Positions 1 to 64,000 of a stretch of 64,000 nt of DNA are shown one piece after another (the first letter of the stretch is position 1; every line of letters starts with the position of its first letter). Origin of the DNA: Falsirhodobacter sp. alg1 (GTDB taxonomy: Bacteria; Pseudomonadota; Alphaproteobacteria; Rhodobacterales; Rhodobacteraceae). Made by a program: the position numbers and the translations under genes. The notes under the pieces were generated by a model, which saw only the letters and a program-made list of their open reading frames with translations, ran no database searches and had not been told where the DNA came from. Where the stretch lies: the NCBI RefSeq assembly GCF_000739715.2, contig NZ_BBJC02000001.1:759315-823314 (forward strand). Reading direction: 5' to 3'.

Positions 1-2216
1 TGGTCTGCCAGCGCAAAACAGGCGCGGGTGGCGGCGCGGTCCGGCTCGGCATCCAGATCGATCCGGATTTCATCATCGCCCAGATCGCGCAGCAGGTGGG
101 CAAAGGTGATCTGCGCCTCGGTCGGCAATCCCTGCCAGTAGGGGGGGTAATGGCGCGACATCTCGGTGCGCAGGGCCTTCGGGTCCCAATCCTTCAACGC
201 GGTACGCAGGGCACGGCGGGCTTCACCCTCACGGTGCTGGCGGTTCAGGGTTTCAAGCCCACCCTCCAGCGCCGTTTCGGTATCACGGTAGAGCTGGCGC
301 AAAAGCTGCGCCTTCCAGTTATTCCATGTGCCGGGGCCGACGCCGATGATGTCGCAGGTGGTGATGACGGTCAGCAGATCCAGCCGCCGCCGCGATTTCA
401 CGGCCTTGGCGAAATCCGCCACGGTCCGCGGGTCCGAGATGTCGCGCTTTTGCGCCACGTCGGACATCAGGAGGTGATGGCGCACCAGCCATTCGACCGT
501 TTCCGATTCCTCGGCAGAGAGGCCTAGACGCGGGGCAACGCGCCGGGCGATCTGGGCCCCCAGGATCGAATGGTCCTCGGGGCGGCCCTTGCCGATGTCG
601 TGCAGCAGCAGCGCAACATACAGAATGCGTCGCGATGCACTGTCGCCCAATGTGCTGATGGCAAAGGGCAGGTCATCCGCCCATTCCCCGCCCTCCATCT
701 GGGCCAGGGTAGAGATGCATTGGATCGTATGCTCGTCCACCGTGTAATGGTGGTACACGTTGAACTGCATCATCGCCACAATGCGCCCGAATTCCGGGAT
801 GAACGCGCCCAGAACCCCCAGTTCGTTCATGGAACGCAAGATGCGTTCGGGGTTGCCGTATTTCAGCAGGATATCGAGGAATATCCGGTGCGCCTCACGG
901 TCCTGCGCCATGCCGTCCTCGATCATCGGCAGGTTCGCCGCGATCAGTCGCAGGGTGTCGGGGTGCATCATGTATCCGGTACGCAGAACCTCTTCGAAGA
1001 TGCGCAGGATATTGCGTTTGTCGGCCAGAAAGGCCGCGGGATCGCGCGGTTCGATGCGGCCGAAGTTCAGTCGCCATTCCGGGCGCACTGTCCGGCGTCG
1101 GCGGATAAGGCCGATCAGTGCGGGTTCACGCTTGGCATGGCGCGCCTCGAGTTCCGCAAGAAAGACGCTTGTCAGCTCTCCGACGCGGGTGGCCTGACGG
1201 AAATAATCCTGCATGAACCGTTCGACCGCGCGGCGGCCGGGCAGATCCTCGTAGCCCATACGGTGGGCCACCTCTACCTGCATGTCGAATGTCAGCTGGT
1301 CCACCGCGCGACCGGCCGCGTAATGCAGATGCGACCGCACGGTCCAGAGAAAGTCTTCGGCGGCGCGGAAGAGGTTGTACTCTTCGCGGGTAAACAGATC
1401 TGCGGCAACCAGCCCTTCGGCACGGGGAACACGGTGCAGGTATTTCCCGATCCAGTACAGGGTCTGCAGGTCCCGCAGTCCGCCTTTACCTTCCTTCACA
1501 TTCGGCTCCAGCACATAGCGCTGGCCGCCCTGGCGCAGGTGGCGGGCGGCGCGTTCCGCCAGCTTTGCCTCGATGAATTCCGGGCCGGACCGTCGGAACA
1601 ACTCTGTCCACAGGCGTTCGGACAACTCGTCGGCCAAGGCCTCGTTGCCGGTCAGGTAGCGACGCTCCAGCAGGGCCGTGCGGATGGTGATATCCTCGCG
1701 TGCCATGTTCAGACAATCGCGGATATTGCGGGTGGAATGGCCGACCTTCAACTTCAGATCCCACAGGATATAAAGCGTGGCCTCGATCACGGCACGGTCC
1801 TGATCGGTACTGCGGGGCGGGGTCAGGAACAGCAGGTCCACATCGGAATGGGGGGCCATTTCGGCACGGCCATATCCACCGACTGCCAGCAGGCCCAGAT
1901 GCAATGTCGCATCCCGCGGGCCGACGTGGCGCTGTGCCAGACGGAATGCCGTCACGACCAGTGCATCGGTCAGATGGGCCTGTCCGGTGATCAGCGCGCG
2001 GGCGTGTCGGGGGTGGTCGGCAAATGCCGCCGCCAGCTTTGCCTCGGTGCCGGTGCGGGTGGCGGACAGATGCCGGACTGCGACATCACGTATGGCGCGC
2101 GGGTCCATATCCGGCGTCAGCTCAGCCTCGATCGCCGTCAGAAGATCGTCGACCCCCGGAAGGGCCGACGGGTTGGAAAGGATGGTTCCTGTGTCCGGCT
2201 CAGAAGCCGAAACCAC
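1..2216 (-). CDS. glnD: [Protein-PII] uridylyltransferase/uridylyl-removing enzyme, C-terminus cut by window edge
   Basis: GlnD senses glutamine and adds or removes UMP on PII proteins, controlling nitrogen assimilation in the cytoplasm. About 738 codons are visible by translating the minus strand. The nucleotidyltransferase motif GGYGRAEM followed by HSDVDLLF lies near residues 110-125. It is followed by the helical region (NVKEGKGGLRDLQ) and the HD domain (LLLHDIGKGRPEDHS, near residue 540). The family is about 900-950 residues, so the C-terminal ACT domains lie beyond position 1. No ATG is suitably placed. I chose GTG at 2216, overlapping the 3' end of the upstream lipoprotein gene by 17 bases; an internal ATG at 2108 is an alternative. 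Identity is secure, the start is not. Confidence 0.93.
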   Translation of the reverse strand, partial: MVSASEPDTGTILSNPSALPGVDDLLTAIEAELTPDMDPRAIRDVAVRHLSATRTGTEAKLAAAFADHPRHARALITGQAHLTDALVVTAFRLAQRHVGPRDATLHLGLLAVGGYGRAEMAPHSDVDLLFLTPPRSTDQDRAVIEATLYILWDLKLKVGHSTRNIRDCLNMAREDITIRTALLERRYLTGNEALADELSERLWTELFRRSGPEFIEAKLAERAARHLRQGGQRYVLEPNVKEGKGGLRDLQTLYWIGKYLHRVPRAEGLVAADLFTREEYNLFRAAEDFLWTVRSHLHYAAGRAVDQLTFDMQVEVAHRMGYEDLPGRRAVERFMQDYFRQATRVGELTSVFLAELEARHAKREPALIGLIRRRRTVRPEWRLNFGRIEPRDPAAFLADKRNILRIFEEVLRTGYMMHPDTLRLIAANLPMIEDGMAQDREAHRIFLDILLKYGNPERILRSMNELGVLGAFIPEFGRIVAMMQFNVYHHYTVDEHTIQCISTLAQMEGGEWADDLPFAISTLGDSASRRILYVALLLHDIGKGRPEDHSILGAQIARRVAPRLGLSAEESETVEWLVRHHLLMSDVAQKRDISDPRTVADFAKAVKSRRRLDLLTVITTCDIIGVGPGTWNNWKAQLLRQLYRDTETALEGGLETLNRQHREGEARRALRTALKDWDPKALRTEMSRHYPPYWQGLPTEAQITFAHLLRDLGDDEIRIDLDAEPDRAATRACFALAD

Positions 2217-3369
2217 CGCGGAAGCTGGTTGGGGCAGGGTCAATCACACGCACCTGGTTGTTGGAGATTTGCGAGATGGCAAGCGCACGTTCATTGGTCC
2301 CGTTGCTGAGCAGGCGGAACGCGCCGCTGGTGCCGGCAAAGCCGGAGCCCTGGGTCAATGTGGATGCATTGATCGGGCGGCCTGCCTTGACCAAGGCACC
2401 GATGGCCGCGATGCCGTCATAGGCCAGACCGGAGATCGGATGCGGGGCGGCGCTGTAGGCCTGGGTGTAACGGCTGACGTATTGGCCCCATGCATTCGGA
2501 TCGGGCTGGGCGAACCAGCCCCCCTGAACGCCCGGCAGGGATTGCGTCTGTGTCGGGATATCCCAACGCGTCAGACCGATGAATTGCACCATGTCGGGGG
2601 ACAGGCCCTCATCGCGCAGGGACTGGCTGATCATGGGCAGCGCGCCTGCCGAATCCGCTGTCAGGAAGACCGAATTGGCGTTTGCGGCCTGCGCCCGCTC
2701 GGCGATGCCACCGGCGGCATTGCGGATGCCGTTCTGCGAGAAGTCATATCCCTCTTGCGCCACGACAGCCACGCCTGCCTGCTGTGCACCGGCGGCAATG
2801 GCGGCACGGCCAGCCTCGCCTGCGGCATTACGGTCATAGACGATTGCCATGCGGCCCGCATCATGCGAGGCGGCATAGCCTGCCAGACGGCGCGCCGTAT
2901 TCTCGAATGTCTGGCCCAGAACAAACACATTGCCGCCGGCAATGGAGGTGTTGTTGGAAAATGCCAGAACGCTGATGCTCTGCGGTGCGACGGCATGGCC
3001 CACCGCATTCGCCTCGGCGGCATAAAGCGGGCCAAGGATGACGGCGGCCCCTTCGGATACGGCACGGGAGGCCTGCTGCGCTGCCACCGAGGCCTGGCCG
3101 GACGTCGGATAGACCCGCAGTTCGATCTGGCTTTGACCCAGGTCACGGATTGCCAGGCGGGCGGCGTTTTCCAGCGCCTTGGCCAGATCCTCATCGCTGG
3201 CGCGGCCCGAGCCTGACGGGACGAGCAGGGCCACCTGCACCGGCTGGTTGCGGCTGACCGAAGACGTTCCGGCGGTACTCAGAGGTTCGCAAGCGGCCAA
3301 GGCCAGAGCGGAGAGAGCCAGAAGGGTCTGGCCCGCCATCTTGCGGGCGCGGCTGAAAACAGACAACAT
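2200..3369 (-). CDS. LpoA/YraM-like lipoprotein, penicillin-binding protein activator family
   Basis: 389 residues with a lipoprotein signal peptide and lipobox LALAAC (Cys27), so it is likely a membrane-anchored periplasmic protein. The rest reads as a type I periplasmic-binding fold: VALLVPSGSGR at the start, ILGPLYAAEA, VLAFSNN, and a second lobe with IGLTRWD and SGLAYDG. E. coli LpoA has an extra N-terminal TPR domain, which is absent here. This is the short form common in Alphaproteobacteria and usually annotated as a penicillin-binding protein activator. Divergent neighbours rsmI and yraN match the E. coli yraL-yraM-yraN neighbourhood, supporting the call. ATG at 3369 directly precedes the signal peptide. 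A role in activating cell-wall synthases is inferred from the family; a solute-binding role is possible. Confidence 0.82.
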   Translation of the reverse strand: MLSVFSRARKMAGQTLLALSALALAACEPLSTAGTSSVSRNQPVQVALLVPSGSGRASDEDLAKALENAARLAIRDLGQSQIELRVYPTSGQASVAAQQASRAVSEGAAVILGPLYAAEANAVGHAVAPQSISVLAFSNNTSIAGGNVFVLGQTFENTARRLAGYAASHDAGRMAIVYDRNAAGEAGRAAIAAGAQQAGVAVVAQEGYDFSQNGIRNAAGGIAERAQAANANSVFLTADSAGALPMISQSLRDEGLSPDMVQFIGLTRWDIPTQTQSLPGVQGGWFAQPDPNAWGQYVSRYTQAYSAAPHPISGLAYDGIAAIGALVKAGRPINASTLTQGSGFAGTSGAFRLLSNGTNERALAISQISNNQVRVIDPAPTSFRGGFGF

Positions 3370-3457
3370 TCGGTACGTTCCTCATTTCGGGGACACAACT
3401 TTACGTGAGAGACTACGGTTTCTGCGGACACATGGCAATGAGCGGAAGGATATCTTG

Positions 3458-4303
3458 ATGGCGGACGGCGTGGCATTGGCCCCCGGCCTGTATTTTGTGG
3501 CCACCCCCATCGGGGCAGCGCGTGACATCACGTTGCGCGCGCTGGATATTCTGCGGGACGCGGATGTTCTGGCGGCAGAGGATACGCGCACCCTGCGGCA
3601 CCTGATGGAAATTCACGGCATTCCGCTGAACAACCGTCAGATCATTGCCTGCCACGACCATAACGAGGCGCAGGTGGGCGGGCGTCTGATCCGGGTTCTG
3701 GCCGAGGGGAAAAGCGTGGCCTATGCCTCGGAGGCGGGCACGCCGCTTGTCTCCGATCCCGGATTCCAGCTGTCGCGTGCGGTGATCGCCGAAGGGATCG
3801 CGGTGCATACGGCCCCCGGCCCGTCGGCGGTCATTGCCGCACTGACGGTGGCCGGCTTGCCGTCGGACCGGTTCCTGTTTGCGGGGTTTCTGCCCGCCAC
3901 ACGGGCCGCGCGCCAGAAGGCCCTGCGCGAGGTGGCCGGCGTGCAGGCCACGCTGATATTTTACGAATCGCCCCGCCGTCTGGCGGCCTGTCTTGTGGAT
4001 ATGGCCGAGGTTTACGGCGATCGTGATGCGGTGGTGTGCCGCGAGCTGACGAAACGGTTCGAGGAGATCACCCGCGACACCTTGCCCGCATTGGCCGAAA
4101 CCTATGCCGCGCGGGAGGTGAAGGGTGAAATTGTGGTGCTGGTGGATCGGGGCGTGGTCGAGGCGCCCGCCGAGGAGGATATCGAGGCCGCCTTGCGGGC
4201 CGCGCTGCAGACCGCTTCGGTCAAGGATGCCTCTGCCGCGGTGGCGGCACGTCTGGGCCTGCCAAAGCGTGACGTGTACCAGATGGCGCTGCGCCTGACA
4301 TGA
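3458..4303 (+). CDS. rsmI: 16S rRNA (cytidine(1402)-2'-O)-methyltransferase
   Basis: RsmI 2'-O-methylates C1402 in the ribosomal decoding centre using S-adenosylmethionine. The 281-residue product has the tetrapyrrole-methylase fold signatures: GLYFVATPIGAARDITLRAL at the N-terminus, AAEDTR, SEAGTPLVSDPG and the SAM-binding stretch APGPSAVIAAL. It ends with the helical C-terminal extension seen in RsmI. The reading frame is open further upstream, but ATG at 3458 is preferred because GGAAGGA lies about 7 bases before it and homology begins there. It is divergent from the LpoA-like gene and overlaps yraN by four bases (ATGA), so the two are probably translated together. Confidence 0.94.
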   Translation: MADGVALAPGLYFVATPIGAARDITLRALDILRDADVLAAEDTRTLRHLMEIHGIPLNNRQIIACHDHNEAQVGGRLIRVLAEGKSVAYASEAGTPLVSDPGFQLSRAVIAEGIAVHTAPGPSAVIAALTVAGLPSDRFLFAGFLPATRAARQKALREVAGVQATLIFYESPRRLAACLVDMAEVYGDRDAVVCRELTKRFEEITRDTLPALAETYAAREVKGEIVVLVDRGVVEAPAEEDIEAALRAALQTASVKDASAAVAARLGLPKRDVYQMALRLT

Positions 4304-4629
4304 CCGCCGCGAACTACCATGCGGGGCTGGCGGCCGAGGGAATTGTCATTCGCCACTATGCCCTGCCGGTGGCGGCCCAACGCTGGCGTGGGCCTGCGGG
4401 GGAAATCGATCTGATCCTGCGGGACGGGGCCACGGTGATATTCGTGGAGGTAAAGGCCGGAAAACGGGCGGCCCACGCCCTCCGGCCTGCCCAGATCGCG
4501 CGGATACGCGCCTCTGCGCTGGCGTTTCTGGCGGATGAGCCGATGGGCCAGCGCACCGATTGCAGGTTTGACGTTGCGTTGGTTGATCCGGAGGGGCGGG
4601 TCGAGGTGATTTCCAACGTCCTTGGCTGA
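4300..4629 (+). CDS. YraN family (UPF0102) endonuclease-fold protein
   Basis: 109 residues. The core GEIDLILRDG followed by VIFVEVKAG gives the Glu/Asp and E-x-K arrangement of the restriction-endonuclease-like (PD-D/E-xK) fold that defines UPF0102. The family is broadly conserved next to rsmI, but its molecular role is not settled; a DNA-processing function is inferred from the fold. The start codon overlaps the rsmI stop in an ATGA, and gshB follows 54 bases after its end. Compared with many homologues the N-terminal GxxGE-type segment is short and diverged (NYHAGLAAEG), but the length is normal. Confidence 0.85.
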   Translation: MTAANYHAGLAAEGIVIRHYALPVAAQRWRGPAGEIDLILRDGATVIFVEVKAGKRAAHALRPAQIARIRASALAFLADEPMGQRTDCRFDVALVDPEGRVEVISNVLG

Positions 4630-4683
4630 TTGCAACCGCCCCGCGTTTCGGCCACAGATAGGGCCACACAACAGGAGTTGACG

Positions 4684-5616
4684 ATGAAAGTCGCCTTCCA
4701 GATGGACCCTATCGGGTCAGTCAACATAGACGGGGACAGCACGTTCCGCATCGCGCTTGAGGCGCAGGAGCGGGGGCATGAGCTGTTCCATTACCACCCC
4801 GAGCATCTGGCCTTTGACGAGGGCCGGATCACGGCGCGCGGCCAATGGATGACGCTGCGGCGTGAAAAGGGCAACCACGTTACCCTTGGGGAAACCGTGG
4901 TCGTCAATCTGGCGGATTTCGACGTGGTCTGGCTGCGTCAGGACCCGCCGTTCGATATGGGCTACATCACATCCACCCACCTGCTGGACATGCTGCCCCC
5001 CAGCGTGCAGGTGGTGAACAATCCGTTCTGGGTGCGCAACTATCCCGAAAAGCTGCTGGTACTGACGTTCCCCGAACTGACGCCGCCCACGATGATTGCC
5101 CGGGATCTGGCAACGATCCGCGAGTTCAAGGCACGCCATGGCGACATCATCCTGAAGCCGCTTTATGGCAACGGCGGGGCGGGAGTATTCCGCCTGGATG
5201 CGAATGATCGCAATCTTTCGTCCCTGCATGAAATGTTCACGGGCATGAGCAGGGAGCCCCTGATCGTCCAGAAATTCCTGCCTGCGGTTTCCAAGGGGGA
5301 CAAGCGGGTCATTCTGGTAAACGGGGAACCGATCGGCGCGATCAACCGCGTTCCGCAGGAAGGCGAGACACGGTCGAACATGCATGTGGGCGGACGCGCC
5401 GAGAAGGTGGAGCTGACCGCACGGGATCGCGAGATCTGCGCGGCAATCGGCCCGACCCTGCGGGAAAAGGGACAGCTGTTCGTGGGTATCGACGTGATCG
5501 GTGACTGGCTGACCGAGATCAACGTGACATCGCCCACCGGCCTGCAGGAGCTGGAGCGATTTGATGGCACCAACGGGGCCGGCCTTATCTGGGATGCGAT
5601 AGAGGCCAAGGCCTGA
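4684..5616 (+). CDS. gshB: Glutathione synthetase
   Basis: Catalyses ATP-dependent ligation of gamma-glutamylcysteine and glycine, the last step of glutathione synthesis. The 310-residue length fits prokaryotic GshB. N-terminal [14 protein letters not shown], the ATP-grasp elements [16 protein letters not shown] and [14 protein letters not shown], and the C-terminal [12 protein letters not shown] are diagnostic. ATG at 4684 is chosen over upstream in-frame ATG at 4630 because homology starts at 4684 and an AGGAG lies about 9 bases upstream. A strong terminator follows, so rsmI-yraN-gshB is probably one transcript. Glutathione-using genes chaC and gloB occur elsewhere in the window. Confidence 0.96.
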
Positions 5617-5625
5617 ACCTATGAA

Positions 5626-5654
5626 AAAGCCCGCCGGTCTGGCGGGCTTTTTTT
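5626..5654. terminator. Rho-independent terminator, shared by gshB and hemP
   Basis: Perfect 10-bp arms AAAGCCCGCC (5626-5635) and GGCGGGCTTT (5641-5650) with a 5-base loop and a T run after it; the reverse strand also ends in a U-rich tail. It lies between convergent gshB and hemP and can serve both; it ends within the last codons of hemP. Confidence 0.9.
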
Positions 5655-5814
5655 ATTTCGTCAGGATCAGTTTGCCAGCGCGGGTGATCCGTAGGCTGTA
5701 GATCTGGCCGTTGAGCACGATCCGCGCCTGATTGCCGCCATCCGTCAGGTGGTTGGCATCATGTACCGGCATGCTGTTGTCGATAAAGGCGGAAATATCG
5801 GTCATGGCATTCAT
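5653..5814 (-). CDS. hemP: Hemin uptake protein HemP
   Basis: 53 residues. The C-terminal block ARIVLNGQIYSLRITRAGK and the preceding HDANHLTDGG match the HemP family, small proteins linked to haem/iron uptake and normally iron-regulated. Biochemical function is not well defined. ATG at 5814 is preferred over ATG at 5805: a GGAG lies about 8 bases upstream of it. That ribosome-binding site sits in the last codons of a 42-codon ORF whose stop is two bases before the hemP start, suggesting translational coupling. No TonB receptor or haem ABC transporter genes are adjacent. Confidence 0.88.
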   Translation of the reverse strand: MNAMTDISAFIDNSMPVHDANHLTDGGNQARIVLNGQIYSLRITRAGKLILTK

Positions 5815-5816
5815 GC

Positions 5817-5945
5817 TTAACGCTCCATTCTGTCGATAAGGGCAGAAAACCCGAAGCCCGGGGCAATACCTGCCAGAAACTGGCGCAGCATATCCCACGG
5901 CCCCGGATCGGGGGTTTGGCGAGTATCGGCGTGATTTTCATACAT
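5817..5945 (-). CDS. Hypothetical small protein upstream of hemP (42 aa)
   Basis: An ATG at 5945 opens a 42-codon frame ending TAA at 5817, two bases before the hemP start. The peptide begins MYENHADTRQTPDPGP and continues with an amphipathic/hydrophobic segment WDMLRQFLAGIAPGFGFSAL before ending IDRMER. The gap of only two bases, and the hemP ribosome-binding site lying inside its last codons, argue that it is translated and coupled to hemP. The ribosome-binding site of the small ORF itself is weak. I do not recognise a family. It could instead be the transcribed leader of hemP. Confidence 0.5.
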   Translation of the reverse strand: MYENHADTRQTPDPGPWDMLRQFLAGIAPGFGFSALIDRMER

Positions 5946-5977
5946 GGGACACCCGCAGGAAAGGAATCGGTTGGTTG

Positions 5978-6002
5978 CTCAACTCTATGCCCTAAAGTTG
6001 AG
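5978..6002. promoter_or_regulatory. Inverted repeat, possible operator upstream of the hemP unit
   Basis: Perfect 7-bp arms CTCAACT (5978-5984) and AGTTGAG (5996-6002) separated by 11 bases, in the roughly 180-base gap between the hemP unit (minus) and the DUF533 gene (plus). It is 33 bases upstream of the small-ORF start. hemP genes are usually under iron control, so an iron-responsive operator is a reasonable inference, but the sequence is not a clear Fur, Irr or RirA consensus. Apart from this and the small ORF I see nothing else in 5815-6122. Confidence 0.3.
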
Positions 6003-6122
6003 TGAAAAGGTCGGTTGTGTAAAGCCTTATTCTTTTACTCGGAAATAAAAGCGGCGTTTCGTCGCGTTTGGTTCGGGCCAGGCACACCCCATATCGGAAG
6101 GGACCTGTGAATGGAGGACGCT

Positions 6123-6911
6123 ATGAAGAACGCAAAATCGTTGCTGGACGGGCTGTTGGGTGGAATGGGCAATACTGGCAGTGCCGGGGGCCTTGGTGGT
6201 TTGCTGGGCGGCGGACAATCGGGTTCGGGCGGTCTGGGCGGTTTGCTGGGTGGCGGACAATCCGGTGGTTTGGGTCAGTTGGCCGGACAGGCGCGGGAGA
6301 TGCTGGGCAAACAGTCCGGCATGACGAAGGTTGCGGCAGGCGGTGGCCTTCTGGCCCTGCTTCTGGGCAGCAAGGGCACCCGCAAGATGGCCGGAAGCGC
6401 CCTGCGGATGGGTGGTACGGCAGTCATCGGTGCGCTGGCCTATCGCGCATGGCAGGATTGGCAGGCTGGCAAACCGGCCGAGGTTTCGCAGGCAGCACCT
6501 GCAGCCGAACTGCCAGCCCCCGAGGGAACGCCCTTCATGCCCGACAACGAGGACGCAGCCGATGATCTGGCGACACGTCTGGTACAGGCCATGGTGTCGG
6601 CGGCCAAGGCCGACGGGCATATCACGGATACCGAACGGGCACAGATTACCGAGCAACTGGGTCTGATCGGGCTGGATGCCGAAGCCGAAGAGCTGATCGC
6701 GTCGGAATTGAACAAACCGCTGGATGTGGGGCATGTCGCGGGTCTGGCCTCCACCCCCGAAGAAGCAGCCGAGATCTACGCGGCATCCCTGTTGGTGGTC
6801 GATCCCGAAGGCCCCGCTGAAAAAGGCTATCTGGCCATGCTGGCCGCGCGGATGAAGATGGAGCCGGAGCTGGTCAGCCATCTGCACGCGCGCGTCGCGT
6901 CTCTTTCCTGA
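6123..6911 (+). CDS. DUF533/TerB-like domain protein with glycine-rich N-terminal repeats
   Basis: 262 residues in three parts. Residues 10-50 are Gly/Leu-rich with two near-identical units GGLGGLLGGGQSG. A middle part contains a hydrophobic stretch (AAGGGLLALLLGS) and AVIGALAYRAW. The C-terminal half is a tellurite-resistance TerB-like helical domain (LVQAMVSAAKADGHITDTER, PEEAAEIYAASLLVVD). This architecture matches the DUF533 family, which is widespread and functionally unassigned; similarity to TerB does not imply tellurite resistance. ATG at 6123 is chosen because GGAGG sits 7 bases upstream; an in-frame ATG at 6111 is less likely. Confidence 0.8.
   Translation: MKNAKSLLDGLLGGMGNTGSAGGLGGLLGGGQSGSGGLGGLLGGGQSGGLGQLAGQAREMLGKQSGMTKVAAGGGLLALLLGSKGTRKMAGSALRMGGTAVIGALAYRAWQDWQAGKPAEVSQAAPAAELPAPEGTPFMPDNEDAADDLATRLVQAMVSAAKADGHITDTERAQITEQLGLIGLDAEAEELIASELNKPLDVGHVAGLASTPEEAAEIYAASLLVVDPEGPAEKGYLAMLAARMKMEPELVSHLHARVASLS
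6186..6266 (+). repeat. Tandem coding repeat of a 13-residue Gly-rich unit
   Basis: Two 39-base units at 6186-6224 and 6228-6266, one codon apart, each encode GGLGGLLGGGQSG, differing only at a few synonymous positions. It is an in-frame repeat in the DUF533 gene, likely a recent duplication. Confidence 0.75.
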
Positions 6912-6968
6912 CCTTGCCGCGCCCTCCGTTTTCTGCTTCGACAGACAGGCAGCAGACCGGAGGGTACG

Positions 6969-7937
6969 ATGCGCGTGTTTCTAAACGGATTTGGCCGGAT
7001 AGGCCGCTCGGTTCTGCGTGCATGGGCAAAGGGTGGCTGGCCCGGCATCACGATTGTCGGAATCAATGATATCGCCACGCCGGAAATGTGCGCATATCTG
7101 TTTGAATATGACAGCGTGTTCGGCCCTTGGCCCGGAACGGTAAAGCTGGAGGCGGGGGCGCTGGTGGTCGATGGCCACGCGTTTCCCCTGCATCGTACGC
7201 ATGATCTCTCCACTTTGGATCTGCGGGGTGTCGATCTGGTGCTGGAATGCACGGGCCATGCAAATGCGCGCGATATTGCGGAACGGGGCCTGGCTGCGGG
7301 GGCAGGCCGCGTGCTGATTTCCGGCCCTTTGGCGGCGGCGGATATCACGGTCGTACTGGGGGCGAACGATTCTGCGGTTCATGCCGGGCATCGCATCATC
7401 TCCAATGCCTCCTGCACCACAAATGCCGTAGCCCCCCTGATGGATCTGCTGGACCGGCATTGGAGGATTGTGACCGGTACGATGACAACGATCCACTGCT
7501 ATACCGGCAGCCAGCCGACGGTGGATGCCCCTGCTGCCGATTTTGCGCGCTCTCGTGCAGCGGCCCTGTCGATGGTACCGACCACAACCTCGGCGCAGCG
7601 ATTGGTGGATGAGGTGTTGCCCCATCTGGCCGGGCGGGTGCTGGGGTCGGCAGTCAGGGTGCCCGTCGCCTCGGTGTCAGCGGTGGATCTGGCTGTCATG
7701 ACCGAACGGCCCATATCTGCAGAGGCTGTGAATTCGGTGTTTCGCACGGCAGGCGGGGTTATCGGGGCAACCGACAGGCCATTGGTCAGCTCCGATCTGC
7801 GGGCGCGGGGGGAAAGCATCATCATGGCCTGTCCCGAAACACGGGTCACACCGCAAGGAATGCTGCGGGTGTTCGGCTGGTACGATAACGAATGGGGCTT
7901 TTCCAACCGGATGCTGGATATGGCAACACGGCTTTAG
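6969..7937 (+). CDS. Glyceraldehyde-3-phosphate dehydrogenase family protein, divergent type
   Basis: 322 residues with an N-terminal NAD-binding fold (FLNGFGRIGRSVLRAW) and the catalytic motif SNASCTTN, so it is a phosphorylating aldehyde dehydrogenase of the GAPDH superfamily. After the catalytic Cys it reads HCYTGSQPTVDAPAADFARSR and SMVPTTTSA rather than the usual HSYT-DQ and N-IPT-TGAAKA of glycolytic GAPDH. From memory this resembles the subgroup found beside the arsenical exporter gene arsJ, which makes 1-arseno-3-phosphoglycerate, but no ars gene is nearby. Erythrose-4-phosphate dehydrogenase is another possibility. It converges on the phosphoesterase gene, their stop codons sharing TTAG. 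Confidence 0.85.
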   Translation: MRVFLNGFGRIGRSVLRAWAKGGWPGITIVGINDIATPEMCAYLFEYDSVFGPWPGTVKLEAGALVVDGHAFPLHRTHDLSTLDLRGVDLVLECTGHANARDIAERGLAAGAGRVLISGPLAAADITVVLGANDSAVHAGHRIISNASCTTNAVAPLMDLLDRHWRIVTGTMTTIHCYTGSQPTVDAPAADFARSRAAALSMVPTTTSAQRLVDEVLPHLAGRVLGSAVRVPVASVSAVDLAVMTERPISAEAVNSVFRTAGGVIGATDRPLVSSDLRARGESIIMACPETRVTPQGMLRVFGWYDNEWGFSNRMLDMATRL

Positions 7938-8737
7938 GTCGGCAGGGGCTCTTCCAGCTTCAGCCACCCTTCGGGGGCGCGGCGGAACCGGACATTGGCC
8001 GTTACCGCGAATTTGCCATCGGCCCCGGCTGAAATGGCCTGAACTGCAATTTCGGGACGGCTGACATCCAGCACGTTGAAGCTGTTCTCCTCGTTTCGCA
8101 GGCGATTGGACAGCCCGGTGCCCGCTTGCACGAACAAAAGGCCCGGCGCGGTGGTAAAGGGGCTGATATGGGTGCGATGGATATGCCCGCATAGAACCAC
8201 GTCGGCACCGCATTCGGCCAGCCCCCTCAGGGCGGCGGCGGCCCCCTTCATCAGCGTCTTGTCCGATCCTTCCAGATGTTCGGGCGGATGGTGCATTACC
8301 ACGACCCTTGCCCTGTCCCCCGCGTCGGCGAAAATCCCGCAGACCCTCTGCAGATCCTCGTCCGAGAAACGGCCTGCCTGATGCACCCAGGGGTTTGCAG
8401 TATTCACTCCTGCAACAACCATCCGGTCATCCTGATACGTGGTTTCCAGATCCTGGTTGATGTATTTTCGATACCTGCTCCACGGGCGGATCATACGGAC
8501 GAACAGGTTGTCCAAAGGGGTGTCATGGTTTCCGGGGACAGTCAGAACCTTAGCATCGATACGCTTTATGAATGCCGCTGCCTCTCGGAACTGGCTATGC
8601 CGGGCGCGTTGCGTGAAATCCCCCGAAATGACGCAAAGATCCGGCTTCAGCCGGTTGGTCTGCTGGATCAACGGTTCCAGCAGGGCAGGGGAAGTTCGGC
8701 CGAAATGGAGGTCGGACAGATGGACGATGCGCCTCAT
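7934..8737 (-). CDS. Calcineurin-like metallophosphoesterase
   Basis: 267 residues carrying all metallophosphoesterase metal-binding motifs in order: DLH (SDLHFGR), GDF (VISGDFTQR), GNHD (VPGNHDTP), the HHPPE segment (VVMHHPPEHL) and GHIHRTH. The arrangement is close to class III cyclic-nucleotide phosphodiesterases (CpdA-like), but the substrate cannot be read from sequence. No signal peptide, so cytoplasmic. The start codon overlaps the stop of the upstream lipid kinase gene in an ATGA, suggesting one transcript. Confidence 0.85.
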   Translation of the reverse strand: MRRIVHLSDLHFGRTSPALLEPLIQQTNRLKPDLCVISGDFTQRARHSQFREAAAFIKRIDAKVLTVPGNHDTPLDNLFVRMIRPWSRYRKYINQDLETTYQDDRMVVAGVNTANPWVHQAGRFSDEDLQRVCGIFADAGDRARVVVMHHPPEHLEGSDKTLMKGAAAALRGLAECGADVVLCGHIHRTHISPFTTAPGLLFVQAGTGLSNRLRNEENSFNVLDVSRPEIAVQAISAGADGKFAVTANVRFRRAPEGWLKLEEPLPT

Positions 8738-9651
8738 GGGGTATCCACCGTGTCTGCCTCATCCGGCAGGATGATCGACAGGGCATCCGGCATGATCCGA
8801 AAATCGAGAGGTGTTTCCATACGGGACTTCTCACCGTCATAAGCCACCAGAAGCTGGTTCTTGGGGGTGGAGATGGTGGCATGACCGGTATGGATCAGAT
8901 CAACGTCCCGTCCCAGCTTTACGCCGCGGAACAGCAACCGCCACGTCAGCTTCAGCAATGCCCGCCGCCCTTCGGCATGTGCCACGAACAGCACCAGATC
9001 ATCATTCGAGATTTCTTCACCGCCGGGCAGGCCGAACCGTTCCAGCTGATAGGCCGATCGCGCAACGAAGATCAGCGGTGTATTCAGCACCCGCGTTTCC
9101 GTGGGGGTCCGGAGGGTCACGTTCCACGGTTTCCGGTACCGCATGAATGTTTTCAGCACGGACCAATGCGCGGCCAGCCGCCAACGGCCATAACGCGCAT
9201 AGACCGATTCACGCTGCTTCAGGATGGAGGGATAGATGCCCAGACTGGCGTTGTTCAGGAATACCTGTCCGTTCACTGTTCCAACGGCAATACGGTGGGG
9301 ATGACCGTTCAGGATGGCACGTGCTGCGGCGTCCGGTTCCTGAGGCAGTCTGAGGCCTCTGGCATAATAGTTGAAGGTTCCAAGCGGCAGAACGGCAAGG
9401 TTCGCATCGGTTCCCGCAAGGGCATTCGCCACGCCCATAATCGTTCCGTCACCACCCGCTGCAACAATCGTCGTAAATCCGTCGGCAACCGCCTCCTTGA
9501 CGGTTTGCGCCAGATCCTCGCCCATCTTCCAGCGGCGCAGCGTGGCCGTGCCGAAAACCTGCATGGCCGTGTCGATTGCTTCGGCATCACGGCTGTTGCG
9601 CCCTGAATGCGGGTTGGCGATCACACAGATCGAGGCGGGATCAACGGGCAT
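8734..9651 (-). CDS. Diacylglycerol kinase family lipid kinase
   Basis: 305 residues. N-terminal ANPHSGRN, the nucleotide-binding GGDGT motif (VAAGGDGTIMGVANAL) and LPLGTFNYYARGL define the DAGK catalytic domain (YegS/BmrU-type). The C-terminal beta-rich domain ends near LLVAYDGEKSRMETPLDFRI. It probably phosphorylates diacylglycerol or a related lipid at the inner membrane; the precise substrate is unknown. ATG at 9651 is preferred over upstream GTG at 9672 because GGAG lies 7 bases before it. It is translationally coupled to the downstream phosphoesterase gene. Confidence 0.84.
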   Translation of the reverse strand: MPVDPASICVIANPHSGRNSRDAEAIDTAMQVFGTATLRRWKMGEDLAQTVKEAVADGFTTIVAAGGDGTIMGVANALAGTDANLAVLPLGTFNYYARGLRLPQEPDAAARAILNGHPHRIAVGTVNGQVFLNNASLGIYPSILKQRESVYARYGRWRLAAHWSVLKTFMRYRKPWNVTLRTPTETRVLNTPLIFVARSAYQLERFGLPGGEEISNDDLVLFVAHAEGRRALLKLTWRLLFRGVKLGRDVDLIHTGHATISTPKNQLLVAYDGEKSRMETPLDFRIMPDALSIILPDEADTVDTP

Positions 9652-9685
9652 TGCGGTCTCCAGTAACGTCACCCGTCAACGCAGA

Positions 9686-9711
9686 AGGGGCGGGATGTGG
9701 TTCCCGCCCCT
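9686..9711 (-). terminator. Terminator-like hairpin after znuA
   Basis: Perfect 10-bp arms AGGGGCGGGA (9686-9695) and TCCCGCCCCT (9702-9711) with a 6-base loop, just past the znuA stop on the minus strand. Only a short, poor T tract follows, so termination may be weak or Rho-assisted. Confidence 0.6.
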
Positions 9712-9717
9712 CATGGT

Positions 9718-10689
9718 TCAATCCTTCCGGGTCATGCAGTCGGTCAGGGTATCTACCAGATCCTGCATCATTGTGGCGTAAAGATCTGCGTCTTGCGTCA
9801 GGCTGGTTCCTTCCGGATCCAATGCGCCGCCGAGGTGGACACCCGCATCATCGGCCATCTGTTGCGCCAGCTTCGGATCGTGCTGCTTTTCAGGGAAGAT
9901 GCAGGTGGCCGGACCGGCAGAGGCCCGGATTTCGGCCAGACGCGCCGCCGAGGGGGACGAAGCATCCCCGGCCGAAATTGCCCCTGCAACATTCAGCCCG
10001 TAGTGATCGGCCAGATAGTTGTAGGCATCGTGGAACAGCACGATCGGTTGATCGGCCACAGGGGCCAGTTGGGCGGCCAGTTTCTCATCCAGCTCTTTGG
10101 TGGCTGCAATCGCGGCATTTGCGTTTGCACGATAGGTTTCCGCGTTTTCAGGGTCGATTTCCGACAGCTCGGTCGCAATCGCATCCAGCCATAGAACCGC
10201 ATTTTCGGGGTTCAACCATGCGTGGGGGTCGGTCCCTTCATGGTGATGTTCATCTTCGTCATGATCGGCGTGGTCATGACCTTCATGGTCATGCCCCTCG
10301 TGATCATGTTCGCCGTGGTCATCATGGCCGTGATCGTCGTGATCGTCATGGTCATCATCTGCATAGCTCAGCAGATGGAGGCCCGAGGTGTTCAGCAGGC
10401 GCAGCATCGCGTCGGGGTTCGCAGCCTCTAGCGGACCTGTCAGCCAAGGCGTCATTTCCGGCCCCAGCCAGATAACCAGATCCGCATCCTGCAAGGCACC
10501 GGCCTGTGACGGGCGCATCTGGAAATGGTGCGGATCCGCCCCGGCAGGCAGCAGTCCTGTCGGTTTGCCTGTTGTTCCCATGACCTGCGACACCAGCGAT
10601 GTGACAGGTGCTATATCCGTTACCACCGACGGAGCGGCCAGAGCGGGCGTTGCGAGGCTCGCCAGCAATAACGATATGGTATAACGCAT
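9718..10689 (-). CDS. znuA: Zinc ABC transporter substrate-binding protein
   Basis: Periplasmic zinc-binding component of ZnuABC. The 323-residue product starts with a signal peptide (ISLLLASLATPALAAPS). It carries the cluster 9 fold with GADPHHFQMRPSQ and TDPHAWLNPENA, whose histidines bind metal. Between them is a long His/Asp-rich loop (about residues 110-150, e.g. HDDHGEHDHEGHDH), typical of zinc rather than manganese binders. ATG at 10689 fits the signal peptide; the frame is open further upstream but that is antisense to zur. It is divergent from zur-znuC-znuB with a Zur box between them, so it should be induced under zinc starvation. Confidence 0.96.
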   Translation of the reverse strand: MRYTISLLLASLATPALAAPSVVTDIAPVTSLVSQVMGTTGKPTGLLPAGADPHHFQMRPSQAGALQDADLVIWLGPEMTPWLTGPLEAANPDAMLRLLNTSGLHLLSYADDDHDDHDDHGHDDHGEHDHEGHDHEGHDHADHDEDEHHHEGTDPHAWLNPENAVLWLDAIATELSEIDPENAETYRANANAAIAATKELDEKLAAQLAPVADQPIVLFHDAYNYLADHYGLNVAGAISAGDASSPSAARLAEIRASAGPATCIFPEKQHDPKLAQQMADDAGVHLGGALDPEGTSLTQDADLYATMMQDLVDTLTDCMTRKD

Positions 10690-10719
10690 CTCAAGACCTT
10701 TCCTAATTTGCGGTGAGGG

Positions 10720-10739
10720 GTTATATGTAATAACATAAC
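10720..10739. promoter_or_regulatory. Zur box between znuA and zur
   Basis: GTTAT-ATGTA-ATAAC (10720-10734) is a perfect inverted repeat, immediately followed by a further ATAAC (10735-10739). The GTTAT/ATAAC half-sites match alphaproteobacterial Zur operators. It lies centrally in the 66-base gap between divergent znuA and zur, so one site can control both units. Confidence 0.82.
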
Positions 10740-10755
10740 ACGTCAAGAGGACTTC

Positions 10756-11235
10756 ATGGCCGAGACGCTCGCCTTTGCCGATCATAACCACGACCATTGC
10801 ACAGGGGATGGTATCGCGCGGGCCGAGGTTGTTGCCCAGCGCGAAGGCCTGCGCTTGACTCCTGTCCGTCGCCGCACATTGGAAATCCTTCTGGAAGAAC
10901 ACCGCGCGCTGGGCGCGTATGAGGTTCTGCAGCGCCTGTCGGCCGAGGGGTTCGGGCAACAGCCGCCTGTTGCCTATCGTGCACTGGAGTTTCTGGTAGA
11001 AAACGGTCTGGCCCATCGTATCCGCAGGTTGAACGCCTTTGCCGCCTGCATGCATCCGGGAGAGGCGCATGCCCCCGCGTTCCTGATCTGCAGTAAATGC
11101 AATGCCGTTGCCGAAAGCCCGGCGCAAAGCGTGCGTGCCGCATTGGATGCGGCGGCTGAGGATCTTGGGTTCGTTATCGAACGCAGCAATATCGAAGCAC
11201 TGGGCCTTTGCCCTCAATGCCGCGTGGCAGCATGA
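10756..11235 (+). CDS. zur: Zinc uptake regulator, Fur family
   Basis: 159-residue Fur-family repressor: winged-helix region (LRLTPVRRRTLEILLEEHRALGAYEVLQRL) followed by a dimerisation/metal domain with the structural zinc cysteines CSKC and CPQC. Its position inside a znu locus identifies it as Zur rather than Fur or Irr. The N-terminus has a His/Cys-rich stretch (DHNHDHC) ahead of the DNA-binding domain. ATG at 10756 is preceded by an AGAGGA. Its stop overlaps the znuC start (ATGA), so repressor and transporter are co-transcribed and autoregulated. Confidence 0.94.
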   Translation: MAETLAFADHNHDHCTGDGIARAEVVAQREGLRLTPVRRRTLEILLEEHRALGAYEVLQRLSAEGFGQQPPVAYRALEFLVENGLAHRIRRLNAFAACMHPGEAHAPAFLICSKCNAVAESPAQSVRAALDAAAEDLGFVIERSNIEALGLCPQCRVAA

Positions 11236-11954
11236 CGGCATTGATAGAGGCGCGGGATCTCTGGTTGAAACTGGGGACCCAATCCGTGCTCCGAGGTGTC
11301 GATCTGACCCTCGGCGCGGGGGAAATCGTGACGATCGTCGGTCCGAACGGATCGGGTAAATCCACGTTGCTGCGCACGTTGCTGGGCGCGCTGCGGCCGG
11401 ATCGGGGGCTGGTAACGCGGGCAAAGGGGCTGCGGATCGGATATATTCCGCAACGGCTGGCACTGGATGCCACGCTGCCGCTGAATGTGGCCCGATTTCT
11501 GGCCCTGCCGAAATCGAGGGGGCGCGCCGCCACCGCTGCCGCGCTGGCGCGGGTCGATCTGGCGGGGTTCGAGCGTCGTCCGCTGGCCGGCCTGTCGGGC
11601 GGGCAGATGCAGCGGGTGCTTCTGGCGCGCGCCTTGCTGGAGGCCCCGCAGGCCATTCTGATGGATGAGCCGACCCAAGGGCTGGATCAACCGGGCGAAG
11701 CGGCCTTCTACCGGCTGCTGCAGGAAGTGCGGACCGAAACCGGTGCCGCAGTGCTGATGGTCAGTCATGATCTGCATGTGGTCATGGCGGCATCTGACAG
11801 GGTGGTCTGCCTGAACGGTCATGTCTGCTGCGAAGGGGCACCTGCCGTGGTATCCAACGCCCCCGAATACCGTGCGCTGTTCGGCGAGGGGACCCAAGGA
11901 GCCCTTGCCCTGTACCGCCACCATCATAATCACGACGGATGTGACCATGCTTGA
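11232..11954 (+). CDS. znuC: Zinc ABC transporter ATP-binding protein
   Basis: 240-residue ATPase energising zinc import with ZnuB. It has Walker A GPNGSGKST, Q-loop IPQR, signature LSGGQ (AGLSGGQMQRVLLAR), Walker B ILMDEPTQGLD and the switch His (MVSHDLH). The C-terminal tail is His-rich (YRHHHNHDGCDHA), an extension that may bind zinc. ATG at 11232 is chosen at the overlap with the zur stop, where homology begins; upstream in-frame starts are inside zur. It overlaps znuB by 8 bases. Confidence 0.95.
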   Translation: MTALIEARDLWLKLGTQSVLRGVDLTLGAGEIVTIVGPNGSGKSTLLRTLLGALRPDRGLVTRAKGLRIGYIPQRLALDATLPLNVARFLALPKSRGRAATAAALARVDLAGFERRPLAGLSGGQMQRVLLARALLEAPQAILMDEPTQGLDQPGEAAFYRLLQEVRTETGAAVLMVSHDLHVVMAASDRVVCLNGHVCCEGAPAVVSNAPEYRALFGEGTQGALALYRHHHNHDGCDHA

Positions 11955-12738
11955 CGACTTTCTGGTGCGTGCCGCCTTGGCGGGGATTGGCGTGTCGCTG
12001 GCTACGGGACCGTTGGGCGTTTTTGTCGTGTGGCGTCGAATGGCCTATTTCGGGGATGCCACGGGGCATGCGGCCATTCTGGGCGTGGCGCTGGCGCTGG
12101 CGTCAGGATTGCCCATCGGGCTGGGATCGCTGCTGGTTGCGGGGGCGATGGCCCTGACCGTTGCCGCGCTGACGGGGCGGGGTTGGGCCGCGGACACGGT
12201 TCTGGGGGTTCTTGCGCATTCCGCGTTGGCCGCAGGGCTGGTGGCAATCAGCTTTGTCCACGGGGTGCGGGTGGATCTGCAAAGCTTTCTGTTCGGGGAT
12301 ATTCTGGCGGTATCACGGATGGACCTGCTGTTCATCTGGGGCGGTGCCCTGCTGGTGGTGGCGCTGATCGCATGGCGGTGGAACAGGCTGCTGCTGTCGA
12401 GCGTCAATGCCGATCTGGCCACTGCCGCCGGAGAGAGGCCGGCGCGCGAAACGCTGATCCTGACCGTGGCGCTGGCCGTGGTGGTGGCCTTGTCCCTCAA
12501 GATCGTGGGGGCACTGCTGATTTCCGCACTGCTGATCATTCCTGCCGCTGCGGCGCGCCCCTTGGCGCGATCGCCCGAAACCATGGTGGTCTGGGCAACG
12601 CTGATGGGGGCAGGGGCGGTTCTGACAGGGCTGTGGTCATCTTTGACCTGGGATGTTCCCGCAGGGCCTGCCATCGTATCGGCCTCGGCCGCGTTGTTTT
12701 TGCTGGCGATCATGGTCGGGCGCTTGCGCCGGGCCTGA
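11947..12738 (+). CDS. znuB: Zinc ABC transporter permease
   Basis: 263-residue ABC-3 family integral membrane protein with about 8 hydrophobic segments. It starts MLDDFLVRAALAGIGVSL; the family features GPLGVFVVWRRMAYFGDATGHAAILG and the late segment KIVGALLISALLIIPAAAARPLA are clear. ATG at 11947 lies inside the end of znuC. It forms the zinc channel with ZnuC and ZnuA and is the last gene of zur-znuC-znuB. Confidence 0.94.
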   Translation: MLDDFLVRAALAGIGVSLATGPLGVFVVWRRMAYFGDATGHAAILGVALALASGLPIGLGSLLVAGAMALTVAALTGRGWAADTVLGVLAHSALAAGLVAISFVHGVRVDLQSFLFGDILAVSRMDLLFIWGGALLVVALIAWRWNRLLLSSVNADLATAAGERPARETLILTVALAVVVALSLKIVGALLISALLIIPAAAARPLARSPETMVVWATLMGAGAVLTGLWSSLTWDVPAGPAIVSASAALFLLAIMVGRLRRA

Positions 12739-12746
12739 ACATGGAG

Positions 12747-12773
12747 ACGGGCCGAAGGTTTCCCCCGGCCCGT
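12747..12773 (+). terminator. Hairpin after znuB
   Basis: Arms ACGGGCCG (12747-12754) and CGGCCCGT (12766-12773), 8 bp, between convergent znuB and the GH25 gene. No T run follows, so it is a weak intrinsic terminator candidate. Confidence 0.45.
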
Positions 12774-12783
12774 TGATCCTTGA

Positions 12784-13560
12784 TTACCGCTGACGGCGCA
12801 GGTTCAGCCATCTCAGCCAGTCCTGCTCGTTTCCGCGAAAGGCATTCAGATCCACGCGGCCCTCGACGCCCGGAACAAGTCCCGTGCCGGTATATTGCCA
12901 GAAGTCCCAGTCATGGCCCGGATGAACCTCGGACGGGTGGCCGGCGACCGAGCGCAGCCAGAAATCGGCCCGGACCTGCCACATGCTGTTGTCGCGGAAG
13001 AAGTCCACGGTGGAATAGACCACGGGGCGCTGGCCGTAATGCTGTTCCAAGATCGACAGGAACACTTCGGCCTGACGGCGCACCTCGGCTGGTGAGGGGC
13101 GGATTCGGCAGGTGCGCGATGTCGGGGTCCATTCCATATCCAGAACGGGCGGCAGATCGCCCGAATGGCGGGGTGCATTGGCGATGAACCACGCAGCCTG
13201 CTCTTCTGGTGTGCGGCAGAAATAATAATAGTGATAGGCACCCACGGGCACCCCCGCGGCGCGGGCTGCGTTGCGGTTGGTGATGAACATCGGATCAAGG
13301 TAATCGCCGCCCTCGGTTGCCTTGATGAAGGCGAACCTGATTCCATAGGCGCGTGCCGTGGCCCAATCGATGTGCGTCTGATAGCGGGCAACGTCCACAC
13401 CATGCACGGCATAGGCGGCGGGAACATTGCGGCCACGCCAGGCGTAGGGTGCGGCATCACCGAATTGCGTCGGAATTCCCTGAACGCTGTCGGGTTCGCG
13501 GGCACCACAAGCGGCCAGAAGGGCAACCAGCAGCAGGCTTAGTAGACGTATGGAGCGCAT
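12784..13560 (-). CDS. GH25 family lysozyme-like lipoprotein
   Basis: 258 residues with a lipoprotein signal peptide (LLSLLLVALLAACGAR), then a glycoside hydrolase 25 domain. It has HGVDVARYQ at the start of the barrel, IKATEGGDYLDP, GAYHYYYF, PPVLDMEW with the catalytic Asp/Glu pair, and the terminal DFWQYTGTG. GH25 enzymes cleave the beta-1,4 bond of peptidoglycan. Lipid anchoring in a Gram-negative suggests envelope maintenance or recycling rather than secreted attack. It is divergent from dnaE; the roughly 100-base gap contains a CCCCGCG/CGCGGGG hairpin at 13620-13640. Confidence 0.87.
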   Translation of the reverse strand: MRSIRLLSLLLVALLAACGAREPDSVQGIPTQFGDAAPYAWRGRNVPAAYAVHGVDVARYQTHIDWATARAYGIRFAFIKATEGGDYLDPMFITNRNAARAAGVPVGAYHYYYFCRTPEEQAAWFIANAPRHSGDLPPVLDMEWTPTSRTCRIRPSPAEVRRQAEVFLSILEQHYGQRPVVYSTVDFFRDNSMWQVRADFWLRSVAGHPSEVHPGHDWDFWQYTGTGLVPGVEGRVDLNAFRGNEQDWLRWLNLRRQR

Positions 13561-13664
13561 GCGATGTCCTGTGGCGAATCATGTCGCCCCTTGTTGCCGT
13601 GAAATCACGCGCCCGTCACCCCCGCGCGATTGTCGCGGGGCGCTGTGTGGCATATGTTGGTCAC

Positions 13665-16600
13665 ATGTCGAATCCAGTCCGCTTCATCCATCTTCGCGTC
13701 CATACCGAGCATTCGCTTCTGGAAGGGGCAGTGCCGGTCAAAAAGCTGATCAAGCTATGCGAAGAGGCATCCATTCCTGCCATTGCCGTGACCGATACGA
13801 ACAACATGTTCGGGGCGCTGGAATTTTCGGTACTGGCCTCGGGGGCAGGGGTGCAACCGATTGTCGGCTGTCAGGTGTCACTGGATTACGATCCGGCACA
13901 GCCGGGCGAAAAGCCACGTCCTGCCGCCCCCGTCGTTCTGCTGGCACAGAACGAAGACGGCTATATGAACCTTATGAAGCTGTCCTCTTGTCTTTATGTC
14001 GACAAGGGCGGGCAGCTGCCGCAGATCACGATGGAGGATCTGGCAAATCACGGCGCGGGGCTTATTGCGCTGACGGGCGGGCCTGACGGCCCACTGGGGC
14101 GGCTGATGCGCGCAGGCCAGCGGCCAAAGGCCGAGGCATTGCTGCGCCGCATGGCCGATATCTTCGGTGATCGCCTGTATGTCGAATTGCAGCGCCATCC
14201 GGGTGAGGGCGGACGCCTGCCCGAGGCCGAGGCCCTGACAGAACGGGGCCACGTCGAAATGGCCTATGCGATGGATTTGCCGCTGGTGGCGACAAATGAC
14301 GTCTATTTTCCCAAGGCCTCCATGTATGAGGCGCATGATGCGCTGATCTGTATTGCCGAAGGGGCCTATGTCGATCAGCAACAGCCCCGCCGCCGCTTGA
14401 CGCCGCAGCACTATTTCAAATCCGAAGCCGAGATGTGCGCGCTGTTCGCCGACCTGCCGGAGGCTCTGGCCAGTACCGTGGAGATCGCGCGGCGCTGTGC
14501 CTTCAAGGTGGCCAAGCGCCCGCCCATCCTGCCCCGCTTTGCCGAGGACGAGGTGGAGGAACTGCGCCGTCAGGCCCGTGCGGGTCTGGACCGGCGGCTG
14601 GCCGTCATTCCCCATGCGACCACGGTAGAGGAATACCACGCACGGCTGGATTTCGAGCTGGGCATCATCGAAAAGATGGGGTTTCCCGGCTATTTCCTGA
14701 TTGTTGCCGATTTCATCAAATGGGCCAAAGGGCAGAATATTCCGGTGGGTCCGGGGCGCGGTTCGGGTGCGGGGTCGCTGGTTGCCTATGCGCTGACCAT
14801 CACCGATCTTGATCCGCTGCGCTATGCCTTGCTGTTCGAACGGTTCCTGAACCCCGAACGGGTTTCGATGCCGGATTTCGATATCGACTTCTGCATGGAC
14901 CGCCGGGAAGAGGTGATCCGCTATGTCCAGGGCAAATACGGCCGTGACAAGGTGGGCCAGATCATCACCTTCGGCGCGCTCTTGTCCAAGGCGGCGGTGC
15001 GCGATGTAGGGCGGGTTCTGCAGATTTCCTATGGGCAGGTGGACAGGCTATCAAAGCTGATTCCGCTGGAGGGGGTAAAACCTGTCTCCATCTCCAAGGC
15101 GCTGGCGGATGAGCCGCGTCTGCGTGAGGCCGCCAAGGAAGAGGTGGTCAAGCGCCTTCTGGATTACGGCCAGCAGGTGGAGGGGCTGCTCCGGAACGCC
15201 TCTACCCACGCGGCCGGTGTGGTGATCGGCGATCGTCCCCTGGATGCGCTGGTCCCGCTTTATCAGGATCCGCGGTCCGACATGCCGGCGACCCAGTTCA
15301 ACATGAAGTGGGTCGAGGCTGCGGGCCTTGTCAAATTCGACTTTCTGGGTCTGAAGACCCTGACGGTGATCCAGAATGCGATCGACCTGATCCGCGCGGG
15401 CGGGCGGCAGTTGCATGAGGCGGCGGATGGCCGGGTTCTCTATACCCCGGAGCCGGGCACGGAGAATGACATCGGGCATATCCCGCTGGATGACGAGGCG
15501 ACCTACCGGCTTTATGCCGCAGCCAAGACCGTGGCGGTGTTCCAGGTGGAATCCAGCGGCATGATGGATGCGCTGCGCCGCATGAAGCCGACCTGCATCG
15601 AGGATATCGTGGCGCTGGTGGCCCTGTACCGCCCGGGCCCGATGGAGAACATCCCCACCTATTGCGAGGTCAAGAACGGCGTCCGCGATCTGGAATCCAT
15701 CCATCCGACCATCGATCATATTCTGGCCGAGACACAGGGCATCATCGTCTATCAGGAACAGGTGATGCAGATCGCGCAGGTCATGGGCGGCTATTCCTTG
15801 GGCGGGGCCGACCTGTTGCGCCGCGCGATGGGGAAAAAGATTGCCGAGGAGATGGCCAAGGAGCGTCCGAAGTTCATCAAGGGCGCGGCCGATACCCATA
15901 ATATCGATGCGAAAAAGGCCGGGGAGGTTTTCGACCTTCTGGAAAAATTCGCCAACTACGGGTTCAACAAATCGCACGCTGCGGCCTATGCCGTGGTCAG
16001 CTACCAGACCGGCTGGCTGAAGGCGAACCACCCTGTGGAATTCATGGCAGGCGTCATGAATTGCGATATCGACCTGACCGACAAGCTGGCCGTTTACAAG
16101 CGTGAAGTGGACAAGCTGGGCATCGAAACGGTCCCGCCCTGTATCAACCGGTCCATGGCCACGTTCAGTGTCAGGGAGGGCAAGCTGGTATACGGCCTTG
16201 GCGCGCTGAAGAACGTCGGGGTCGAGGCGATGAAGATGATCGTGGCAGGGCGGGGGGATCGCCCGTTTGCCACGCTGTTCGATCTGGCGCGGCGGGTCGA
16301 CCTGAAGCGGGTGGGCAAGCGGCCCATGGAAATGCTGGCCCGCGCCGGGGCCTTCGATCTTCTGGATTCCAACCGTGCGCGGGTTTTTGACGCGCTTGAG
16401 GGGTTGGTCGCCTATTCCGCTGCGGTGCATGAGGCGCGCGCCTCGGCGCAGGTGTCCCTGTTCGGCGAAGCGGGAGAGGACCTGCCGGAACCCCGCATCG
16501 GCAGCCGGGATGACTGGTTGCCGGTGGAGCGTTTAACCGAGGAGCATCTAGCCATCGGCTTCTATCTGTCGGGCCATCCTCTGGATGACTATATGGCCCC

Positions 16601-17156
16601 GCTGCGCCGGAAAAATGTCATGACGCTGACCGAACTTGCTGCCGCGGCCGAGGGCGGGCCCAAGGTGGCCAAGCTGGCGGGATCGGTGTCATCGAAACAG
16701 GAACGCAAATCTGCCAAGGGCAACCGTTTCGCCTTTGTCCAGCTATCGGACCCGACGGGCCTTTACGAGGTTACGGTATTCTCGGACACGCTGGAGCAGG
16801 CGCGCGATCTGCTGGAACCGGGCAAGAACGTGGTGCTGACGGTAGAGGCCAATCTGGAAGGCGACACGCTGAAGCTGCTGGCCCGTGCCGCGCAACCGAT
16901 CGATTCGGTCGCGGCCGAAGCGGGGGGCGGCGGTTTCCGCATCCACCTGGAACGCGGAGAGGCCGCAGCCTCTGTCGCGGCCCTGTTTTCACGGCTTGCG
17001 TCCAACGCGCGGGGGGGCGGGGAAATCCGGTTCTGCGTGACGGACCCCGAGGGCCGCGAGATCGATCTGGCATTGCCAGCCCGTTATCCGGTGACACCGC
17101 AGATCAAGGGCGCGATCAAGGCGATGCAGGGTGTCGTGATGGTGGAGGATCTTTAG
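13665..17156 (+). CDS. dnaE: DNA polymerase III subunit alpha
   Basis: Replicative polymerase catalytic subunit, 1163 residues, normal for the family. N-terminal PHP domain (FIHLRVHTEHSLLEGAV), polymerase palm with PDFDIDFCMDRREEVIRY holding the catalytic aspartates, GPGRGSGAGSLVAYAL, YRPGPMENIPTY, and FNKSHAAAYAVVSYQTGWLK. It ends in an OB domain (AGSVSSKQERKSAKGNRFAF) and a short tail. ATG at 13665 (MSNPVRFIHLRVH) matches the family N-terminus; the frame is open upstream but without homology. It is convergent with the AbrB-type gene, their stop codons sharing TTAG at 17153-17156. Confidence 0.97.
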   Translation: MSNPVRFIHLRVHTEHSLLEGAVPVKKLIKLCEEASIPAIAVTDTNNMFGALEFSVLASGAGVQPIVGCQVSLDYDPAQPGEKPRPAAPVVLLAQNEDGYMNLMKLSSCLYVDKGGQLPQITMEDLANHGAGLIALTGGPDGPLGRLMRAGQRPKAEALLRRMADIFGDRLYVELQRHPGEGGRLPEAEALTERGHVEMAYAMDLPLVATNDVYFPKASMYEAHDALICIAEGAYVDQQQPRRRLTPQHYFKSEAEMCALFADLPEALASTVEIARRCAFKVAKRPPILPRFAEDEVEELRRQARAGLDRRLAVIPHATTVEEYHARLDFELGIIEKMGFPGYFLIVADFIKWAKGQNIPVGPGRGSGAGSLVAYALTITDLDPLRYALLFERFLNPERVSMPDFDIDFCMDRREEVIRYVQGKYGRDKVGQIITFGALLSKAAVRDVGRVLQISYGQVDRLSKLIPLEGVKPVSISKALADEPRLREAAKEEVVKRLLDYGQQVEGLLRNASTHAAGVVIGDRPLDALVPLYQDPRSDMPATQFNMKWVEAAGLVKFDFLGLKTLTVIQNAIDLIRAGGRQLHEAADGRVLYTPEPGTENDIGHIPLDDEATYRLYAAAKTVAVFQVESSGMMDALRRMKPTCIEDIVALVALYRPGPMENIPTYCEVKNGVRDLESIHPTIDHILAETQGIIVYQEQVMQIAQVMGGYSLGGADLLRRAMGKKIAEEMAKERPKFIKGAADTHNIDAKKAGEVFDLLEKFANYGFNKSHAAAYAVVSYQTGWLKANHPVEFMAGVMNCDIDLTDKLAVYKREVDKLGIETVPPCINRSMATFSVREGKLVYGLGALKNVGVEAMKMIVAGRGDRPFATLFDLARRVDLKRVGKRPMEMLARAGAFDLLDSNRARVFDALEGLVAYSAAVHEARASAQVSLFGEAGEDLPEPRIGSRDDWLPVERLTEEHLAIGFYLSGHPLDDYMAPLRRKNVMTLTELAAAAEGGPKVAKLAGSVSSKQERKSAKGNRFAFVQLSDPTGLYEVTVFSDTLEQARDLLEPGKNVVLTVEANLEGDTLKLLARAAQPIDSVAAEAGGGGFRIHLERGEAAASVAALFSRLASNARGGGEIRFCVTDPEGREIDLALPARYPVTPQIKGAIKAMQGVVMVEDL

Positions 17157-18226
17157 CCCAATATCCGCTTGGCGAAGGTGCGGGCGATCAGGATGCCCAT
17201 CACGATCCGCATGACGTGATGCGCGGTGACATAGACCACGCTCAGCTGAATAGAGAGGGCGATAAGGCTCATCTCTGTCACCCCGCCGGGGGCAAAGGCC
17301 AGAAAGATGGCGGCTGGTGGCTGGTCGATGACATGCGCCAGCGCGCGGGTAAACACAAAGGCCACCCCGAGGCCGAACAGGACGTTCACAATCGTGAGCC
17401 GTATGGCCATGCCGATATGGCCCATCGGCAGGCCCGAGAACCGCGCGCCCAGCATGCATCCCACGATCACCTGCGTCACCGAAACCGCCCATACGGGGGG
17501 CACGGCGCTGGTCAGGCCCGTGGCATGCACCAATGCCGACATCAGGATCGGTCCCGTCATGACTGCCGCCGGAAACCGCAGACGTTTTGCGATCCAGGCC
17601 CCCGATATTGCCGCAGCCCCCAGAATGAACAGATCGGCCGGGCCCATCCCGCCATGCCCTCCAAGGCGCACGGCTGGGCCCACATGGATATCTGTCAGCA
17701 ATGCAAAGGCCACGGGCACCAGCAGGATCGTCAGGATCAACCGCAGGAATTGCAGCAAGACCAGCATCTTCACATCGGCACCGACCTCTTCGCCCAGCAT
17801 CACGCATTCGACCATTCCGGCGGGAACGGCCCCGAAATAGGCGGTTTTCGCATCCAGCGGGCCAAACCGGCGATAGAAGAAATAGCCGATGGCATGGACC
17901 ACGGGGATGTACAGGCACAGGGCCAGCAGGCTGGGCCACCAGTTCACCATCTGGCGTGCCACCTCGGGCGTGAAATTCGCGCCGATGGCCACGCCTACAA
18001 CGGGAATGAAGATGATGCGCAAAACGGGCGGCACCTGGATGCGCCGTCCCAAGGGGCGCAGCCCCAGTGCGGCGGCACCGCCCACGGCCAGCAACGATCC
18101 CAGAAGCAGGGCGATGGGCAGGCCGATGGCATAGGCGATGCCCCCGCCGATCGCGCCCAAGGTCAGGGTGATGCCCACTGCGGGCCAGTCAATCCGTGTG
18201 AACATCTGCATCAGGACAGGAAGCAT
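17153..18226 (-). CDS. AbrB family membrane protein (putative transporter)
   Basis: 357-residue hydrophobic protein with about ten predicted membrane segments in two repeated halves. Each half has a conserved glycine-rich segment ([17 protein letters not shown] and [16 protein letters not shown]) followed by [15 protein letters not shown] and [14 protein letters not shown]. This internal duplication defines the AbrB/ammonia monooxygenase-like membrane family (DUF4010/AbrB-dup), whose substrate is not established. It is unrelated to the Bacillus DNA-binding AbrB despite the shared name. No transporter partner is adjacent. Confidence 0.8.
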
Positions 18227-18260
18227 CCTGCATCTGCAAAGACAAGGCGCGATCTGCGAT

Positions 18261-18464
18261 TTACCAGTGCGGCGGGCGCTGATCGGCCAGAGGGACGGTT
18301 CCGCCCATGTCTGTCTGGCGTTCTGCCTCTCGTTCCATCAGCAGTCCGACGCGGCGCGACAGCCGGTCGATCTCCAGGCTCTGACGGGCCACGATCTCGG
18401 ACATCTCGTCTACCGTTTTGCGCAAATGTGCGATTTCTTCTTCTGCACGGTCAATCCTGTCCAC
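18261..18464 (-). CDS. slyX: SlyX family protein
   Basis: 67 residues. An N-terminal heptad-rich coiled coil (about residues 3-47, e.g. [20 protein letters not shown]) is followed by a proline-rich tail ending in PPHW, the signature C-terminus of SlyX. The function of the family is unknown. The start is a GTG at 18464. It is divergent from hisS. Confidence 0.8.
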
Positions 18465-18542
18465 GTCGCCCCCTTTGCGCGGCTTGTCGTGACCGCGCCC
18501 TTCCGATATTGCCTTGGCCGTAGAATAGCGAAGGGTCCGACC

Positions 18543-20027
18543 ATGGCCAAGGACAAGTCACCCCGCCGTCCGCGTGCGGAAACTCCCAAAGGCTTCCGCG
18601 ATTATTTCGGCACGGATGTGACCGAACGCAAGGACATGCTCCATGCGATTGCCGAGGTGTATCATCGTTACGGCTTCGATCCGCTGGAAACCAGCGCCGT
18701 CGAGACGGTGGAGGCATTGGGCAAATTCCTTCCCGATGTGGACCGCCCGAATGAAGGTGTGTTCGGCTGGCAGGATGAGGATGACCAGTGGCTGGCGCTG
18801 CGCTATGATCTGACGGCGCCCTTGGCCCGTGTGGCGGCGCAGTTCCGCAACGATCTGCCCAGTCCTTACCGCCGCTATGCGATGGGGCCGGTGTGGCGCA
18901 ACGAAAAGCCGGGCCCCGGTCGGTTCCGCCAGTTCTATCAATGCGATGCGGATACGGTTGGCGCGCCTTCGGTGGCGGCGGATGCCGAGATTTGCGCGAT
19001 GCTGTCGGATTCGCTCGAAACCGTGGGCATTCCGCGCGGCGATTACATCGTGCGCGTGAACAACCGCAAGGTTCTGAACGGCGTGATGGAGGCTGCGGGC
19101 CTTTATGATGCCGCGGATCAGTCCCGCTTTGTCGAAGAGCGCGGGATCGTCCTGCGCGCGATCGACAAGCTGGACCGTCTGGGAGAGGCTGGCGTGCGTG
19201 CCCTGCTGGGCGAGGGGCGCAAGGATGCATCGGGCGATGTGACGAAGGGCGCCGGTCTGGCGACCGAGCAGGCCGAGATCGTGATGGGCTTCATGGCCGC
19301 CAAGCGTGCCACCGGCGGCGAAACCGCCCTGCGCCTGCGAGAGCTGGTCGGAACCTCGGCCACCGGGCTGGAGGGTGTGCAGGAGCTGGAAACGATCGCG
19401 GAGATCCTGGACCGTCAGGGATATGCCGCCGACCGGATCGAGGTTGATCCTTCGGTTGTGCGCGGTCTTGGCTATTACACCGGCCCCGTGTTCGAGGCGG
19501 AACTGACATTCGAGATCCTTGATGAAAAAGGGGCGAAGCGGCAGTTCGGATCGGTTGCGGGCGGCGGGCGATATGACGATCTGGTCAAGCGCTTTACGGG
19601 ACAGGCCGTGCCGGCCACCGGTGTTTCCATCGGGGTTGACCGTCTGCTGGCCGCGTTGAGGGCGAAGGGCCGGATGGGCGGCGATGCGGCCGGCCCCGTG
19701 ATCGTGACCGTGATGGATCGTGACCGCATGGCCGACTATATGGGGATGGCCGCCGATTTGCGGAATGCGGGCATCCGTGCCGAAGTTTACCTGGGCAATC
19801 CGAAGAACTTCGGAAACCAGCTGAAATACGCGGACAAACGTGCATCGCCCATCGCCGTCATCCAGGGCGGGGATGAATGCGCCAAGGGAACCGTGGTTCT
19901 GAAGGATCTGATCCTCGGGGCACGGATCGCCGAAGGCGCCAGCCTTGAGGAATGGAAGGCCCGCCCCGCGCAGGTCGAGATTCCGCGCGGTGATCTGGTT
20001 GCCGAAGTCAGAAAGATGCTGGGATGA
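18543..20027 (+). CDS. hisS: Histidyl-tRNA synthetase
   Basis: 494 residues, class II aminoacyl-tRNA synthetase that charges tRNA-His. It has motif 1 region ([17 protein letters not shown]), motif 2 ([19 protein letters not shown] with [14 protein letters not shown]), and the histidine-binding loop ([13 protein letters not shown]). Motif 3 is GGGRYDDL with [15 protein letters not shown], and the C-terminal anticodon-binding domain contains [22 protein letters not shown] at 18543 begins [21 protein letters not shown]; an upstream open frame has no homology. It overlaps hisZ by four bases. Confidence 0.96.
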
Positions 20028-21109
20028 CCAAAGCCGCTGTTCGCCTTGAGGCCGAAGCGATCTTTGCCGCGTTTCAGGCGGCCGGAGGTGTTCCGGTCGA
20101 GGCGGATATCCTGCTGCCGGCCGAAGCCCTTCTGGACCTTTACGGCGAGGATATCCGTGCCCGTGCCTATACCACGCAGGATCCCCTGCGCGGTGAGATG
20201 ATGCTGCGCCCCGATTTCACCGTTCCGGTGGTGCAGGCCCATATGGCGGATGGCGCGGACCCTGCGCGCTATGCCTACATGGGGGAGGTGTTCCGAAAGC
20301 AGGACAGCCTGACCCCCCGCGCCTCCGAATATTTTCAGGTCGGGTTCGAGGTTTTCGACCGTGCCTCCCCTGAACAGGCGGATGCCGAGGTGTTCGCGCT
20401 GATTTCCGACCTGCTGGCACCCCTGTCGCTGAACCCGACAACGGGCGATATCGGGATCCTGATGGCGGCGGTACGGGCGCTGGATACCACCCCGACCCGT
20501 ATTGCGGCCCTGCTGCGCCACGTCTGGCGTCCGCGCAGGTTCCGCCATCTTCTGGATCGTTATGCCGGTCGCGTGGCCCCGCATCCGGCGCGGCTGCGTC
20601 TGCTGAAGGCGCTGGACGAAGGCAAACTGCCAAAAACCGGCCCGCATATCGGAATGCGTTCCGCCTCCGAGATTGCGGCCCGCATCCATGCCCTCGCCGA
20701 GGATGCCGATACGCCCCCCATTCCGGCCCGGCAGGCCGAATTGCTGGATGATCTGCTGTCGTTGACGGCGCCCTCGCCGGTGGCTCTGGAGCGGCTGCGC
20801 GACATGGCCGTGGACATGCCTGCCATTTCCGCCGCGGTGGAGAGGTTTGCCGACCGCCTGTCCGCGATGGCGGCGCGGGGGATCGATGTCAGCACCCTTC
20901 CGTTCGAGATGGGCCATGGCCGTTCAACACTGGAATATTACGACGGCTTTGTGTTCGAGTTCCATTCAAGCGATCTGTCGTTGCCCTCTATTGCTGCAGG
21001 TGGGCGATATGATGCGCTGACGCAGGTTCTGGGGCAGGGGCGTTCCATTCCGGCCGTGGGTGGCATGATCCGCCCGCATCTGGTGGCCCAGCTGAAAGGT
21101 GCCGCATGA
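20024..21109 (+). CDS. hisZ: ATP phosphoribosyltransferase regulatory subunit
   Basis: 361-residue paralogue of the HisS catalytic core that lacks synthetase function and activates short-form HisG in the first step of histidine synthesis. Class II fold features are seen ([42 protein letters not shown], and late [14 protein letters not shown] with AVGGMIRPH), but there is no anticodon-binding domain. It is sandwiched with ATGA overlaps between hisS and hisG, as expected for a HisZ-HisG complex whose subunits are made together. Confidence 0.95.
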
Positions 21110-21822
21110 CCCTAAAGATCGGTGTGCCGTCCAAAGGGCGGCTGATGGAAAAGACATTCGACTGGTTCGGTGCCCGCGGTGTGCAGATGCGCCGCACGGG
21201 CAACGAGCGCGAATATTCCGGCGCGGTGGACGGGATCGAGGGCATCCAGATGGTGCTGCTGTCCGCCGGTGAGATTCCGCGAGAGCTGTCGGCAGGACGC
21301 ATCCACCTGGGCGTTACCGGATCGGATCTGGTACGGGACAAGCTGGCGGATTGGTCGATGCAGGTGGCTGAAGTGGCACCCCTGCGGTTCGGTCATGCCG
21401 ATCTGATCCTGGCCGTTCCGTCCTGCTGGGTGGATGTGGATACTCTGGACGATCTGGACGCTGCGGCCTCGGCCTTTCGGCGCACGCACGGGTTCCGTCT
21501 GCGCATCGCCACGAAATATCACCGTCTGGTGCGCGATTACCTGACCGCGAACGGCGTGGCGGATTACCAGTTGGTGGACAGTCAGGGGGCGACCGAGGGC
21601 ACCATCCGCAACCTGACCGCCGAGGCGATCGCCGATATCACCTCTACCGGAGAGACGTTGCGGGCCAACCACCTGAAGGTGCTGGAGGATGCCGTGATCC
21701 ACCGGTCGCAGGCCACGCTTTATGCCGCACGGAACAGCGATTGGGATGCAGGACTTCCGGTGCTGCGGACCCTACTGGGCCAGTTGGGGCTGGCGATGCC
21801 CGATCTGATCCACCGGCATTAA
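21106..21822 (+). CDS. hisG: ATP phosphoribosyltransferase, short form
   Basis: 238 residues. Condenses ATP and PRPP in the committed step of histidine synthesis. N-terminal IGVPSKGRLMEKT, LLSAGEIPRELSAGRIHLGVTG and the PRPP-binding VDSQGATEGTIRNLTAEAI are present. The C-terminal allosteric domain of long HisG is missing, so it depends on the adjacent HisZ. The stop codon shares TTAA with the convergent DUF1489 gene. Confidence 0.96.
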   Translation: MTLKIGVPSKGRLMEKTFDWFGARGVQMRRTGNEREYSGAVDGIEGIQMVLLSAGEIPRELSAGRIHLGVTGSDLVRDKLADWSMQVAEVAPLRFGHADLILAVPSCWVDVDTLDDLDAAASAFRRTHGFRLRIATKYHRLVRDYLTANGVADYQLVDSQGATEGTIRNLTAEAIADITSTGETLRANHLKVLEDAVIHRSQATLYAARNSDWDAGLPVLRTLLGQLGLAMPDLIHRH

Positions 21823-22232
21823 CGCAGGCCCATTTCCGACAGGGCGCGGGCCAGATCCGCGGGCAGCGGCTCTTCGTGGTCGCGGCCCGCGGGGACGTCC
21901 GCCGGCGCATCTGCCGGGGCAAGATACCGCCAGCCCTGAAAGGCGCGGCGGGGCTGGGCCTCGGTCTGCACAACAGCAGGGTCCAGCACCAGGGCGCATC
22001 GGCGGATCCCGTCGTCGCCCGTGGTTTCCTCCAGCCCGATCAGGCGTTGTCGGGCCAGAACCAATCCCTTGAAAATCCAGTAGATGGAACCGCCGTCCAG
22101 CAGTTCGGCCTCCCGCTTGGGCCACATGCGGGTTATGTGGCGCGGCGCACCGTTCCAGTAGGTTTGCTGCCGCAGGATCAGATCCTCCGGTTTTTCGGCG
22201 CCGACACAGAGTTTTACAAGATGCAAGGTCAT
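21819..22232 (-). CDS. DUF1489 family protein
   Basis: 137 residues starting MTLHLVKLCVGAEKPEDL, with HITRMWPKREAELLDGGSIYW and VLARQRLIGLEE, a pattern I recognise as the alphaproteobacterial DUF1489 family. Function is unknown. ATG at 22232 is chosen because the conserved N-terminus starts there; the frame is open for another 280 bases upstream with no homology. It is convergent with hisG. Confidence 0.8.
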   Translation of the reverse strand: MTLHLVKLCVGAEKPEDLILRQQTYWNGAPRHITRMWPKREAELLDGGSIYWIFKGLVLARQRLIGLEETTGDDGIRRCALVLDPAVVQTEAQPRRAFQGWRYLAPADAPADVPAGRDHEEPLPADLARALSEMGLR

Positions 22233-22443
22233 ACCGCATAGATAAGTCGCCACCACCGCCGCGTCCATCCGTCGCAAGGGAATATGGGCGCAATGCGCAT
22301 GGTCCTTGCAAAAACGGTTGTGTGCTGGCTTTGTGGCGGGTAATCGCACTTGCGTGATCCGCGTCATGCGAAAATCATTCGAGGGCGAGGATATGTTTGC
22401 GAAGGGGCCAACCAATGGTCCGCGCACCAACCGGAGGTAATTC
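22233..22443. other. Intergenic region upstream of dppA
   Basis: About 210 bases between divergent DUF1489 and dppA. An ACCGGAGGT ribosome-binding site immediately precedes dppA. I see no tRNA, small ORF, riboswitch fold or convincing promoter consensus; it presumably holds the divergent promoters. Confidence 0.5.
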
Positions 22444-24042
22444 ATGAAATTCGCCCAACTTCTGGCCGTCTCGACCCTTGCGGTCATGGCTGCCGCTGGC
22501 GCGCACGCCAAAACGCTGGTTTACTGCTCCGAAGGCTCCCCCGAGGGGTTCGATGTCGCAACGACGACATCCGGCACCACGATGGATGCCTCGAGCGATG
22601 CCATGTTCAACGGTCTGGTGGAATTTGCCCCCGGTACCACGAATGTAGAACCCGGCCTTGCTGAAAGCTGGGATGTTTCCGAAGACGGCCTGGAATACAC
22701 GTTCCACCTGCGTTCGGGCATCAAGTTCCACACGACGGATTACTTCACCCCCAGCCGTGAAATGAATGCCGATGACGTGATCGCATCGTTCCTGCGTCAG
22801 GGTGATCCGGAAAGCCCGTGGGCCAGCTATCTGCCCGGCGTGACCTATGAATATTACAGCGCCATGGAAATGCCCACGCTGATCAAGGAAATCCAGAAGG
22901 TTGACGATCTGACGGTCAAATTCGTCCTGACCCGTCCCGAGGCTCCTTTCCTTGCAAACCTCGCGATGCCCTTCGCATCCATCATGTCCAAGGAATATAT
23001 GGACAAGCTGGAGGCCGAGGGCAACATGGCCGCGCTGAACAGCGAGCCTGTCGGCACCGGTCCCTACCAGTTCATCGCCTACCAGCCCGATGCCGTGATC
23101 CGCTACCAGTCAAACCCCGACTATTTCAAGGGTGTGCAGAAGATCGACGATCTGATCTTTGCGATCACCCCCGATCCGGCAGTCCGTCGCCAGCGTCTGG
23201 AAGCGGGCGAATGCCAGATCATGCCCTATCCGGCCCCTGCCGATATCGAGGCGCTGAAATCCAATGACAATCTGACCGTCATGGAACAGCCGGGCCTGAA
23301 CGTTGCCTATCTGGCATACAATACGACGCAGGCACCTTTCGATAACCCCGAGGTGCGGACCGCGCTGAACATGGCCATGAACAAGCAGGCCATCGTGGAT
23401 GCCGTGTTCCAGGGCACGGGCGTTGTTGCAAAGAACCCGCTGCCCCCGACCATGTGGAGCTATAACGACGCGGTCGAGGATAATGCCTACGATCCGGAAA
23501 AGGCCAAGCAGATGCTGGCGGATGCCGGCGTAGAGAACCTCGATATGGAAGTCTGGGCAATGCCGGTGCAGCGCCCCTACATGCCGAACGCGCGCCGCGT
23601 GGCCGAGCTGATCCAGTCGGATTTTGCACAGGTCGGTGTGAACGTCTCGATCGTGTCCTACGAGTGGGGTGAATACCTCAAACGCTCCACCGACCCGGAG
23701 CGCAAGGGGGCCGTTATTCTGGGCTGGACCGGGGATAATGGCGATCCGGACAACTTCCTTGCCGTTCTTCTGGGCTGTGCCGCAACCGGTGACGGTGGAT
23801 CCAACCGCGCGCAATGGTGCAACGAGGATTTCGATGCGCTGATCCAGCAGGCCAAGGTCACGACCGATCAGGCAGAGCGTACGCGCCTGTACGAAGAGGC
23901 TCAGGTCATCTTCAAGGAGCAGAACCCCTGGGCGACGCTGGCACACTCCAACGTGTTCATGCCCATGTCGAAAGATGTGACGGGCTATGTTATGAACCCG
24001 CTTGGCCGCCACAGCTTTGAGGGCGTCGATATCGCCGAGTAA
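22444..24042 (+). CDS. dppA: Peptide ABC transporter substrate-binding protein
   Basis: 532-residue periplasmic binding protein with a signal peptide (LLAVSTLAVMAAAGAHA|KT). Family SBP_bac_5 features include LVYCSEGSPEGFDVATTTSGTT, FNGLVEF, GLAESWDVSEDGLEYTFHLR, NSEPVGTGPYQF and MNPLGRHSFEGVDI. The SEGSPEGFDP-like N-terminus is characteristic of DppA (dipeptide) rather than OppA. It is expected to deliver di/tripeptides, or possibly haem as known for E. coli DppA, to DppBC. First gene of a five-gene operon; a large hairpin separates it from dppB, probably making dppA mRNA more abundant. Confidence 0.92.
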   Translation: MKFAQLLAVSTLAVMAAAGAHAKTLVYCSEGSPEGFDVATTTSGTTMDASSDAMFNGLVEFAPGTTNVEPGLAESWDVSEDGLEYTFHLRSGIKFHTTDYFTPSREMNADDVIASFLRQGDPESPWASYLPGVTYEYYSAMEMPTLIKEIQKVDDLTVKFVLTRPEAPFLANLAMPFASIMSKEYMDKLEAEGNMAALNSEPVGTGPYQFIAYQPDAVIRYQSNPDYFKGVQKIDDLIFAITPDPAVRRQRLEAGECQIMPYPAPADIEALKSNDNLTVMEQPGLNVAYLAYNTTQAPFDNPEVRTALNMAMNKQAIVDAVFQGTGVVAKNPLPPTMWSYNDAVEDNAYDPEKAKQMLADAGVENLDMEVWAMPVQRPYMPNARRVAELIQSDFAQVGVNVSIVSYEWGEYLKRSTDPERKGAVILGWTGDNGDPDNFLAVLLGCAATGDGGSNRAQWCNEDFDALIQQAKVTTDQAERTRLYEEAQVIFKEQNPWATLAHSNVFMPMSKDVTGYVMNPLGRHSFEGVDIAE

Positions 24043-24060
24043 TCGGCTAAGACGGACACC

Positions 24061-24096
24061 GGCGCGTCGGGAGGGAGAAATCCCTTCCGGCGCGCC
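24061..24096 (+). promoter_or_regulatory. 16-bp intercistronic hairpin between dppA and dppB
   Basis: Left arm 24061-24076 (GGCGCGTCGGGAGGGA), GAAA loop 24077-24080, right arm 24081-24096 (TCCCTTCCGGCGCGCC); 16 pairs including two G-U. It starts 18 bases past the dppA stop. No T run follows, so it looks like a 3'-end stabiliser/processing stem or partial attenuator rather than a full terminator. Confidence 0.8.
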
Positions 24097-24116
24097 TCTA
24101 ACGTTTCGGGACTTCG

Positions 24117-25124
24117 ATGATCAGATTTCTTTTGGGCAAGTTGGCCTATCTGATCCCGACCTTTATCGGGATTACTATCGTTGCCTTCGGGTTTGTCCGG
24201 CTGTTGCCGGGTGATCCGGTGCTGCTGATGGCCGGCGAGCGGGGGATCTCTCCCGAACGGCACGCGCAGCTTTCGGCACAACTCGGGTTCGACCGCCCCC
24301 TGGTGGTGCAATACCTCGACTTTATCGGAGGGCTGTTCCAGGGTGATTTCGGTACATCGCTGGCAACCCGCCGTCCTGTGCTGGGAGAGTTTCTGACGCT
24401 GTTCCCCGCCACGGTGGAACTGTCGGTTTGCGCCATCATTCTGGCCACGCTGATCGGCATTCCGCTGGGTATCTTTGCCGCGATCAAGCGGGGCAGTGCC
24501 TTTGATCAGGTTTCCATGGGCGCCGCCCTGGTGGGCTATTCCATGCCGATCTTCTGGTGGGGCCTGCTGCTGATCATCCTGTTCTCGGGAATTCTGGGCT
24601 GGACGCCGGTTTCCGGCCGGATCGACCTTTTGTATTTCTTCCGGAACGGTACGGGCTTCATGCTGATCGACTCTCTCATGTCGGGGCAGAAGGGGGCGTT
24701 CACCTCGGCGGTCAGCCACCTGATCCTGCCTTCCATCGTTCTGGCGACCATCCCCATGGCCGTTATTGCCCGCCAGTCGCGGTCTGCCATGCTGGAGGTG
24801 CTGTCCGAGGATTATGTCCGCACCGCCCGTGCCAAAGGCATGTCGGCCTGGCGCGTCGTCGGGGTCCACGCCCTGCGGAACGCGATGATCCCTGTCATCA
24901 CAACCATCGGTCTGCAGATCGGTGTGATGATGGCGGGTGCCATCCTGACCGAAACGATCTTTTCCTGGCCCGGCGTGGGCAAATGGATGATCGATTCCAT
25001 TTCCCGCCGTGATTACCCGTCGGTTCAGGGCGGTCTGTTGCTGATCGCAGCGGTCGTCATGATCGTGAACCTGATCGTCGATCTGCTGTACGGCATCATC
25101 AACCCGCGCATCCGGCATTCGTGA
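24117..25124 (+). CDS. dppB: Peptide ABC transporter permease DppB
   Basis: 335-residue inner-membrane permease. N-terminal signature FLLGKLAYLIPTFIGITIVAF, then PGDPVLLMAGERG, six membrane segments, and the EAA loop that contacts the ATPases (YVRTARAKGMSAWRVVGVHALRNAM). The C-terminal segment is TETIFSWPGVGKWMIDSI. It pairs with DppC to form the translocation pore. The start lies 20 bases downstream of the intercistronic hairpin; dppC follows after 7 bases. Confidence 0.94.
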   Translation: MIRFLLGKLAYLIPTFIGITIVAFGFVRLLPGDPVLLMAGERGISPERHAQLSAQLGFDRPLVVQYLDFIGGLFQGDFGTSLATRRPVLGEFLTLFPATVELSVCAIILATLIGIPLGIFAAIKRGSAFDQVSMGAALVGYSMPIFWWGLLLIILFSGILGWTPVSGRIDLLYFFRNGTGFMLIDSLMSGQKGAFTSAVSHLILPSIVLATIPMAVIARQSRSAMLEVLSEDYVRTARAKGMSAWRVVGVHALRNAMIPVITTIGLQIGVMMAGAILTETIFSWPGVGKWMIDSISRRDYPSVQGGLLLIAAVVMIVNLIVDLLYGIINPRIRHS

Positions 25125-25131
25125 GGCTCGC

Positions 25132-26025
25132 ATGACCACATCATCCGATACCCAATCCGAACGGGGCCGCGCGCTGCGGGAGTTCTGGTTCTATTTTTCC
25201 GAAAACCGCGGGGCCGTCATTGGCCTCGGCATTTTCGTCCTCTTGCTGCTGACTGCGGTTTTCGCGCCGCTGTTGGCGCCGCATGACCCGATCCAGCAGT
25301 ATCGGGATTTCTTGCTGACGCCACCTTCGTGGCAGGAAGGCGGCAGTTCGCAGTTCCTGCTTGGCACCGATGCGGTGGGCCGTGATCTGCTGTCACGCCT
25401 GATTTTCGGTGCGCGTCAGTCGCTGATCATCGGTGCGGTCGTGGTGACCATTGCCGTGACCGGCGGGATTATCCTTGGCCTCGTGTCCGGATTCTTTGGC
25501 GGATGGGTCGATACCGTGATCATGCGTGTGATGGATGTGATCCTTGCCTTTCCGTCACTGCTTCTGGCGCTGGTGATGGTTGCCATCCTTGGGCCGGGTC
25601 TGATGAACGCGATGATCGCCATCGCGATCGTGCTGCAACCGCATTTCGCCCGTCTGACCCGCGCCGCCGTGATGGCGGAAAAGGAACGTGAATATGTCAT
25701 GGCGGCCCGTGTTGCCGGGGCAGGGCGCATCCGTCTGATGGTCCGCACGATCCTGCCGAACTGTCTGGCACCGCTGATCGTGCAGGGAACCCTGTCGTTT
25801 TCATCGGCGGTTCTGGACGCAGCAGCGCTCGGCTTTCTGGGCATGGGGGCACAGCCGCCTTTGCCGGAATGGGGCACCATGCTGGCCGAGGCACGGGAAT
25901 TCATTCTCAGCGCGTGGTGGGTCGTGACCTTCCCCGGTCTGGCCATCCTGATCACGGTCCTTGCGATCAACCTTGTCGGCGACGGTCTGCGTGATGCGCT
26001 TGACCCGAAACTGAAGCGGAGCTGA
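25132..26025 (+). CDS. dppC: Peptide ABC transporter permease DppC
   Basis: 297 residues. Begins with an OppC-type N-terminal segment (REFWFYFSENRGAVIGLGIF) and the periplasmic FLLGTDAVGRDLLSRLIFGARQSL motif. The EAA loop is YVMAARVAGAGRIRLMVRTILPN and the C-terminal part AALGFLGMGAQPPLPEWGTML. Inner-membrane partner of DppB. Seven bases separate it from dppB and three from dppD. Confidence 0.94.
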   Translation: MTTSSDTQSERGRALREFWFYFSENRGAVIGLGIFVLLLLTAVFAPLLAPHDPIQQYRDFLLTPPSWQEGGSSQFLLGTDAVGRDLLSRLIFGARQSLIIGAVVVTIAVTGGIILGLVSGFFGGWVDTVIMRVMDVILAFPSLLLALVMVAILGPGLMNAMIAIAIVLQPHFARLTRAAVMAEKEREYVMAARVAGAGRIRLMVRTILPNCLAPLIVQGTLSFSSAVLDAAALGFLGMGAQPPLPEWGTMLAEAREFILSAWWVVTFPGLAILITVLAINLVGDGLRDALDPKLKRS

Positions 26026-26028
26026 GCC

Positions 26029-26880
26029 ATGGCCCTTCTGGAAATCCGAAACCTCAACGTCAGCTTCGACACATCCTCCGGCCCGTTTCACGCGGTCAAG
26101 GGGTTGGACCTGACCGTGCATGAACGCGAAGTGCTGGCAATCGTCGGTGAATCCGGTTCCGGCAAATCGGTGTCGATGCTGGCCGCAATGGGCCTCCTGC
26201 CCAAAAGCGCGAAGGTCACCGCCGATGTGCTGCAATTTCAGGGTCGTGATCTGCTGACCATGTCGGACAAGGAGCGTCGCTCCATCGTCGGGCGGGAGAT
26301 CTCCATGATCTTCCAGGAACCGATCGCCTCGTTGAACCCGTGTTTCACCGTGGGCTACCAGATCGAGGAGGTGCTGCGCGCCCATCTGGGTCTGGGCCGG
26401 AATGAGCGGCGCAAGCGCGCGATCGAACTGTTCAGCGCTGTCGGCATTCCCGATCCTGAAAAACGCCTGTCCTCCTATCCGCACCAGATGTCGGGCGGGC
26501 AGTGCCAGCGGGTGATGATCGCCATTGCCATCGCGTGCAAACCCAGACTGCTGATCGCGGACGAACCGACAACGGCGCTGGATGTCACGATCCAGAAGCA
26601 GATCCTCGATCTGCTGATGACGTTGCAGGAAGATACCGGCATGGGGATGATCATGATCACCCATGATATGGGCGTCGTGGCCGAAACCGCCGACCGCGTC
26701 ATCGTCAAATACAAGGGCCGGATGATGGAGCAGGCGGACGTCCTGACCCTGTTCGAGGCACCGTCGCATCCCTATACCAAGGCGTTGCTCTCGGCCTTGC
26801 CCGAACACGCCACGGGGGATCGTCTGTCCACGGTTTCCGATTTCCTTGATCCCGCCACATTGCAGGAGGGGCCGCTATGA
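26029..26880 (+). CDS. dppD: Peptide ABC transporter ATP-binding protein DppD
   Basis: 283 residues with Walker A GESGSGKS, signature [16 protein letters not shown], Walker [13 protein letters not shown] and switch His (MITHDMGV). It energises import with DppF. The usual C-terminal oligopeptide/dipeptide domain (about 40 more residues with cysteines) is absent: the protein ends soon after [14 protein letters not shown]. The gene overlaps dppF by four bases. Confidence 0.93.
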
Positions 26881-27716
26881 CCGCAGTTCTCGAGGCACGC
26901 CATATCGTTCGCGATTACCCCGTTGCGGGCGGTTTCCTTCGCAAGGACAGCGCCGTGCGGGCATTGAACGACGTCTCGTTCCGCGTGGAGCAAGGCAAGA
27001 CGCTGGCCATCGTAGGCGAATCCGGCTGCGGAAAATCCACGCTGGCCCGTATTCTGACGCTGATCGATCCGGCCACGGCCGGAGAGCTGCTGATCGACGG
27101 GGAAGCCGTCAATCTGGCTGGAATGAACGCCGAATTGCGCCGCAAGGTCCAGATCGTGTTCCAGAATCCCTACGGCAGCCTGAACCCGCGCCAGAAGGTC
27201 GGCGACATGCTGATGGAGCCGCTGGTTCTGAACACGAAGGACAATGCCAAGCTCCGGCGTGAAAAGGCCATGGCCATGCTGACCCGCGTCGGCCTGATGC
27301 CCGAGCATTTCAACCGCTATCCCCACATGTTCTCGGGGGGGCAGCGGCAACGGCTGGCAATTGCGCGGGCATTGATGGTGAATCCGCGCCTGCTGGTGCT
27401 GGACGAACCTGTTTCGGCGCTGGATCTGTCGGTGCAGGCGCAGGTGCTGAACCTGCTGGCCGATCTTCAGGATGAATTCAACCTGACCTATGTGTTCATC
27501 AGCCACGACCTTTCGGTCGTCCGCTATATCGCGGATGAGGTGATGGTCATGTTCAAGGGTGAGGTTGTTGAATACGGCACCCGCGATGCGGTGTTCGATG
27601 CCCCCCAGCACGCCTATACGCAAAAGCTGTTCAGTGCGACGCCCGTCACGGATATCGAGGCGATCCGCGCCCGTGTGGCACGCCGACGCGCCGCAGGGAT
27701 CGGCAGTGCCGCCTAG
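26877..27716 (+). CDS. dppF: Peptide ABC transporter ATP-binding protein DppF
   Basis: 279 residues, second ATPase of the importer. DppF-type N-terminus with an insert before the first strand (DYPVAGGFLRKDSAVRALND), Walker A GESGCGKST, signature FSGGQRQRLAIARAL, Walker B LLVLDEPVSALD, and FISHDLSVVRYIADEV. Like DppD it stops after HAYTQKLFSATPV and lacks the C-terminal extension of the E. coli protein. It ends the dpp operon; an inverted repeat lies 18 bases after the stop. Confidence 0.93.
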   Translation: MTAVLEARHIVRDYPVAGGFLRKDSAVRALNDVSFRVEQGKTLAIVGESGCGKSTLARILTLIDPATAGELLIDGEAVNLAGMNAELRRKVQIVFQNPYGSLNPRQKVGDMLMEPLVLNTKDNAKLRREKAMAMLTRVGLMPEHFNRYPHMFSGGQRQRLAIARALMVNPRLLVLDEPVSALDLSVQAQVLNLLADLQDEFNLTYVFISHDLSVVRYIADEVMVMFKGEVVEYGTRDAVFDAPQHAYTQKLFSATPVTDIEAIRARVARRRAAGIGSAA

Positions 27717-27733
27717 GCGGCTTGTCATGGCCC

Positions 27734-27772
27734 CCTCTCGGACATAGACACTTACCTATCTTGTCCGAGAGG
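27734..27772. promoter_or_regulatory. Perfect inverted repeat over the promoter/RBS region of the MFS gene
   Basis: Arms CCTCTCGGACA (27734-27744) and TGTCCGAGAGG (27762-27772), 11 bp perfect, 17-base spacer. A possible promoter TTGTCA (27722-27727), 17 bases, TAGACA (27745-27750) is interleaved with it. The right arm contains GAGAGG, the probable ribosome-binding site 7 bases before the MFS start. It may be a TetR-like operator or a translation-blocking hairpin; as a terminator for dppF it lacks a T run. Confidence 0.7.
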
Positions 27773-27779
27773 TTCTGCC

Positions 27780-28955
27780 ATGCGTCCTGCCAGTCTGCAG
27801 GTGATGACGGTGTATGCGACGCTGACGGCAATCATATTTGCCCTTGGCGCGTCCATTCCGACGCCGCTTTATCCTGTGTACCAGCGGGCCTTTGATCTGG
27901 CGCCGTTCCAGATCACGCTGATCTTCGCAATCTATATCGTGGCGCTTCTGTTCACCCTGCTGACGCTGGGGCGATTGTCGAACCATCTTGGGCGCAAGCC
28001 GGTGATCGCGGGGGCGCTGATGGGCAATCTTGCGGCGCTGGTGCTATTCCTGACATCCGAAAGCTACGAGAGCCTGTTGGTTGCCCGTTTCGTGCAGGGG
28101 ATGGCCATGGGGGTGGCGGTGCCGACCTGTGGCGCAACCATCGTCGATTCCGATCACGAACGGGGGCCGGTTCTCAATTCGGTCGTGCCGTTCATCGGCA
28201 TGTCGATCGGGGCGCTTTGTACTGCCAGTCTGGTGACATGGGCCCCTTTGCCCATGATGCTGCCCTACGCCTTCGTGGGGGCGCTGACTTTTCTGGCGCT
28301 GGTTGCCCTATGGGCGATGCCGGAGACGACGCCGCGCCATCCTGGGGCCTTGGCATCGCTGATTCCCAGCCTGGGGGTGCCGCACCATGCCCGCAGGCAG
28401 TTCTATCGCCTGATCCCTGCGGTCTTGTCGGGGTGGGCGCTGGCCGGGCTGTACATGTCGCTTATGCCGACCATTCTGCATAAGGCGCTGAACACCGATT
28501 CCGAATTCGTGACGGGTGTTCTGGTCTGCATGCTGATGGGCAGTGCCGGGGTCGCCGTGATGGTCGGCCGCAAACGGCCCGCCGCGCGGATGATGATTTT
28601 CGGGACAATGGGGCTGATTGCGGGCATTCCCCTGACGCTGGCAGGAGTGCAGGCAGGGTATGCGCCGCTGCTGTTTCTAGGCACGATTATCGCAGGCGCA
28701 GGGCAGGGGCTGGTCTTTTCTGCCATCATGCGGTTGCTGCTGCCGCTTGCCCAAGGGCACGAGCGTGCCGCGATGCTGTCCACATTCTTTGCGATCAGCT
28801 ATTTCTGCTTTGCGGCACCGGCCGTGCTGGCAGGAATGGCGGTGCCGGTCATCGGGCTTCTGAATGTGGCCTATGTGTACGGGCTGGTGATTCTGGCCGC
28901 ACTGGTCTGCGCCACGATCGGCCTGCTGCGGGTTCCGGCGCCACGCACCTGTTGA
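27780..28955 (+). CDS. MFS transporter
   Basis: 391 residues with about 12 hydrophobic segments. The loop 2-3 signature is GRLSNHLGRKPVIAGAL (MFS motif A), followed by FVQGMAMGVAVPTCGATIVDSD. A second half mirrors the first (MVGRKRPAARMMIF). It resembles drug/metabolite:proton antiporters, but the substrate is unknown. The upstream inverted repeat suggests specific repression, though no regulator gene is adjacent. Its last codons overlap the -35 element of the rpsD promoter. Confidence 0.82.
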   Translation: MRPASLQVMTVYATLTAIIFALGASIPTPLYPVYQRAFDLAPFQITLIFAIYIVALLFTLLTLGRLSNHLGRKPVIAGALMGNLAALVLFLTSESYESLLVARFVQGMAMGVAVPTCGATIVDSDHERGPVLNSVVPFIGMSIGALCTASLVTWAPLPMMLPYAFVGALTFLALVALWAMPETTPRHPGALASLIPSLGVPHHARRQFYRLIPAVLSGWALAGLYMSLMPTILHKALNTDSEFVTGVLVCMLMGSAGVAVMVGRKRPAARMMIFGTMGLIAGIPLTLAGVQAGYAPLLFLGTIIAGAGQGLVFSAIMRLLLPLAQGHERAAMLSTFFAISYFCFAAPAVLAGMAVPVIGLLNVAYVYGLVILAALVCATIGLLRVPAPRTC

Positions 28956-28979
28956 CACCGGGTGTCCTGCCTGTATAAG
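28952..28979 (+). promoter_or_regulatory. Sigma-70-type promoter for rpsD
   Basis: TTGACA at 28952-28957, 16-base spacer, TATAAG at 28974-28979. The -35 overlaps the MFS stop codon. Predicted start near 28986 gives a leader of about 110 bases before rpsD. Confidence 0.75.
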
Positions 28980-29025
28980 CGCGCGATCCGGCGGTAGCGT
29001 CGGGTTTTTCATTGGTGTTGGTGGC

Positions 29026-29060
29026 CCCCGCAAGGGGATGACCTGTCGCCCCGCAAGGGG
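29026..29060 (+). promoter_or_regulatory. Twin CCCC-GCAA-GGGG hairpins in the rpsD leader
   Basis: CCCCGCAAGGGG occurs at 29026-29037 and again at 29049-29060, each able to form a 4-bp stem with a GNRA (GCAA) loop. They sit 35-70 bases before the rpsD start. S4 is a known translational autoregulator in other bacteria, so this could be its target, but that is inference. Confidence 0.5.
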
Positions 29061-29095
29061 AAAGGACAACGCCCTTCATTGCAAGGAGATCAGCG

Positions 29096-29716
29096 GTGAC
29101 CAAACGCACCTCTGCCAAGTACAAACTTGACCGCCGTATGGGCGAAAACATCTGGGGCCGTCCGAAGTCCCCGGTGAACAAGCGTGAATACGGCCCGGGC
29201 CAGCACGGCCAGCGTCGCAAGAACAAGCTGTCGGACTTCGGTATCCAGCTGCGCGCGAAACAAAAGCTCAAAGGCTACTATGGCGATCTGACGGAAAAGC
29301 AATTCCGCCGCATCTTCGCTGAAGCCGAGCGTGTAAAAGGCGACACCAGCGAAGCCCTCATCGGCCTTCTGGAGCGTCGTCTGGATACGATCGTTTACCG
29401 TGCGAAATTCGTACCGACCGTATTCGCTGCACGTCAGTTCGTGAACCACGGCCACGTTCTGGTCAACGGCAAGCGCGTGAACATCGGTTCGTACCGCGTT
29501 CGCGAAGGCGACGTTGTCGAGGTCAAGCAATCCTCCAAGCAACTGGCTATCGTTCTTGAAGCTGTTGCTCTGGCCGAGCGCGATGTTCCTGACTACATCG
29601 AGGTTGACCACTCCAAGATGACGGCAACCTTCACGCGCACTCCGGGCCTGTCCGATGTGCCGTATGCTGTTGTCATGGAACCGAATCTGGTCGTCGAATT
29701 CTACGCTCAGAACTGA
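29096..29716 (+). CDS. rpsD: 30S ribosomal protein S4
   Basis: 206-residue primary 16S rRNA-binding protein that helps nucleate small-subunit assembly. Features: N-terminal [19 protein letters not shown], the GPGQHGQRR motif, and an S4 RNA-binding domain ([34 protein letters not shown]). The N-terminal zinc cysteines of C+ S4 proteins are absent. The start is a GTG at 29096, with AAGGAG 7-8 bases upstream. It has its own promoter and terminator, i.e. is monocistronic, unlike E. coli where rpsD is in the alpha operon. Confidence 0.97.
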
Positions 29717-29740
29717 TCCTGCGTTCAGGTTTTGTATTGG

Positions 29741-29772
29741 AAGCCGCTGCGGATCTCCGCGGCGGCTTTTTT
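29741..29772 (+). terminator. Rho-independent terminator of rpsD
   Basis: Arms AAGCCGCTGCGGA (29741-29753) and TCCGCGGCGGCTT (29756-29768) pair along 12-13 positions with one G-U, followed by TTTT. Confidence 0.9.
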
Positions 29773-29882
29773 AATGTGCGGCCTTAGGGTCGCAGCCATG
29801 CGGTAGTGGGACTGCCATCCGTGATTTCTTCTGGCAACGGGGGCGGGGCACCGCTAGAACCCGAGGACCAGAGGACAGGATC

Positions 29883-30968
29883 ATGACCGACGCCATCGTA
29901 CCCCAACCCGGAATTCTTGACATTGCCCTTTACGAGGGTGGCAAAAGTCATGTGGCCGGGGTGACAAATGCGCTGAAGCTTTCATCGAATGAAAACCCCG
30001 CGGGGCCTTCGGAAAAGGCGAAAGAAGCCTTTTTGCGCAGCGTTCACACCCTTCACCGATATCCCGGAACCGACCACGCTTCCTTGCGTCAGGCCATTGC
30101 CGAGGTGCACGGGCTGGATGCGGGCCGCGTGATCTGCGGTGTGGGTTCGGATGAAATCATTACCTTCCTGTGTCAGGCCTATGCCGGACCGGGGGATGAG
30201 GTTCTGTTCACCGAGCATGGCTTTCTGATGTACCGCATTTCGGCCTTGGCGGTTGGCGCCACGCCGGTCGAGGTGTCTGAGCGGGAACGGACGGCAGATG
30301 TCGATGCCCTGCTGGCGGCCTGCACCGAAAAGACCAGGCTGGTTTTCATCGCCAATCCGAACAATCCGACAGGCACGATGATTTCGGGCGCCGAAGTGGC
30401 GCGTCTTGCGGCCAATCTGCCCCCCCAGGCCATTCTGGTGCTGGATGGTGCCTATGCGGAATATGTTCAGGGGTTCGACGCCGGGTTGAATCTGGTCGAG
30501 GCGCGGTCGAATGTGGTGATGACCCGGACCTTCTCCAAAATCTACGGCCTGGGCGGTTTGCGCGTGGGGTGGGGCTATGGCCCGAAGGCGATCATCGATG
30601 TGCTGAACCGCATCCGCGGCCCGTTCAACCTGTCCACCACCCAACAGGAGGTGGCCGAGGCTGCCGTGCGCGATCAGGAGTGGGTGCAGAAATGCCGGCA
30701 GGAAAATGCGCGCTGGCGCGTGTGGCTGGCCGAGGCGCTTGCCGAAATCGGGGTGCCTTCCGATACCTCGATGGCCAATTTCATTCTGGCGCGTTTTGCC
30801 GATGCCGATGAGGCTGCTGCCTGTGATACTTTCCTGCAAAGCCAGGGGCTGATCGTGCGCCGCGTCACCAGCTACAAGCTTCCGCACTGCCTGCGCATCA
30901 CCATCGGGGATGAGGCGTCGAGCCGTCGCGTTGCCCATGCCATCGCCCAGTTCAAGGGCCTGCGTTGA
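29883..30968 (+). CDS. hisC: Histidinol-phosphate/aromatic aminotransferase
   Basis: 361-residue fold-type I PLP aminotransferase. Features: [45 protein letters not shown], and the PLP lysine in [20 protein letters not shown]. HisC converts imidazole acetol phosphate to histidinol phosphate. Enzymes of this subgroup often also transaminate prephenate or phenylpyruvate, and the overlapping prephenate/arogenate dehydrogenase gene supports an aromatic-amino-acid role here. hisZ and hisG are 8 kb away, so it may serve both pathways. Confidence 0.88.
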
Positions 30969-31882
30969 TGGTCTATGAGCGCGTGGCCCTTATCGGGCTG
31001 GGGCTGATCGCATCATCGATGGGCCATGCGATCCGGGCGGCAGGCCTGGCGCAGGAGGTTCGTGGCTTCGATATTGATGCCTCCGTGCGGGAAGAGGCGC
31101 GGGATGTCGGCTTCTGTACAGAGGTATGCGACACACTGGCCGAGGCTGTGTCAGGCGCCGATCTGGTGGTTCTGGCGGTTCCGGTAGGGGCTATGGCCGC
31201 CGTTGCCGCTGAAATGGCCCCGCATCTGGCTGCGGGCGCAACGGTTACGGATACAGGATCGGTCAAGCAGGCAGTCATCGCTGCCGTCGGCCCGCATCTG
31301 CCCGAAGGTGTGCATTTCATTCCGGGCCACCCTTTGGCCGGGACGGAATATTCCGGCCCCAGATCCGGCTTTGCCACGCTGTTCCGGAACCGCTGGTGCC
31401 TGTTGATCGATGACGGTGTGGACCCTGCCGCCCTGCAGCGCCTTCGCACGTTGTGGGAAGGGATGGGCGCCAATGTCGATGCCATGGATGCCGCGCATCA
31501 TGATGTGGTCATGGCAGTTGTTTCCCACACACCGCACCTGATTGCCTATACCATGGTCGGCGTGGCCGAGCATGTGCGCCGCGTTTCGGACAGCGAAATC
31601 ATCAAGTATTCCGCATCGGGGTTCCGCGATTTCACACGGATCGCCTCCAGTGATCCGACGATGTGGCGCGATGTGTTCCTTACGAACAAGGATGCGGTAC
31701 TGGATATCCTCGGCCGGTTTTCCGAAGAACTATTCGCCCTTCAGCGGGCAATCAGGACCGAAGACGGGCCACTGCTGCACGATTATTTCACACGGACGCG
31801 TGCCATCCGGCGCAGTATCGTAGAGGCAAAGCAGGACACCGCAGCGCCTGACTTTGGCCGGTCCGGCGGCGAGGCGCGGTAA
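30968..31882 (+). CDS. Prephenate/arogenate dehydrogenase
   Basis: 304 residues, oxidative decarboxylation step to tyrosine. N-terminal Rossmann fold VALIGLGLIASSMGHAIR, LVVLAVPVGAM and DTGSVKQAV, the catalytic-His region FIPGHPLAGTEYSGP, and the helical C-terminal dimer domain VMAVVSHTPHLIAYTM and SGFRDFTRIASSDP. There is no fused chorismate mutase or ACT domain. ATG at 30968 overlaps the hisC stop by one base (TGATG), indicating coupling with the aminotransferase. Confidence 0.92.
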   Translation: MVYERVALIGLGLIASSMGHAIRAAGLAQEVRGFDIDASVREEARDVGFCTEVCDTLAEAVSGADLVVLAVPVGAMAAVAAEMAPHLAAGATVTDTGSVKQAVIAAVGPHLPEGVHFIPGHPLAGTEYSGPRSGFATLFRNRWCLLIDDGVDPAALQRLRTLWEGMGANVDAMDAAHHDVVMAVVSHTPHLIAYTMVGVAEHVRRVSDSEIIKYSASGFRDFTRIASSDPTMWRDVFLTNKDAVLDILGRFSEELFALQRAIRTEDGPLLHDYFTRTRAIRRSIVEAKQDTAAPDFGRSGGEAR

Positions 31883-31885
31883 CTT

Positions 31886-32560
31886 ATGCGATGTGTGGTG
31901 TTCTGGGCCACGCTTTGCATTCTGACGGCACCCGCTTGGGCCGATGCGCCTGAACCCTCCAGCCGTCCGGAACCGCGGCCGCAGATTGCCATTCCTGAAG
32001 GGGGCGCTGCAAAAGCAGGCTCTGCCGTCAAGCCACCCGCGCGCGGTGGCGGCCTTTGCGGTGTGGCGGGGCTGGTGGGCGAACGGATCGCGCCGGTGCA
32101 TGCATCGGTGGCCGGGTGCGGCATTTCGGACCCGATACAGCTGCGTGCTGTTTCAGGTGTGCAGCTTTCCAGTTCGGCAACGGTAGATTGCTCGGTCGCG
32201 GTTGCGTTGAACACATGGGTGACACAGGTGCTGCAGCCCCTGTTTTCCGGCAGTGTCCGCCAGATGGATATTGCCGGTGCCTATGAATGCCGGGGCCGGA
32301 ACCGGGTGGCCGGTGCCAAAATCAGCGAACATGGCAAGGGGCGGGCAATCGACATTCGCGGCCTGCGTTTTGCTGACGGTGGTCAGATCACCGTCGCGCA
32401 GGATTGGAACCGGGGTCCGTTGGGGCGTCTGATGGCCCGCAGCTACGAACAGGGCTGCGGGATTTTCGGGACGACCCTTGGCCCCGGGTCCGACGGCTAC
32501 CATGAGGATCACATGCATTTCGACATGCCCTCGAACCGCCGCACCCCTTATTGCCGTTAG
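31886..32560 (+). CDS. Extensin-like C-terminal domain protein
   Basis: 224 residues: signal peptide (VVFWATLCILTAPAWA), a proline-rich linker to about residue 58, then the extensin-like C-terminal domain. That domain carries four or more cysteines, KISEHGKGRAIDIRG and DGYHEDHMHFDM. The H-x6-D and H-x-H arrangement is that of M15-type zinc DD-peptidases, so a periplasmic peptidoglycan amidase/peptidase activity is plausible but unproven. It follows the dehydrogenase gene by three bases and converges on the OmpA-like gene, stops sharing TTAG. Confidence 0.82.
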   Translation: MRCVVFWATLCILTAPAWADAPEPSSRPEPRPQIAIPEGGAAKAGSAVKPPARGGGLCGVAGLVGERIAPVHASVAGCGISDPIQLRAVSGVQLSSSATVDCSVAVALNTWVTQVLQPLFSGSVRQMDIAGAYECRGRNRVAGAKISEHGKGRAIDIRGLRFADGGQITVAQDWNRGPLGRLMARSYEQGCGIFGTTLGPGSDGYHEDHMHFDMPSNRRTPYCR

Positions 32561-34101
32561 CGTTCGGTCAGTTTCAACTCGATCCGGCGGTTCTGTGCCC
32601 GTGCCTCTGCTGTTTCCCCCTCGGCCACGGGTCTGTATTGCCCGAAACCGGTGGGGGCCAGCCGGTTCGGCGGAAAGCCCAGACTGTCCTGCATGTAACG
32701 TACTACCGATAGGGCGCGCGCCTGACTCAGCTCCCAGTTGTCGCGGAACTGCCCGTTACCGGACAGGGGAATGTCATCCGTGTGCCCGTCCACGCGCAGG
32801 ATCCAGTCCAGATCATCGGGGATCTGATCCGAGATATCGCGCAGGGTAACGGCCACATCCGCAATCTGGCGACGCCCCTCGTCCGACAGGTCCGCCGAGC
32901 CGATATTGAACAGCACCTCGGATGAGAAGACGAATCGGTCCCCTACGATCCGGACACCATCCCGATCGGCCAGAATCTGGCGCAGCTTGCCGAAGAATTC
33001 GGACCGGTAGCGCTCAAGCTGCTCTGCCTCCGAGGACAGGCGGCGGCGTTCGGCCTCTTCCAGTTCGGCGCGTTTGCGCTGTTCTTCTGCTGCCCGGGCC
33101 AGGGCCACGTTCAGCTGGTTGCCCAGATCGTCGATCTTCGCCTCTTGGGTGCTGCCGGCGGTCTCGGTCAGGTTCAGGGCCTGTTGCAATGCCGAAAGCT
33201 GTGCGCGAAGGGCTGCAACTTGCTGGTTCAGGACCGCGGTCTGCCGCTCGGCCGCGGTGGATTTGCTGCGCTCTGCTGCCAGCGCCCGTTCTGCCGTGAC
33301 AAGCAGGTCCGCGTGTTCGTCCGCCGTTTGCGCCGCATCTGTTTCAGCCGCAGCCAGAAGGGTCAGCGTTTCTTCGGCGCGTCTGCGCTGTTCCTCAAGG
33401 TTCAGGCTCATCGCCGTCAGTTCGGCTTCGGAGTCGCGCAGACGATCATGCAGGGCCTGTGCTGCGGCGCTGTCCACGATTTTCTGTTGTTCGGCCTCGG
33501 TCAGGGCGGTCTGCGCTGCGGCAACGCTGGCCTCGCTCTGTTCGGCGCGGGCGCGCAGATCGGCAACCATCGCCTCGATCGCTTCGCGGCGGGCGGCATC
33601 AAGGCGTGCCTGTTCGGCACTTGCATCGATTTCGGAACGGGCGGCCGCAAGGGCAAGGTTCAGCGCCTCTGTCTGCGACAGGGCCTGATCGCGGGCTGCC
33701 GTCAGATCATCGGTCCGGGCCTGAAGCTGCTGACGCGATGCGATCAGAGAGGCGACCTGCTCTTCGAAGCTGGCGACCTTCTGCGTGGATTCGTCCAGCT
33801 GTGCGGTCAGGGTCGCGGCGAGTTCCGCCTGCCTGTCCCGCGCCTTGGTGGCAGCTCCCAGCGCCTTTTGCAGATCCTCGGAGCGGGCCTGTTCCATGCC
33901 GAGGTTGTTGGACAACGTTGCGACCTCATCGCTCAACCTGTCCAGCTCCGACCCCTGGCTGGAGATGGTATCCCGCAGGACGGACTGGATCACCAGAAAG
34001 ATCGTCAGCACGAACATCAGGACCAGCAGCAGCGCCGTCATGGCATCGACGAAGCCGGGCCAGATCTGCGATTCGCGCGGGCGGCGACGCGACAGCGCCA
34101 T
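32557..34101 (-). CDS. OmpA/MotB-like protein with long coiled coil
   Basis: 514 residues. The N-terminus is basic (MALSRRRPRESQIWPGFVDAM), then one membrane helix (TALLLVLMFVLTIFLVIQSVL). Residues about 50-370 form an Ala/Glu/Gln-rich coiled coil. The C-terminal OmpA-type peptidoglycan-binding domain shows VLFNIGSADLSDEGRRQI, RVDGHTDDIPL and NWELSQARALSVVRYM. The WPGFVDAM segment before the helix carries an Asp in the position of the MotB/ZorB proton-channel aspartate. Encoded directly after, and abutting, the MotA/ExbB-like gene: the two likely form a proton-driven stator-like complex. Role unknown. Confidence 0.83.
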   Translation of the reverse strand: MALSRRRPRESQIWPGFVDAMTALLLVLMFVLTIFLVIQSVLRDTISSQGSELDRLSDEVATLSNNLGMEQARSEDLQKALGAATKARDRQAELAATLTAQLDESTQKVASFEEQVASLIASRQQLQARTDDLTAARDQALSQTEALNLALAAARSEIDASAEQARLDAARREAIEAMVADLRARAEQSEASVAAAQTALTEAEQQKIVDSAAAQALHDRLRDSEAELTAMSLNLEEQRRRAEETLTLLAAAETDAAQTADEHADLLVTAERALAAERSKSTAAERQTAVLNQQVAALRAQLSALQQALNLTETAGSTQEAKIDDLGNQLNVALARAAEEQRKRAELEEAERRRLSSEAEQLERYRSEFFGKLRQILADRDGVRIVGDRFVFSSEVLFNIGSADLSDEGRRQIADVAVTLRDISDQIPDDLDWILRVDGHTDDIPLSGNGQFRDNWELSQARALSVVRYMQDSLGFPPNRLAPTGFGQYRPVAEGETAEARAQNRRIELKLTER

Positions 34102-35303
34102 CAGATTTCCCCTTTGGCAGCCAGACGGAGCGTATCGGTCAGCTGTGCCAGATCGCTGCGCAGCTCTGCGATGCTTTCCTGCCGGCCCACGGACATATCC
34201 TCCATCATCCGCAGCAGATGCGTATCGATGGAACGCAGCCGCGCGCGATATTCCGCATCGGCATGGGGCGCATCCTTGGCCGCAGAGATTTCCATGGCAT
34301 CGGCCATACGGGCCTGGCCTTCGGCGATGCGGGCAAGGGCGGCGGTTTGCTGGTCGGCCATATGGGTATGCGCGCTATCCTGCGCCTCCATCCGTTTCAA
34401 CAGCCCGCCAATGGCTTCGGTCAGCTGGATGGAACGGTCATCGCTGGCGCGGCGTCCTGCTTCGGATTGCGCGAACAACTCCTGTATCTCGTCCATCTGC
34501 GCGCTCATCTGGTCCAGCACGCCGGCCACGCTGGCATCTTCGCCATCCGCAAAACCAAGGCGGGTGATCGAGGACAGCCATTCTTCCAGCTCCTGATGGA
34601 ACCGTGTCTGGGAGTGGGAGGCAAAAAGGGCAAGAAGGCCCACGGCCAAAGAACCGGCCAGCCCCAGAAGCGAGGAGGAGAACGCCGTTCCCATGCCGCC
34701 AAGCTGGTTTTGCAGGCCGGTCATCAACTGACCCAGAACATCGGCGCCATTGGTTGGTGCCCCATCCGTCGGGGCCAGACTGCGAATCGTTTCCACAAGT
34801 GCAGGAACCGTTGTCGCCAGTCCGTAGAATGTCCCCAGAAGACCCAGAAAGATCAGCAGACTGCCCAGATAATGGCTGATCTCACGGGATTCATCCAGAC
34901 GAGAGCCTACGGAATCGAGGATAGACCGCGACGAGCTGGCCGAGATGCGGCTGCTGGCCGAACGCGATTGCAGCAAGGTGGCCAGCGGCAGCAGCATTGC
35001 AGGCGGTTCGGCCTGTACCCCTTTGCGCTGCACGAATGCCTCGATCCACGTGATGGACTGCATCAACCGCACCACGCTGGCAAAACAGGTACCCACCCCG
35101 ATCACGAAAACCAGCGTGATGAATCCGTTCAACCACTTCTTGGCCAGAAACAACGGCAGAAGATGCGGAGCGGTCAGGGCTGCGCCCAGAACCACCAGCA
35201 GGGTAATGACAGCCATAACCAAAAGCTGGCGCAACGGTTGGGTGAATACTTTGCCGGGACGGATGATCGGGCCGGGGCGGAGGGCAGTAAGGGATTTTTC
35301 CAC
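34101..35303 (-). CDS. MotA/TolQ/ExbB-like proton channel family protein
   Basis: 400 residues with about four membrane segments: LLVMAVITLLVVLGAAL, GFITLVFVIGVGTCFASVV, SLLIFLGLLGTFYGLATTV and FSSSLLGLAGSLAVGLLALF. The last two match the conserved MotA/TolQ/ExbB pore helices (LLGTFYGL, SSLLGLAGSL). The C-terminal 150 residues are cytoplasmic and helical. The start is GTG at 35303. Stop and start of the next gene overlap by one base, so the channel and its OmpA-like partner are made together. It is not part of a tol-pal, exb or flagellar operon. Confidence 0.82.
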   Translation of the reverse strand: MEKSLTALRPGPIIRPGKVFTQPLRQLLVMAVITLLVVLGAALTAPHLLPLFLAKKWLNGFITLVFVIGVGTCFASVVRLMQSITWIEAFVQRKGVQAEPPAMLLPLATLLQSRSASSRISASSSRSILDSVGSRLDESREISHYLGSLLIFLGLLGTFYGLATTVPALVETIRSLAPTDGAPTNGADVLGQLMTGLQNQLGGMGTAFSSSLLGLAGSLAVGLLALFASHSQTRFHQELEEWLSSITRLGFADGEDASVAGVLDQMSAQMDEIQELFAQSEAGRRASDDRSIQLTEAIGGLLKRMEAQDSAHTHMADQQTAALARIAEGQARMADAMEISAAKDAPHADAEYRARLRSIDTHLLRMMEDMSVGRQESIAELRSDLAQLTDTLRLAAKGEI

Positions 35304-35370
35304 GGGAAGGGGGCCTGTTCTCTCGGTTATTCGGGTTCACGATAGGCATGGTGCGACGATCTGCCAACCA

Positions 35371-35895
35371 TCAAGAAAGCCGTTGGCGCACTCGGTGCGC
35401 CAGATCATGCAAATCGGCATCTGGAATGCCCAGATTGTCCAGATGTGCGACGGTTGCGAACAGGTAATCGCGATTCGGGCCACGGGTGCCTGTGGCATGG
35501 GCAATCGCATCGGCCTGCTGTTCGATGGGCATCCGGCAATATTGGGGATGTGCGGGGGAAATCACATAGGTCACGGCCATTACCTGCGGGTCGGTCAATG
35601 GAACCTGTATTTCCACATAGGCGTCGGAAATAAGCTCCCGTTCGCGCAGCGCGGCCAGGGCGGCAGCCTCTTGCCCCTTGGCCACCAGAAACGCCACGCC
35701 CCGGCAGAACGCGTCCGGGGCATGATCCAGTGCCAGCACCAACCCGGGATGTTCCCGCGTTCCGCGATAATGCCAAGAGGCCATGCAGAAACTGCGTTGC
35801 CACCCGTCCAGCCGTGCAGTCACCTGCCGCTCCACCTCGAAGCAGGGGGCCCATATCAGCGAGCCATAGCCGAAGACCCACATCCGTTCTGTCAT
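35371..35895 (-). CDS. chaC: Gamma-glutamylcyclotransferase (ChaC family)
   Basis: 174 residues. The N-terminal WVFGYGSLIWAPCFEVE is the BtrG/ChaC substrate-binding loop, followed by MASWHYRGTREHPGLVLALD. The acid residue in LRERELISDAYVEIQVPL is the catalytic Glu region. Members degrade glutathione to 5-oxoproline and Cys-Gly. Cytoplasmic. No operon partner; gshB and gloB elsewhere in the window belong to the same thiol metabolism. Confidence 0.9.
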   Translation of the reverse strand: MTERMWVFGYGSLIWAPCFEVERQVTARLDGWQRSFCMASWHYRGTREHPGLVLALDHAPDAFCRGVAFLVAKGQEAAALAALRERELISDAYVEIQVPLTDPQVMAVTYVISPAHPQYCRMPIEQQADAIAHATGTRGPNRDYLFATVAHLDNLGIPDADLHDLAHRVRQRLS

Positions 35896-35959
35896 CTGCT
35901 GGCCCTTCCATCCCGTCGGGGGTATGCATTCGGGCTATCGTTGCGAGGGAGCAATTTCA

Positions 35960-36901
35960 ATGCGGGTTCTGATCCGGATCATCGTCGTTTTGGCCGTGCT
36001 GTTCTGTGGCTACTGGTTTGCCGGTGCCCATCTATTCGAGCGCGGGGTGCAGCGGTGGCTGACTGCCCAGCAGCAGGAGGGGCGGGTGGCCGAGGCGCAG
36101 GACCTGACGGTCAGCGGTTTCCCGACAGAATTCCGGGGAAGCGCCGGTCAGGTGGCCATCCTTGATCCGGACAGCGGGTATGGCTGGCAGGCAAACGGTC
36201 CGACTGTGGCGATGCCCAGCTGGTGGCCGCTGCAGGTGAACGTGGCCTTGCCCGAAAAGCAGGTGATCGAAACGCCGACGGGCCAGATCGACCTTAGTGC
36301 AGAAGACATGACGGGGCGCATCGATCTGGGCTTCGATCTGGCACCCCGGCACCTTCTGGCACAAAGCGGACCGCTGCGGGCCGAGATGGCCGCAGGTGCG
36401 CTGACTGCGGACTCCCTGCGATATGAAAGCGATGGCGGCAATGGCCGCCTGCACCATGTGACCATGAACGGCACCGGCATGGGGTTGAATGTGGCCCCGT
36501 TGGACCTGACAGGCGGCACACTGGATGTGGATGCCGATGTGACGCTGGCAGAGCAGCTGGATGACCTGCCGGATGCCGTTGGCGTGGGCATAGATACGAT
36601 TCTGCTGCGCGAGGCCCGGCTGCAGTTTGACGGTTTTGCGGTCAAGGCTTCGGGCACGGTTGTTTCCGACGGTCGCGGGTTTGCTGCGGGGGATGTTACG
36701 CTGCAACTGACAGGATGGGCCGCCGCCCTAGAGGTCGCGCGGAATGCGGGCCTGATCGAGGCGCATCAGGCCGACACGCTGGAGGGTGGACTGCGCCTGA
36801 TGTCCGGTGGTGGGGATACGGTAGAGCTGCCCCTGACCCTGTCGGGTGGTGTGGTACGATTTGGCCCCTTCCCGCTGGGGGCGGCACCTCGCATGCGTTG
36901 A
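35960..36901 (+). CDS. DUF2125 family protein
   Basis: 313 residues. An N-terminal signal/anchor (RVLIRIIVVLAVLFCGYWFAG) is followed by HLFERGVQRWLTAQQQEGR and VSGFPTEFRG, then beta-rich repeats (TADSLRYESDGGNG, GGTLDVDADVTLAEQL). This pattern matches DUF2125, a proteobacterial envelope family distantly AsmA-like; no activity is known. ATG at 35960 is preceded by GAGGGA. It is divergent from chaC and followed by a terminator shared with clpA. Confidence 0.78.
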   Translation: MRVLIRIIVVLAVLFCGYWFAGAHLFERGVQRWLTAQQQEGRVAEAQDLTVSGFPTEFRGSAGQVAILDPDSGYGWQANGPTVAMPSWWPLQVNVALPEKQVIETPTGQIDLSAEDMTGRIDLGFDLAPRHLLAQSGPLRAEMAAGALTADSLRYESDGGNGRLHHVTMNGTGMGLNVAPLDLTGGTLDVDADVTLAEQLDDLPDAVGVGIDTILLREARLQFDGFAVKASGTVVSDGRGFAAGDVTLQLTGWAAALEVARNAGLIEAHQADTLEGGLRLMSGGGDTVELPLTLSGGVVRFGPFPLGAAPRMR

Positions 36902-36995
36902 GGCTTTGGGCCCATATGTCCGGGGTAGGAAGCCATGGTGGCCATATGCCGGACGAGAGCAGATACCGGACGCGATCAGCACGACGGCTAATATA

Positions 36996-37025
36996 AAAAG
37001 GCCCCCGAGCGGGGGCCTTTTCTTT
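36996..37025. terminator. Bidirectional Rho-independent terminator
   Basis: Arms AAAAGGCCCCC (36996-37006) and GGGGGCCTTTT (37011-37021), loop GAGC, T-rich on both strands. It serves convergent DUF2125 and clpA genes. Confidence 0.93.
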
Positions 37026-37028
37026 TCC

Positions 37029-39347
37029 TTATTCGGCGGTCAGCAGGGGCGGGCGCTGATTGGCGATGCGGCCCTTCAGCTCCTCGATCTCCAGCTCGAT
37101 CTTATCGTCCTTGACAACAACCCGCACGACGCCGCCCTTGGTCAGCCTGCCGAACAGAAGTTCTTCGGCCAGCGGCTTTTTGACGTGTTCCTGAATGACA
37201 CGGCCAAGAGGGCGCGCCCCCATCCGGTCATCATAGCCCTTGTCACCCAGCCATTGGGCCGCCTCGGGCGACAGTTCGATATGGACGTTGCGATCGATAA
37301 GCTGCGCCTCAAGCTGCAGGACGAACTTCTCCACCACCTGCAGGATCGTATCCTTGGGCAGGGGAGCGAACGAGATGATCGCATCCAGACGGTTCCGGAA
37401 TTCCGGCGTGAAAATCCGTTCGATGGCAGCGGTATCCTCGCCCTCACGCTTGTCACGGCCAAAGCCGATTGCCGCCTTCTGCATGTCCGACGCGCCTGCG
37501 TTGGAGGTCATGATCAGGATCACGTTACGAAAATCCACCTGACGACCGTTGTGGTCGGTCAGCTTGCCGTGGTCCATCACCTGCAACAGGATGTTGTACA
37601 CATCGGGGTGTGCCTTTTCCATTTCGTCCAGCAGCAGAACGCAATGTGGATGCTGGTCCACGCCATCCGTCAACATGCCGCCCTGATCGAAGCCGACATA
37701 GCCCGGAGGGGCACCGATCAGCCGCGATACCGCATGCTTCTCCATGTATTCCGACATGTCGAAGCGCAGAAGCTCCACGCCTAGGGTGCTGGCAAGCTGT
37801 TTGGCCACCTCTGTCTTGCCCACACCGGTCGGGCCGGCGAACAGATAGTTGCCGATCGGCTTTTCCGGTTCCCGCAGGCCGGCACGGGCCAGCTTGATGG
37901 CAGACGACAGGGCCGTGATCGCATTGTCCTGACCGAAAACCACACGCTTCAGCGACGGCTCCAGATCGCGCAGCACCTCGGCATCGTCCTTGGAGACGTT
38001 TTTCGGCGGGATCCGGGCAATCTTCGCCACGACCGTTTCGATTTCCTTCACGCCAATGGTTTTGCGGCGTTTGGATTCGGCCACCAGATGCTGGGCAGCA
38101 CCGGCTTCATCGATCACGTCGATCGCCGAATCCGGCAGTTTGCGATCATTGATATACCGCGATGCCAGTTCGACGGCCGTCTTGATGGCGTCATTGGTAT
38201 AGCGGATATCGTGGTGGCCTTCGAAATGCGGCTTCAGACCCATCAGGATCTTGATGGCATCCGGCAGCGACGGCTCGTTCACATCGATCTTCTGGAACCG
38301 GCGGGCAAGGGCGCGGTCCTTTTCGAAATGCTGACGGAACTCCTTGTAGGTTGTGGAGCCCATGGTCCGCAGCTTGCCCCCGGCCAGGGCCGGTTTCAGC
38401 AGGTTGGAGGCATCCATAGCACCGCCGGATGTGGCACCCGCACCGATCACCGTGTGGATTTCATCAATGAACAGTACCGCGTTCGGATGATCTTCCATTT
38501 CCTTGACGACGGCCTTCAGGCGTTCCTCGAAATCACCGCGGTAACGGGTTCCGGCCAGAAGCGCCCCCATGTCGAGGGAATAGATGGTTGCCGGCGCAAG
38601 GATATCTGGAACCTGACCATTGATGATCTTCCAGGCAAGGCCCTCGGCAATCGCGGTTTTGCCCACACCGGGATCACCCACCAGCAGCGGGTTGTTCTTG
38701 CGGCGGCGGCACAGAACCTGGATGCAGCGTTCCACTTCGGCATCGCGGCCGATCAGCGGATCCACGTCCCCCTTGCGGGCCTTTACGTTCAGATCTACGC
38801 AGTATTTCGACAGTGCGGATTCCTTTGATTCGCCAGCTTCGGCCTTTGGCGTCTCGTGGTGGTCATCATCCGAGCCCGAAAGATCGCGTTGTTCGCCATA
38901 GGCCGGATCCTTGGCCACGCCATGTGCAATGAAGTTCACGGCGTCATAGCGGGTCATGTCCTGCTCTTGCAGGAAGTAGGCGGCATTCGATTCGCGCTCG
39001 GCAAAGATCGCGACCAGCACGTTCGCGCCCGTCACCTCGGTCCGTCCCGAGGATTGCACATGGATCGCCGCGCGCTGGATCACGCGCTGGAATGCAGCGG
39101 TCGGTACCGCTTCGGAGCCTTCGACCGTGGTGACCAAGGTCGACAGATCGTCATCGATGAATTCGACCAGCGTCTTGCGCAGTTCTTCCGTATCGACGGA
39201 GCATGCCTTCATGACGCGCGATGCGTCCGGTTCATCCAGCAGCGCCAGAAGCAGATGTTCCAGCGTTGCCAGTTCATGGCGGCGGGCATTCGCAAGCGCC
39301 AAGGCGCCATGGATGGCTTGTTCGAGGGTGTTTGAGAACGATGGCAC
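37029..39347 (-). CDS. clpA: ATP-dependent Clp protease ATP-binding subunit ClpA
   Basis: 772-residue AAA+ unfoldase that feeds substrates to ClpP. The N-domain is [21 protein letters not shown] with [12 protein letters not shown]. The first AAA module has Walker [14 protein letters not shown], the second [14 protein letters not shown] with [14 protein letters not shown], and a C-terminal lid domain. The start is taken as GTG at 39347 (VPSFSNTLE), with AGGAG about 10 bases upstream. No clpS adaptor gene sits in the 166-base gap before it, where many bacteria have it; that gap holds no recognisable feature. The shared terminator follows. Confidence 0.96.
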
Positions 39348-39513
39348 GGTGTGCTGCTCCTGTCTTGCGGGTCGGACACGCTGGGGGCGCATACGACCGT
39401 TGCCTCACCTTATAGAAGATCGGAACTTTGTCCCGCGCTTCAAGTGCGAATCCGACAGCGTGAACATTTCGCGTGTTTCTGCGACAAAATGTGAACGCCT
39501 GTTGCAACCCGGC

Positions 39514-40281
39514 TTAGAAATTGTCCTTCCGTGCGCGGAGTTCGGCGAAAACCTCGGCATCGGGCGCATCGGGCAATCCGACGGCGGCCTTCAACGCGGG
39601 CAATCCGGCGCGCAGGAACGGGTTGGTGGCCAATTCTTCGGCAAGGGTGGAGGGAACGGTGGGGCGGCTCTCACGGCGTGCCTTATCGGTTTCCTCGATA
39701 CGCGAGATAAGCGCTTCGTTTTCCGGTTCAAGGGTCAGCGCAAAGCGGAGGTTCGATTGTGTGTATTCATGCCCCGATGCCACCCTGGTTTCATGCGGCA
39801 GGGCCGACAGGCGTGTCAGGCTGTTCCACATCTGGGTCGGCGTCCCCTCGAACAGGCGCCCGCAGCCCCCGGCCATCAGGCTGTCGCCGGTAAAGACGTA
39901 ACCGGCATCGGGCATATGGAACGCGATATGGCCGACGGTATGGCCGGGCACGTCGATCACGCGTACAGGCGTGTGGCAGACCTCGAACACATCGCCATCG
40001 GCCACGGCCAGATCCAGTGCCGGCAGGCGCAATTCATCGGCAGCCGCGCCGATCACCTTTGCCCCGGTTGCCGCCTGCAGCTTCGGAAGCCCGTCGATAT
40101 GGTCGTTGTGGTGATGGGTCAGCAGGATATGCGACAGCGCCCATTCCCGTGCCGACAGCACCGCGATGATGGGGTTAGCCTCTGGCACATCGATGCAAAC
40201 CGTTTCCTTGGTTTCGGTATTGCGGACGAGGAAAGCATAGTTGTCGCGAAGGCAGGGAATGGTGATCAATTCTAGGGGCAT
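39514..40281 (-). CDS. gloB: Hydroxyacylglutathione hydrolase (glyoxalase II)
   Basis: 255 residues. Metallo-beta-lactamase motif THHHNDHIDG, DVPGHTVGHIAFH, FTGDSLMAGGCGRLFEG and SGHEYT. The C-terminal glyoxalase II domain is NLRFALTLEPENEAL with PSTLAEELATNPFLR. It hydrolyses S-lactoylglutathione to lactate and glutathione in methylglyoxal detoxification. It is divergent from the methyltransferase gene and upstream of clpA on the same strand. Confidence 0.95.
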   Translation of the reverse strand: MPLELITIPCLRDNYAFLVRNTETKETVCIDVPEANPIIAVLSAREWALSHILLTHHHNDHIDGLPKLQAATGAKVIGAAADELRLPALDLAVADGDVFEVCHTPVRVIDVPGHTVGHIAFHMPDAGYVFTGDSLMAGGCGRLFEGTPTQMWNSLTRLSALPHETRVASGHEYTQSNLRFALTLEPENEALISRIEETDKARRESRPTVPSTLAEELATNPFLRAGLPALKAAVGLPDAPDAEVFAELRARKDNF

Positions 40282-40344
40282 GGCTTTTCTCTCCGGCTGA
40301 ACCTAAGCTTCAACGACAATATGTGACATAATGATCCCGGTGAA

Positions 40345-41115
40345 ATGTATCTAGACGTTCTGGACCTGCGAAATTTCTACTACCGCACGCAATTGGGGCG
40401 TGTGGCGCAGCGTGCCATCCGGGACAAGGTCGTGGAGATATGGCCCGAGGCCAAGGGGCAGACCGTTGCTGGCTTCGGCTTTGCCGTGCCGCTGCTGCGC
40501 CCCTATCTGGCCGAGGCGCGGCGGGTCATCGGGCTGATGCCGGGGCCGCAGGGCGTGATGCCATGGCCCGCCGGCATGGAGAACGTATCCGTTCTGACCG
40601 AAGAGGGGGCCTGGCCGCTGGAAACCGGAATGGTGGACAAGCTCGTGGTCCTGCACGGGTTGGAGCCGTCGGACAATCAGGCCGACGTACTGGACGAATG
40701 CTGGCGTGTGCTGGGGCCGGGGGGAAGGGCGCTGTTCATCGTGCCGAACCGTTCGGGGTTATGGGCACGGACCGAACGCACGCCCTTCGGGTTCGGCCGC
40801 CCCTATTCGGCGAACCAGCTGGAAGCGCAACTGCGCCGCCATTCCTTCGTGCCGGAGCGGGCAGTGCCCGCCCTGTTTGCCCCGCCGTCCCATCGCCGGT
40901 TCTGGTTGCGCACATCCGGCATCATCGAGAGTGCGGGGCGCAGGCTTGCCCCTTGGTTTGCGGGGGGCGTCGTGATCGTGGAAGTGTCAAAGCAGGTCTA
41001 TGCGCCGCGCAAGCCCGGCCTCAAGGCAGCGGTCCGTCGACCGCTGCGCGCGCTGGAAGGGGCGACCCAGCCCGCAGCCCTGCCAAGCCCCCGATATTGC
41101 CGGAACCTGCGGTGA
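40345..41115 (+). CDS. Class I SAM-dependent methyltransferase
   Basis: 256 residues. Reads [22 protein letters not shown] at the N-terminus, then a degenerate SAM-binding loop ([19 protein letters not shown]) and the conserved late strand of methyltransferase domain 11 ([20 protein letters not shown]). This is the protein commonly found beside gloB in Rhodobacteraceae. The substrate is unknown. The glycine-rich loop is weaker than usual (GFGFA), so activity is not certain. Divergent from gloB with a 63-base gap. Confidence 0.75.
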
Positions 41116-41308
41116 GACATATTGCCGCGATAGAGGTTTTGTCGGGAAAGATGCAGCCATAATTGCGCGTTAACTGCGGCTTCACAGTTGCGGCAATGGA
41201 TTTGCTCTGCTAAACGAACGCCGAATTGATATACATAACTATTGTATAAATGAACGGCCGCCATGGCATCGTTTTTGTGCGACATGGCCAAGCATCGAAA
41301 GGGTTGAA
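41116..41308. other. Upstream region of the F1 ATP synthase operon
   Basis: 193 bases before atpH. The part at 41225-41250 is distinctly AT-rich (contains TATACA and TATAAA) and probably holds the operon promoter, but I cannot place a convincing -35. No ORF or RNA gene seen. GAAAGGG just before the GTG start of atpH is the ribosome-binding site. Confidence 0.45.
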
Positions 41309-41869
41309 GTGTCTGAACCAGCCTCGATTTCCTCCGGTATCGCAGTGCGCTACGCGACAGCCGTGTTCGAACTGGCCAAGGACGCATCCGCGATCCCTGC
41401 GCTTGAATCCGACATTGACGCGCTTGAGGGCGCGCTGGAAAGCAGTGCCGACCTGCGCAACCTGCTGACCTCGCCCGTCTATACACGGGCAGAGCAGGAA
41501 GCCGGTATCGCGGGTGTGGCAAAGGCGATGGGCCTGACGGACCTGACGGCGCATACCCTGCGCATCATGGCCCAGAAGCGGCGCCTGTTCGCATTGCCGC
41601 GTGTGATCGCACGGCTGCGTCTGATGATTTCCGAGGATCGTGGCGAAGTTCTGGCCGAGGTAACCTCGGCCACGCCGCTGACCCCTGCACAGGCAACCCG
41701 TCTGGCGGAAACGCTGAAGGCGAAGGCCGGCAAGCAAGTAATACTGAAAACCGCTGTCGATGAAACACTCATCGGCGGTCTCGTTGTAAAGCTCGGCTCG
41801 ACCATGATCGATACCTCGATCCGCTCGAAGCTCGCGTCTCTCCAGAATACCATGAAAGAGGTTGGATAA
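41309..41869 (+). CDS. atpH: ATP synthase F1 subunit delta
   Basis: 186 residues, the peripheral-stalk subunit linking F1 to the b subunits. OSCP/delta family features: [19 protein letters not shown] at the N-terminus, [17 protein letters not shown], and C-terminal [20 protein letters not shown] followed by KLASL. The start is GTG at 41309 with GAAAGGG upstream. First gene of atpHAGDC. TAATG overlap with atpA shows tight coupling. The F0 genes are not in the window. Confidence 0.95.
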
Positions 41870-43407
41870 TGGCAATCCAGGCTGCTGAGATCTCTGCGAT
41901 CCTTAAAGAGCAGATCAAGAACTTTGGCCAGGATGCCGAAGTTGCGGAAGTTGGCCGCGTATTGTCGGTCGGCGACGGGATTGCCCGTGTGCACGGACTG
42001 GACGCGATCCAAGCCGGCGAAATGGTCGAATTCCCCGGCGGCGTGCGCGGCATGGCGCTGAACCTCGAGATCGACAACGTCGGTGTCGTGATCTTCGGTG
42101 ATGACCGTGGCATCAAAGAGGGCGATACCGTCAAGCGCACGAAATCCATCGTGGACGTGCCGGTCGGGAACGCGCTTCTGGGCCGTGTGGTCGATGCGCT
42201 CGGCAACCCGCTGGACGGCAAGGGTCCGATCGAGACAACCGAGCGTCGTGTTGCCGACGTGAAGGCGCCGGGCATCATTCCGCGTAAGGGTGTGCACGAG
42301 CCGATGGCAACGGGTATCAAATCCGTTGATGCGATGATCCCCGTTGGCCGCGGCCAACGCGAACTGATCATCGGTGACCGTCAGACAGGCAAGACCGCGA
42401 TCGCGCTCGACACGATCCTGAACCAGAAATCCTACAACGAAGCCGCTGGCGACGATGAAGGCAAGAAGCTGTATTGCGTCTATGTCGCGATCGGCCAGAA
42501 GCGTTCGACCGTTGCCCAGCTGGTGAAAAAGCTGGAAGAAACCGGCGCCATGGCCTATTCGATGGTCATCGCTGCGACGGCTTCGGATCCTGCGCCGATG
42601 CAATACCTTGCGCCCTATGCCGCAACGGCAATGGCAGAATTCTTCCGCGATAACGGCCGCCATGCGCTGATCGTCTATGATGATCTGTCGAAGCAGGCTG
42701 TTGCATACCGTCAGATGTCGCTGTTGCTGCGCCGTCCGCCGGGCCGTGAAGCCTATCCGGGAGACGTTTTCTACCTTCACTCCCGCCTGCTGGAGCGTTC
42801 GGCCAAGCTGAACGAGGATTTCGGTTCGGGCTCCCTTACGGCGCTGCCGATCATCGAAACCCAGGGCGGTGACGTTTCGGCGTTCATTCCGACCAACGTG
42901 ATCTCGATCACCGATGGTCAGATCTTCCTTGAGACGGAGCTGTTCTATCAGGGCATCCGTCCGGCGGTGAACACCGGCCTGTCCGTGTCGCGTGTGGGTT
43001 CGTCCGCACAGACCGATGCGATGAAGTCGGTTGCAGGCTCGATGAAGTTGGAGCTGGCGCAGTACCGTGAAATGGCTGCCTTCGCGCAGTTCGGTTCGGA
43101 CCTTGATGCGGCAACGCAGCAGCTTCTGAACCGCGGTGCCCGCCTGACCGAGCTGATGAAGCAACCGCAGTACTCGCCGCTGACAAACGCGGAAATCGTC
43201 TGCGTCATCTTCGCGGGGATCAAGGGCTATCTCGACAAGGTGGCCGTCAAGGATGTCACTCGTTTCGAGGCCGGTCTGCTCGCATTCCTGCGCAGCGACA
43301 AGAAGGACCTTCTTGCCGACATCACCAACAACGACCGCAAGGTCAAGGGTGAGCTGGAAGAGAAGATCCGCGCCGCGCTTGACGTTTTCGCCAAAGACTT
43401 CGCCTGA
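41869..43407 (+). CDS. atpA: ATP synthase F1 subunit alpha
   Basis: 512 residues, the standard length. Non-catalytic nucleotide-binding subunit: P-loop [48 protein letters not shown] and the alpha signature [18 protein letters not shown] with the arginine finger region. N-terminal [14 protein letters not shown] binds delta. Followed after 22 bases by atpG. Confidence 0.98.
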
Positions 43408-43429
43408 GGGCGGGGCAGGGAGGTAACAT

Positions 43430-45752
<2,323 letters not shown>

Positions 45753-45761
45753 GGGGGTATC

Positions 45762-46160
45762 ATGGCCGATACCCTCCAATTTGATCTTGTGACCCCGGAA
45801 CGGAAGCTTGCTTCCGTTCCTGCAACCGAGGTTCAGATCCCGGGGACCGAGGGTGACATGACGGTGATGGCGGGGCATATGCCCCTGGTCACCAGCCTGC
45901 GGCCCGGCATTCTGAGGGTTGTCGGACCGACAGGTCATCTGAACTTTGCGGTAACAGGCGGCTTTGCCGAAACGGCAGGTCCGTCGCTTTCGGTTCTGGC
46001 CGAATATGCGATCCCGGTAGAAGATACGACCAAGACCATCTTCGACGAGCTGGTTGCCGAAGCAGAAAGCCTTGCAGAAGTAGCACTTCCCGAAGATCGG
46101 GCCGCTGCCGACAAGAAGGTCAATGACATGATTGCGCTTCGGGCTGCAGCCGGTCACTAA
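45762..46160 (+). CDS. atpC: ATP synthase F1 subunit epsilon
   Basis: 132 residues. N-terminal beta-sandwich FDLVTPERKLASVPATEVQ, GDMTVMAGHMPLVTSLRPG and VTGGFAETAGPSLSVLAE, followed by a short C-terminal helical part. It regulates and couples F1 to the c-ring. Last gene of the operon; an intrinsic terminator begins 23 bases after the stop. Confidence 0.95.
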   Translation: MADTLQFDLVTPERKLASVPATEVQIPGTEGDMTVMAGHMPLVTSLRPGILRVVGPTGHLNFAVTGGFAETAGPSLSVLAEYAIPVEDTTKTIFDELVAEAESLAEVALPEDRAAADKKVNDMIALRAAAGH

Positions 46161-46182
46161 TCTTGCGATAAATCAGTTAAAT

Positions 46183-46211
46183 AGGCCCCGGATTTGTTCT
46201 GGGGCCTTTTT
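46183..46211 (+). terminator. Rho-independent terminator of the atp operon
   Basis: Arms AGGCCCC (46183-46189) and GGGGCCT (46201-46207), 11-base loop, followed by TTTT. Confidence 0.87.
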
Positions 46212-46265
46212 AATGCCAAAGCGCATGTTATACCTTTGTAACACCTCTAAAAATGCGCATCTGGA

Positions 46266-46619
46266 ATGATATACATACGCTCTGCCTCATCGATCGCTAT
46301 TGCTCAGGGAACAAAGGTCCTTTTCTCCGACTTTGCTGATGGTGGTGACATGTGGACGGGGAATGGCCCACGAGAACGGCGCCATGCCATTGTGTTCGAT
46401 GACCAGTTTCGCGAACCACCTTCGATGATGGTTTCAATCTCTATGTGGGATATGGGCCCGGATACGCCTGCGCGCGGCGATATCATGGCGGAAAATGTTA
46501 CCAAACGGGGCTTCGATCTGGTGTTCCGCACGTGGTCCGACACGCGTGTTGCGCGTATCCGCGCCGATTGGACTGCCATCGGCGCGGTTGTTTCTGATGA
46601 CGATTGGGACGTCGAATAA
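46266..46619 (+). CDS. H-type lectin domain protein
   Basis: 117 residues, nearly all one H-type lectin domain as in Helix agglutinin and discoidin: GTKVLFSDFADGGDMWTGNG, the strand VFDDQFREPPSMMVSISMWD, then AENVTKRGFDLVFRTWSDTR and VARIRADWTAIG. The family binds carbohydrates such as GalNAc in eukaryotes; bacterial members are uncharacterised. No signal peptide is visible, so it seems cytoplasmic unless exported another way. ATG at 46266 has no strong ribosome-binding site. It follows the atp terminator and converges on prs with a two-base gap. Confidence 0.8.
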   Translation: MIYIRSASSIAIAQGTKVLFSDFADGGDMWTGNGPRERRHAIVFDDQFREPPSMMVSISMWDMGPDTPARGDIMAENVTKRGFDLVFRTWSDTRVARIRADWTAIGAVVSDDDWDVE

Positions 46620-46621
46620 CC

Positions 46622-47638
46622 TTAGCGGTTATACAGCCCCTCATATATCGGAACCAGGGTATCCGTTTCGAACAGGGATGATACCGAGGTGCCGTTCCAG
46701 GTGTTCAGGATGGCCTGCGCGAACATCGGTGCGGTCGGCACGATACGGATATTGGAGCAATCCTTCACGGCCTGTGTCGGTTCGATGGAATCGGTGATGA
46801 CCAGCGATTTCATGACCGATTTCGAAACACGCTCTACCGCAGGACCAGAAAGTACACCGTGGGTGATATAGGCGTGAACCTCGGTCGCACCGTTTTCCAT
46901 CAGCACTTCGGCAGCCTTGCAAAGCGTGCCGGCCGTATCGCAGATATCGTCCACGATGATACAGGTCTTGCCTGCGACATCACCGATCACCGTCATCTCG
47001 GCGATTTCGCCAGCTTTCTCGCGGCGCTTGTCCACGATGGCCAGGGGCGCATTGATGCGTTTTGCGATCTCACGCGCGCGGGCAACGCCGCCGACATCCG
47101 GCGAGATGATCATGACGTCCGACATCTGGTTGCGGAACGTATGCTCGATATCCAGCGCGAAAACCGGCGCGGAATACAGATTGTCGACCGGAATATCGAA
47201 GAACCCCTGAATCTGGGCGGCGTGCAGGTCCAGTGTCAGGATGCGATCGATCCCTGCCTCAACCAGCAGGTTTGCCACCAGCTTCGCGGAAATCGGCGTG
47301 CGCGCCTTTGACCGGCGATCCTGCCGGGCATAGCCGAAATAGGGGATCACGGCCGTAACACGGTCCGCAGAAGAGCGGCGGAGCGCGTCGGCGATGATCA
47401 GCAGCTCCATCAGGTTGTCATTGGCAGGGTTCGATGTGGGCTGGATAATGAACATATCCTCCCCACGTACGTTTTCATAAACCTCGACGAAGATTTCCTG
47501 ATCGTTGAACCGTTCGACCCGCGCATCGACAAGGCTGACAGCCGAGCCGCGATGCACCGACATTCGGCGTGCGATCGATTTTGCGAGAGGCAGGTTTGCG
47601 TTACCGGCAATCAGTTTAGGCTCGGTCATGGCGGGCAT
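46622..47638 (-). CDS. prs: Ribose-phosphate pyrophosphokinase
   Basis: 338 residues. Makes PRPP from ribose-5-phosphate and ATP, feeding purine, pyrimidine and histidine synthesis (users hisG, purE/K are in this window). Features: [80 protein letters not shown] and the PRPP loop [15 protein letters not shown] at 47638 is preferred over 47629 because AAGGA lies 6 bases upstream. Slightly longer than the usual 310-320 residues. Confidence 0.96.
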
Positions 47639-47685
47639 GGGCTATCCTTGGCAGCGGAATCGACATGCACCGCATAGCACCCCGA

Positions 47686-47709
47686 GCCTCCGGCGCAAAC
47701 GCCGGAAGC
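47686..47709 (-). terminator. Hairpin between ltaE and prs
   Basis: On the minus strand GCTTCCGGCG and CGCCGGAGGC pair over 10 positions (one G-U) around a 4-base loop, 26 bases after the ltaE stop. No T run; partial terminator or prs leader stem. Confidence 0.45.
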
Positions 47710-47734
47710 CCATATCGTGACGATTTCGTAAAAT

Positions 47735-48757
47735 CTATCCGTGAATGAGGCCCAGAAACCTGTTCACATCCGCGTCGGTTGTATTCCATGAGGTGACCAG
47801 CCGCGCCCCGAGTGCCGTTTCATGCGGGTAATAGGCAGCACCCGCCGCGCGGGCACGGGTGTGGCCAGCCTCCGGGAATTCGGCAAAGACCATATTGGCT
47901 TCGGTCGGGTGCATCACGCGGCCCCCCGGAATCTGTGCAATCCCTGCGGACAGGCGCGCGGCGGCCGCATTTGCCTGCCTGGCAAGACGCAGCCACAAAT
48001 CCCCCTCCAGATAGGCCTCCATTTGCGCGGAAAGGTAGCGATGCTTGGAAAACAGATGGGCAGAGCGTTTGCGCCGCAATTCGAATTCCTTGGCGCGGGC
48101 GGGGTCGAACAGGATCACGGCCTCTACACCCATCAACCCGTTCTTGGTGCCGCCAAAGGACAGGATGTCGATCCCCGCCTTCCACGTCATCTCGGCCGGC
48201 GTCGCACCCGTGGTGACCAGCGCATTCGCGAAACGGGCGCCGTCCAGATGCGTACCCAGCCCTGCGGCCTTGGCGGGGCCGGTCAACGCCGCAATCTGGT
48301 CCGGCGTGTAGACGGTGCCCAGTTCGGTAGTATTGGTCAGCGTCAACGCCGAAGGTTGGGCGTTGTGCACCGATGCCGGCACAAGGCGCTGCAGCATGTC
48401 CGCAAGAGCGGCGGGGTCCATCCGCCCATCGGCCCCTTGGACCTGCAGCAGTTTGCCCCCGTTCATGAACGCCTCTGGTGCGTTGCATTCGTCAACCTGT
48501 ACATGGGCGGTCGTATGGCAGAATGCGGCACCCCATGGCGGGCACAGCATGGCCAGGGACAGGGAGTTCGCCGCCGTGCCCGTGGCCACCAGATAGACGG
48601 CCGCCCCCGGTGCCTCGAACACCTCGCGCAGGCGGGCGCGGACGCCGTCCATGATGGTGTCATGGCCATAGGGCATCTGCGGGCCGTCATTGGCGCGTGC
48701 AAGCGCCTCCAGCACCTCGGCAGGAACGGGTGAGGCATTATCGGAAGCAAAGTACAT
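47735..48757 (-). CDS. ltaE: Low-specificity L-threonine aldolase
   Basis: 340 residues. PLP enzyme cleaving threonine/allo-threonine to glycine and acetaldehyde. Features: FASDNASPVPAEVLEAL, YGHDTIMDGVRARLRE, VATGTAANSLSLAML, THLDGARFANALV, and the PLP lysine in DILSFGGTKNGLMGVEAV. Beta-eliminating lyase fold. It precedes prs on the same strand and follows the cysteine-cluster gene after one base. Confidence 0.9.
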   Translation of the reverse strand: MYFASDNASPVPAEVLEALARANDGPQMPYGHDTIMDGVRARLREVFEAPGAAVYLVATGTAANSLSLAMLCPPWGAAFCHTTAHVQVDECNAPEAFMNGGKLLQVQGADGRMDPAALADMLQRLVPASVHNAQPSALTLTNTTELGTVYTPDQIAALTGPAKAAGLGTHLDGARFANALVTTGATPAEMTWKAGIDILSFGGTKNGLMGVEAVILFDPARAKEFELRRKRSAHLFSKHRYLSAQMEAYLEGDLWLRLARQANAAAARLSAGIAQIPGGRVMHPTEANMVFAEFPEAGHTRARAAGAAYYPHETALGARLVTSWNTTDADVNRFLGLIHG

Positions 48758-48758
48758 G

Positions 48759-49205
48759 TTACGGCGTCTCCTCGATCAGATAGTCTTCCCAGTCTTCTTC
48801 GGGCACCTTGAATTCGGGCACCGTCCACCCCTGGACCGATGCGCCCGCATCATGGATCGACTGGCGATCCCCCGTCAGAAGATAGTGCCAGTCGGGCAAC
48901 GGCTTGTCTTCGTGCAGGCGGCGGTAGGCGCAGGTCCTTGGCAGCCAGTAGGCAATCTCGGGCAGCTTTTGCGGTGTCAGCTGAACACAGTCGGGCACAT
49001 AATCGCGCCGTGTTTCGTATTTTGAACAGAAGCAGGTTTCACCGTCCAGCAGCTTGCAGGCAAGACGTGTAAAGGCGACCTCGTTCGTATCCTCGAACTC
49101 GATCTTGTTCAGGCAGCATTTCCCGCAGCCATCACATAGCGCCTCCCATTCCTTGGGCGTCATACTGTTCAGGGGAACGGTTTCCCAGAAGCGGTCACGC
49201 ATCAT
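48759..49205 (-). CDS. YcgN/UPF0260 family cysteine cluster protein
   Basis: 148 residues with a conserved cysteine set: CDGCGKCCLNKIEFEDT, CKLLDGETCFCSKYETRR, VPDCVQLTP and PRTCAYRRLHEDKPLPDWHYLL. This arrangement defines the YcgN (UPF0260) family, assumed to bind a metal or iron-sulfur cluster; function unknown. ATG at 49205 has a GGAG about 4 bases upstream. One base separates its stop from ltaE, suggesting co-transcription. Confidence 0.86.
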   Translation of the reverse strand: MMRDRFWETVPLNSMTPKEWEALCDGCGKCCLNKIEFEDTNEVAFTRLACKLLDGETCFCSKYETRRDYVPDCVQLTPQKLPEIAYWLPRTCAYRRLHEDKPLPDWHYLLTGDRQSIHDAGASVQGWTVPEFKVPEEDWEDYLIEETP

Positions 49206-49232
49206 CGGCTCCAGACGGGTTGGGGGCAGGGA

Positions 49233-50156
49233 TCAAACGGCGGCAAGGATGGAACGGGCGCGGGTGCAGTCGGCATCCATCTGGTCAATCAAAGCAGGCA
49301 GGCCATCGAATTTCAACTCGGGGCGCAGATATTCGATCAAGGCCACCGATAGATGCTGCCCGTAAAGATTGCCGCTGAAATCGAACAGAAAGGTTTCCAG
49401 ATTGGGAACCTCTCCATCGAACATGGGCCGGATACCCAGGCTTGCAGCCCCGCCGTAGGTTCCCTTGTCGGGGCCGGTCAGCACGTCCACCTGGGCGGCA
49501 TATACGCCGAACTTCGGTAGGTGCAGGCTGTCCAGCATCATGTTGGCTGTGGGATAGCCAAGTTCACGGCCGCGTTTTTCACCGTGCAACACTTCCCCTT
49601 CAATCCGGTGCCAATGGCCCAGCATGGCAGCCGCATGCCGCGGGTCGCCCTCGCTCAATGCCCTGCGGATCGCGGTAGAGGAGATGTTGTCCCCATCCAG
49701 ATCCACCAGATCGGCCACCGTCACCTCGAACCCGAGATTTCGGCCCAGATCCGTCAGAAGTCCGGCATCGCCGGTGCGGTTATGTCCGAAACGGAAATCA
49801 CGGCCCACCACGACATGACGGATTCCCAGCCCTTCGGCCAGAACGCGGCGGGCAAAATCCTCGGCTCCGAGCCCTGCAAGTGCGGCGTCAAAAGGCAGTT
49901 CATACAGATGGTCCACGCCCATTTTTGCTAGGCGGTTCGCACGCGCTTCGGCATTCATCAGGCGGAAGGGGGCTGTCGCAGGCTTGAAATACTGGCGGGG
50001 ATGCGGCTCGAACGTCACAAGGCCCAAGGGGGCATCCCTTCGGGCAAGGTCGATCACGGCACGATGGCCCAGATGCAGCCCGTCAAAATTGCCCATGGCG
50101 ACCGATGCGCCGCGCGCCGTGGCGGGCAGGTCAGTCCAATGCCGGTAGATCTTCAT
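49233..50156 (-). CDS. ribF: Bifunctional riboflavin kinase/FAD synthetase
   Basis: 307 residues. N-terminal FAD synthetase domain: VAMGNFDGLHLGHRAVIDLA and DFARRVLAEGLGIRHVVVG with DFRFGHNRTGDAG. C-terminal riboflavin kinase domain: VLHGEKRGRELGYPTANM, GVYAAQVDV, and ETFLFDFSGNLYGQHLSV. It converts riboflavin to FMN and FAD. ATG at 50156 (MKIYRHW) starts the homology; the frame is open upstream. No FMN riboswitch is seen. Confidence 0.95.
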   Translation of the reverse strand: MKIYRHWTDLPATARGASVAMGNFDGLHLGHRAVIDLARRDAPLGLVTFEPHPRQYFKPATAPFRLMNAEARANRLAKMGVDHLYELPFDAALAGLGAEDFARRVLAEGLGIRHVVVGRDFRFGHNRTGDAGLLTDLGRNLGFEVTVADLVDLDGDNISSTAIRRALSEGDPRHAAAMLGHWHRIEGEVLHGEKRGRELGYPTANMMLDSLHLPKFGVYAAQVDVLTGPDKGTYGGAASLGIRPMFDGEVPNLETFLFDFSGNLYGQHLSVALIEYLRPELKFDGLPALIDQMDADCTRARSILAAV

Positions 50157-50181
50157 CGCGCGTGCGCCCCTTGCCTTGGGA

Positions 50182-50206
50182 TGCCCCCCTATCGCGCAGG
50201 GGGGCA
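50182..50206. terminator. Hairpin between the HAD hydrolase gene and ribF
   Basis: Perfect 9-bp arms TGCCCCCCT (50182-50190) and AGGGGGGCA (50198-50206), 7-base loop, in the 63-base gap. No T run on either side. Confidence 0.45.
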
Positions 50207-50219
50207 CAGGTTGCAAGGC

Positions 50220-51110
50220 TCAGCGCAGATTGCCGATCGCATAGGTCGGATTCAGCGACTGTTCGATCAGCCAGCGGTCCAGCAGGTCAGCATCCGGATT
50301 CGCGGTGTCATCGCCGAAATGTGACGCCGCCAGACCGGAGGTGATGAACAGGGAAGCGATCCCTTCGTTCACGCCACCCTGCACGTCGGTAAGAATTCCA
50401 TCCCCGATGCACAGCGTTTCATCATTGCCGATGGAGGCGTCCAGTGCCGCCAGACGGTGGCGTGCCAGCGCATAGATCGGATTGTGCGGCTTGCCGAAAT
50501 ACAGGCTGGTGCCGCCCATCCGGTCATAGGCCTGCGCGATGGCTCCGGCGCAGAATTCGCGCCTGTCACCGATATCCACCTCGATGTCGGGGTTGGCACA
50601 CAGCAGCTTCAGCCCGCGGGCATGGGCCTCGGCCAGAATTTCGCTGTAATCGTCAGGGGTCTCGGACATCTCGTCGAACAGGCCGGTGCAGACGATACCT
50701 TCGGCCTGATCCAGCGGCACGCGGGTGATCGGTTCGACCCTGGCTGCCAGATCGGCCAGATCGCCCGTCAGCTCCTCGAAGAACGTGGCGTCTTTGGAGG
50801 CGCCGATGTGGTACACGCGACGGCCGACCGCGCCGTTCAGCATAGCGAACTGTGCGGCATCGCCCGACGTGACAATATCGTCCCATGCATCCCGTGGCAC
50901 ACCCAGCGGTGCCAGTTGGGCCACAACGCCCGAGGCCGGGCGAGGGGAGTTGGTGACAAGGATCACACGTCCACCCTTGGCGCGATAGGCCTGCAGGGCG
51001 GCGACAGCCTCGGGAAAGGCCGCAAGGCCGTTGTGCACGCAACCCCAGATATCGCAGAGCAACGCGCGGTACTGGGGCAGTTCTGCCAGTGAATTGACGA
51101 TCCGGGCCAT
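50220..51110 (-). CDS. TIGR01459-type HAD hydrolase
   Basis: 296 residues. HAD superfamily, NagD-like class IIA: motif I ALLCDIWGCVHNGL (nucleophile Asp, second Asp replaced by Gly-Cys spacing as in this subgroup), motif II ILVTNSPRP, and motif III/IV LCIGDGILTDVQGG with SLYFGKPHNPIY upstream. It is likely a phosphatase of a small sugar or nucleotide phosphate; substrate unknown. Start overlaps the ppaC stop by one base (TGATG). Confidence 0.82.
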   Translation of the reverse strand: MARIVNSLAELPQYRALLCDIWGCVHNGLAAFPEAVAALQAYRAKGGRVILVTNSPRPASGVVAQLAPLGVPRDAWDDIVTSGDAAQFAMLNGAVGRRVYHIGASKDATFFEELTGDLADLAARVEPITRVPLDQAEGIVCTGLFDEMSETPDDYSEILAEAHARGLKLLCANPDIEVDIGDRREFCAGAIAQAYDRMGGTSLYFGKPHNPIYALARHRLAALDASIGNDETLCIGDGILTDVQGGVNEGIASLFITSGLAASHFGDDTANPDADLLDRWLIEQSLNPTYAIGNLR

Positions 51111-52027
51111 CAGATTGCCAATGCCGGAATGATCTGTTTCTTGCGGCTCATGACGCCGGGCAGCACCACGGTATCGCCGGTGACGGTAACGCCAAAGCTC
51201 TTTTCGGCAATGGTTTTGACCAGATCGTTCGGGACCAGCAGGATTGCCTCTTCCCTGACGATATCGATGATGAACAGCAGAACCTGATGGGCGCCGTCCG
51301 CGGCGGCCACGGCGGGCATCGCATCGACCAAAGCCTGCTTGCGGGCCAGAAGCGGTGCGGGGCTGGTGGTTTCCAGAACCGAGACCCGCAGCGCCGTTTC
51401 GCCGACGGTGTATTCCTTGCTGTCCATCTTCAGCAGTTCCTTGTCGGAAAATGCCGAGACATCGGATTTGGCGGCGAACATCTCATCGGCATAGGCAGCC
51501 ATATCGATTCGCAGTTCGCGAGCCAGATCTTCGGCCACGGCCCGGTCGTGGGGGGTTGTGGTCGGGCTGCGGAAGGCCAGCGTGTCCGACAGGATGCAGG
51601 ACAGGATCAGCCCCTTGATATGGCGGGGCGCGCGTTCCGTTGCGGCCCCCATCAGATCGAACATCAGCGTGGCGGTGCAGGCCAGCGGGCGAATGGTAAT
51701 ATCGATCGGCGTCCTGGTTTTCAGCCCGCCCACCAGCATGTGGTGGTCGATAATCGACAGGATATTCGCGTCGTTGATATTGTCGGGCAGTTCTGCCGGA
51801 TTGTTGGTATCGACGATGATGACCTCGTCATCCGCCTCCAGCGAGGTCAGAAGCTCGGGTTTCGGCTGTTCCCAGTGGTTCAGGACAAACAGCGCCTCGG
51901 TGTTCGGCTCACCCAGAACATAGGGCTTGGCGGGCTGGCCGCGCATTTCTGACTGGTACCATGCCCAGATAATGGCCGATGCGGTGCAGTCGGTATCGGG
52001 CGATTTGTGGCCGAAAACCTTGATCAT
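51110..52027 (-). CDS. ppaC: Manganese-dependent inorganic pyrophosphatase
   Basis: 305 residues, family II (DHH) pyrophosphatase. Features: KVFGHKSPDTDCTASAI, EVIIVDTNNPAELPDN, the DHH motif ILSIIDHHMLVGG, CILSDTLAFRSPTTTPHD, and the C-terminal substrate-binding VLPGVMSRKKQIIPAL. It hydrolyses PPi to phosphate using Mn/Co. ATG at 52027 matches the family start; the longer upstream frame is unsupported. Co-transcribed with the HAD hydrolase gene. Confidence 0.95.
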   Translation of the reverse strand: MIKVFGHKSPDTDCTASAIIWAWYQSEMRGQPAKPYVLGEPNTEALFVLNHWEQPKPELLTSLEADDEVIIVDTNNPAELPDNINDANILSIIDHHMLVGGLKTRTPIDITIRPLACTATLMFDLMGAATERAPRHIKGLILSCILSDTLAFRSPTTTPHDRAVAEDLARELRIDMAAYADEMFAAKSDVSAFSDKELLKMDSKEYTVGETALRVSVLETTSPAPLLARKQALVDAMPAVAAADGAHQVLLFIIDIVREEAILLVPNDLVKTIAEKSFGVTVTGDTVVLPGVMSRKKQIIPALAI

Positions 52028-52178
52028 CTTTGTATTCCCCAAGCGTATATGGTTGTCGCGGTTATAGGGCGCGGCCCGCCCCTTGTCACGCGACGCCTGA
52101 CAATTGCCATGCCTTGTTCTGGGGATCGTTATGCAGGGCGCATATATCCGGTGCATGACGGTCGGCGGCTAAATACGC

Positions 52179-52210
52179 AAAAGGCCGACCCTGTGTCGGG
52201 GCCGGCCTTT
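52179..52210. terminator. Terminator of the TraB-family gene
   Basis: On the minus strand AAAGGCCGGCCC pairs with GGGTCGGCCTTT (12 bp, one G-U) around a 7-base loop, ending in TTTT. It begins about 15 bases after the gene's stop. Confidence 0.88.
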
Positions 52211-52225
52211 CAGGTTCGGGGCCGA

Positions 52226-53203
52226 TCAGTCCAGCCGGGATATCGTGAAGCCCTCACGTTCTAGCAGGGCCAGTACGCCCTGATCTCCCGAGAGGTGCAG
52301 GGCCCCGAAGGCGGCCACGACGGGGCCATCCTTGCAGGCATTCTCGATCACCGGAATCCATGCCTTGTTCCGGTCGATCAGGAGGGTCTTTTCGGTTTTC
52401 GCGAATTCGGCATGCACGTCTGCCGTGGTCTGTCCGGGCAGGGCGGGCGTGCTTTGCTGCATGAACTCCCATATCAGGCGGGGTTCGGAATTGAAATAAC
52501 TGTCGGCCAAGGTGATGGCGGCATCATCGGCCTGCTTTTCCATCGGCAGGGACATCCGGACGGATGTGACCTGCTCCTGCTCGGGCAGATCCGCCGAGAT
52601 ATCCAGCGCGGTCTGCCATGGTTCCAATGCGCGGATCGGGACATGCCGTTCGGTTGCGATATCCATGAGCCGCTGGTCCAGGCCAGCGGTCTGTTCCTTG
52701 CCCATCGAACAGGGCGGCATCCCCAGAAGCATGGCGACATACCAGGGGCGATAACGGTTTGCGAGCCGTGGGGGAATGCCCCGTGCTGCCATCGCCGCCC
52801 GGAACTGCGCGCGTTCGCTGGGGGTCAGCCGTTCGGGCAGTGTCGGCCCGTCGCTGACCAGCAGCGAAGAGGGGTCGTCCATGAAGTGCTTTTCAAGGGC
52901 GGCCTGTTCCTTGGGGCCGGCCTCGACCAGAAGCGTGCTGGCGTTGTCCATCATGGGGGCGACCCTTGCGGCCAGTGCGTCCATGCGCGGATCATCAAGA
53001 TGATAGGTGCCCATCAGGACGACATCTTCATCCCCGCGGGTGGCGCGGAACAGAAGGCCACGGGCGTGGGGGTGGGAATCTGCCTGCTGGCGCAACGCAT
53101 GACGTTCCGAGGCGGACATCGCATTGATCAGGTTGTGTCCGCTGCACTGGGCGACAACGGGACTTGCAAACAGCACGAACAGGGCGGTCAGAGTGCGTAT
53201 CAT
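52226..53203 (-). CDS. TraB/GumN family protein
   Basis: 325 residues with a signal peptide (TLTALFVLFASPVVA|QC). Features: GLLFRATRGDEDVVLMGTYHLDD (the conserved GT-H motif), STLLVEAG, GLDQRLMDIATE, and the C-terminal GPVVAAFGALHLSGDQGVLALL. The TraB/PrgY/GumN family is thought to include metal-dependent proteases of the Tiki type; bacterial roles are largely unknown. ATG at 53203 is chosen for the signal peptide. Divergent from groES. Confidence 0.84.
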   Translation of the reverse strand: MIRTLTALFVLFASPVVAQCSGHNLINAMSASERHALRQQADSHPHARGLLFRATRGDEDVVLMGTYHLDDPRMDALAARVAPMMDNASTLLVEAGPKEQAALEKHFMDDPSSLLVSDGPTLPERLTPSERAQFRAAMAARGIPPRLANRYRPWYVAMLLGMPPCSMGKEQTAGLDQRLMDIATERHVPIRALEPWQTALDISADLPEQEQVTSVRMSLPMEKQADDAAITLADSYFNSEPRLIWEFMQQSTPALPGQTTADVHAEFAKTEKTLLIDRNKAWIPVIENACKDGPVVAAFGALHLSGDQGVLALLEREGFTISRLD

Positions 53204-53265
53204 GGGGGTAACCCTTGCATGGGAAATTTCATCCGCCAAGAGAATAAAATTTAGAATTTGCCCCG

Positions 53266-53329
53266 TTGACAGAGTTGTGTGCTCTGCATACCTCTGCTGC
53301 TGTTGGCACTCCCGGTGGGTGAGTGCCAA
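53266..53329 (+). promoter_or_regulatory. groESL promoter and CIRCE operator
   Basis: CIRCE: TTGGCACTC (53303-53311), 9-base spacer, GAGTGCCAA (53321-53329), a perfect inverted repeat matching the HrcA operator (consensus TTAGCACTC-N9-GAGTGCTAA) with symmetric A-to-G/T-to-C changes. A TTGACA lies at 53266-53271 with a possible ATACCT -10 at 53288. It predicts HrcA repression; hrcA is not in the window. Confidence 0.92.
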
Positions 53330-53365
53330 AAGTTTTTAACCGGAAACCTGAGGGAGTGTTCTCAG

Positions 53366-53653
53366 ATGGCATTCAAACCGCTGCATGACCGTGTTCTGGT
53401 CCGTCGCATCGAAGGCGAAGAAAAAACCAAGGGTGGCCTGATCATCCCGGATACCGCCAAGGAAAAGCCCGCAGAAGGCGAAATCGTTTCCGTGGGTGAA
53501 GGTGCACGCAAGGATTCTGGCGAGTTGATCGCACCGACCGTCAAGGCTGGTGACCGTATCCTGTTCGGCAAATGGTCGGGCACCGAGGTTACGCTGGACG
53601 GCAAAGAGCTGCTCATCATGAAGGAAAGCGACATCCTCGGGATCATTTCCTGA
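53366..53653 (+). CDS. groES: Co-chaperonin GroES
   Basis: 95 residues, the lid of the GroEL chamber. Features: [20 protein letters not shown], the mobile loop [29 protein letters not shown] and [16 protein letters not shown] at 53366 with GAGGGAG upstream; the upstream open frame is the leader. Regulated through the CIRCE element 37 bases upstream. Confidence 0.97.
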
Positions 53654-53670
53654 ACCGTCGCCTTTTCTGA

Positions 53671-55338
<1,668 letters not shown>

Positions 55339-55360
55339 TCAGCCGTTTCCATACGGAAAC

Positions 55361-55387
55361 AGGGGGCGTCCTTCGGGGCGCCCTTTT
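55361..55387 (+). terminator. Rho-independent terminator of groESL
   Basis: Stem GGGGCGTCC / GGGCGCCCT around a TTCG tetraloop (loop 55372-55375) followed by a T run. A second small stem GTTTCC-ATAC-GGAAAC precedes it at 55345-55360. Confidence 0.92.
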
Positions 55388-55500
55388 TCATTTTGCGCGA
55401 GTTTCCGCGCATGCGGGTTGACAGGGAAATGCAGAGCTTGCCCGCAGGTCGCTACAGCAAGTAGCACTTTTCCCAACGGCAACAAAATACGGACGTGAAG

Positions 55501-55962
55501 ATGCGGCGCATCGCCCTTGGCCTGATCGTTATGCTGACCCTTGCGGCTTGTGGTGGGCCAAGCGAAGTTTCGCGGCGCGCCACGCCCGACATTCAGGTGC
55601 CAGCCGGACGGGCCGAAGTGGCGCAGATGGTCGACAAATATGCCGACCTCTACGGGGTGCCCCGCAGTCTGGCGCATCGTGTGGTAAAGCGCGAAAGCAC
55701 CTATAACCCGGCAGCCCGCAATGGTACTTATTATGGCCTGATGCAGATCGCACCGCCGACCGCCCGCACGATGGGGTTCAAGGGGGATGCAGGCCAGCTG
55801 CTGGATGCCGATACCAACCTGCGGTACGCAATGAAATATCTGCGCGGGGCGTGGCTGGTTTCCAACGGCAGTGAGGATCGTGCCGTGCAGTGGTACAGCC
55901 AAGGTTATTATTACGAGGCCAAACGTCAGGGGCTGCTGGTCGAGACGGGCCTGCGCTCCTGA
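55501..55962 (+). CDS. Lytic transglycosylase (SLT domain) lipoprotein
   Basis: 153 residues. Lipobox LTLAAC after a short hydrophobic segment, then an SLT lysozyme-like domain: LYGVPRSLAHRVVKRESTYNPAARN with catalytic Glu in KRESTYNP, YYGLMQIAPPTARTMGF, DADTNLRYAMKYLRG and AVQWYSQGYY. Cleaves peptidoglycan to 1,6-anhydromuropeptides in the periplasm. ATG at 55501 is favoured over GTG at 55495 by spacing from a GGA. Minimal-length enzyme with no accessory domain. Confidence 0.88.
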   Translation: MRRIALGLIVMLTLAACGGPSEVSRRATPDIQVPAGRAEVAQMVDKYADLYGVPRSLAHRVVKRESTYNPAARNGTYYGLMQIAPPTARTMGFKGDAGQLLDADTNLRYAMKYLRGAWLVSNGSEDRAVQWYSQGYYYEAKRQGLLVETGLRS

Positions 55963-55985
55963 TACCCGTCATCCCGATTTCTGTA

Positions 55986-56732
55986 TTGGCAGGAGGCTTT
56001 GCGGCCCTGTGCCTCATGTCCGGCAATCCAACGGTTATTGCCGCCAGCGTCCTAGTGGCAATGGCGGGGATGATGGCGTTGACCGTGATGGTACGGCACA
56101 AACGGGGCAGGGCGGCGACACTGGGTGTGATTCTGCGGCGGTGCCGCTGGCCAACGGTCCTGGGGGCGGCGGGGTTGGCGGTGGCCATGCACGCAGGCAT
56201 GATCGCTTTGGCCCAGCATTCCGTCGCGCAGATCCTGCCCTCGGTGATCATGGGCGCAGGGATATTTTATTGCGTTGCAGAATATACCTTGGGAAACAGG
56301 CGGGGATTGCGCTCGCTGCTGGCGCTGATTCCGGGTGGTATTGGCACGGTACTGATCGGCATCGCGCCCTTGGCGGTTATCGCAGGGGCCGGGGCGGCGG
56401 CGCATATGCTGTTCATCCGCCGAGGGGATCCTGCCGAGGCATTGGCCGCCCAAAGCGTGATTGCCGCCCTTATCTCGACCCCCGCATTTTTCGGCAGCGA
56501 TCCGTTGCGTGGTCAGGCCCAGCTGCTGGCACTGACAGCAGCTGGATGTTTTTCATTCGGGATATGGGGGCTTCACCGTGCCGCGTATCGGGGGGTGCTG
56601 CTTCTGGCCGGGCTGACCGGGCTGGCGGGGATATGGGGCGCGTATTCCGAACCGCAGGCATTGATGGCGGTCATTCTATCTGTTGCCGGCGTTGCAGGGC
56701 TTCAACGGATGATCGGCTCCAGCGGATCATAG
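55986..56732 (+). CDS. Hypothetical multi-pass membrane protein
   Basis: About 240-250 residues with seven or so hydrophobic segments (e.g. ISVLAGGFAALCLMSG, VLVAMAGMMALTVMV, LLALIPGGIGTVLIGIAP, VLLLAGLTGLAGIWGAY). I do not recognise the family. The frame is open well upstream into the transglycosylase gene; the start is unclear. TTG at 55986 would allow a full first helix, while ATG at 56016 starts mid-helix; an AGGAGG at 55991 is not ideally placed for either. It overlaps the convergent Nudix gene by 31 bases. Confidence 0.55.
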   Translation: MAGGFAALCLMSGNPTVIAASVLVAMAGMMALTVMVRHKRGRAATLGVILRRCRWPTVLGAAGLAVAMHAGMIALAQHSVAQILPSVIMGAGIFYCVAEYTLGNRRGLRSLLALIPGGIGTVLIGIAPLAVIAGAGAAAHMLFIRRGDPAEALAAQSVIAALISTPAFFGSDPLRGQAQLLALTAAGCFSFGIWGLHRAAYRGVLLLAGLTGLAGIWGAYSEPQALMAVILSVAGVAGLQRMIGSSGS

Positions 56733-57145
56733 ATCATTCCACTTCCCCATGCCGCCTGTGCAAGGCTGTCGGGTTTCACCCGGAGGGTTGCCATTTCGTC
56801 TTGGGTAACCCAACGCCGGGCGGTGACAATGCCCTCGGGATCCTGCCAGTCGGCGGTGATGTTGCCACTGGTGATATGGCAGCGGAAATAGATATCCACC
56901 TGATGGAATGTACCGTCGGGGTCGTGGAATTCATTGACCAGAACAGGGTCATCGACCGAGATGGTCAGCCCCGTTTCCTCGTACACTTCACGAATAAGAT
57001 TGGCAGGTAGGGAGGAGTGTTTTTCAACTCCGCCACCCGGGGCTGTCCATAGATCCGACTGCCCCTCGGGCCAGGCATTGACCAGCAACAAACGGTTCTG
57101 CGCATCAAGGATCAATGCGCGGACCGCAAGGCGCGGGCTGTTCAT
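56702..57145 (-). CDS. Nudix hydrolase
   Basis: 147 residues. Nudix box GGGVEKHSSLPANLIREVYEE ends in TGL, with the REVYEE metal-binding glutamates intact. N-terminal RLAVRALILDAQNRLLLVNAW and WTAPGGG are typical. Substrate unknown; could be a nucleotide or nucleoside-diphosphate derivative. The start overlaps the end of the upstream ubiK-like gene by four bases, so the two are probably co-transcribed. Confidence 0.87.
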   Translation of the reverse strand: MNSPRLAVRALILDAQNRLLLVNAWPEGQSDLWTAPGGGVEKHSSLPANLIREVYEETGLTISVDDPVLVNEFHDPDGTFHQVDIYFRCHITSGNITADWQDPEGIVTARRWVTQDEMATLRVKPDSLAQAAWGSGMIYDPLEPIIR

Positions 57146-57432
57146 GCCAGCGGTGGTTCGGGGGCCACGTTCGGCATGACAGGTTTCTTGTCCGATTTGC
57201 CTTCCAGCGCGTCCAGCCGGGCGGCAAGCGCCTCGTTCTCTTCGCGGGCCTTCAGTGCCATCGCGCGGACGACATCGAATTCTTCGCGGGTAACCAGATC
57301 GCGATCGGCCAGCCAGCGATCCACCATCCCGCGGAATGCGGTGTCGGCTTCGGTTTTTGCACCCTGGGCAACGCCCATGGCATTCGTCATCAGTTGCGAC
57401 ATGTCGTCAAAGAACTTGTTGCGGGCGGTCAT
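57142..57432 (-). CDS. ubiK: Accessory factor UbiK family protein (BMFP domain)
   Basis: 96 residues: an amphipathic N-terminal helix ([20 protein letters not shown]) and a C-terminal coiled coil ([28 protein letters not shown]). This is the BMFP/UbiK arrangement; UbiK assists aerobic ubiquinone synthesis via UbiJ in E. coli and can perturb membranes. ATG at 57432 has GAGGAG upstream; the longer frame is unsupported. Divergent from lgt. Confidence 0.82.
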
Positions 57433-57533
57433 GGATGTCTCCTCACGCGGGTTCACATACCATATGGCGCTGTGCGGGCGGCTTGACAAGGCTGCCCCCG
57501 ATCCAGAGAAGCGAGGAAAATCGCCGAGGTTCC

Positions 57534-58415
57534 ATGTCGTATATCCCGTTTCCGGACGTCTCGCCCGAGATATTCACACTGACCTTGGGCAGTTTCTCAT
57601 TCTCGCTGCGCTGGTATGCGCTGGCCTATATCACGGGGCTGCTGCTTGGGTGGTGGCTGGTGCTGCGGTTGATCCGCCGGACAGAGCTTTGGCCCGCCGG
57701 CACTCCGCCCATGCAGGCAGAGCAGGTGGAGCGGTTGCTGACGTGGGTCATTCTTGGCGTTGTGCTGGGGGGGCGGCTCGGGTTCGTGCTGTTCTATGAG
57801 CCGGCCTATTATTTCGCCAATCCCCAGTTGATCCCTGCGGTGTGGGAGGGCGGGATGTCGTTCCACGGCGGGCTGTTGGGGGTGATCACCGCCTCGTGGA
57901 TTTTCTGCACACGTGAGGGAATTCCGCGGTTGTCGGCAGCGGATCTTATTTGTGCGGCAACCCCGCCGGGGCTGCTGTTCGGACGGCTGGCCAATTTCGT
58001 GAACGCCGAGCTTTGGGGCCGGCCAACCGATCTGCCGTGGGGCGTTGCCTTTCCGGGAGAGGCTGCGCAGGCCTGTGCAACGGCTGTCGATGTCTGCGCG
58101 CGCCATCCCTCCCAGCTATATGAGGCGGCACTGGAAGGCGTGCTGCTGTTTGCCCTGATCTGGGGGCTGATCCTGTGGCGCGGGTGGTTGAAGTGCCCGG
58201 GTGCGATCTGCGGGGTGATGCTGTCCGGCTATGGTGTGGCCCGGTTCATGGTGGAATTCGTGCGCCAGCCCGATGCGCAATTCGTCTCTGCCGGTAATCC
58301 TTTGGGACTGGCCTGGCAGATCGGCGGGTGGGGGCTGACACAGGGGCAGGCGCTGTCGCTGCCGATGATTGCGATCGGTCTGTTCCTGATCCTGCGGGCG
58401 CGGCGCATCGCATGA
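57534..58415 (+). CDS. lgt: Prolipoprotein diacylglyceryl transferase
   Basis: 293-residue inner-membrane enzyme that transfers diacylglycerol to the lipobox Cys, first step of lipoprotein maturation. Features: [18 protein letters not shown]-like region ([12 protein letters not shown]), [30 protein letters not shown], the Lgt signature [19 protein letters not shown], and [15 protein letters not shown] at 57534 preceded by CGAGG. Overlaps midA in an ATGA. Its clients in this window include the LpoA-like, GH25 and SLT lipoproteins. Confidence 0.95.
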
Positions 58416-59443
58416 CGCCGCTGGCCCGCCATCTGGCGCGCCGCATCGCGCAAACCGGACCGCTGACGCTTGCCGAATTCATGGCGGAATGCCTCCTGCA
58501 CCCCGAGCACGGCTATTACACCACCCGTCCGCCCTTCGGCACGGCAGGGGATTTCATCACTGCCCCCGAAATCAGCCAGATGTTCGGAGAGATGGTGGGC
58601 CTGTGCCTAGCGCAGCACTGGCTTGATTCCGGCGGCGGGGCATTCACACTTGCCGAATTGGGGCCGGGGCGTGGAACGCTGATGGCCGATATTCTGCGCG
58701 CCACCCGTAATGTGCCGGGATTCCACGATGCCGCCGATGTGGTACTGGTTGAGGCCAGCCCCCGCCTGCGCGCCGAGCAGGCAGATCGTGTTCCCACCGC
58801 CCGCCACGTCGAGGGCGTGGATGCATTGCCTGACGGGCGGTTATGGCTGGTGGCGAACGAGTTTTTCGACGCACTGCCGATCCGCCAGTTCCAGCGGGAC
58901 GGGTCCGGCTGGCGTGAACGCATGGTCGGGCTGGAGGGGGAGAGGCTGTCTTTTGGCCTGTCACCGCGTGTCGATATGCCGGAACTGGTCGCCGCCGAGG
59001 CGGACACGATCGAGATATGTCCGCAGGCGCCCGCGATCATGCAGGCAATCGCGTCCCGCGTGGCAAAGGGCGGGATGGCCCTGATCCTGGATTATGGCGG
59101 GTGGGGGACTGCGGGGGATACCTTTCAGGCCATGGCGAAACATGAATTCACCGATCCTCTGGAGGCGCCCGGATTGGCGGATCTGACGGCACATGTGGAT
59201 TTCCGGGCTTTGGCTGCTGCTGCGGCCCCCTGTGCGGTGGGCTATACGACGCAAGGGCGCTTTCTGACGGCGCTTGGCATCGGTGCACGGGCCGAACGGC
59301 TGGCAGGCGGTCTGACAGGCGCGGCACGGGAAAACCATCTGCTTGCATTTCGGCGGTTGACCGAAGCCGACCAGATGGGCGAACTGTTCAAAGTGCTTGG
59401 GCTGACAGGTCCGTTTTCCCACCCACCAGCGGGGTTCACATGA
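58412..59443 (+). CDS. MidA/NDUFAF7-family SAM-dependent methyltransferase
   Basis: 343 residues. Conserved N-terminus [20 protein letters not shown] and [20 protein letters not shown]-binding [28 protein letters not shown] and LILDYGGWG. The mitochondrial homologue NDUFAF7 dimethylates an arginine of complex I subunit NDUFS2; the bacterial target is presumably related but unverified. Lies between lgt and pgeF with four-base overlaps on both sides. Confidence 0.9.
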
Positions 59444-60186
59444 TGTTGGAAATCATCACCACACCGTCGCTAGACGGGATTGCGCATGGATTTTTCACGC
59501 GTAAGGGGGGGGCGTCTTCGGGCATTTTCCAAGGGCTGAATTGCGGGCGGGCCAGCTCCGATCAGGCGGGGGCCGTCGCGATCAATCGCGGGCGGGTGGC
59601 CGAGGCGATGGGCGTGGATCTGCCGCAGCTTGTTCAGGTCAATCAGGTGCATTCGGCGGATGTTGCCAGGGTTGATGGCCCGCTTGAAGCAGCGCCGGAT
59701 GCCGATGCCATGGTTACGGCTGTGCCGGGGCTGGCATTGGGTATTCTGACAGCCGATTGCCAGCCGGTATTGCTGGCGGACCGGCAGGCCGGCGTGATCG
59801 GTGCTGCACATGCCGGGTGGAAAGGGGCCATCTCCGGCGTTCTGGAGGCGACCGTGCAGGCGATGCGCGATCTGGGAGCACAGGATATCACGGCCGTTAT
59901 CGGGCCATGCATCAGCCAGCGTGCCTATGAAGTCGGGCCGGAGATGCTGGAGACCTTCATGGCCGAGGATCAGGACTATAGCCGGTTCTTTGCGCAGGGG
60001 CAGGGAGACAGGCTGCTGTTCGATCTGCCGTCCTTCGGCCTGTCATGTCTGCGGGCTGCGGGGGTCCAGGCGGAATGGACGGGGCATTGCACCTATTCGG
60101 ATGCGGACCGGTTCTATTCCTATCGCCGGACCACCCATGCGGGCGAGGCGGATTATGGCCGCCTTATTTCTGCAATCCGGCTTTAG
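59440..60186 (+). CDS. pgeF: Peptidoglycan editing factor, multicopper-polyphenol-oxidase (laccase) domain
   Basis: 248 residues. YfiH/PgeF features: HGFFTRKGGASSGIFQGLN, LVQVNQVHSADV, ILTADCQPVLLADR, GAAHAGWKGAISGVLEATV, IGPCISQRAYEVG and RRTTHAGEADYGRLISAI. The zinc-binding Cys/His set is intact. E. coli PgeF removes L-Ser-containing UDP-muropeptides; some homologues act on purine nucleosides. Last gene of lgt-midA-pgeF; its 3' end overlaps the convergent Lrp gene by 23 bases. Confidence 0.92.
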   Translation: MMLEIITTPSLDGIAHGFFTRKGGASSGIFQGLNCGRASSDQAGAVAINRGRVAEAMGVDLPQLVQVNQVHSADVARVDGPLEAAPDADAMVTAVPGLALGILTADCQPVLLADRQAGVIGAAHAGWKGAISGVLEATVQAMRDLGAQDITAVIGPCISQRAYEVGPEMLETFMAEDQDYSRFFAQGQGDRLLFDLPSFGLSCLRAAGVQAEWTGHCTYSDADRFYSYRRTTHAGEADYGRLISAIRL

Positions 60187-60673
60187 CAAGGCGCTGCTCC
60201 AGCACCTCGAAGGGAACGCCCGGTTCATCCTTGGCACCACGGATGACGAGGCTTGTCTTGACGCTGGCCACATTCGTGGCCGAGGTCAGGCTTTGGGTCA
60301 GGAATGTCTGGAAAGTAGACAGATCGGGTGCCACGCATTTCAGGATGAAATCGATCTCGCCGTTCAGCATGTGGCACTCACGGACCAGCGGCAAGCTGCG
60401 ACAATGCTCCTCGAATGCCGAAAGGTCGCGTTCGGCCTGGCTATGCAGACGGACCATCGCGAAAACCTGCACTTCGAAGCCCAATTCACGCGGATTCACA
60501 TCGGCATGATAGCCGCAGATATATCCCGCCTCTTCCAGCGCCCGCACGCGGCGCAGGCAGGGCGGCGCAGAGATTCCGACCCGGCGCGCCAGTTCCACAT
60601 TGGTCATACGCCCGTCGGCCTGTAGTTCAGCCAGAATCTGGCGATCAATGGGATCAAGTTTCGCTACGGCCAT
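60164..60673 (-). CDS. Lrp/AsnC family transcriptional regulator
   Basis: 169 residues: N-terminal helix-turn-helix (DPIDRQILAELQADGRMTNV and ELARRVGISAPPCLRRVRAL) and a C-terminal RAM ligand-binding domain (VQVFAMVRLHSQAE, VRECHMLNGEIDFILKCVAP). A general leucine/amino-acid responsive regulator; ligand unknown. It is divergent from trxB, and a long inverted repeat in the gap is the probable autoregulatory operator. Confidence 0.9.
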   Translation of the reverse strand: MAVAKLDPIDRQILAELQADGRMTNVELARRVGISAPPCLRRVRALEEAGYICGYHADVNPRELGFEVQVFAMVRLHSQAERDLSAFEEHCRSLPLVRECHMLNGEIDFILKCVAPDLSTFQTFLTQSLTSATNVASVKTSLVIRGAKDEPGVPFEVLEQRLAKAGLQK

Positions 60674-60693
60674 CTGCCACTCCGTTCTTTTGA

Positions 60694-61805
<1,112 letters not shown>

Positions 61806-61815
61806 CCCCGCGGTG

Positions 61816-62031
61816 TTAATGGACGCTGACAGGGGCAAGGTCGTTTTGCAGCGCCAGCTCGAACGCCATGCCCTTGTCGCGGACCAGCGCCAGCTGTTCG
61901 CCCGAGGCACTATGAAGCGCATAAAGCGTTTTCAGGCCTTCGGCTTGCTCTTGCACTTCCATTGGCAGATCGGCAACCGCAACGGCGCGGACATAGGCCA
62001 TGCGATCTGTGGTTTGCGTGGTGGTTTGCAT
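61816..62031 (-). CDS. DUF1150 family protein
   Basis: 71 residues, ending in a conserved LYALHSASGEQLALVRDKG then MAFELALQNDLAPVSVH, typical of DUF1150, an alphaproteobacterial family found behind small heat-shock protein genes. Function unknown. It starts 16 bases after the hsp20 stop, so it is probably heat-shock induced with it. Confidence 0.85.
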   Translation of the reverse strand: MQTTTQTTDRMAYVRAVAVADLPMEVQEQAEGLKTLYALHSASGEQLALVRDKGMAFELALQNDLAPVSVH

Positions 62032-62047
62032 CCTTGATCTCCTTTGG

Positions 62048-62461
62048 TTAGCGGGCGGAACGTATTGCGATGGTCTGGATCACCGTATCCGGCAGGGTGC
62101 GGCGCAGATCGATGTGCAGCAATCCATGGTCAAGATCGGCACCTGCCACCTCGACCCCTTCGGCCAGCACGAAATTGCGCTGGAAGGCACGACCGGCGAT
62201 GCCGCGATGCAGGAAAACCCGCTCTCCGTTGTCGTCGGCCTGACGGCCCCGGATGACCAGCTGGCGATCCTCGACCGTGATGGACAGGTCCTCGTCGCGG
62301 AACCCTGCTACGGCAAGCGAGATGCGGTAAACATTCTCGGCCACCGCCTCGATGTTGAAGGGCGGATACCCTTCGGAAGATTTCGACGTACGCTCCACCA
62401 GCCGTTCAAGCTGCTCGAAGCCCAGAAGGTGGGGGTGTGCCCCGAAGCTTAGTTTCGTCAT
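62048..62461 (-). CDS. Small heat-shock protein Hsp20
   Basis: 137 residues. Alpha-crystallin domain: PPFNIEAVAENVYRISLAVAG, FRDEDLSITVEDRQLVIRG, GIAGRAFQRNFVLAEGVEV and DLDHGLLHIDLRR. Residues before it (LGFEQLERLVER) are of the IbpA class. Holds unfolding proteins for refolding. ATG at 62461 matches family starts. A sigma-32-like promoter lies about 60 bases upstream. Confidence 0.93.
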   Translation of the reverse strand: MTKLSFGAHPHLLGFEQLERLVERTSKSSEGYPPFNIEAVAENVYRISLAVAGFRDEDLSITVEDRQLVIRGRQADDNGERVFLHRGIAGRAFQRNFVLAEGVEVAGADLDHGLLHIDLRRTLPDTVIQTIAIRSAR

Positions 62462-62521
62462 GTGCTTGCCCTTGCTTGAAGCGACAAATCGTGTGGATCC
62501 TTGACGGCATCCACCAATTAA

Positions 62522-62550
62522 ATATGGGGTGATCATGCGCAGGACGCAAG
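62522..62550 (-). promoter_or_regulatory. Sigma-32 (RpoH) type promoter for hsp20-DUF1150
   Basis: On the minus strand CTTGCG (62550-62545), 15-base spacer, CCCCATAT (62529-62522), close to the heat-shock consensus CTTGAA-N13/14-CCCCATNT. Predicts a leader of about 50 bases. Confidence 0.75.
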
Positions 62551-62629
62551 ATGCGGCTTTGGGGCAGAAAAAATACCACCCGAAAGCAAAAATCGGCTAT
62601 GATGATCCAAGCCTTGTTTGAGAGTACGC

Positions 62630-62848
62630 ATGAACGCCTCACCCGAATTGAAACATGAGGAAATGCTTGCGATCCGCATTGCGGTTCTGCGGCGGGAACA
62701 TCGTGATCTGGATACCGCGATCGAGGCGCTGACCCAGGCGCCCGCGCCCGATGCGCTGATGATGCAGCGGTTGAAGCGGCGCAAGCTGGCCCTGAAGGAC
62801 GAGATCGTCCGGATCGAGGATCAGCTGATTCCCGATATCATCGCCTGA
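62630..62848 (+). CDS. YdcH family (DUF465) protein
   Basis: 72 residues forming a helical hairpin: [34 protein letters not shown], then [21 protein letters not shown]. Matches DUF465/YdcH (PF04325), a small coiled-coil family of unknown function. ATG at 62630 is preferred over TTG at 62618. Divergent from hsp20; precedes purE. Confidence 0.82.
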
Positions 62849-62909
62849 TCCCATTGCAGGCCTTGCAGCGCACGTTATGATGCGCGCTTTGACACAGCGG
62901 GGATTGAGC

Positions 62910-63395
62910 ATGGGCGTCGAAGTCGGGATCATCATGGGCAGCCAGTCGGATTGGCCAACCATGCGCGAAGCGGCGCTGATACTGGAGGAGCTGGGCATCC
63001 CCTATGAGGCAAAGATCGTCTCGGCTCACCGTACCCCGGACCGTCTGTGGACCTATGGCCGCGAGGCAGTGGACCGCGGGTTGCGCGTAATCATTGCAGG
63101 GGCCGGCGGTGCGGCGCATCTGCCCGGAATGATGGCCTCCAAGACGCGGGTGCCGGTAATCGGTGTTCCGGTGCAGACCAAGGCGCTGTCGGGTGTAGAC
63201 AGCCTGTATTCGATCGTGCAGATGCCCAAGGGATTCCCCGTTGCGACCATGGCGATCGGTTCGGCAGGGGCGGCGAATGCGGGCCTGATGGCCGCAGGTA
63301 TTCTGGCACTGAACGACGCGGCGCTGGCCGAACGGCTGGACGCATGGCGCGCAGCGCTGAGCGCCTCCATTCCCGACGCACCGGAGGATATGTAA
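62910..63395 (+). CDS. purE: N5-carboxyaminoimidazole ribonucleotide mutase
   Basis: 161 residues. [32 protein letters not shown] with the catalytic His, [39 protein letters not shown] and [13 protein letters not shown] are diagnostic of class I PurE. Rearranges N5-CAIR to CAIR in purine synthesis. ATG at 62910 ([11 protein letters not shown]) fits the family; ATG at 62877 adds an unsupported extension. TAATG overlap with purK. Confidence 0.96.
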
Positions 63396-64000
63396 TGGCA
63401 ATTCTGACTTCGGGCGCGACCATCGGGATATTAGGCGGCGGACAATTGGGCCGGATGCTGGCCGTGGCGGCCAGTCGCCTGGGGTTCCATGTGCATATCT
63501 ACGAGCCGGGCGCGAACCCGCCTGCGGCGGATGTGGCGCATGCATTGACAACTGCCAGCTATGAGGATGAGGACGCGCTCCGCGCATTTGCGGCGGCCGT
63601 CGATGTCATCACCTACGAATTCGAGAATGTGCCGACGGCCGCGCTGGACCTGCTGGAGGCGATCCGCCCCATCCGTCCGAACCGCCGCGCATTGGCGACC
63701 AGCCAGGACCGGATTGCGGAAAAGGATTTTCTGACCGGTCTGGGGCTGACCGTGGCCCCCTATGCCGAGGCTTCGAATATTTCCGCAGCCATTGCCGCCG
63801 TGGGAACGCCCGCCATCCTGAAAACCACGCGTTTCGGGTATGATGGCAAGGGGCAGGCCCGGATCCGCACACCCGAAGAGGCGGCTGCGGCCCATGCCTC
63901 TATGAACGGTGCGCCGACGGTGCTGGAAGGGTTCGTCAACTTCAGCCATGAGGTGTCGGTGATTGCGGCGCGCGGGCTGGACGGATCGGTTGCAGTGTAT
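63395..64000 (+). CDS. purK: N5-carboxyaminoimidazole ribonucleotide synthase, 3' end beyond window
   Basis: 202 codons visible by direct translation. N-terminal ATIGILGGGQLGRMLAVAAS, VITYEFENVPTAAL, the ATP-grasp part ILKTTRFGYDGKGQARI, and VLEGFVNFSHEVSVIAARG. It carboxylates AIR using ATP and bicarbonate, supplying PurE. The start overlaps the purE stop. The full enzyme is about 350-360 residues, so roughly 40% is missing to the right. Confidence 0.95.
   Translation, partial: MAILTSGATIGILGGGQLGRMLAVAASRLGFHVHIYEPGANPPAADVAHALTTASYEDEDALRAFAAAVDVITYEFENVPTAALDLLEAIRPIRPNRRALATSQDRIAEKDFLTGLGLTVAPYAEASNISAAIAAVGTPAILKTTRFGYDGKGQARIRTPEEAAAAHASMNGAPTVLEGFVNFSHEVSVIAARGLDGSVAVY

Follow-up and report, generated by a model that had tools for sequence, protein, structure and literature searches.

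hemP of Falsirhodobacter sp. alg1 is preceded by a 42-codon ORF (the small ORF), which the pattern of substitutions among relatives shows to be a genuine protein-coding cistron, under coding selection. Members of its family were found solely in front of hemP, in Rhodobacteraceae. The best explanation taken as a whole, i.e., a two-cistron unit in which the small ORF is coding, hemP is coupled to it and the peptide perhaps works with HemP, is considered probable. The initial annotation of this DNA had drawn attention to the frame; two points go beyond it: (i) the small ORF is a family-wide cistron; (ii) many relatives have an RNA hairpin ahead of the small ORF. All coordinates given without a locus name refer to the window, i.e., the whole stretch of 64,000 nucleotides that was analysed.

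Small ORF and hemP in the window

The small ORF is read on the minus strand from ATG 5945 to a TAA stop (5817..5945, 42 codons plus TAA) and is translated as MYENHADTRQTPDPGPWDMLRQFLAGIAPGFGFSALIDRMER, i.e., 42 aa. Its recognition is based on the frame itself, same-genus conservation, profile specificity and codon-position bias. The TAA (5819-5817) is followed by GC and then by the ATG of hemP (5814-5812); the stop-start junction TAA-GC-ATG (5812..5819, minus strand) thus has a gap of +2 nt, and the frame and its distance from hemP are those initially proposed. The Shine-Dalgarno of hemP, GGAG (5826-5823, minus strand; duplex energy −6.2 kcal/mol), does lie in the last codons of the small ORF, as had been stated, where it overlaps the codons for Met-Glu-Arg. 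The small ORF is itself preceded by GGGTG (5950..5954, minus strand), a weak Shine-Dalgarno-like site (duplex −3.8 kcal/mol). The "Pro-rich start" attributed to the peptide is a fair description of residues 12-16 (P-D-P-G-P) and not of the rest.

hemP (5653..5814, minus strand; 53 aa plus stop) is a member of the HemP/HmuP family (PF10636, E 4.1e-16, 59 bits for a cut-off of 25). The nearest named hemP among the matches listed belongs to Falsirhodobacter sp. 20TX0035, with 89% identity. Downstream, a terminator-like inverted repeat, rich in G+C and flanked by A/T runs (5623..5650, no strand assigned), lies between hemP and the convergent gshB; Rfam matches at this repeat were sub-threshold only. 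Upstream, a DUF533 gene diverges.

The small ORF was also said to be unannotated, small iron-regulated peptides being easily missed by gene callers, and it is indeed either absent or called "hypothetical protein" in the records examined. A gene annotated in the latter way stands at this place in 3/5 plasmid records (Phaeobacter G2, Tateyamaria omphalii and Roseivivax THAF197b); that of Roseivivax is below the profile limit and resembles the members by eye only. The two Paracoccus plasmid records list no gene there, their gene tables being incomplete.

Conservation and specificity of the family

The 42-mer was searched in 61 genomes and found a match ahead of hemP in the other 6/6 same-genus genomes, at E≤8.2e-4 in five of them and only at E 0.217 in the remaining one (G003). 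hemP itself is present in 7/7 same-genus genomes and in 90/149 genomes of the family sample.

In total 194 hemP loci were collected. hemP was located by pattern in 192 of them, and 182 distinct copies were used: 2 loci without pattern-located hemP, 2 with an incomplete upstream region and 8 duplicates were left out. A profile restricted to the last 40 residues, with the seven genus members as seeds, was searched against 245 hemP-upstream ORFs and 11,884 others. It replaced a first profile because the translated leader hairpin had been picked up by the latter. At the first round, 31 ORFs (7 seeds and 24 others) were obtained at E≤0.01, every one of them immediately before hemP, and the 11,884 others gave none; the numbers upstream vs. 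elsewhere were 42 vs. 1 at E≤0.1 and 55 vs. 18 at E≤10. At the sixth round they were 70 vs. 0 (E≤0.01), 81 vs. 0 (E≤1) and 88 vs. 26 (E≤10). After iteration the small ORF is thus recognised at E≤1 in 81/182 distinct hemP copies, of which 80 were kept for the geometry (L040, with no start giving 30-62 aa, was left out). In the other 101 copies the profile recognises no member, about ten of these copies having what by eye looks like a remote one; HemP can therefore do without the small protein. In Cereibacter, to which the R. sphaeroides group belongs, the small ORF is present in 5/5 genomes searched, so that a well-studied laboratory genus can be used.

The class sample comprised 289 genomes, four of them listed as same-family. 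Among these four, the window genome and G409 were matched, G183 (which has hemP) and G085 were not; the match of G409 (E 0.010) is at the hemP start and is the sole new same-family match of this sample. At E≤0.1, 52/289 genomes were matched, about 29 being expected from the per-genome E-values, i.e., an agreement within about twofold. Fifty of the matching genomes are outside the family, and four of these have E-values (0.003-0.0075, the best being 0.003) lower than that of G409. Among genomes with a listed hemP, none of the outside-family matches is at hemP. Most of them cover only a part of the profile and many are inside longer frames (not each was inspected); relatives outside Rhodobacteraceae were thus rejected as chance matches. 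In 29 class loci (one same-family), hemP was located by pattern in 26; an ORF of at least 30 aa ends near hemP in 10/26, and the C-terminal motif described below was seen by eye in none.

Coding selection and predicted structure

Substitutions were counted in ten independent close pairs, on a nucleotide-only alignment from which the last five codons (stop included) were excluded. The numbers at codon positions 1, 2 and 3 are 66, 30 and 97, respectively (p=9e-7 for the third position and 1.9e-8 for the second). The 90 nt upstream in the same ten pairs, taken as a control, have no such pattern (22, 19 and 28; p=0.13). The initial annotation had named a frame not conserved upstream of hemP, or frameshifted in close relatives, as the outcome that would speak against the ORF: the frame is conserved there, and the indels of the ten close pairs (2/2) are multiples of three. 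When 18 pairs were aligned through the protein, pS is 0.38 and pN is 0.20 (pN/pS about 0.5), it being noted that, for the more distant pairs, a protein-guided alignment is biased towards conserved residues. Selection on the small peptide is mild.

The small peptide is fast-evolving, with a free N-terminus and a free length (36-59 aa among the members). Its C-terminus is characterized by the motif L-E-x-h-h-D-R-h-E, found by pattern in 41/74 members, and the conserved residues use varied synonymous codons. Taken with the codon-position bias, this points to selection on the peptide and not merely on the Shine-Dalgarno of hemP.

No known family was recognised: the window 42-mer matched 0 families in Pfam and NCBIfam, and 71 members gave only single-member matches (best E 0.03), the best E against PDB being 0.85. 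The AlphaFold2 model, built with 69 members, has two helices (16-27 and 32-41) and is of moderate confidence (pLDDT 71.6, pTM 0.33). Both predicted helices are amphipathic by their moment (0.54 and 0.65). The product is most likely a small helical-hairpin protein co-translated with HemP.

Probable coupling with hemP

Among the 80 members kept, 74 overlap hemP by 4 nt (−4, ATGA), the hemP start nearest to −4 being chosen where several candidates existed; where a single candidate is in range, the proportion is 28/29. The +2 gap of the window is rare (2/80), and so is its TAA stop (2/80). An ATGA at hemP is partly trivial, since, among the 102 copies that do not belong to the 80, 45 likewise have an ORF of at least 25 aa that ends at the hemP ATGA.

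Coupling is reported to occur at about −8 to +10 nt and to be nearly lost by about 20 nt (PMC10666635). The two frames are on the same strand and the +2 of the window is inside this range, in agreement with the initial remark that the spacing is typical of translational coupling. The median Shine-Dalgarno energies of hemP and of the small ORF are identical (−6.4 and −6.4 kcal/mol). The hemP start is predicted to be harder to open than that of the small ORF in 61/80 copies, the window not being one of them. Since the Shine-Dalgarno of hemP equals that of the small ORF in strength, coupling may be partial. Translation of hemP is thus likely, from this geometry, to be coupled to the small ORF, not necessarily in an absolute manner.

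Two known systems are close to this arrangement. Coupled ATGA-overlap pairs, reported to be enriched for subunits of one complex (PMC10666635), have the same 4-nt overlap or very short gap, and their downstream start adjoins the upstream stop; here, however, the upstream gene encodes a small protein of 36-59 aa without family name, in a regulatory leader, and reinitiation is putative. In Mycobacterium tuberculosis, a uORF with an AUGA overlap is located behind a B12 riboswitch and is described as essential for PPE2 expression (PMC11260477). The order of elements (leader RNA element, short ORF, main ORF with AUGA overlap) is the same, and in M. tuberculosis the main ORF needs translation of the uORF. 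On the contrary, the peptide is another one, and the leader element of hemP has no Rfam match and is absent in the window.

Hairpin in hemP leaders

The hemP leaders of the family often contain AGCC direct repeats just after the promoter: AGCCA..AGCC is present in 110/182 leaders (10.3 expected). As controls, the stretch further upstream gave 7/179 (9.0 expected) and outside-family hemP leaders gave 2/25 (1.0 expected). The repeats are also present in the Cereibacter leaders that were read.

In 109 leaders taken with no stem filter and no by-eye choice, covariation is seen in a single register of the stem that the repeats flank. The first pair is formed in 75/109 leaders with six pair types (45.6 expected, 0/2000 shuffles), the next four pairs are reached in at most 1/2000 shuffles and the two outer pairs in 0/2000, and the two neighbouring registers have nothing comparable (best 65/2000). 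This unfiltered test agrees with a first set and strengthens the case for the hairpin. The first set consisted of 106 pattern-matched leaders (stem of at least 3 pairs), reduced to 90 by removing 16 by eye (A1, R1). In it (89-90 leaders), 82.6% of the cells pair vs. 70.2 in shuffles, with 125 double changes vs. 57, figures that are inflated by the stem filter, GCCA and AGCC being moreover invariant by construction. Examples in relatives, numbered within their own loci, are L051 (1792-1835, minus strand), L112 (1266-1317, minus strand) and L176 (2397-2448, plus strand). In 20 leader loci, just two tRNAs reached the gathering score of Rfam; nothing did so in the window between 5500 and 6200.

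The leader of the window itself (5946..5980, minus strand) has no AGCCA..AGCC near the ORF, and model R1 gives 1.7 bits at 5944-5982. By eye, gagcaaccaacc...gggtgtccc in this leader may be a remnant of the hairpin. The hairpin is absent from the leaders of the window and of its four nearest relatives, all of which keep the ORF (one distant match was removed). These four relatives have AGGTG or AGGAA at the position of the GGGTG of the window; in the five leaders (L031-L035) this stretch is seen by eye to occupy the place of the 3' half of the hairpin, and it is perhaps derived from it.

Conversely, 44 leaders outside the 80 carry the hairpin (e.g., L065, L074 and L077). The ORF/hairpin contingency is 46/34/44/58; that ORF and hairpin go together was rejected, being not significant (p=0.07). 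The small ORF and the hairpin are separate modules. It was observed besides that the distance from the hairpin to the HemP tyrosine has a median of 238 in these 44 leaders vs. 337 in the 46 with the ORF, i.e., about 100 nt shorter, as if a whole cistron had been gained or lost.

The repeats equal the core of the HPRE (HmuP-responsive element) given for chuR and are placed in the leader of hemP itself, so HemP may control its own message. The HPRE was reportedly defined by Amarelle in 2019. It is described as a direct repeat with a wide distribution in alpha- and betaproteobacteria (PMC9241770), and that of the chuR leader is quoted as CCCGCAAGCCAGCCGACAGCCAGCCAGCG (PMC9131926). Like the 5' leaders of shmR and chuR, which are HemP/HmuP-controlled genes, the hemP leaders contain AGCC direct repeats. 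The HPRE is, however, reported before receptor genes, whereas here the repeats are in the leader of hemP and flank a covarying stem, and the clade of the window is without them.

By analogy with the HPRE, this suggests that HemP may act on its own mRNA through the hairpin, and a covarying HPRE-like structure in this position supports an RNA-level target and autogenous control. Two reports count against such an action: HemP/HmuP is described as DNA-binding (PMC9241770), and for ChuP of C. violaceum the promoter in front of chuP is given as not regulated by ChuP (PMC9131926). HemP/HmuP proteins are presented as small haem-binding regulators whose action is disputed, i.e., DNA-level activator vs. 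post-transcriptional regulator depending on the species (PMC9131926, PMC11442138), and as a repressor in Stenotrophomonas (PMC9241770). In the open-licence literature no mention of the small ORF or of the hairpin was found; subscription papers may know them.

AGCCA..AGCC was also found in haem-receptor leaders, in 11/30 of the class (1.2 expected) and 4/30 of the family (1.3 expected). Since the stem between these repeats is not clearly better than in shuffles, the hairpin is claimed for hemP leaders only. When R1 was searched in 61 genomes, 45/61 were matched at E≤1, mostly not at hemP. HPRE-like hairpins away from hemP were rejected as chance: of the 30 loci listed, 5 are hemP leaders, 5 are too short and 20 overlap long open frames on either strand, this overlap being a weak test in such DNA.

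Proposed mechanism and alternatives

Under iron limitation the promoter would be derepressed, on the model of R. sphaeroides. Ribosomes would load at the small ORF as the first of two cistrons and, on terminating, would reinitiate on hemP with the help of the Shine-Dalgarno in the last codons of the small ORF; the small protein and HemP would therefore be made together. The small peptide, predicted to be an amphipathic helical hairpin ending in L-E-x-h-h-D-R-h-E, would act on or with HemP as a partner, stabiliser or antagonist. This last step is our best guess, made with less certainty than the others. In many family members (the window and its nearest relatives excepted), a hairpin at the head of the message would let HemP act on its own mRNA. 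Both suggestions of the initial annotation, a partner of HemP or a leader peptide, may still hold, except that a classical attenuation leader is unlikely as there are no regulatory codon runs in the window ORF. The adjacent conserved small protein gives a handle, as a candidate for a missing HemP partner.

The peptide could also be idle, hemP translation being set by the passage of ribosomes and their termination at the hemP start. The tight −4 spacing (74/80), the fact that roughly half of the hemP copies lack a recognised member and the precedent of the PPE2 uORF in M. tuberculosis (PMC11260477) all fit with this explanation, which is possible although doubtful: conservation is highest at second codon positions, the C-terminal motif persists although its codons vary, and a sequence serving only as a track for ribosomes would leave amino acids unconstrained at 10 or more codons from the stop. 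At the other extreme, the small protein would be a dedicated partner of HemP, produced in step with it as an antagonist or as a companion that loads haem, and in many Rhodobacteraceae the HPRE-like hairpin would give HemP post-transcriptional autocontrol at the small-ORF start, passed to hemP by coupling. Such a complete scheme is speculative and rather unlikely to hold in all its parts.

The position in a regulated leader would suit an amino-acid-type attenuation leader peptide or a misannotated N-terminal extension of HemP. Both are very improbable: (i) the window ORF has no codon runs, and the N-terminal sequence and length are not fixed; (ii) the small ORF and hemP are read in different frames, both in the window and in the −4 copies, and within the hemP frame of the searched loci the family profile matches nothing at E≤1. 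A fused ancestor with HemP was rejected on the ground of the same lack of profile match. Finally, the small ORF might be a chance open frame with no function: short frames abound locally (8 kb are overlapped by 90 ORFs of 30 aa or more), and any A that follows an ATG creates an overlapping TGA by itself. This hardly deserves credit in view of the specificity (31 ORFs, or 24 without the seeds, vs. 0), the codon-position bias, the in-frame indels and the presence in 7/7 same-genus genomes.

Putative promoter and proposed iron regulation

Iron regulation of hemP is reported for R. sphaeroides (PMC3413700, PMC4618611). According to these sources, the promoter of hemP (RSP_6006) is bound by IscR, the iscR mutant has raised levels of hemP, a list of iron-limitation genes gives hemP at 34.7-fold, and it is the first gene of hemP-irpA-bfd-bfr. 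The passages of these two papers on the Iron-Rhodo-box and the IscR regulon mention no ORF or hairpin between the promoter and hemP.

By analogy, the same regulation is proposed for the window strain. From the sequence and a by-eye comparison of leaders, a putative promoter TTTACA-N17-CAACTT (5995..6023, minus strand), with the Iron-Rhodo-box-like stretch cgaccttttcactcaa within it, would be located upstream of the small ORF; the Iron-Rhodo-box is that of Rodionov 2006 as cited in PMC4618611. A near-perfect inverted repeat with one G-U, ctcaacttt-agggcat-agagttgag (5978-6002, minus strand), spans the putative −10 and start region and folds as a hairpin; inspection by eye of the leaders from the other six same-genus genomes showed none.

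It must be added that the window genome (G000) has no TIGR01785 haem receptor at E≤1e-60 and keeps hemP nevertheless. In the family sample, TIGR01785 is found in 39/149 genomes at E≤1e-60 (22 over the cut-off), i.e., it is rarer than hemP (90/149). HemP may thus serve other targets.
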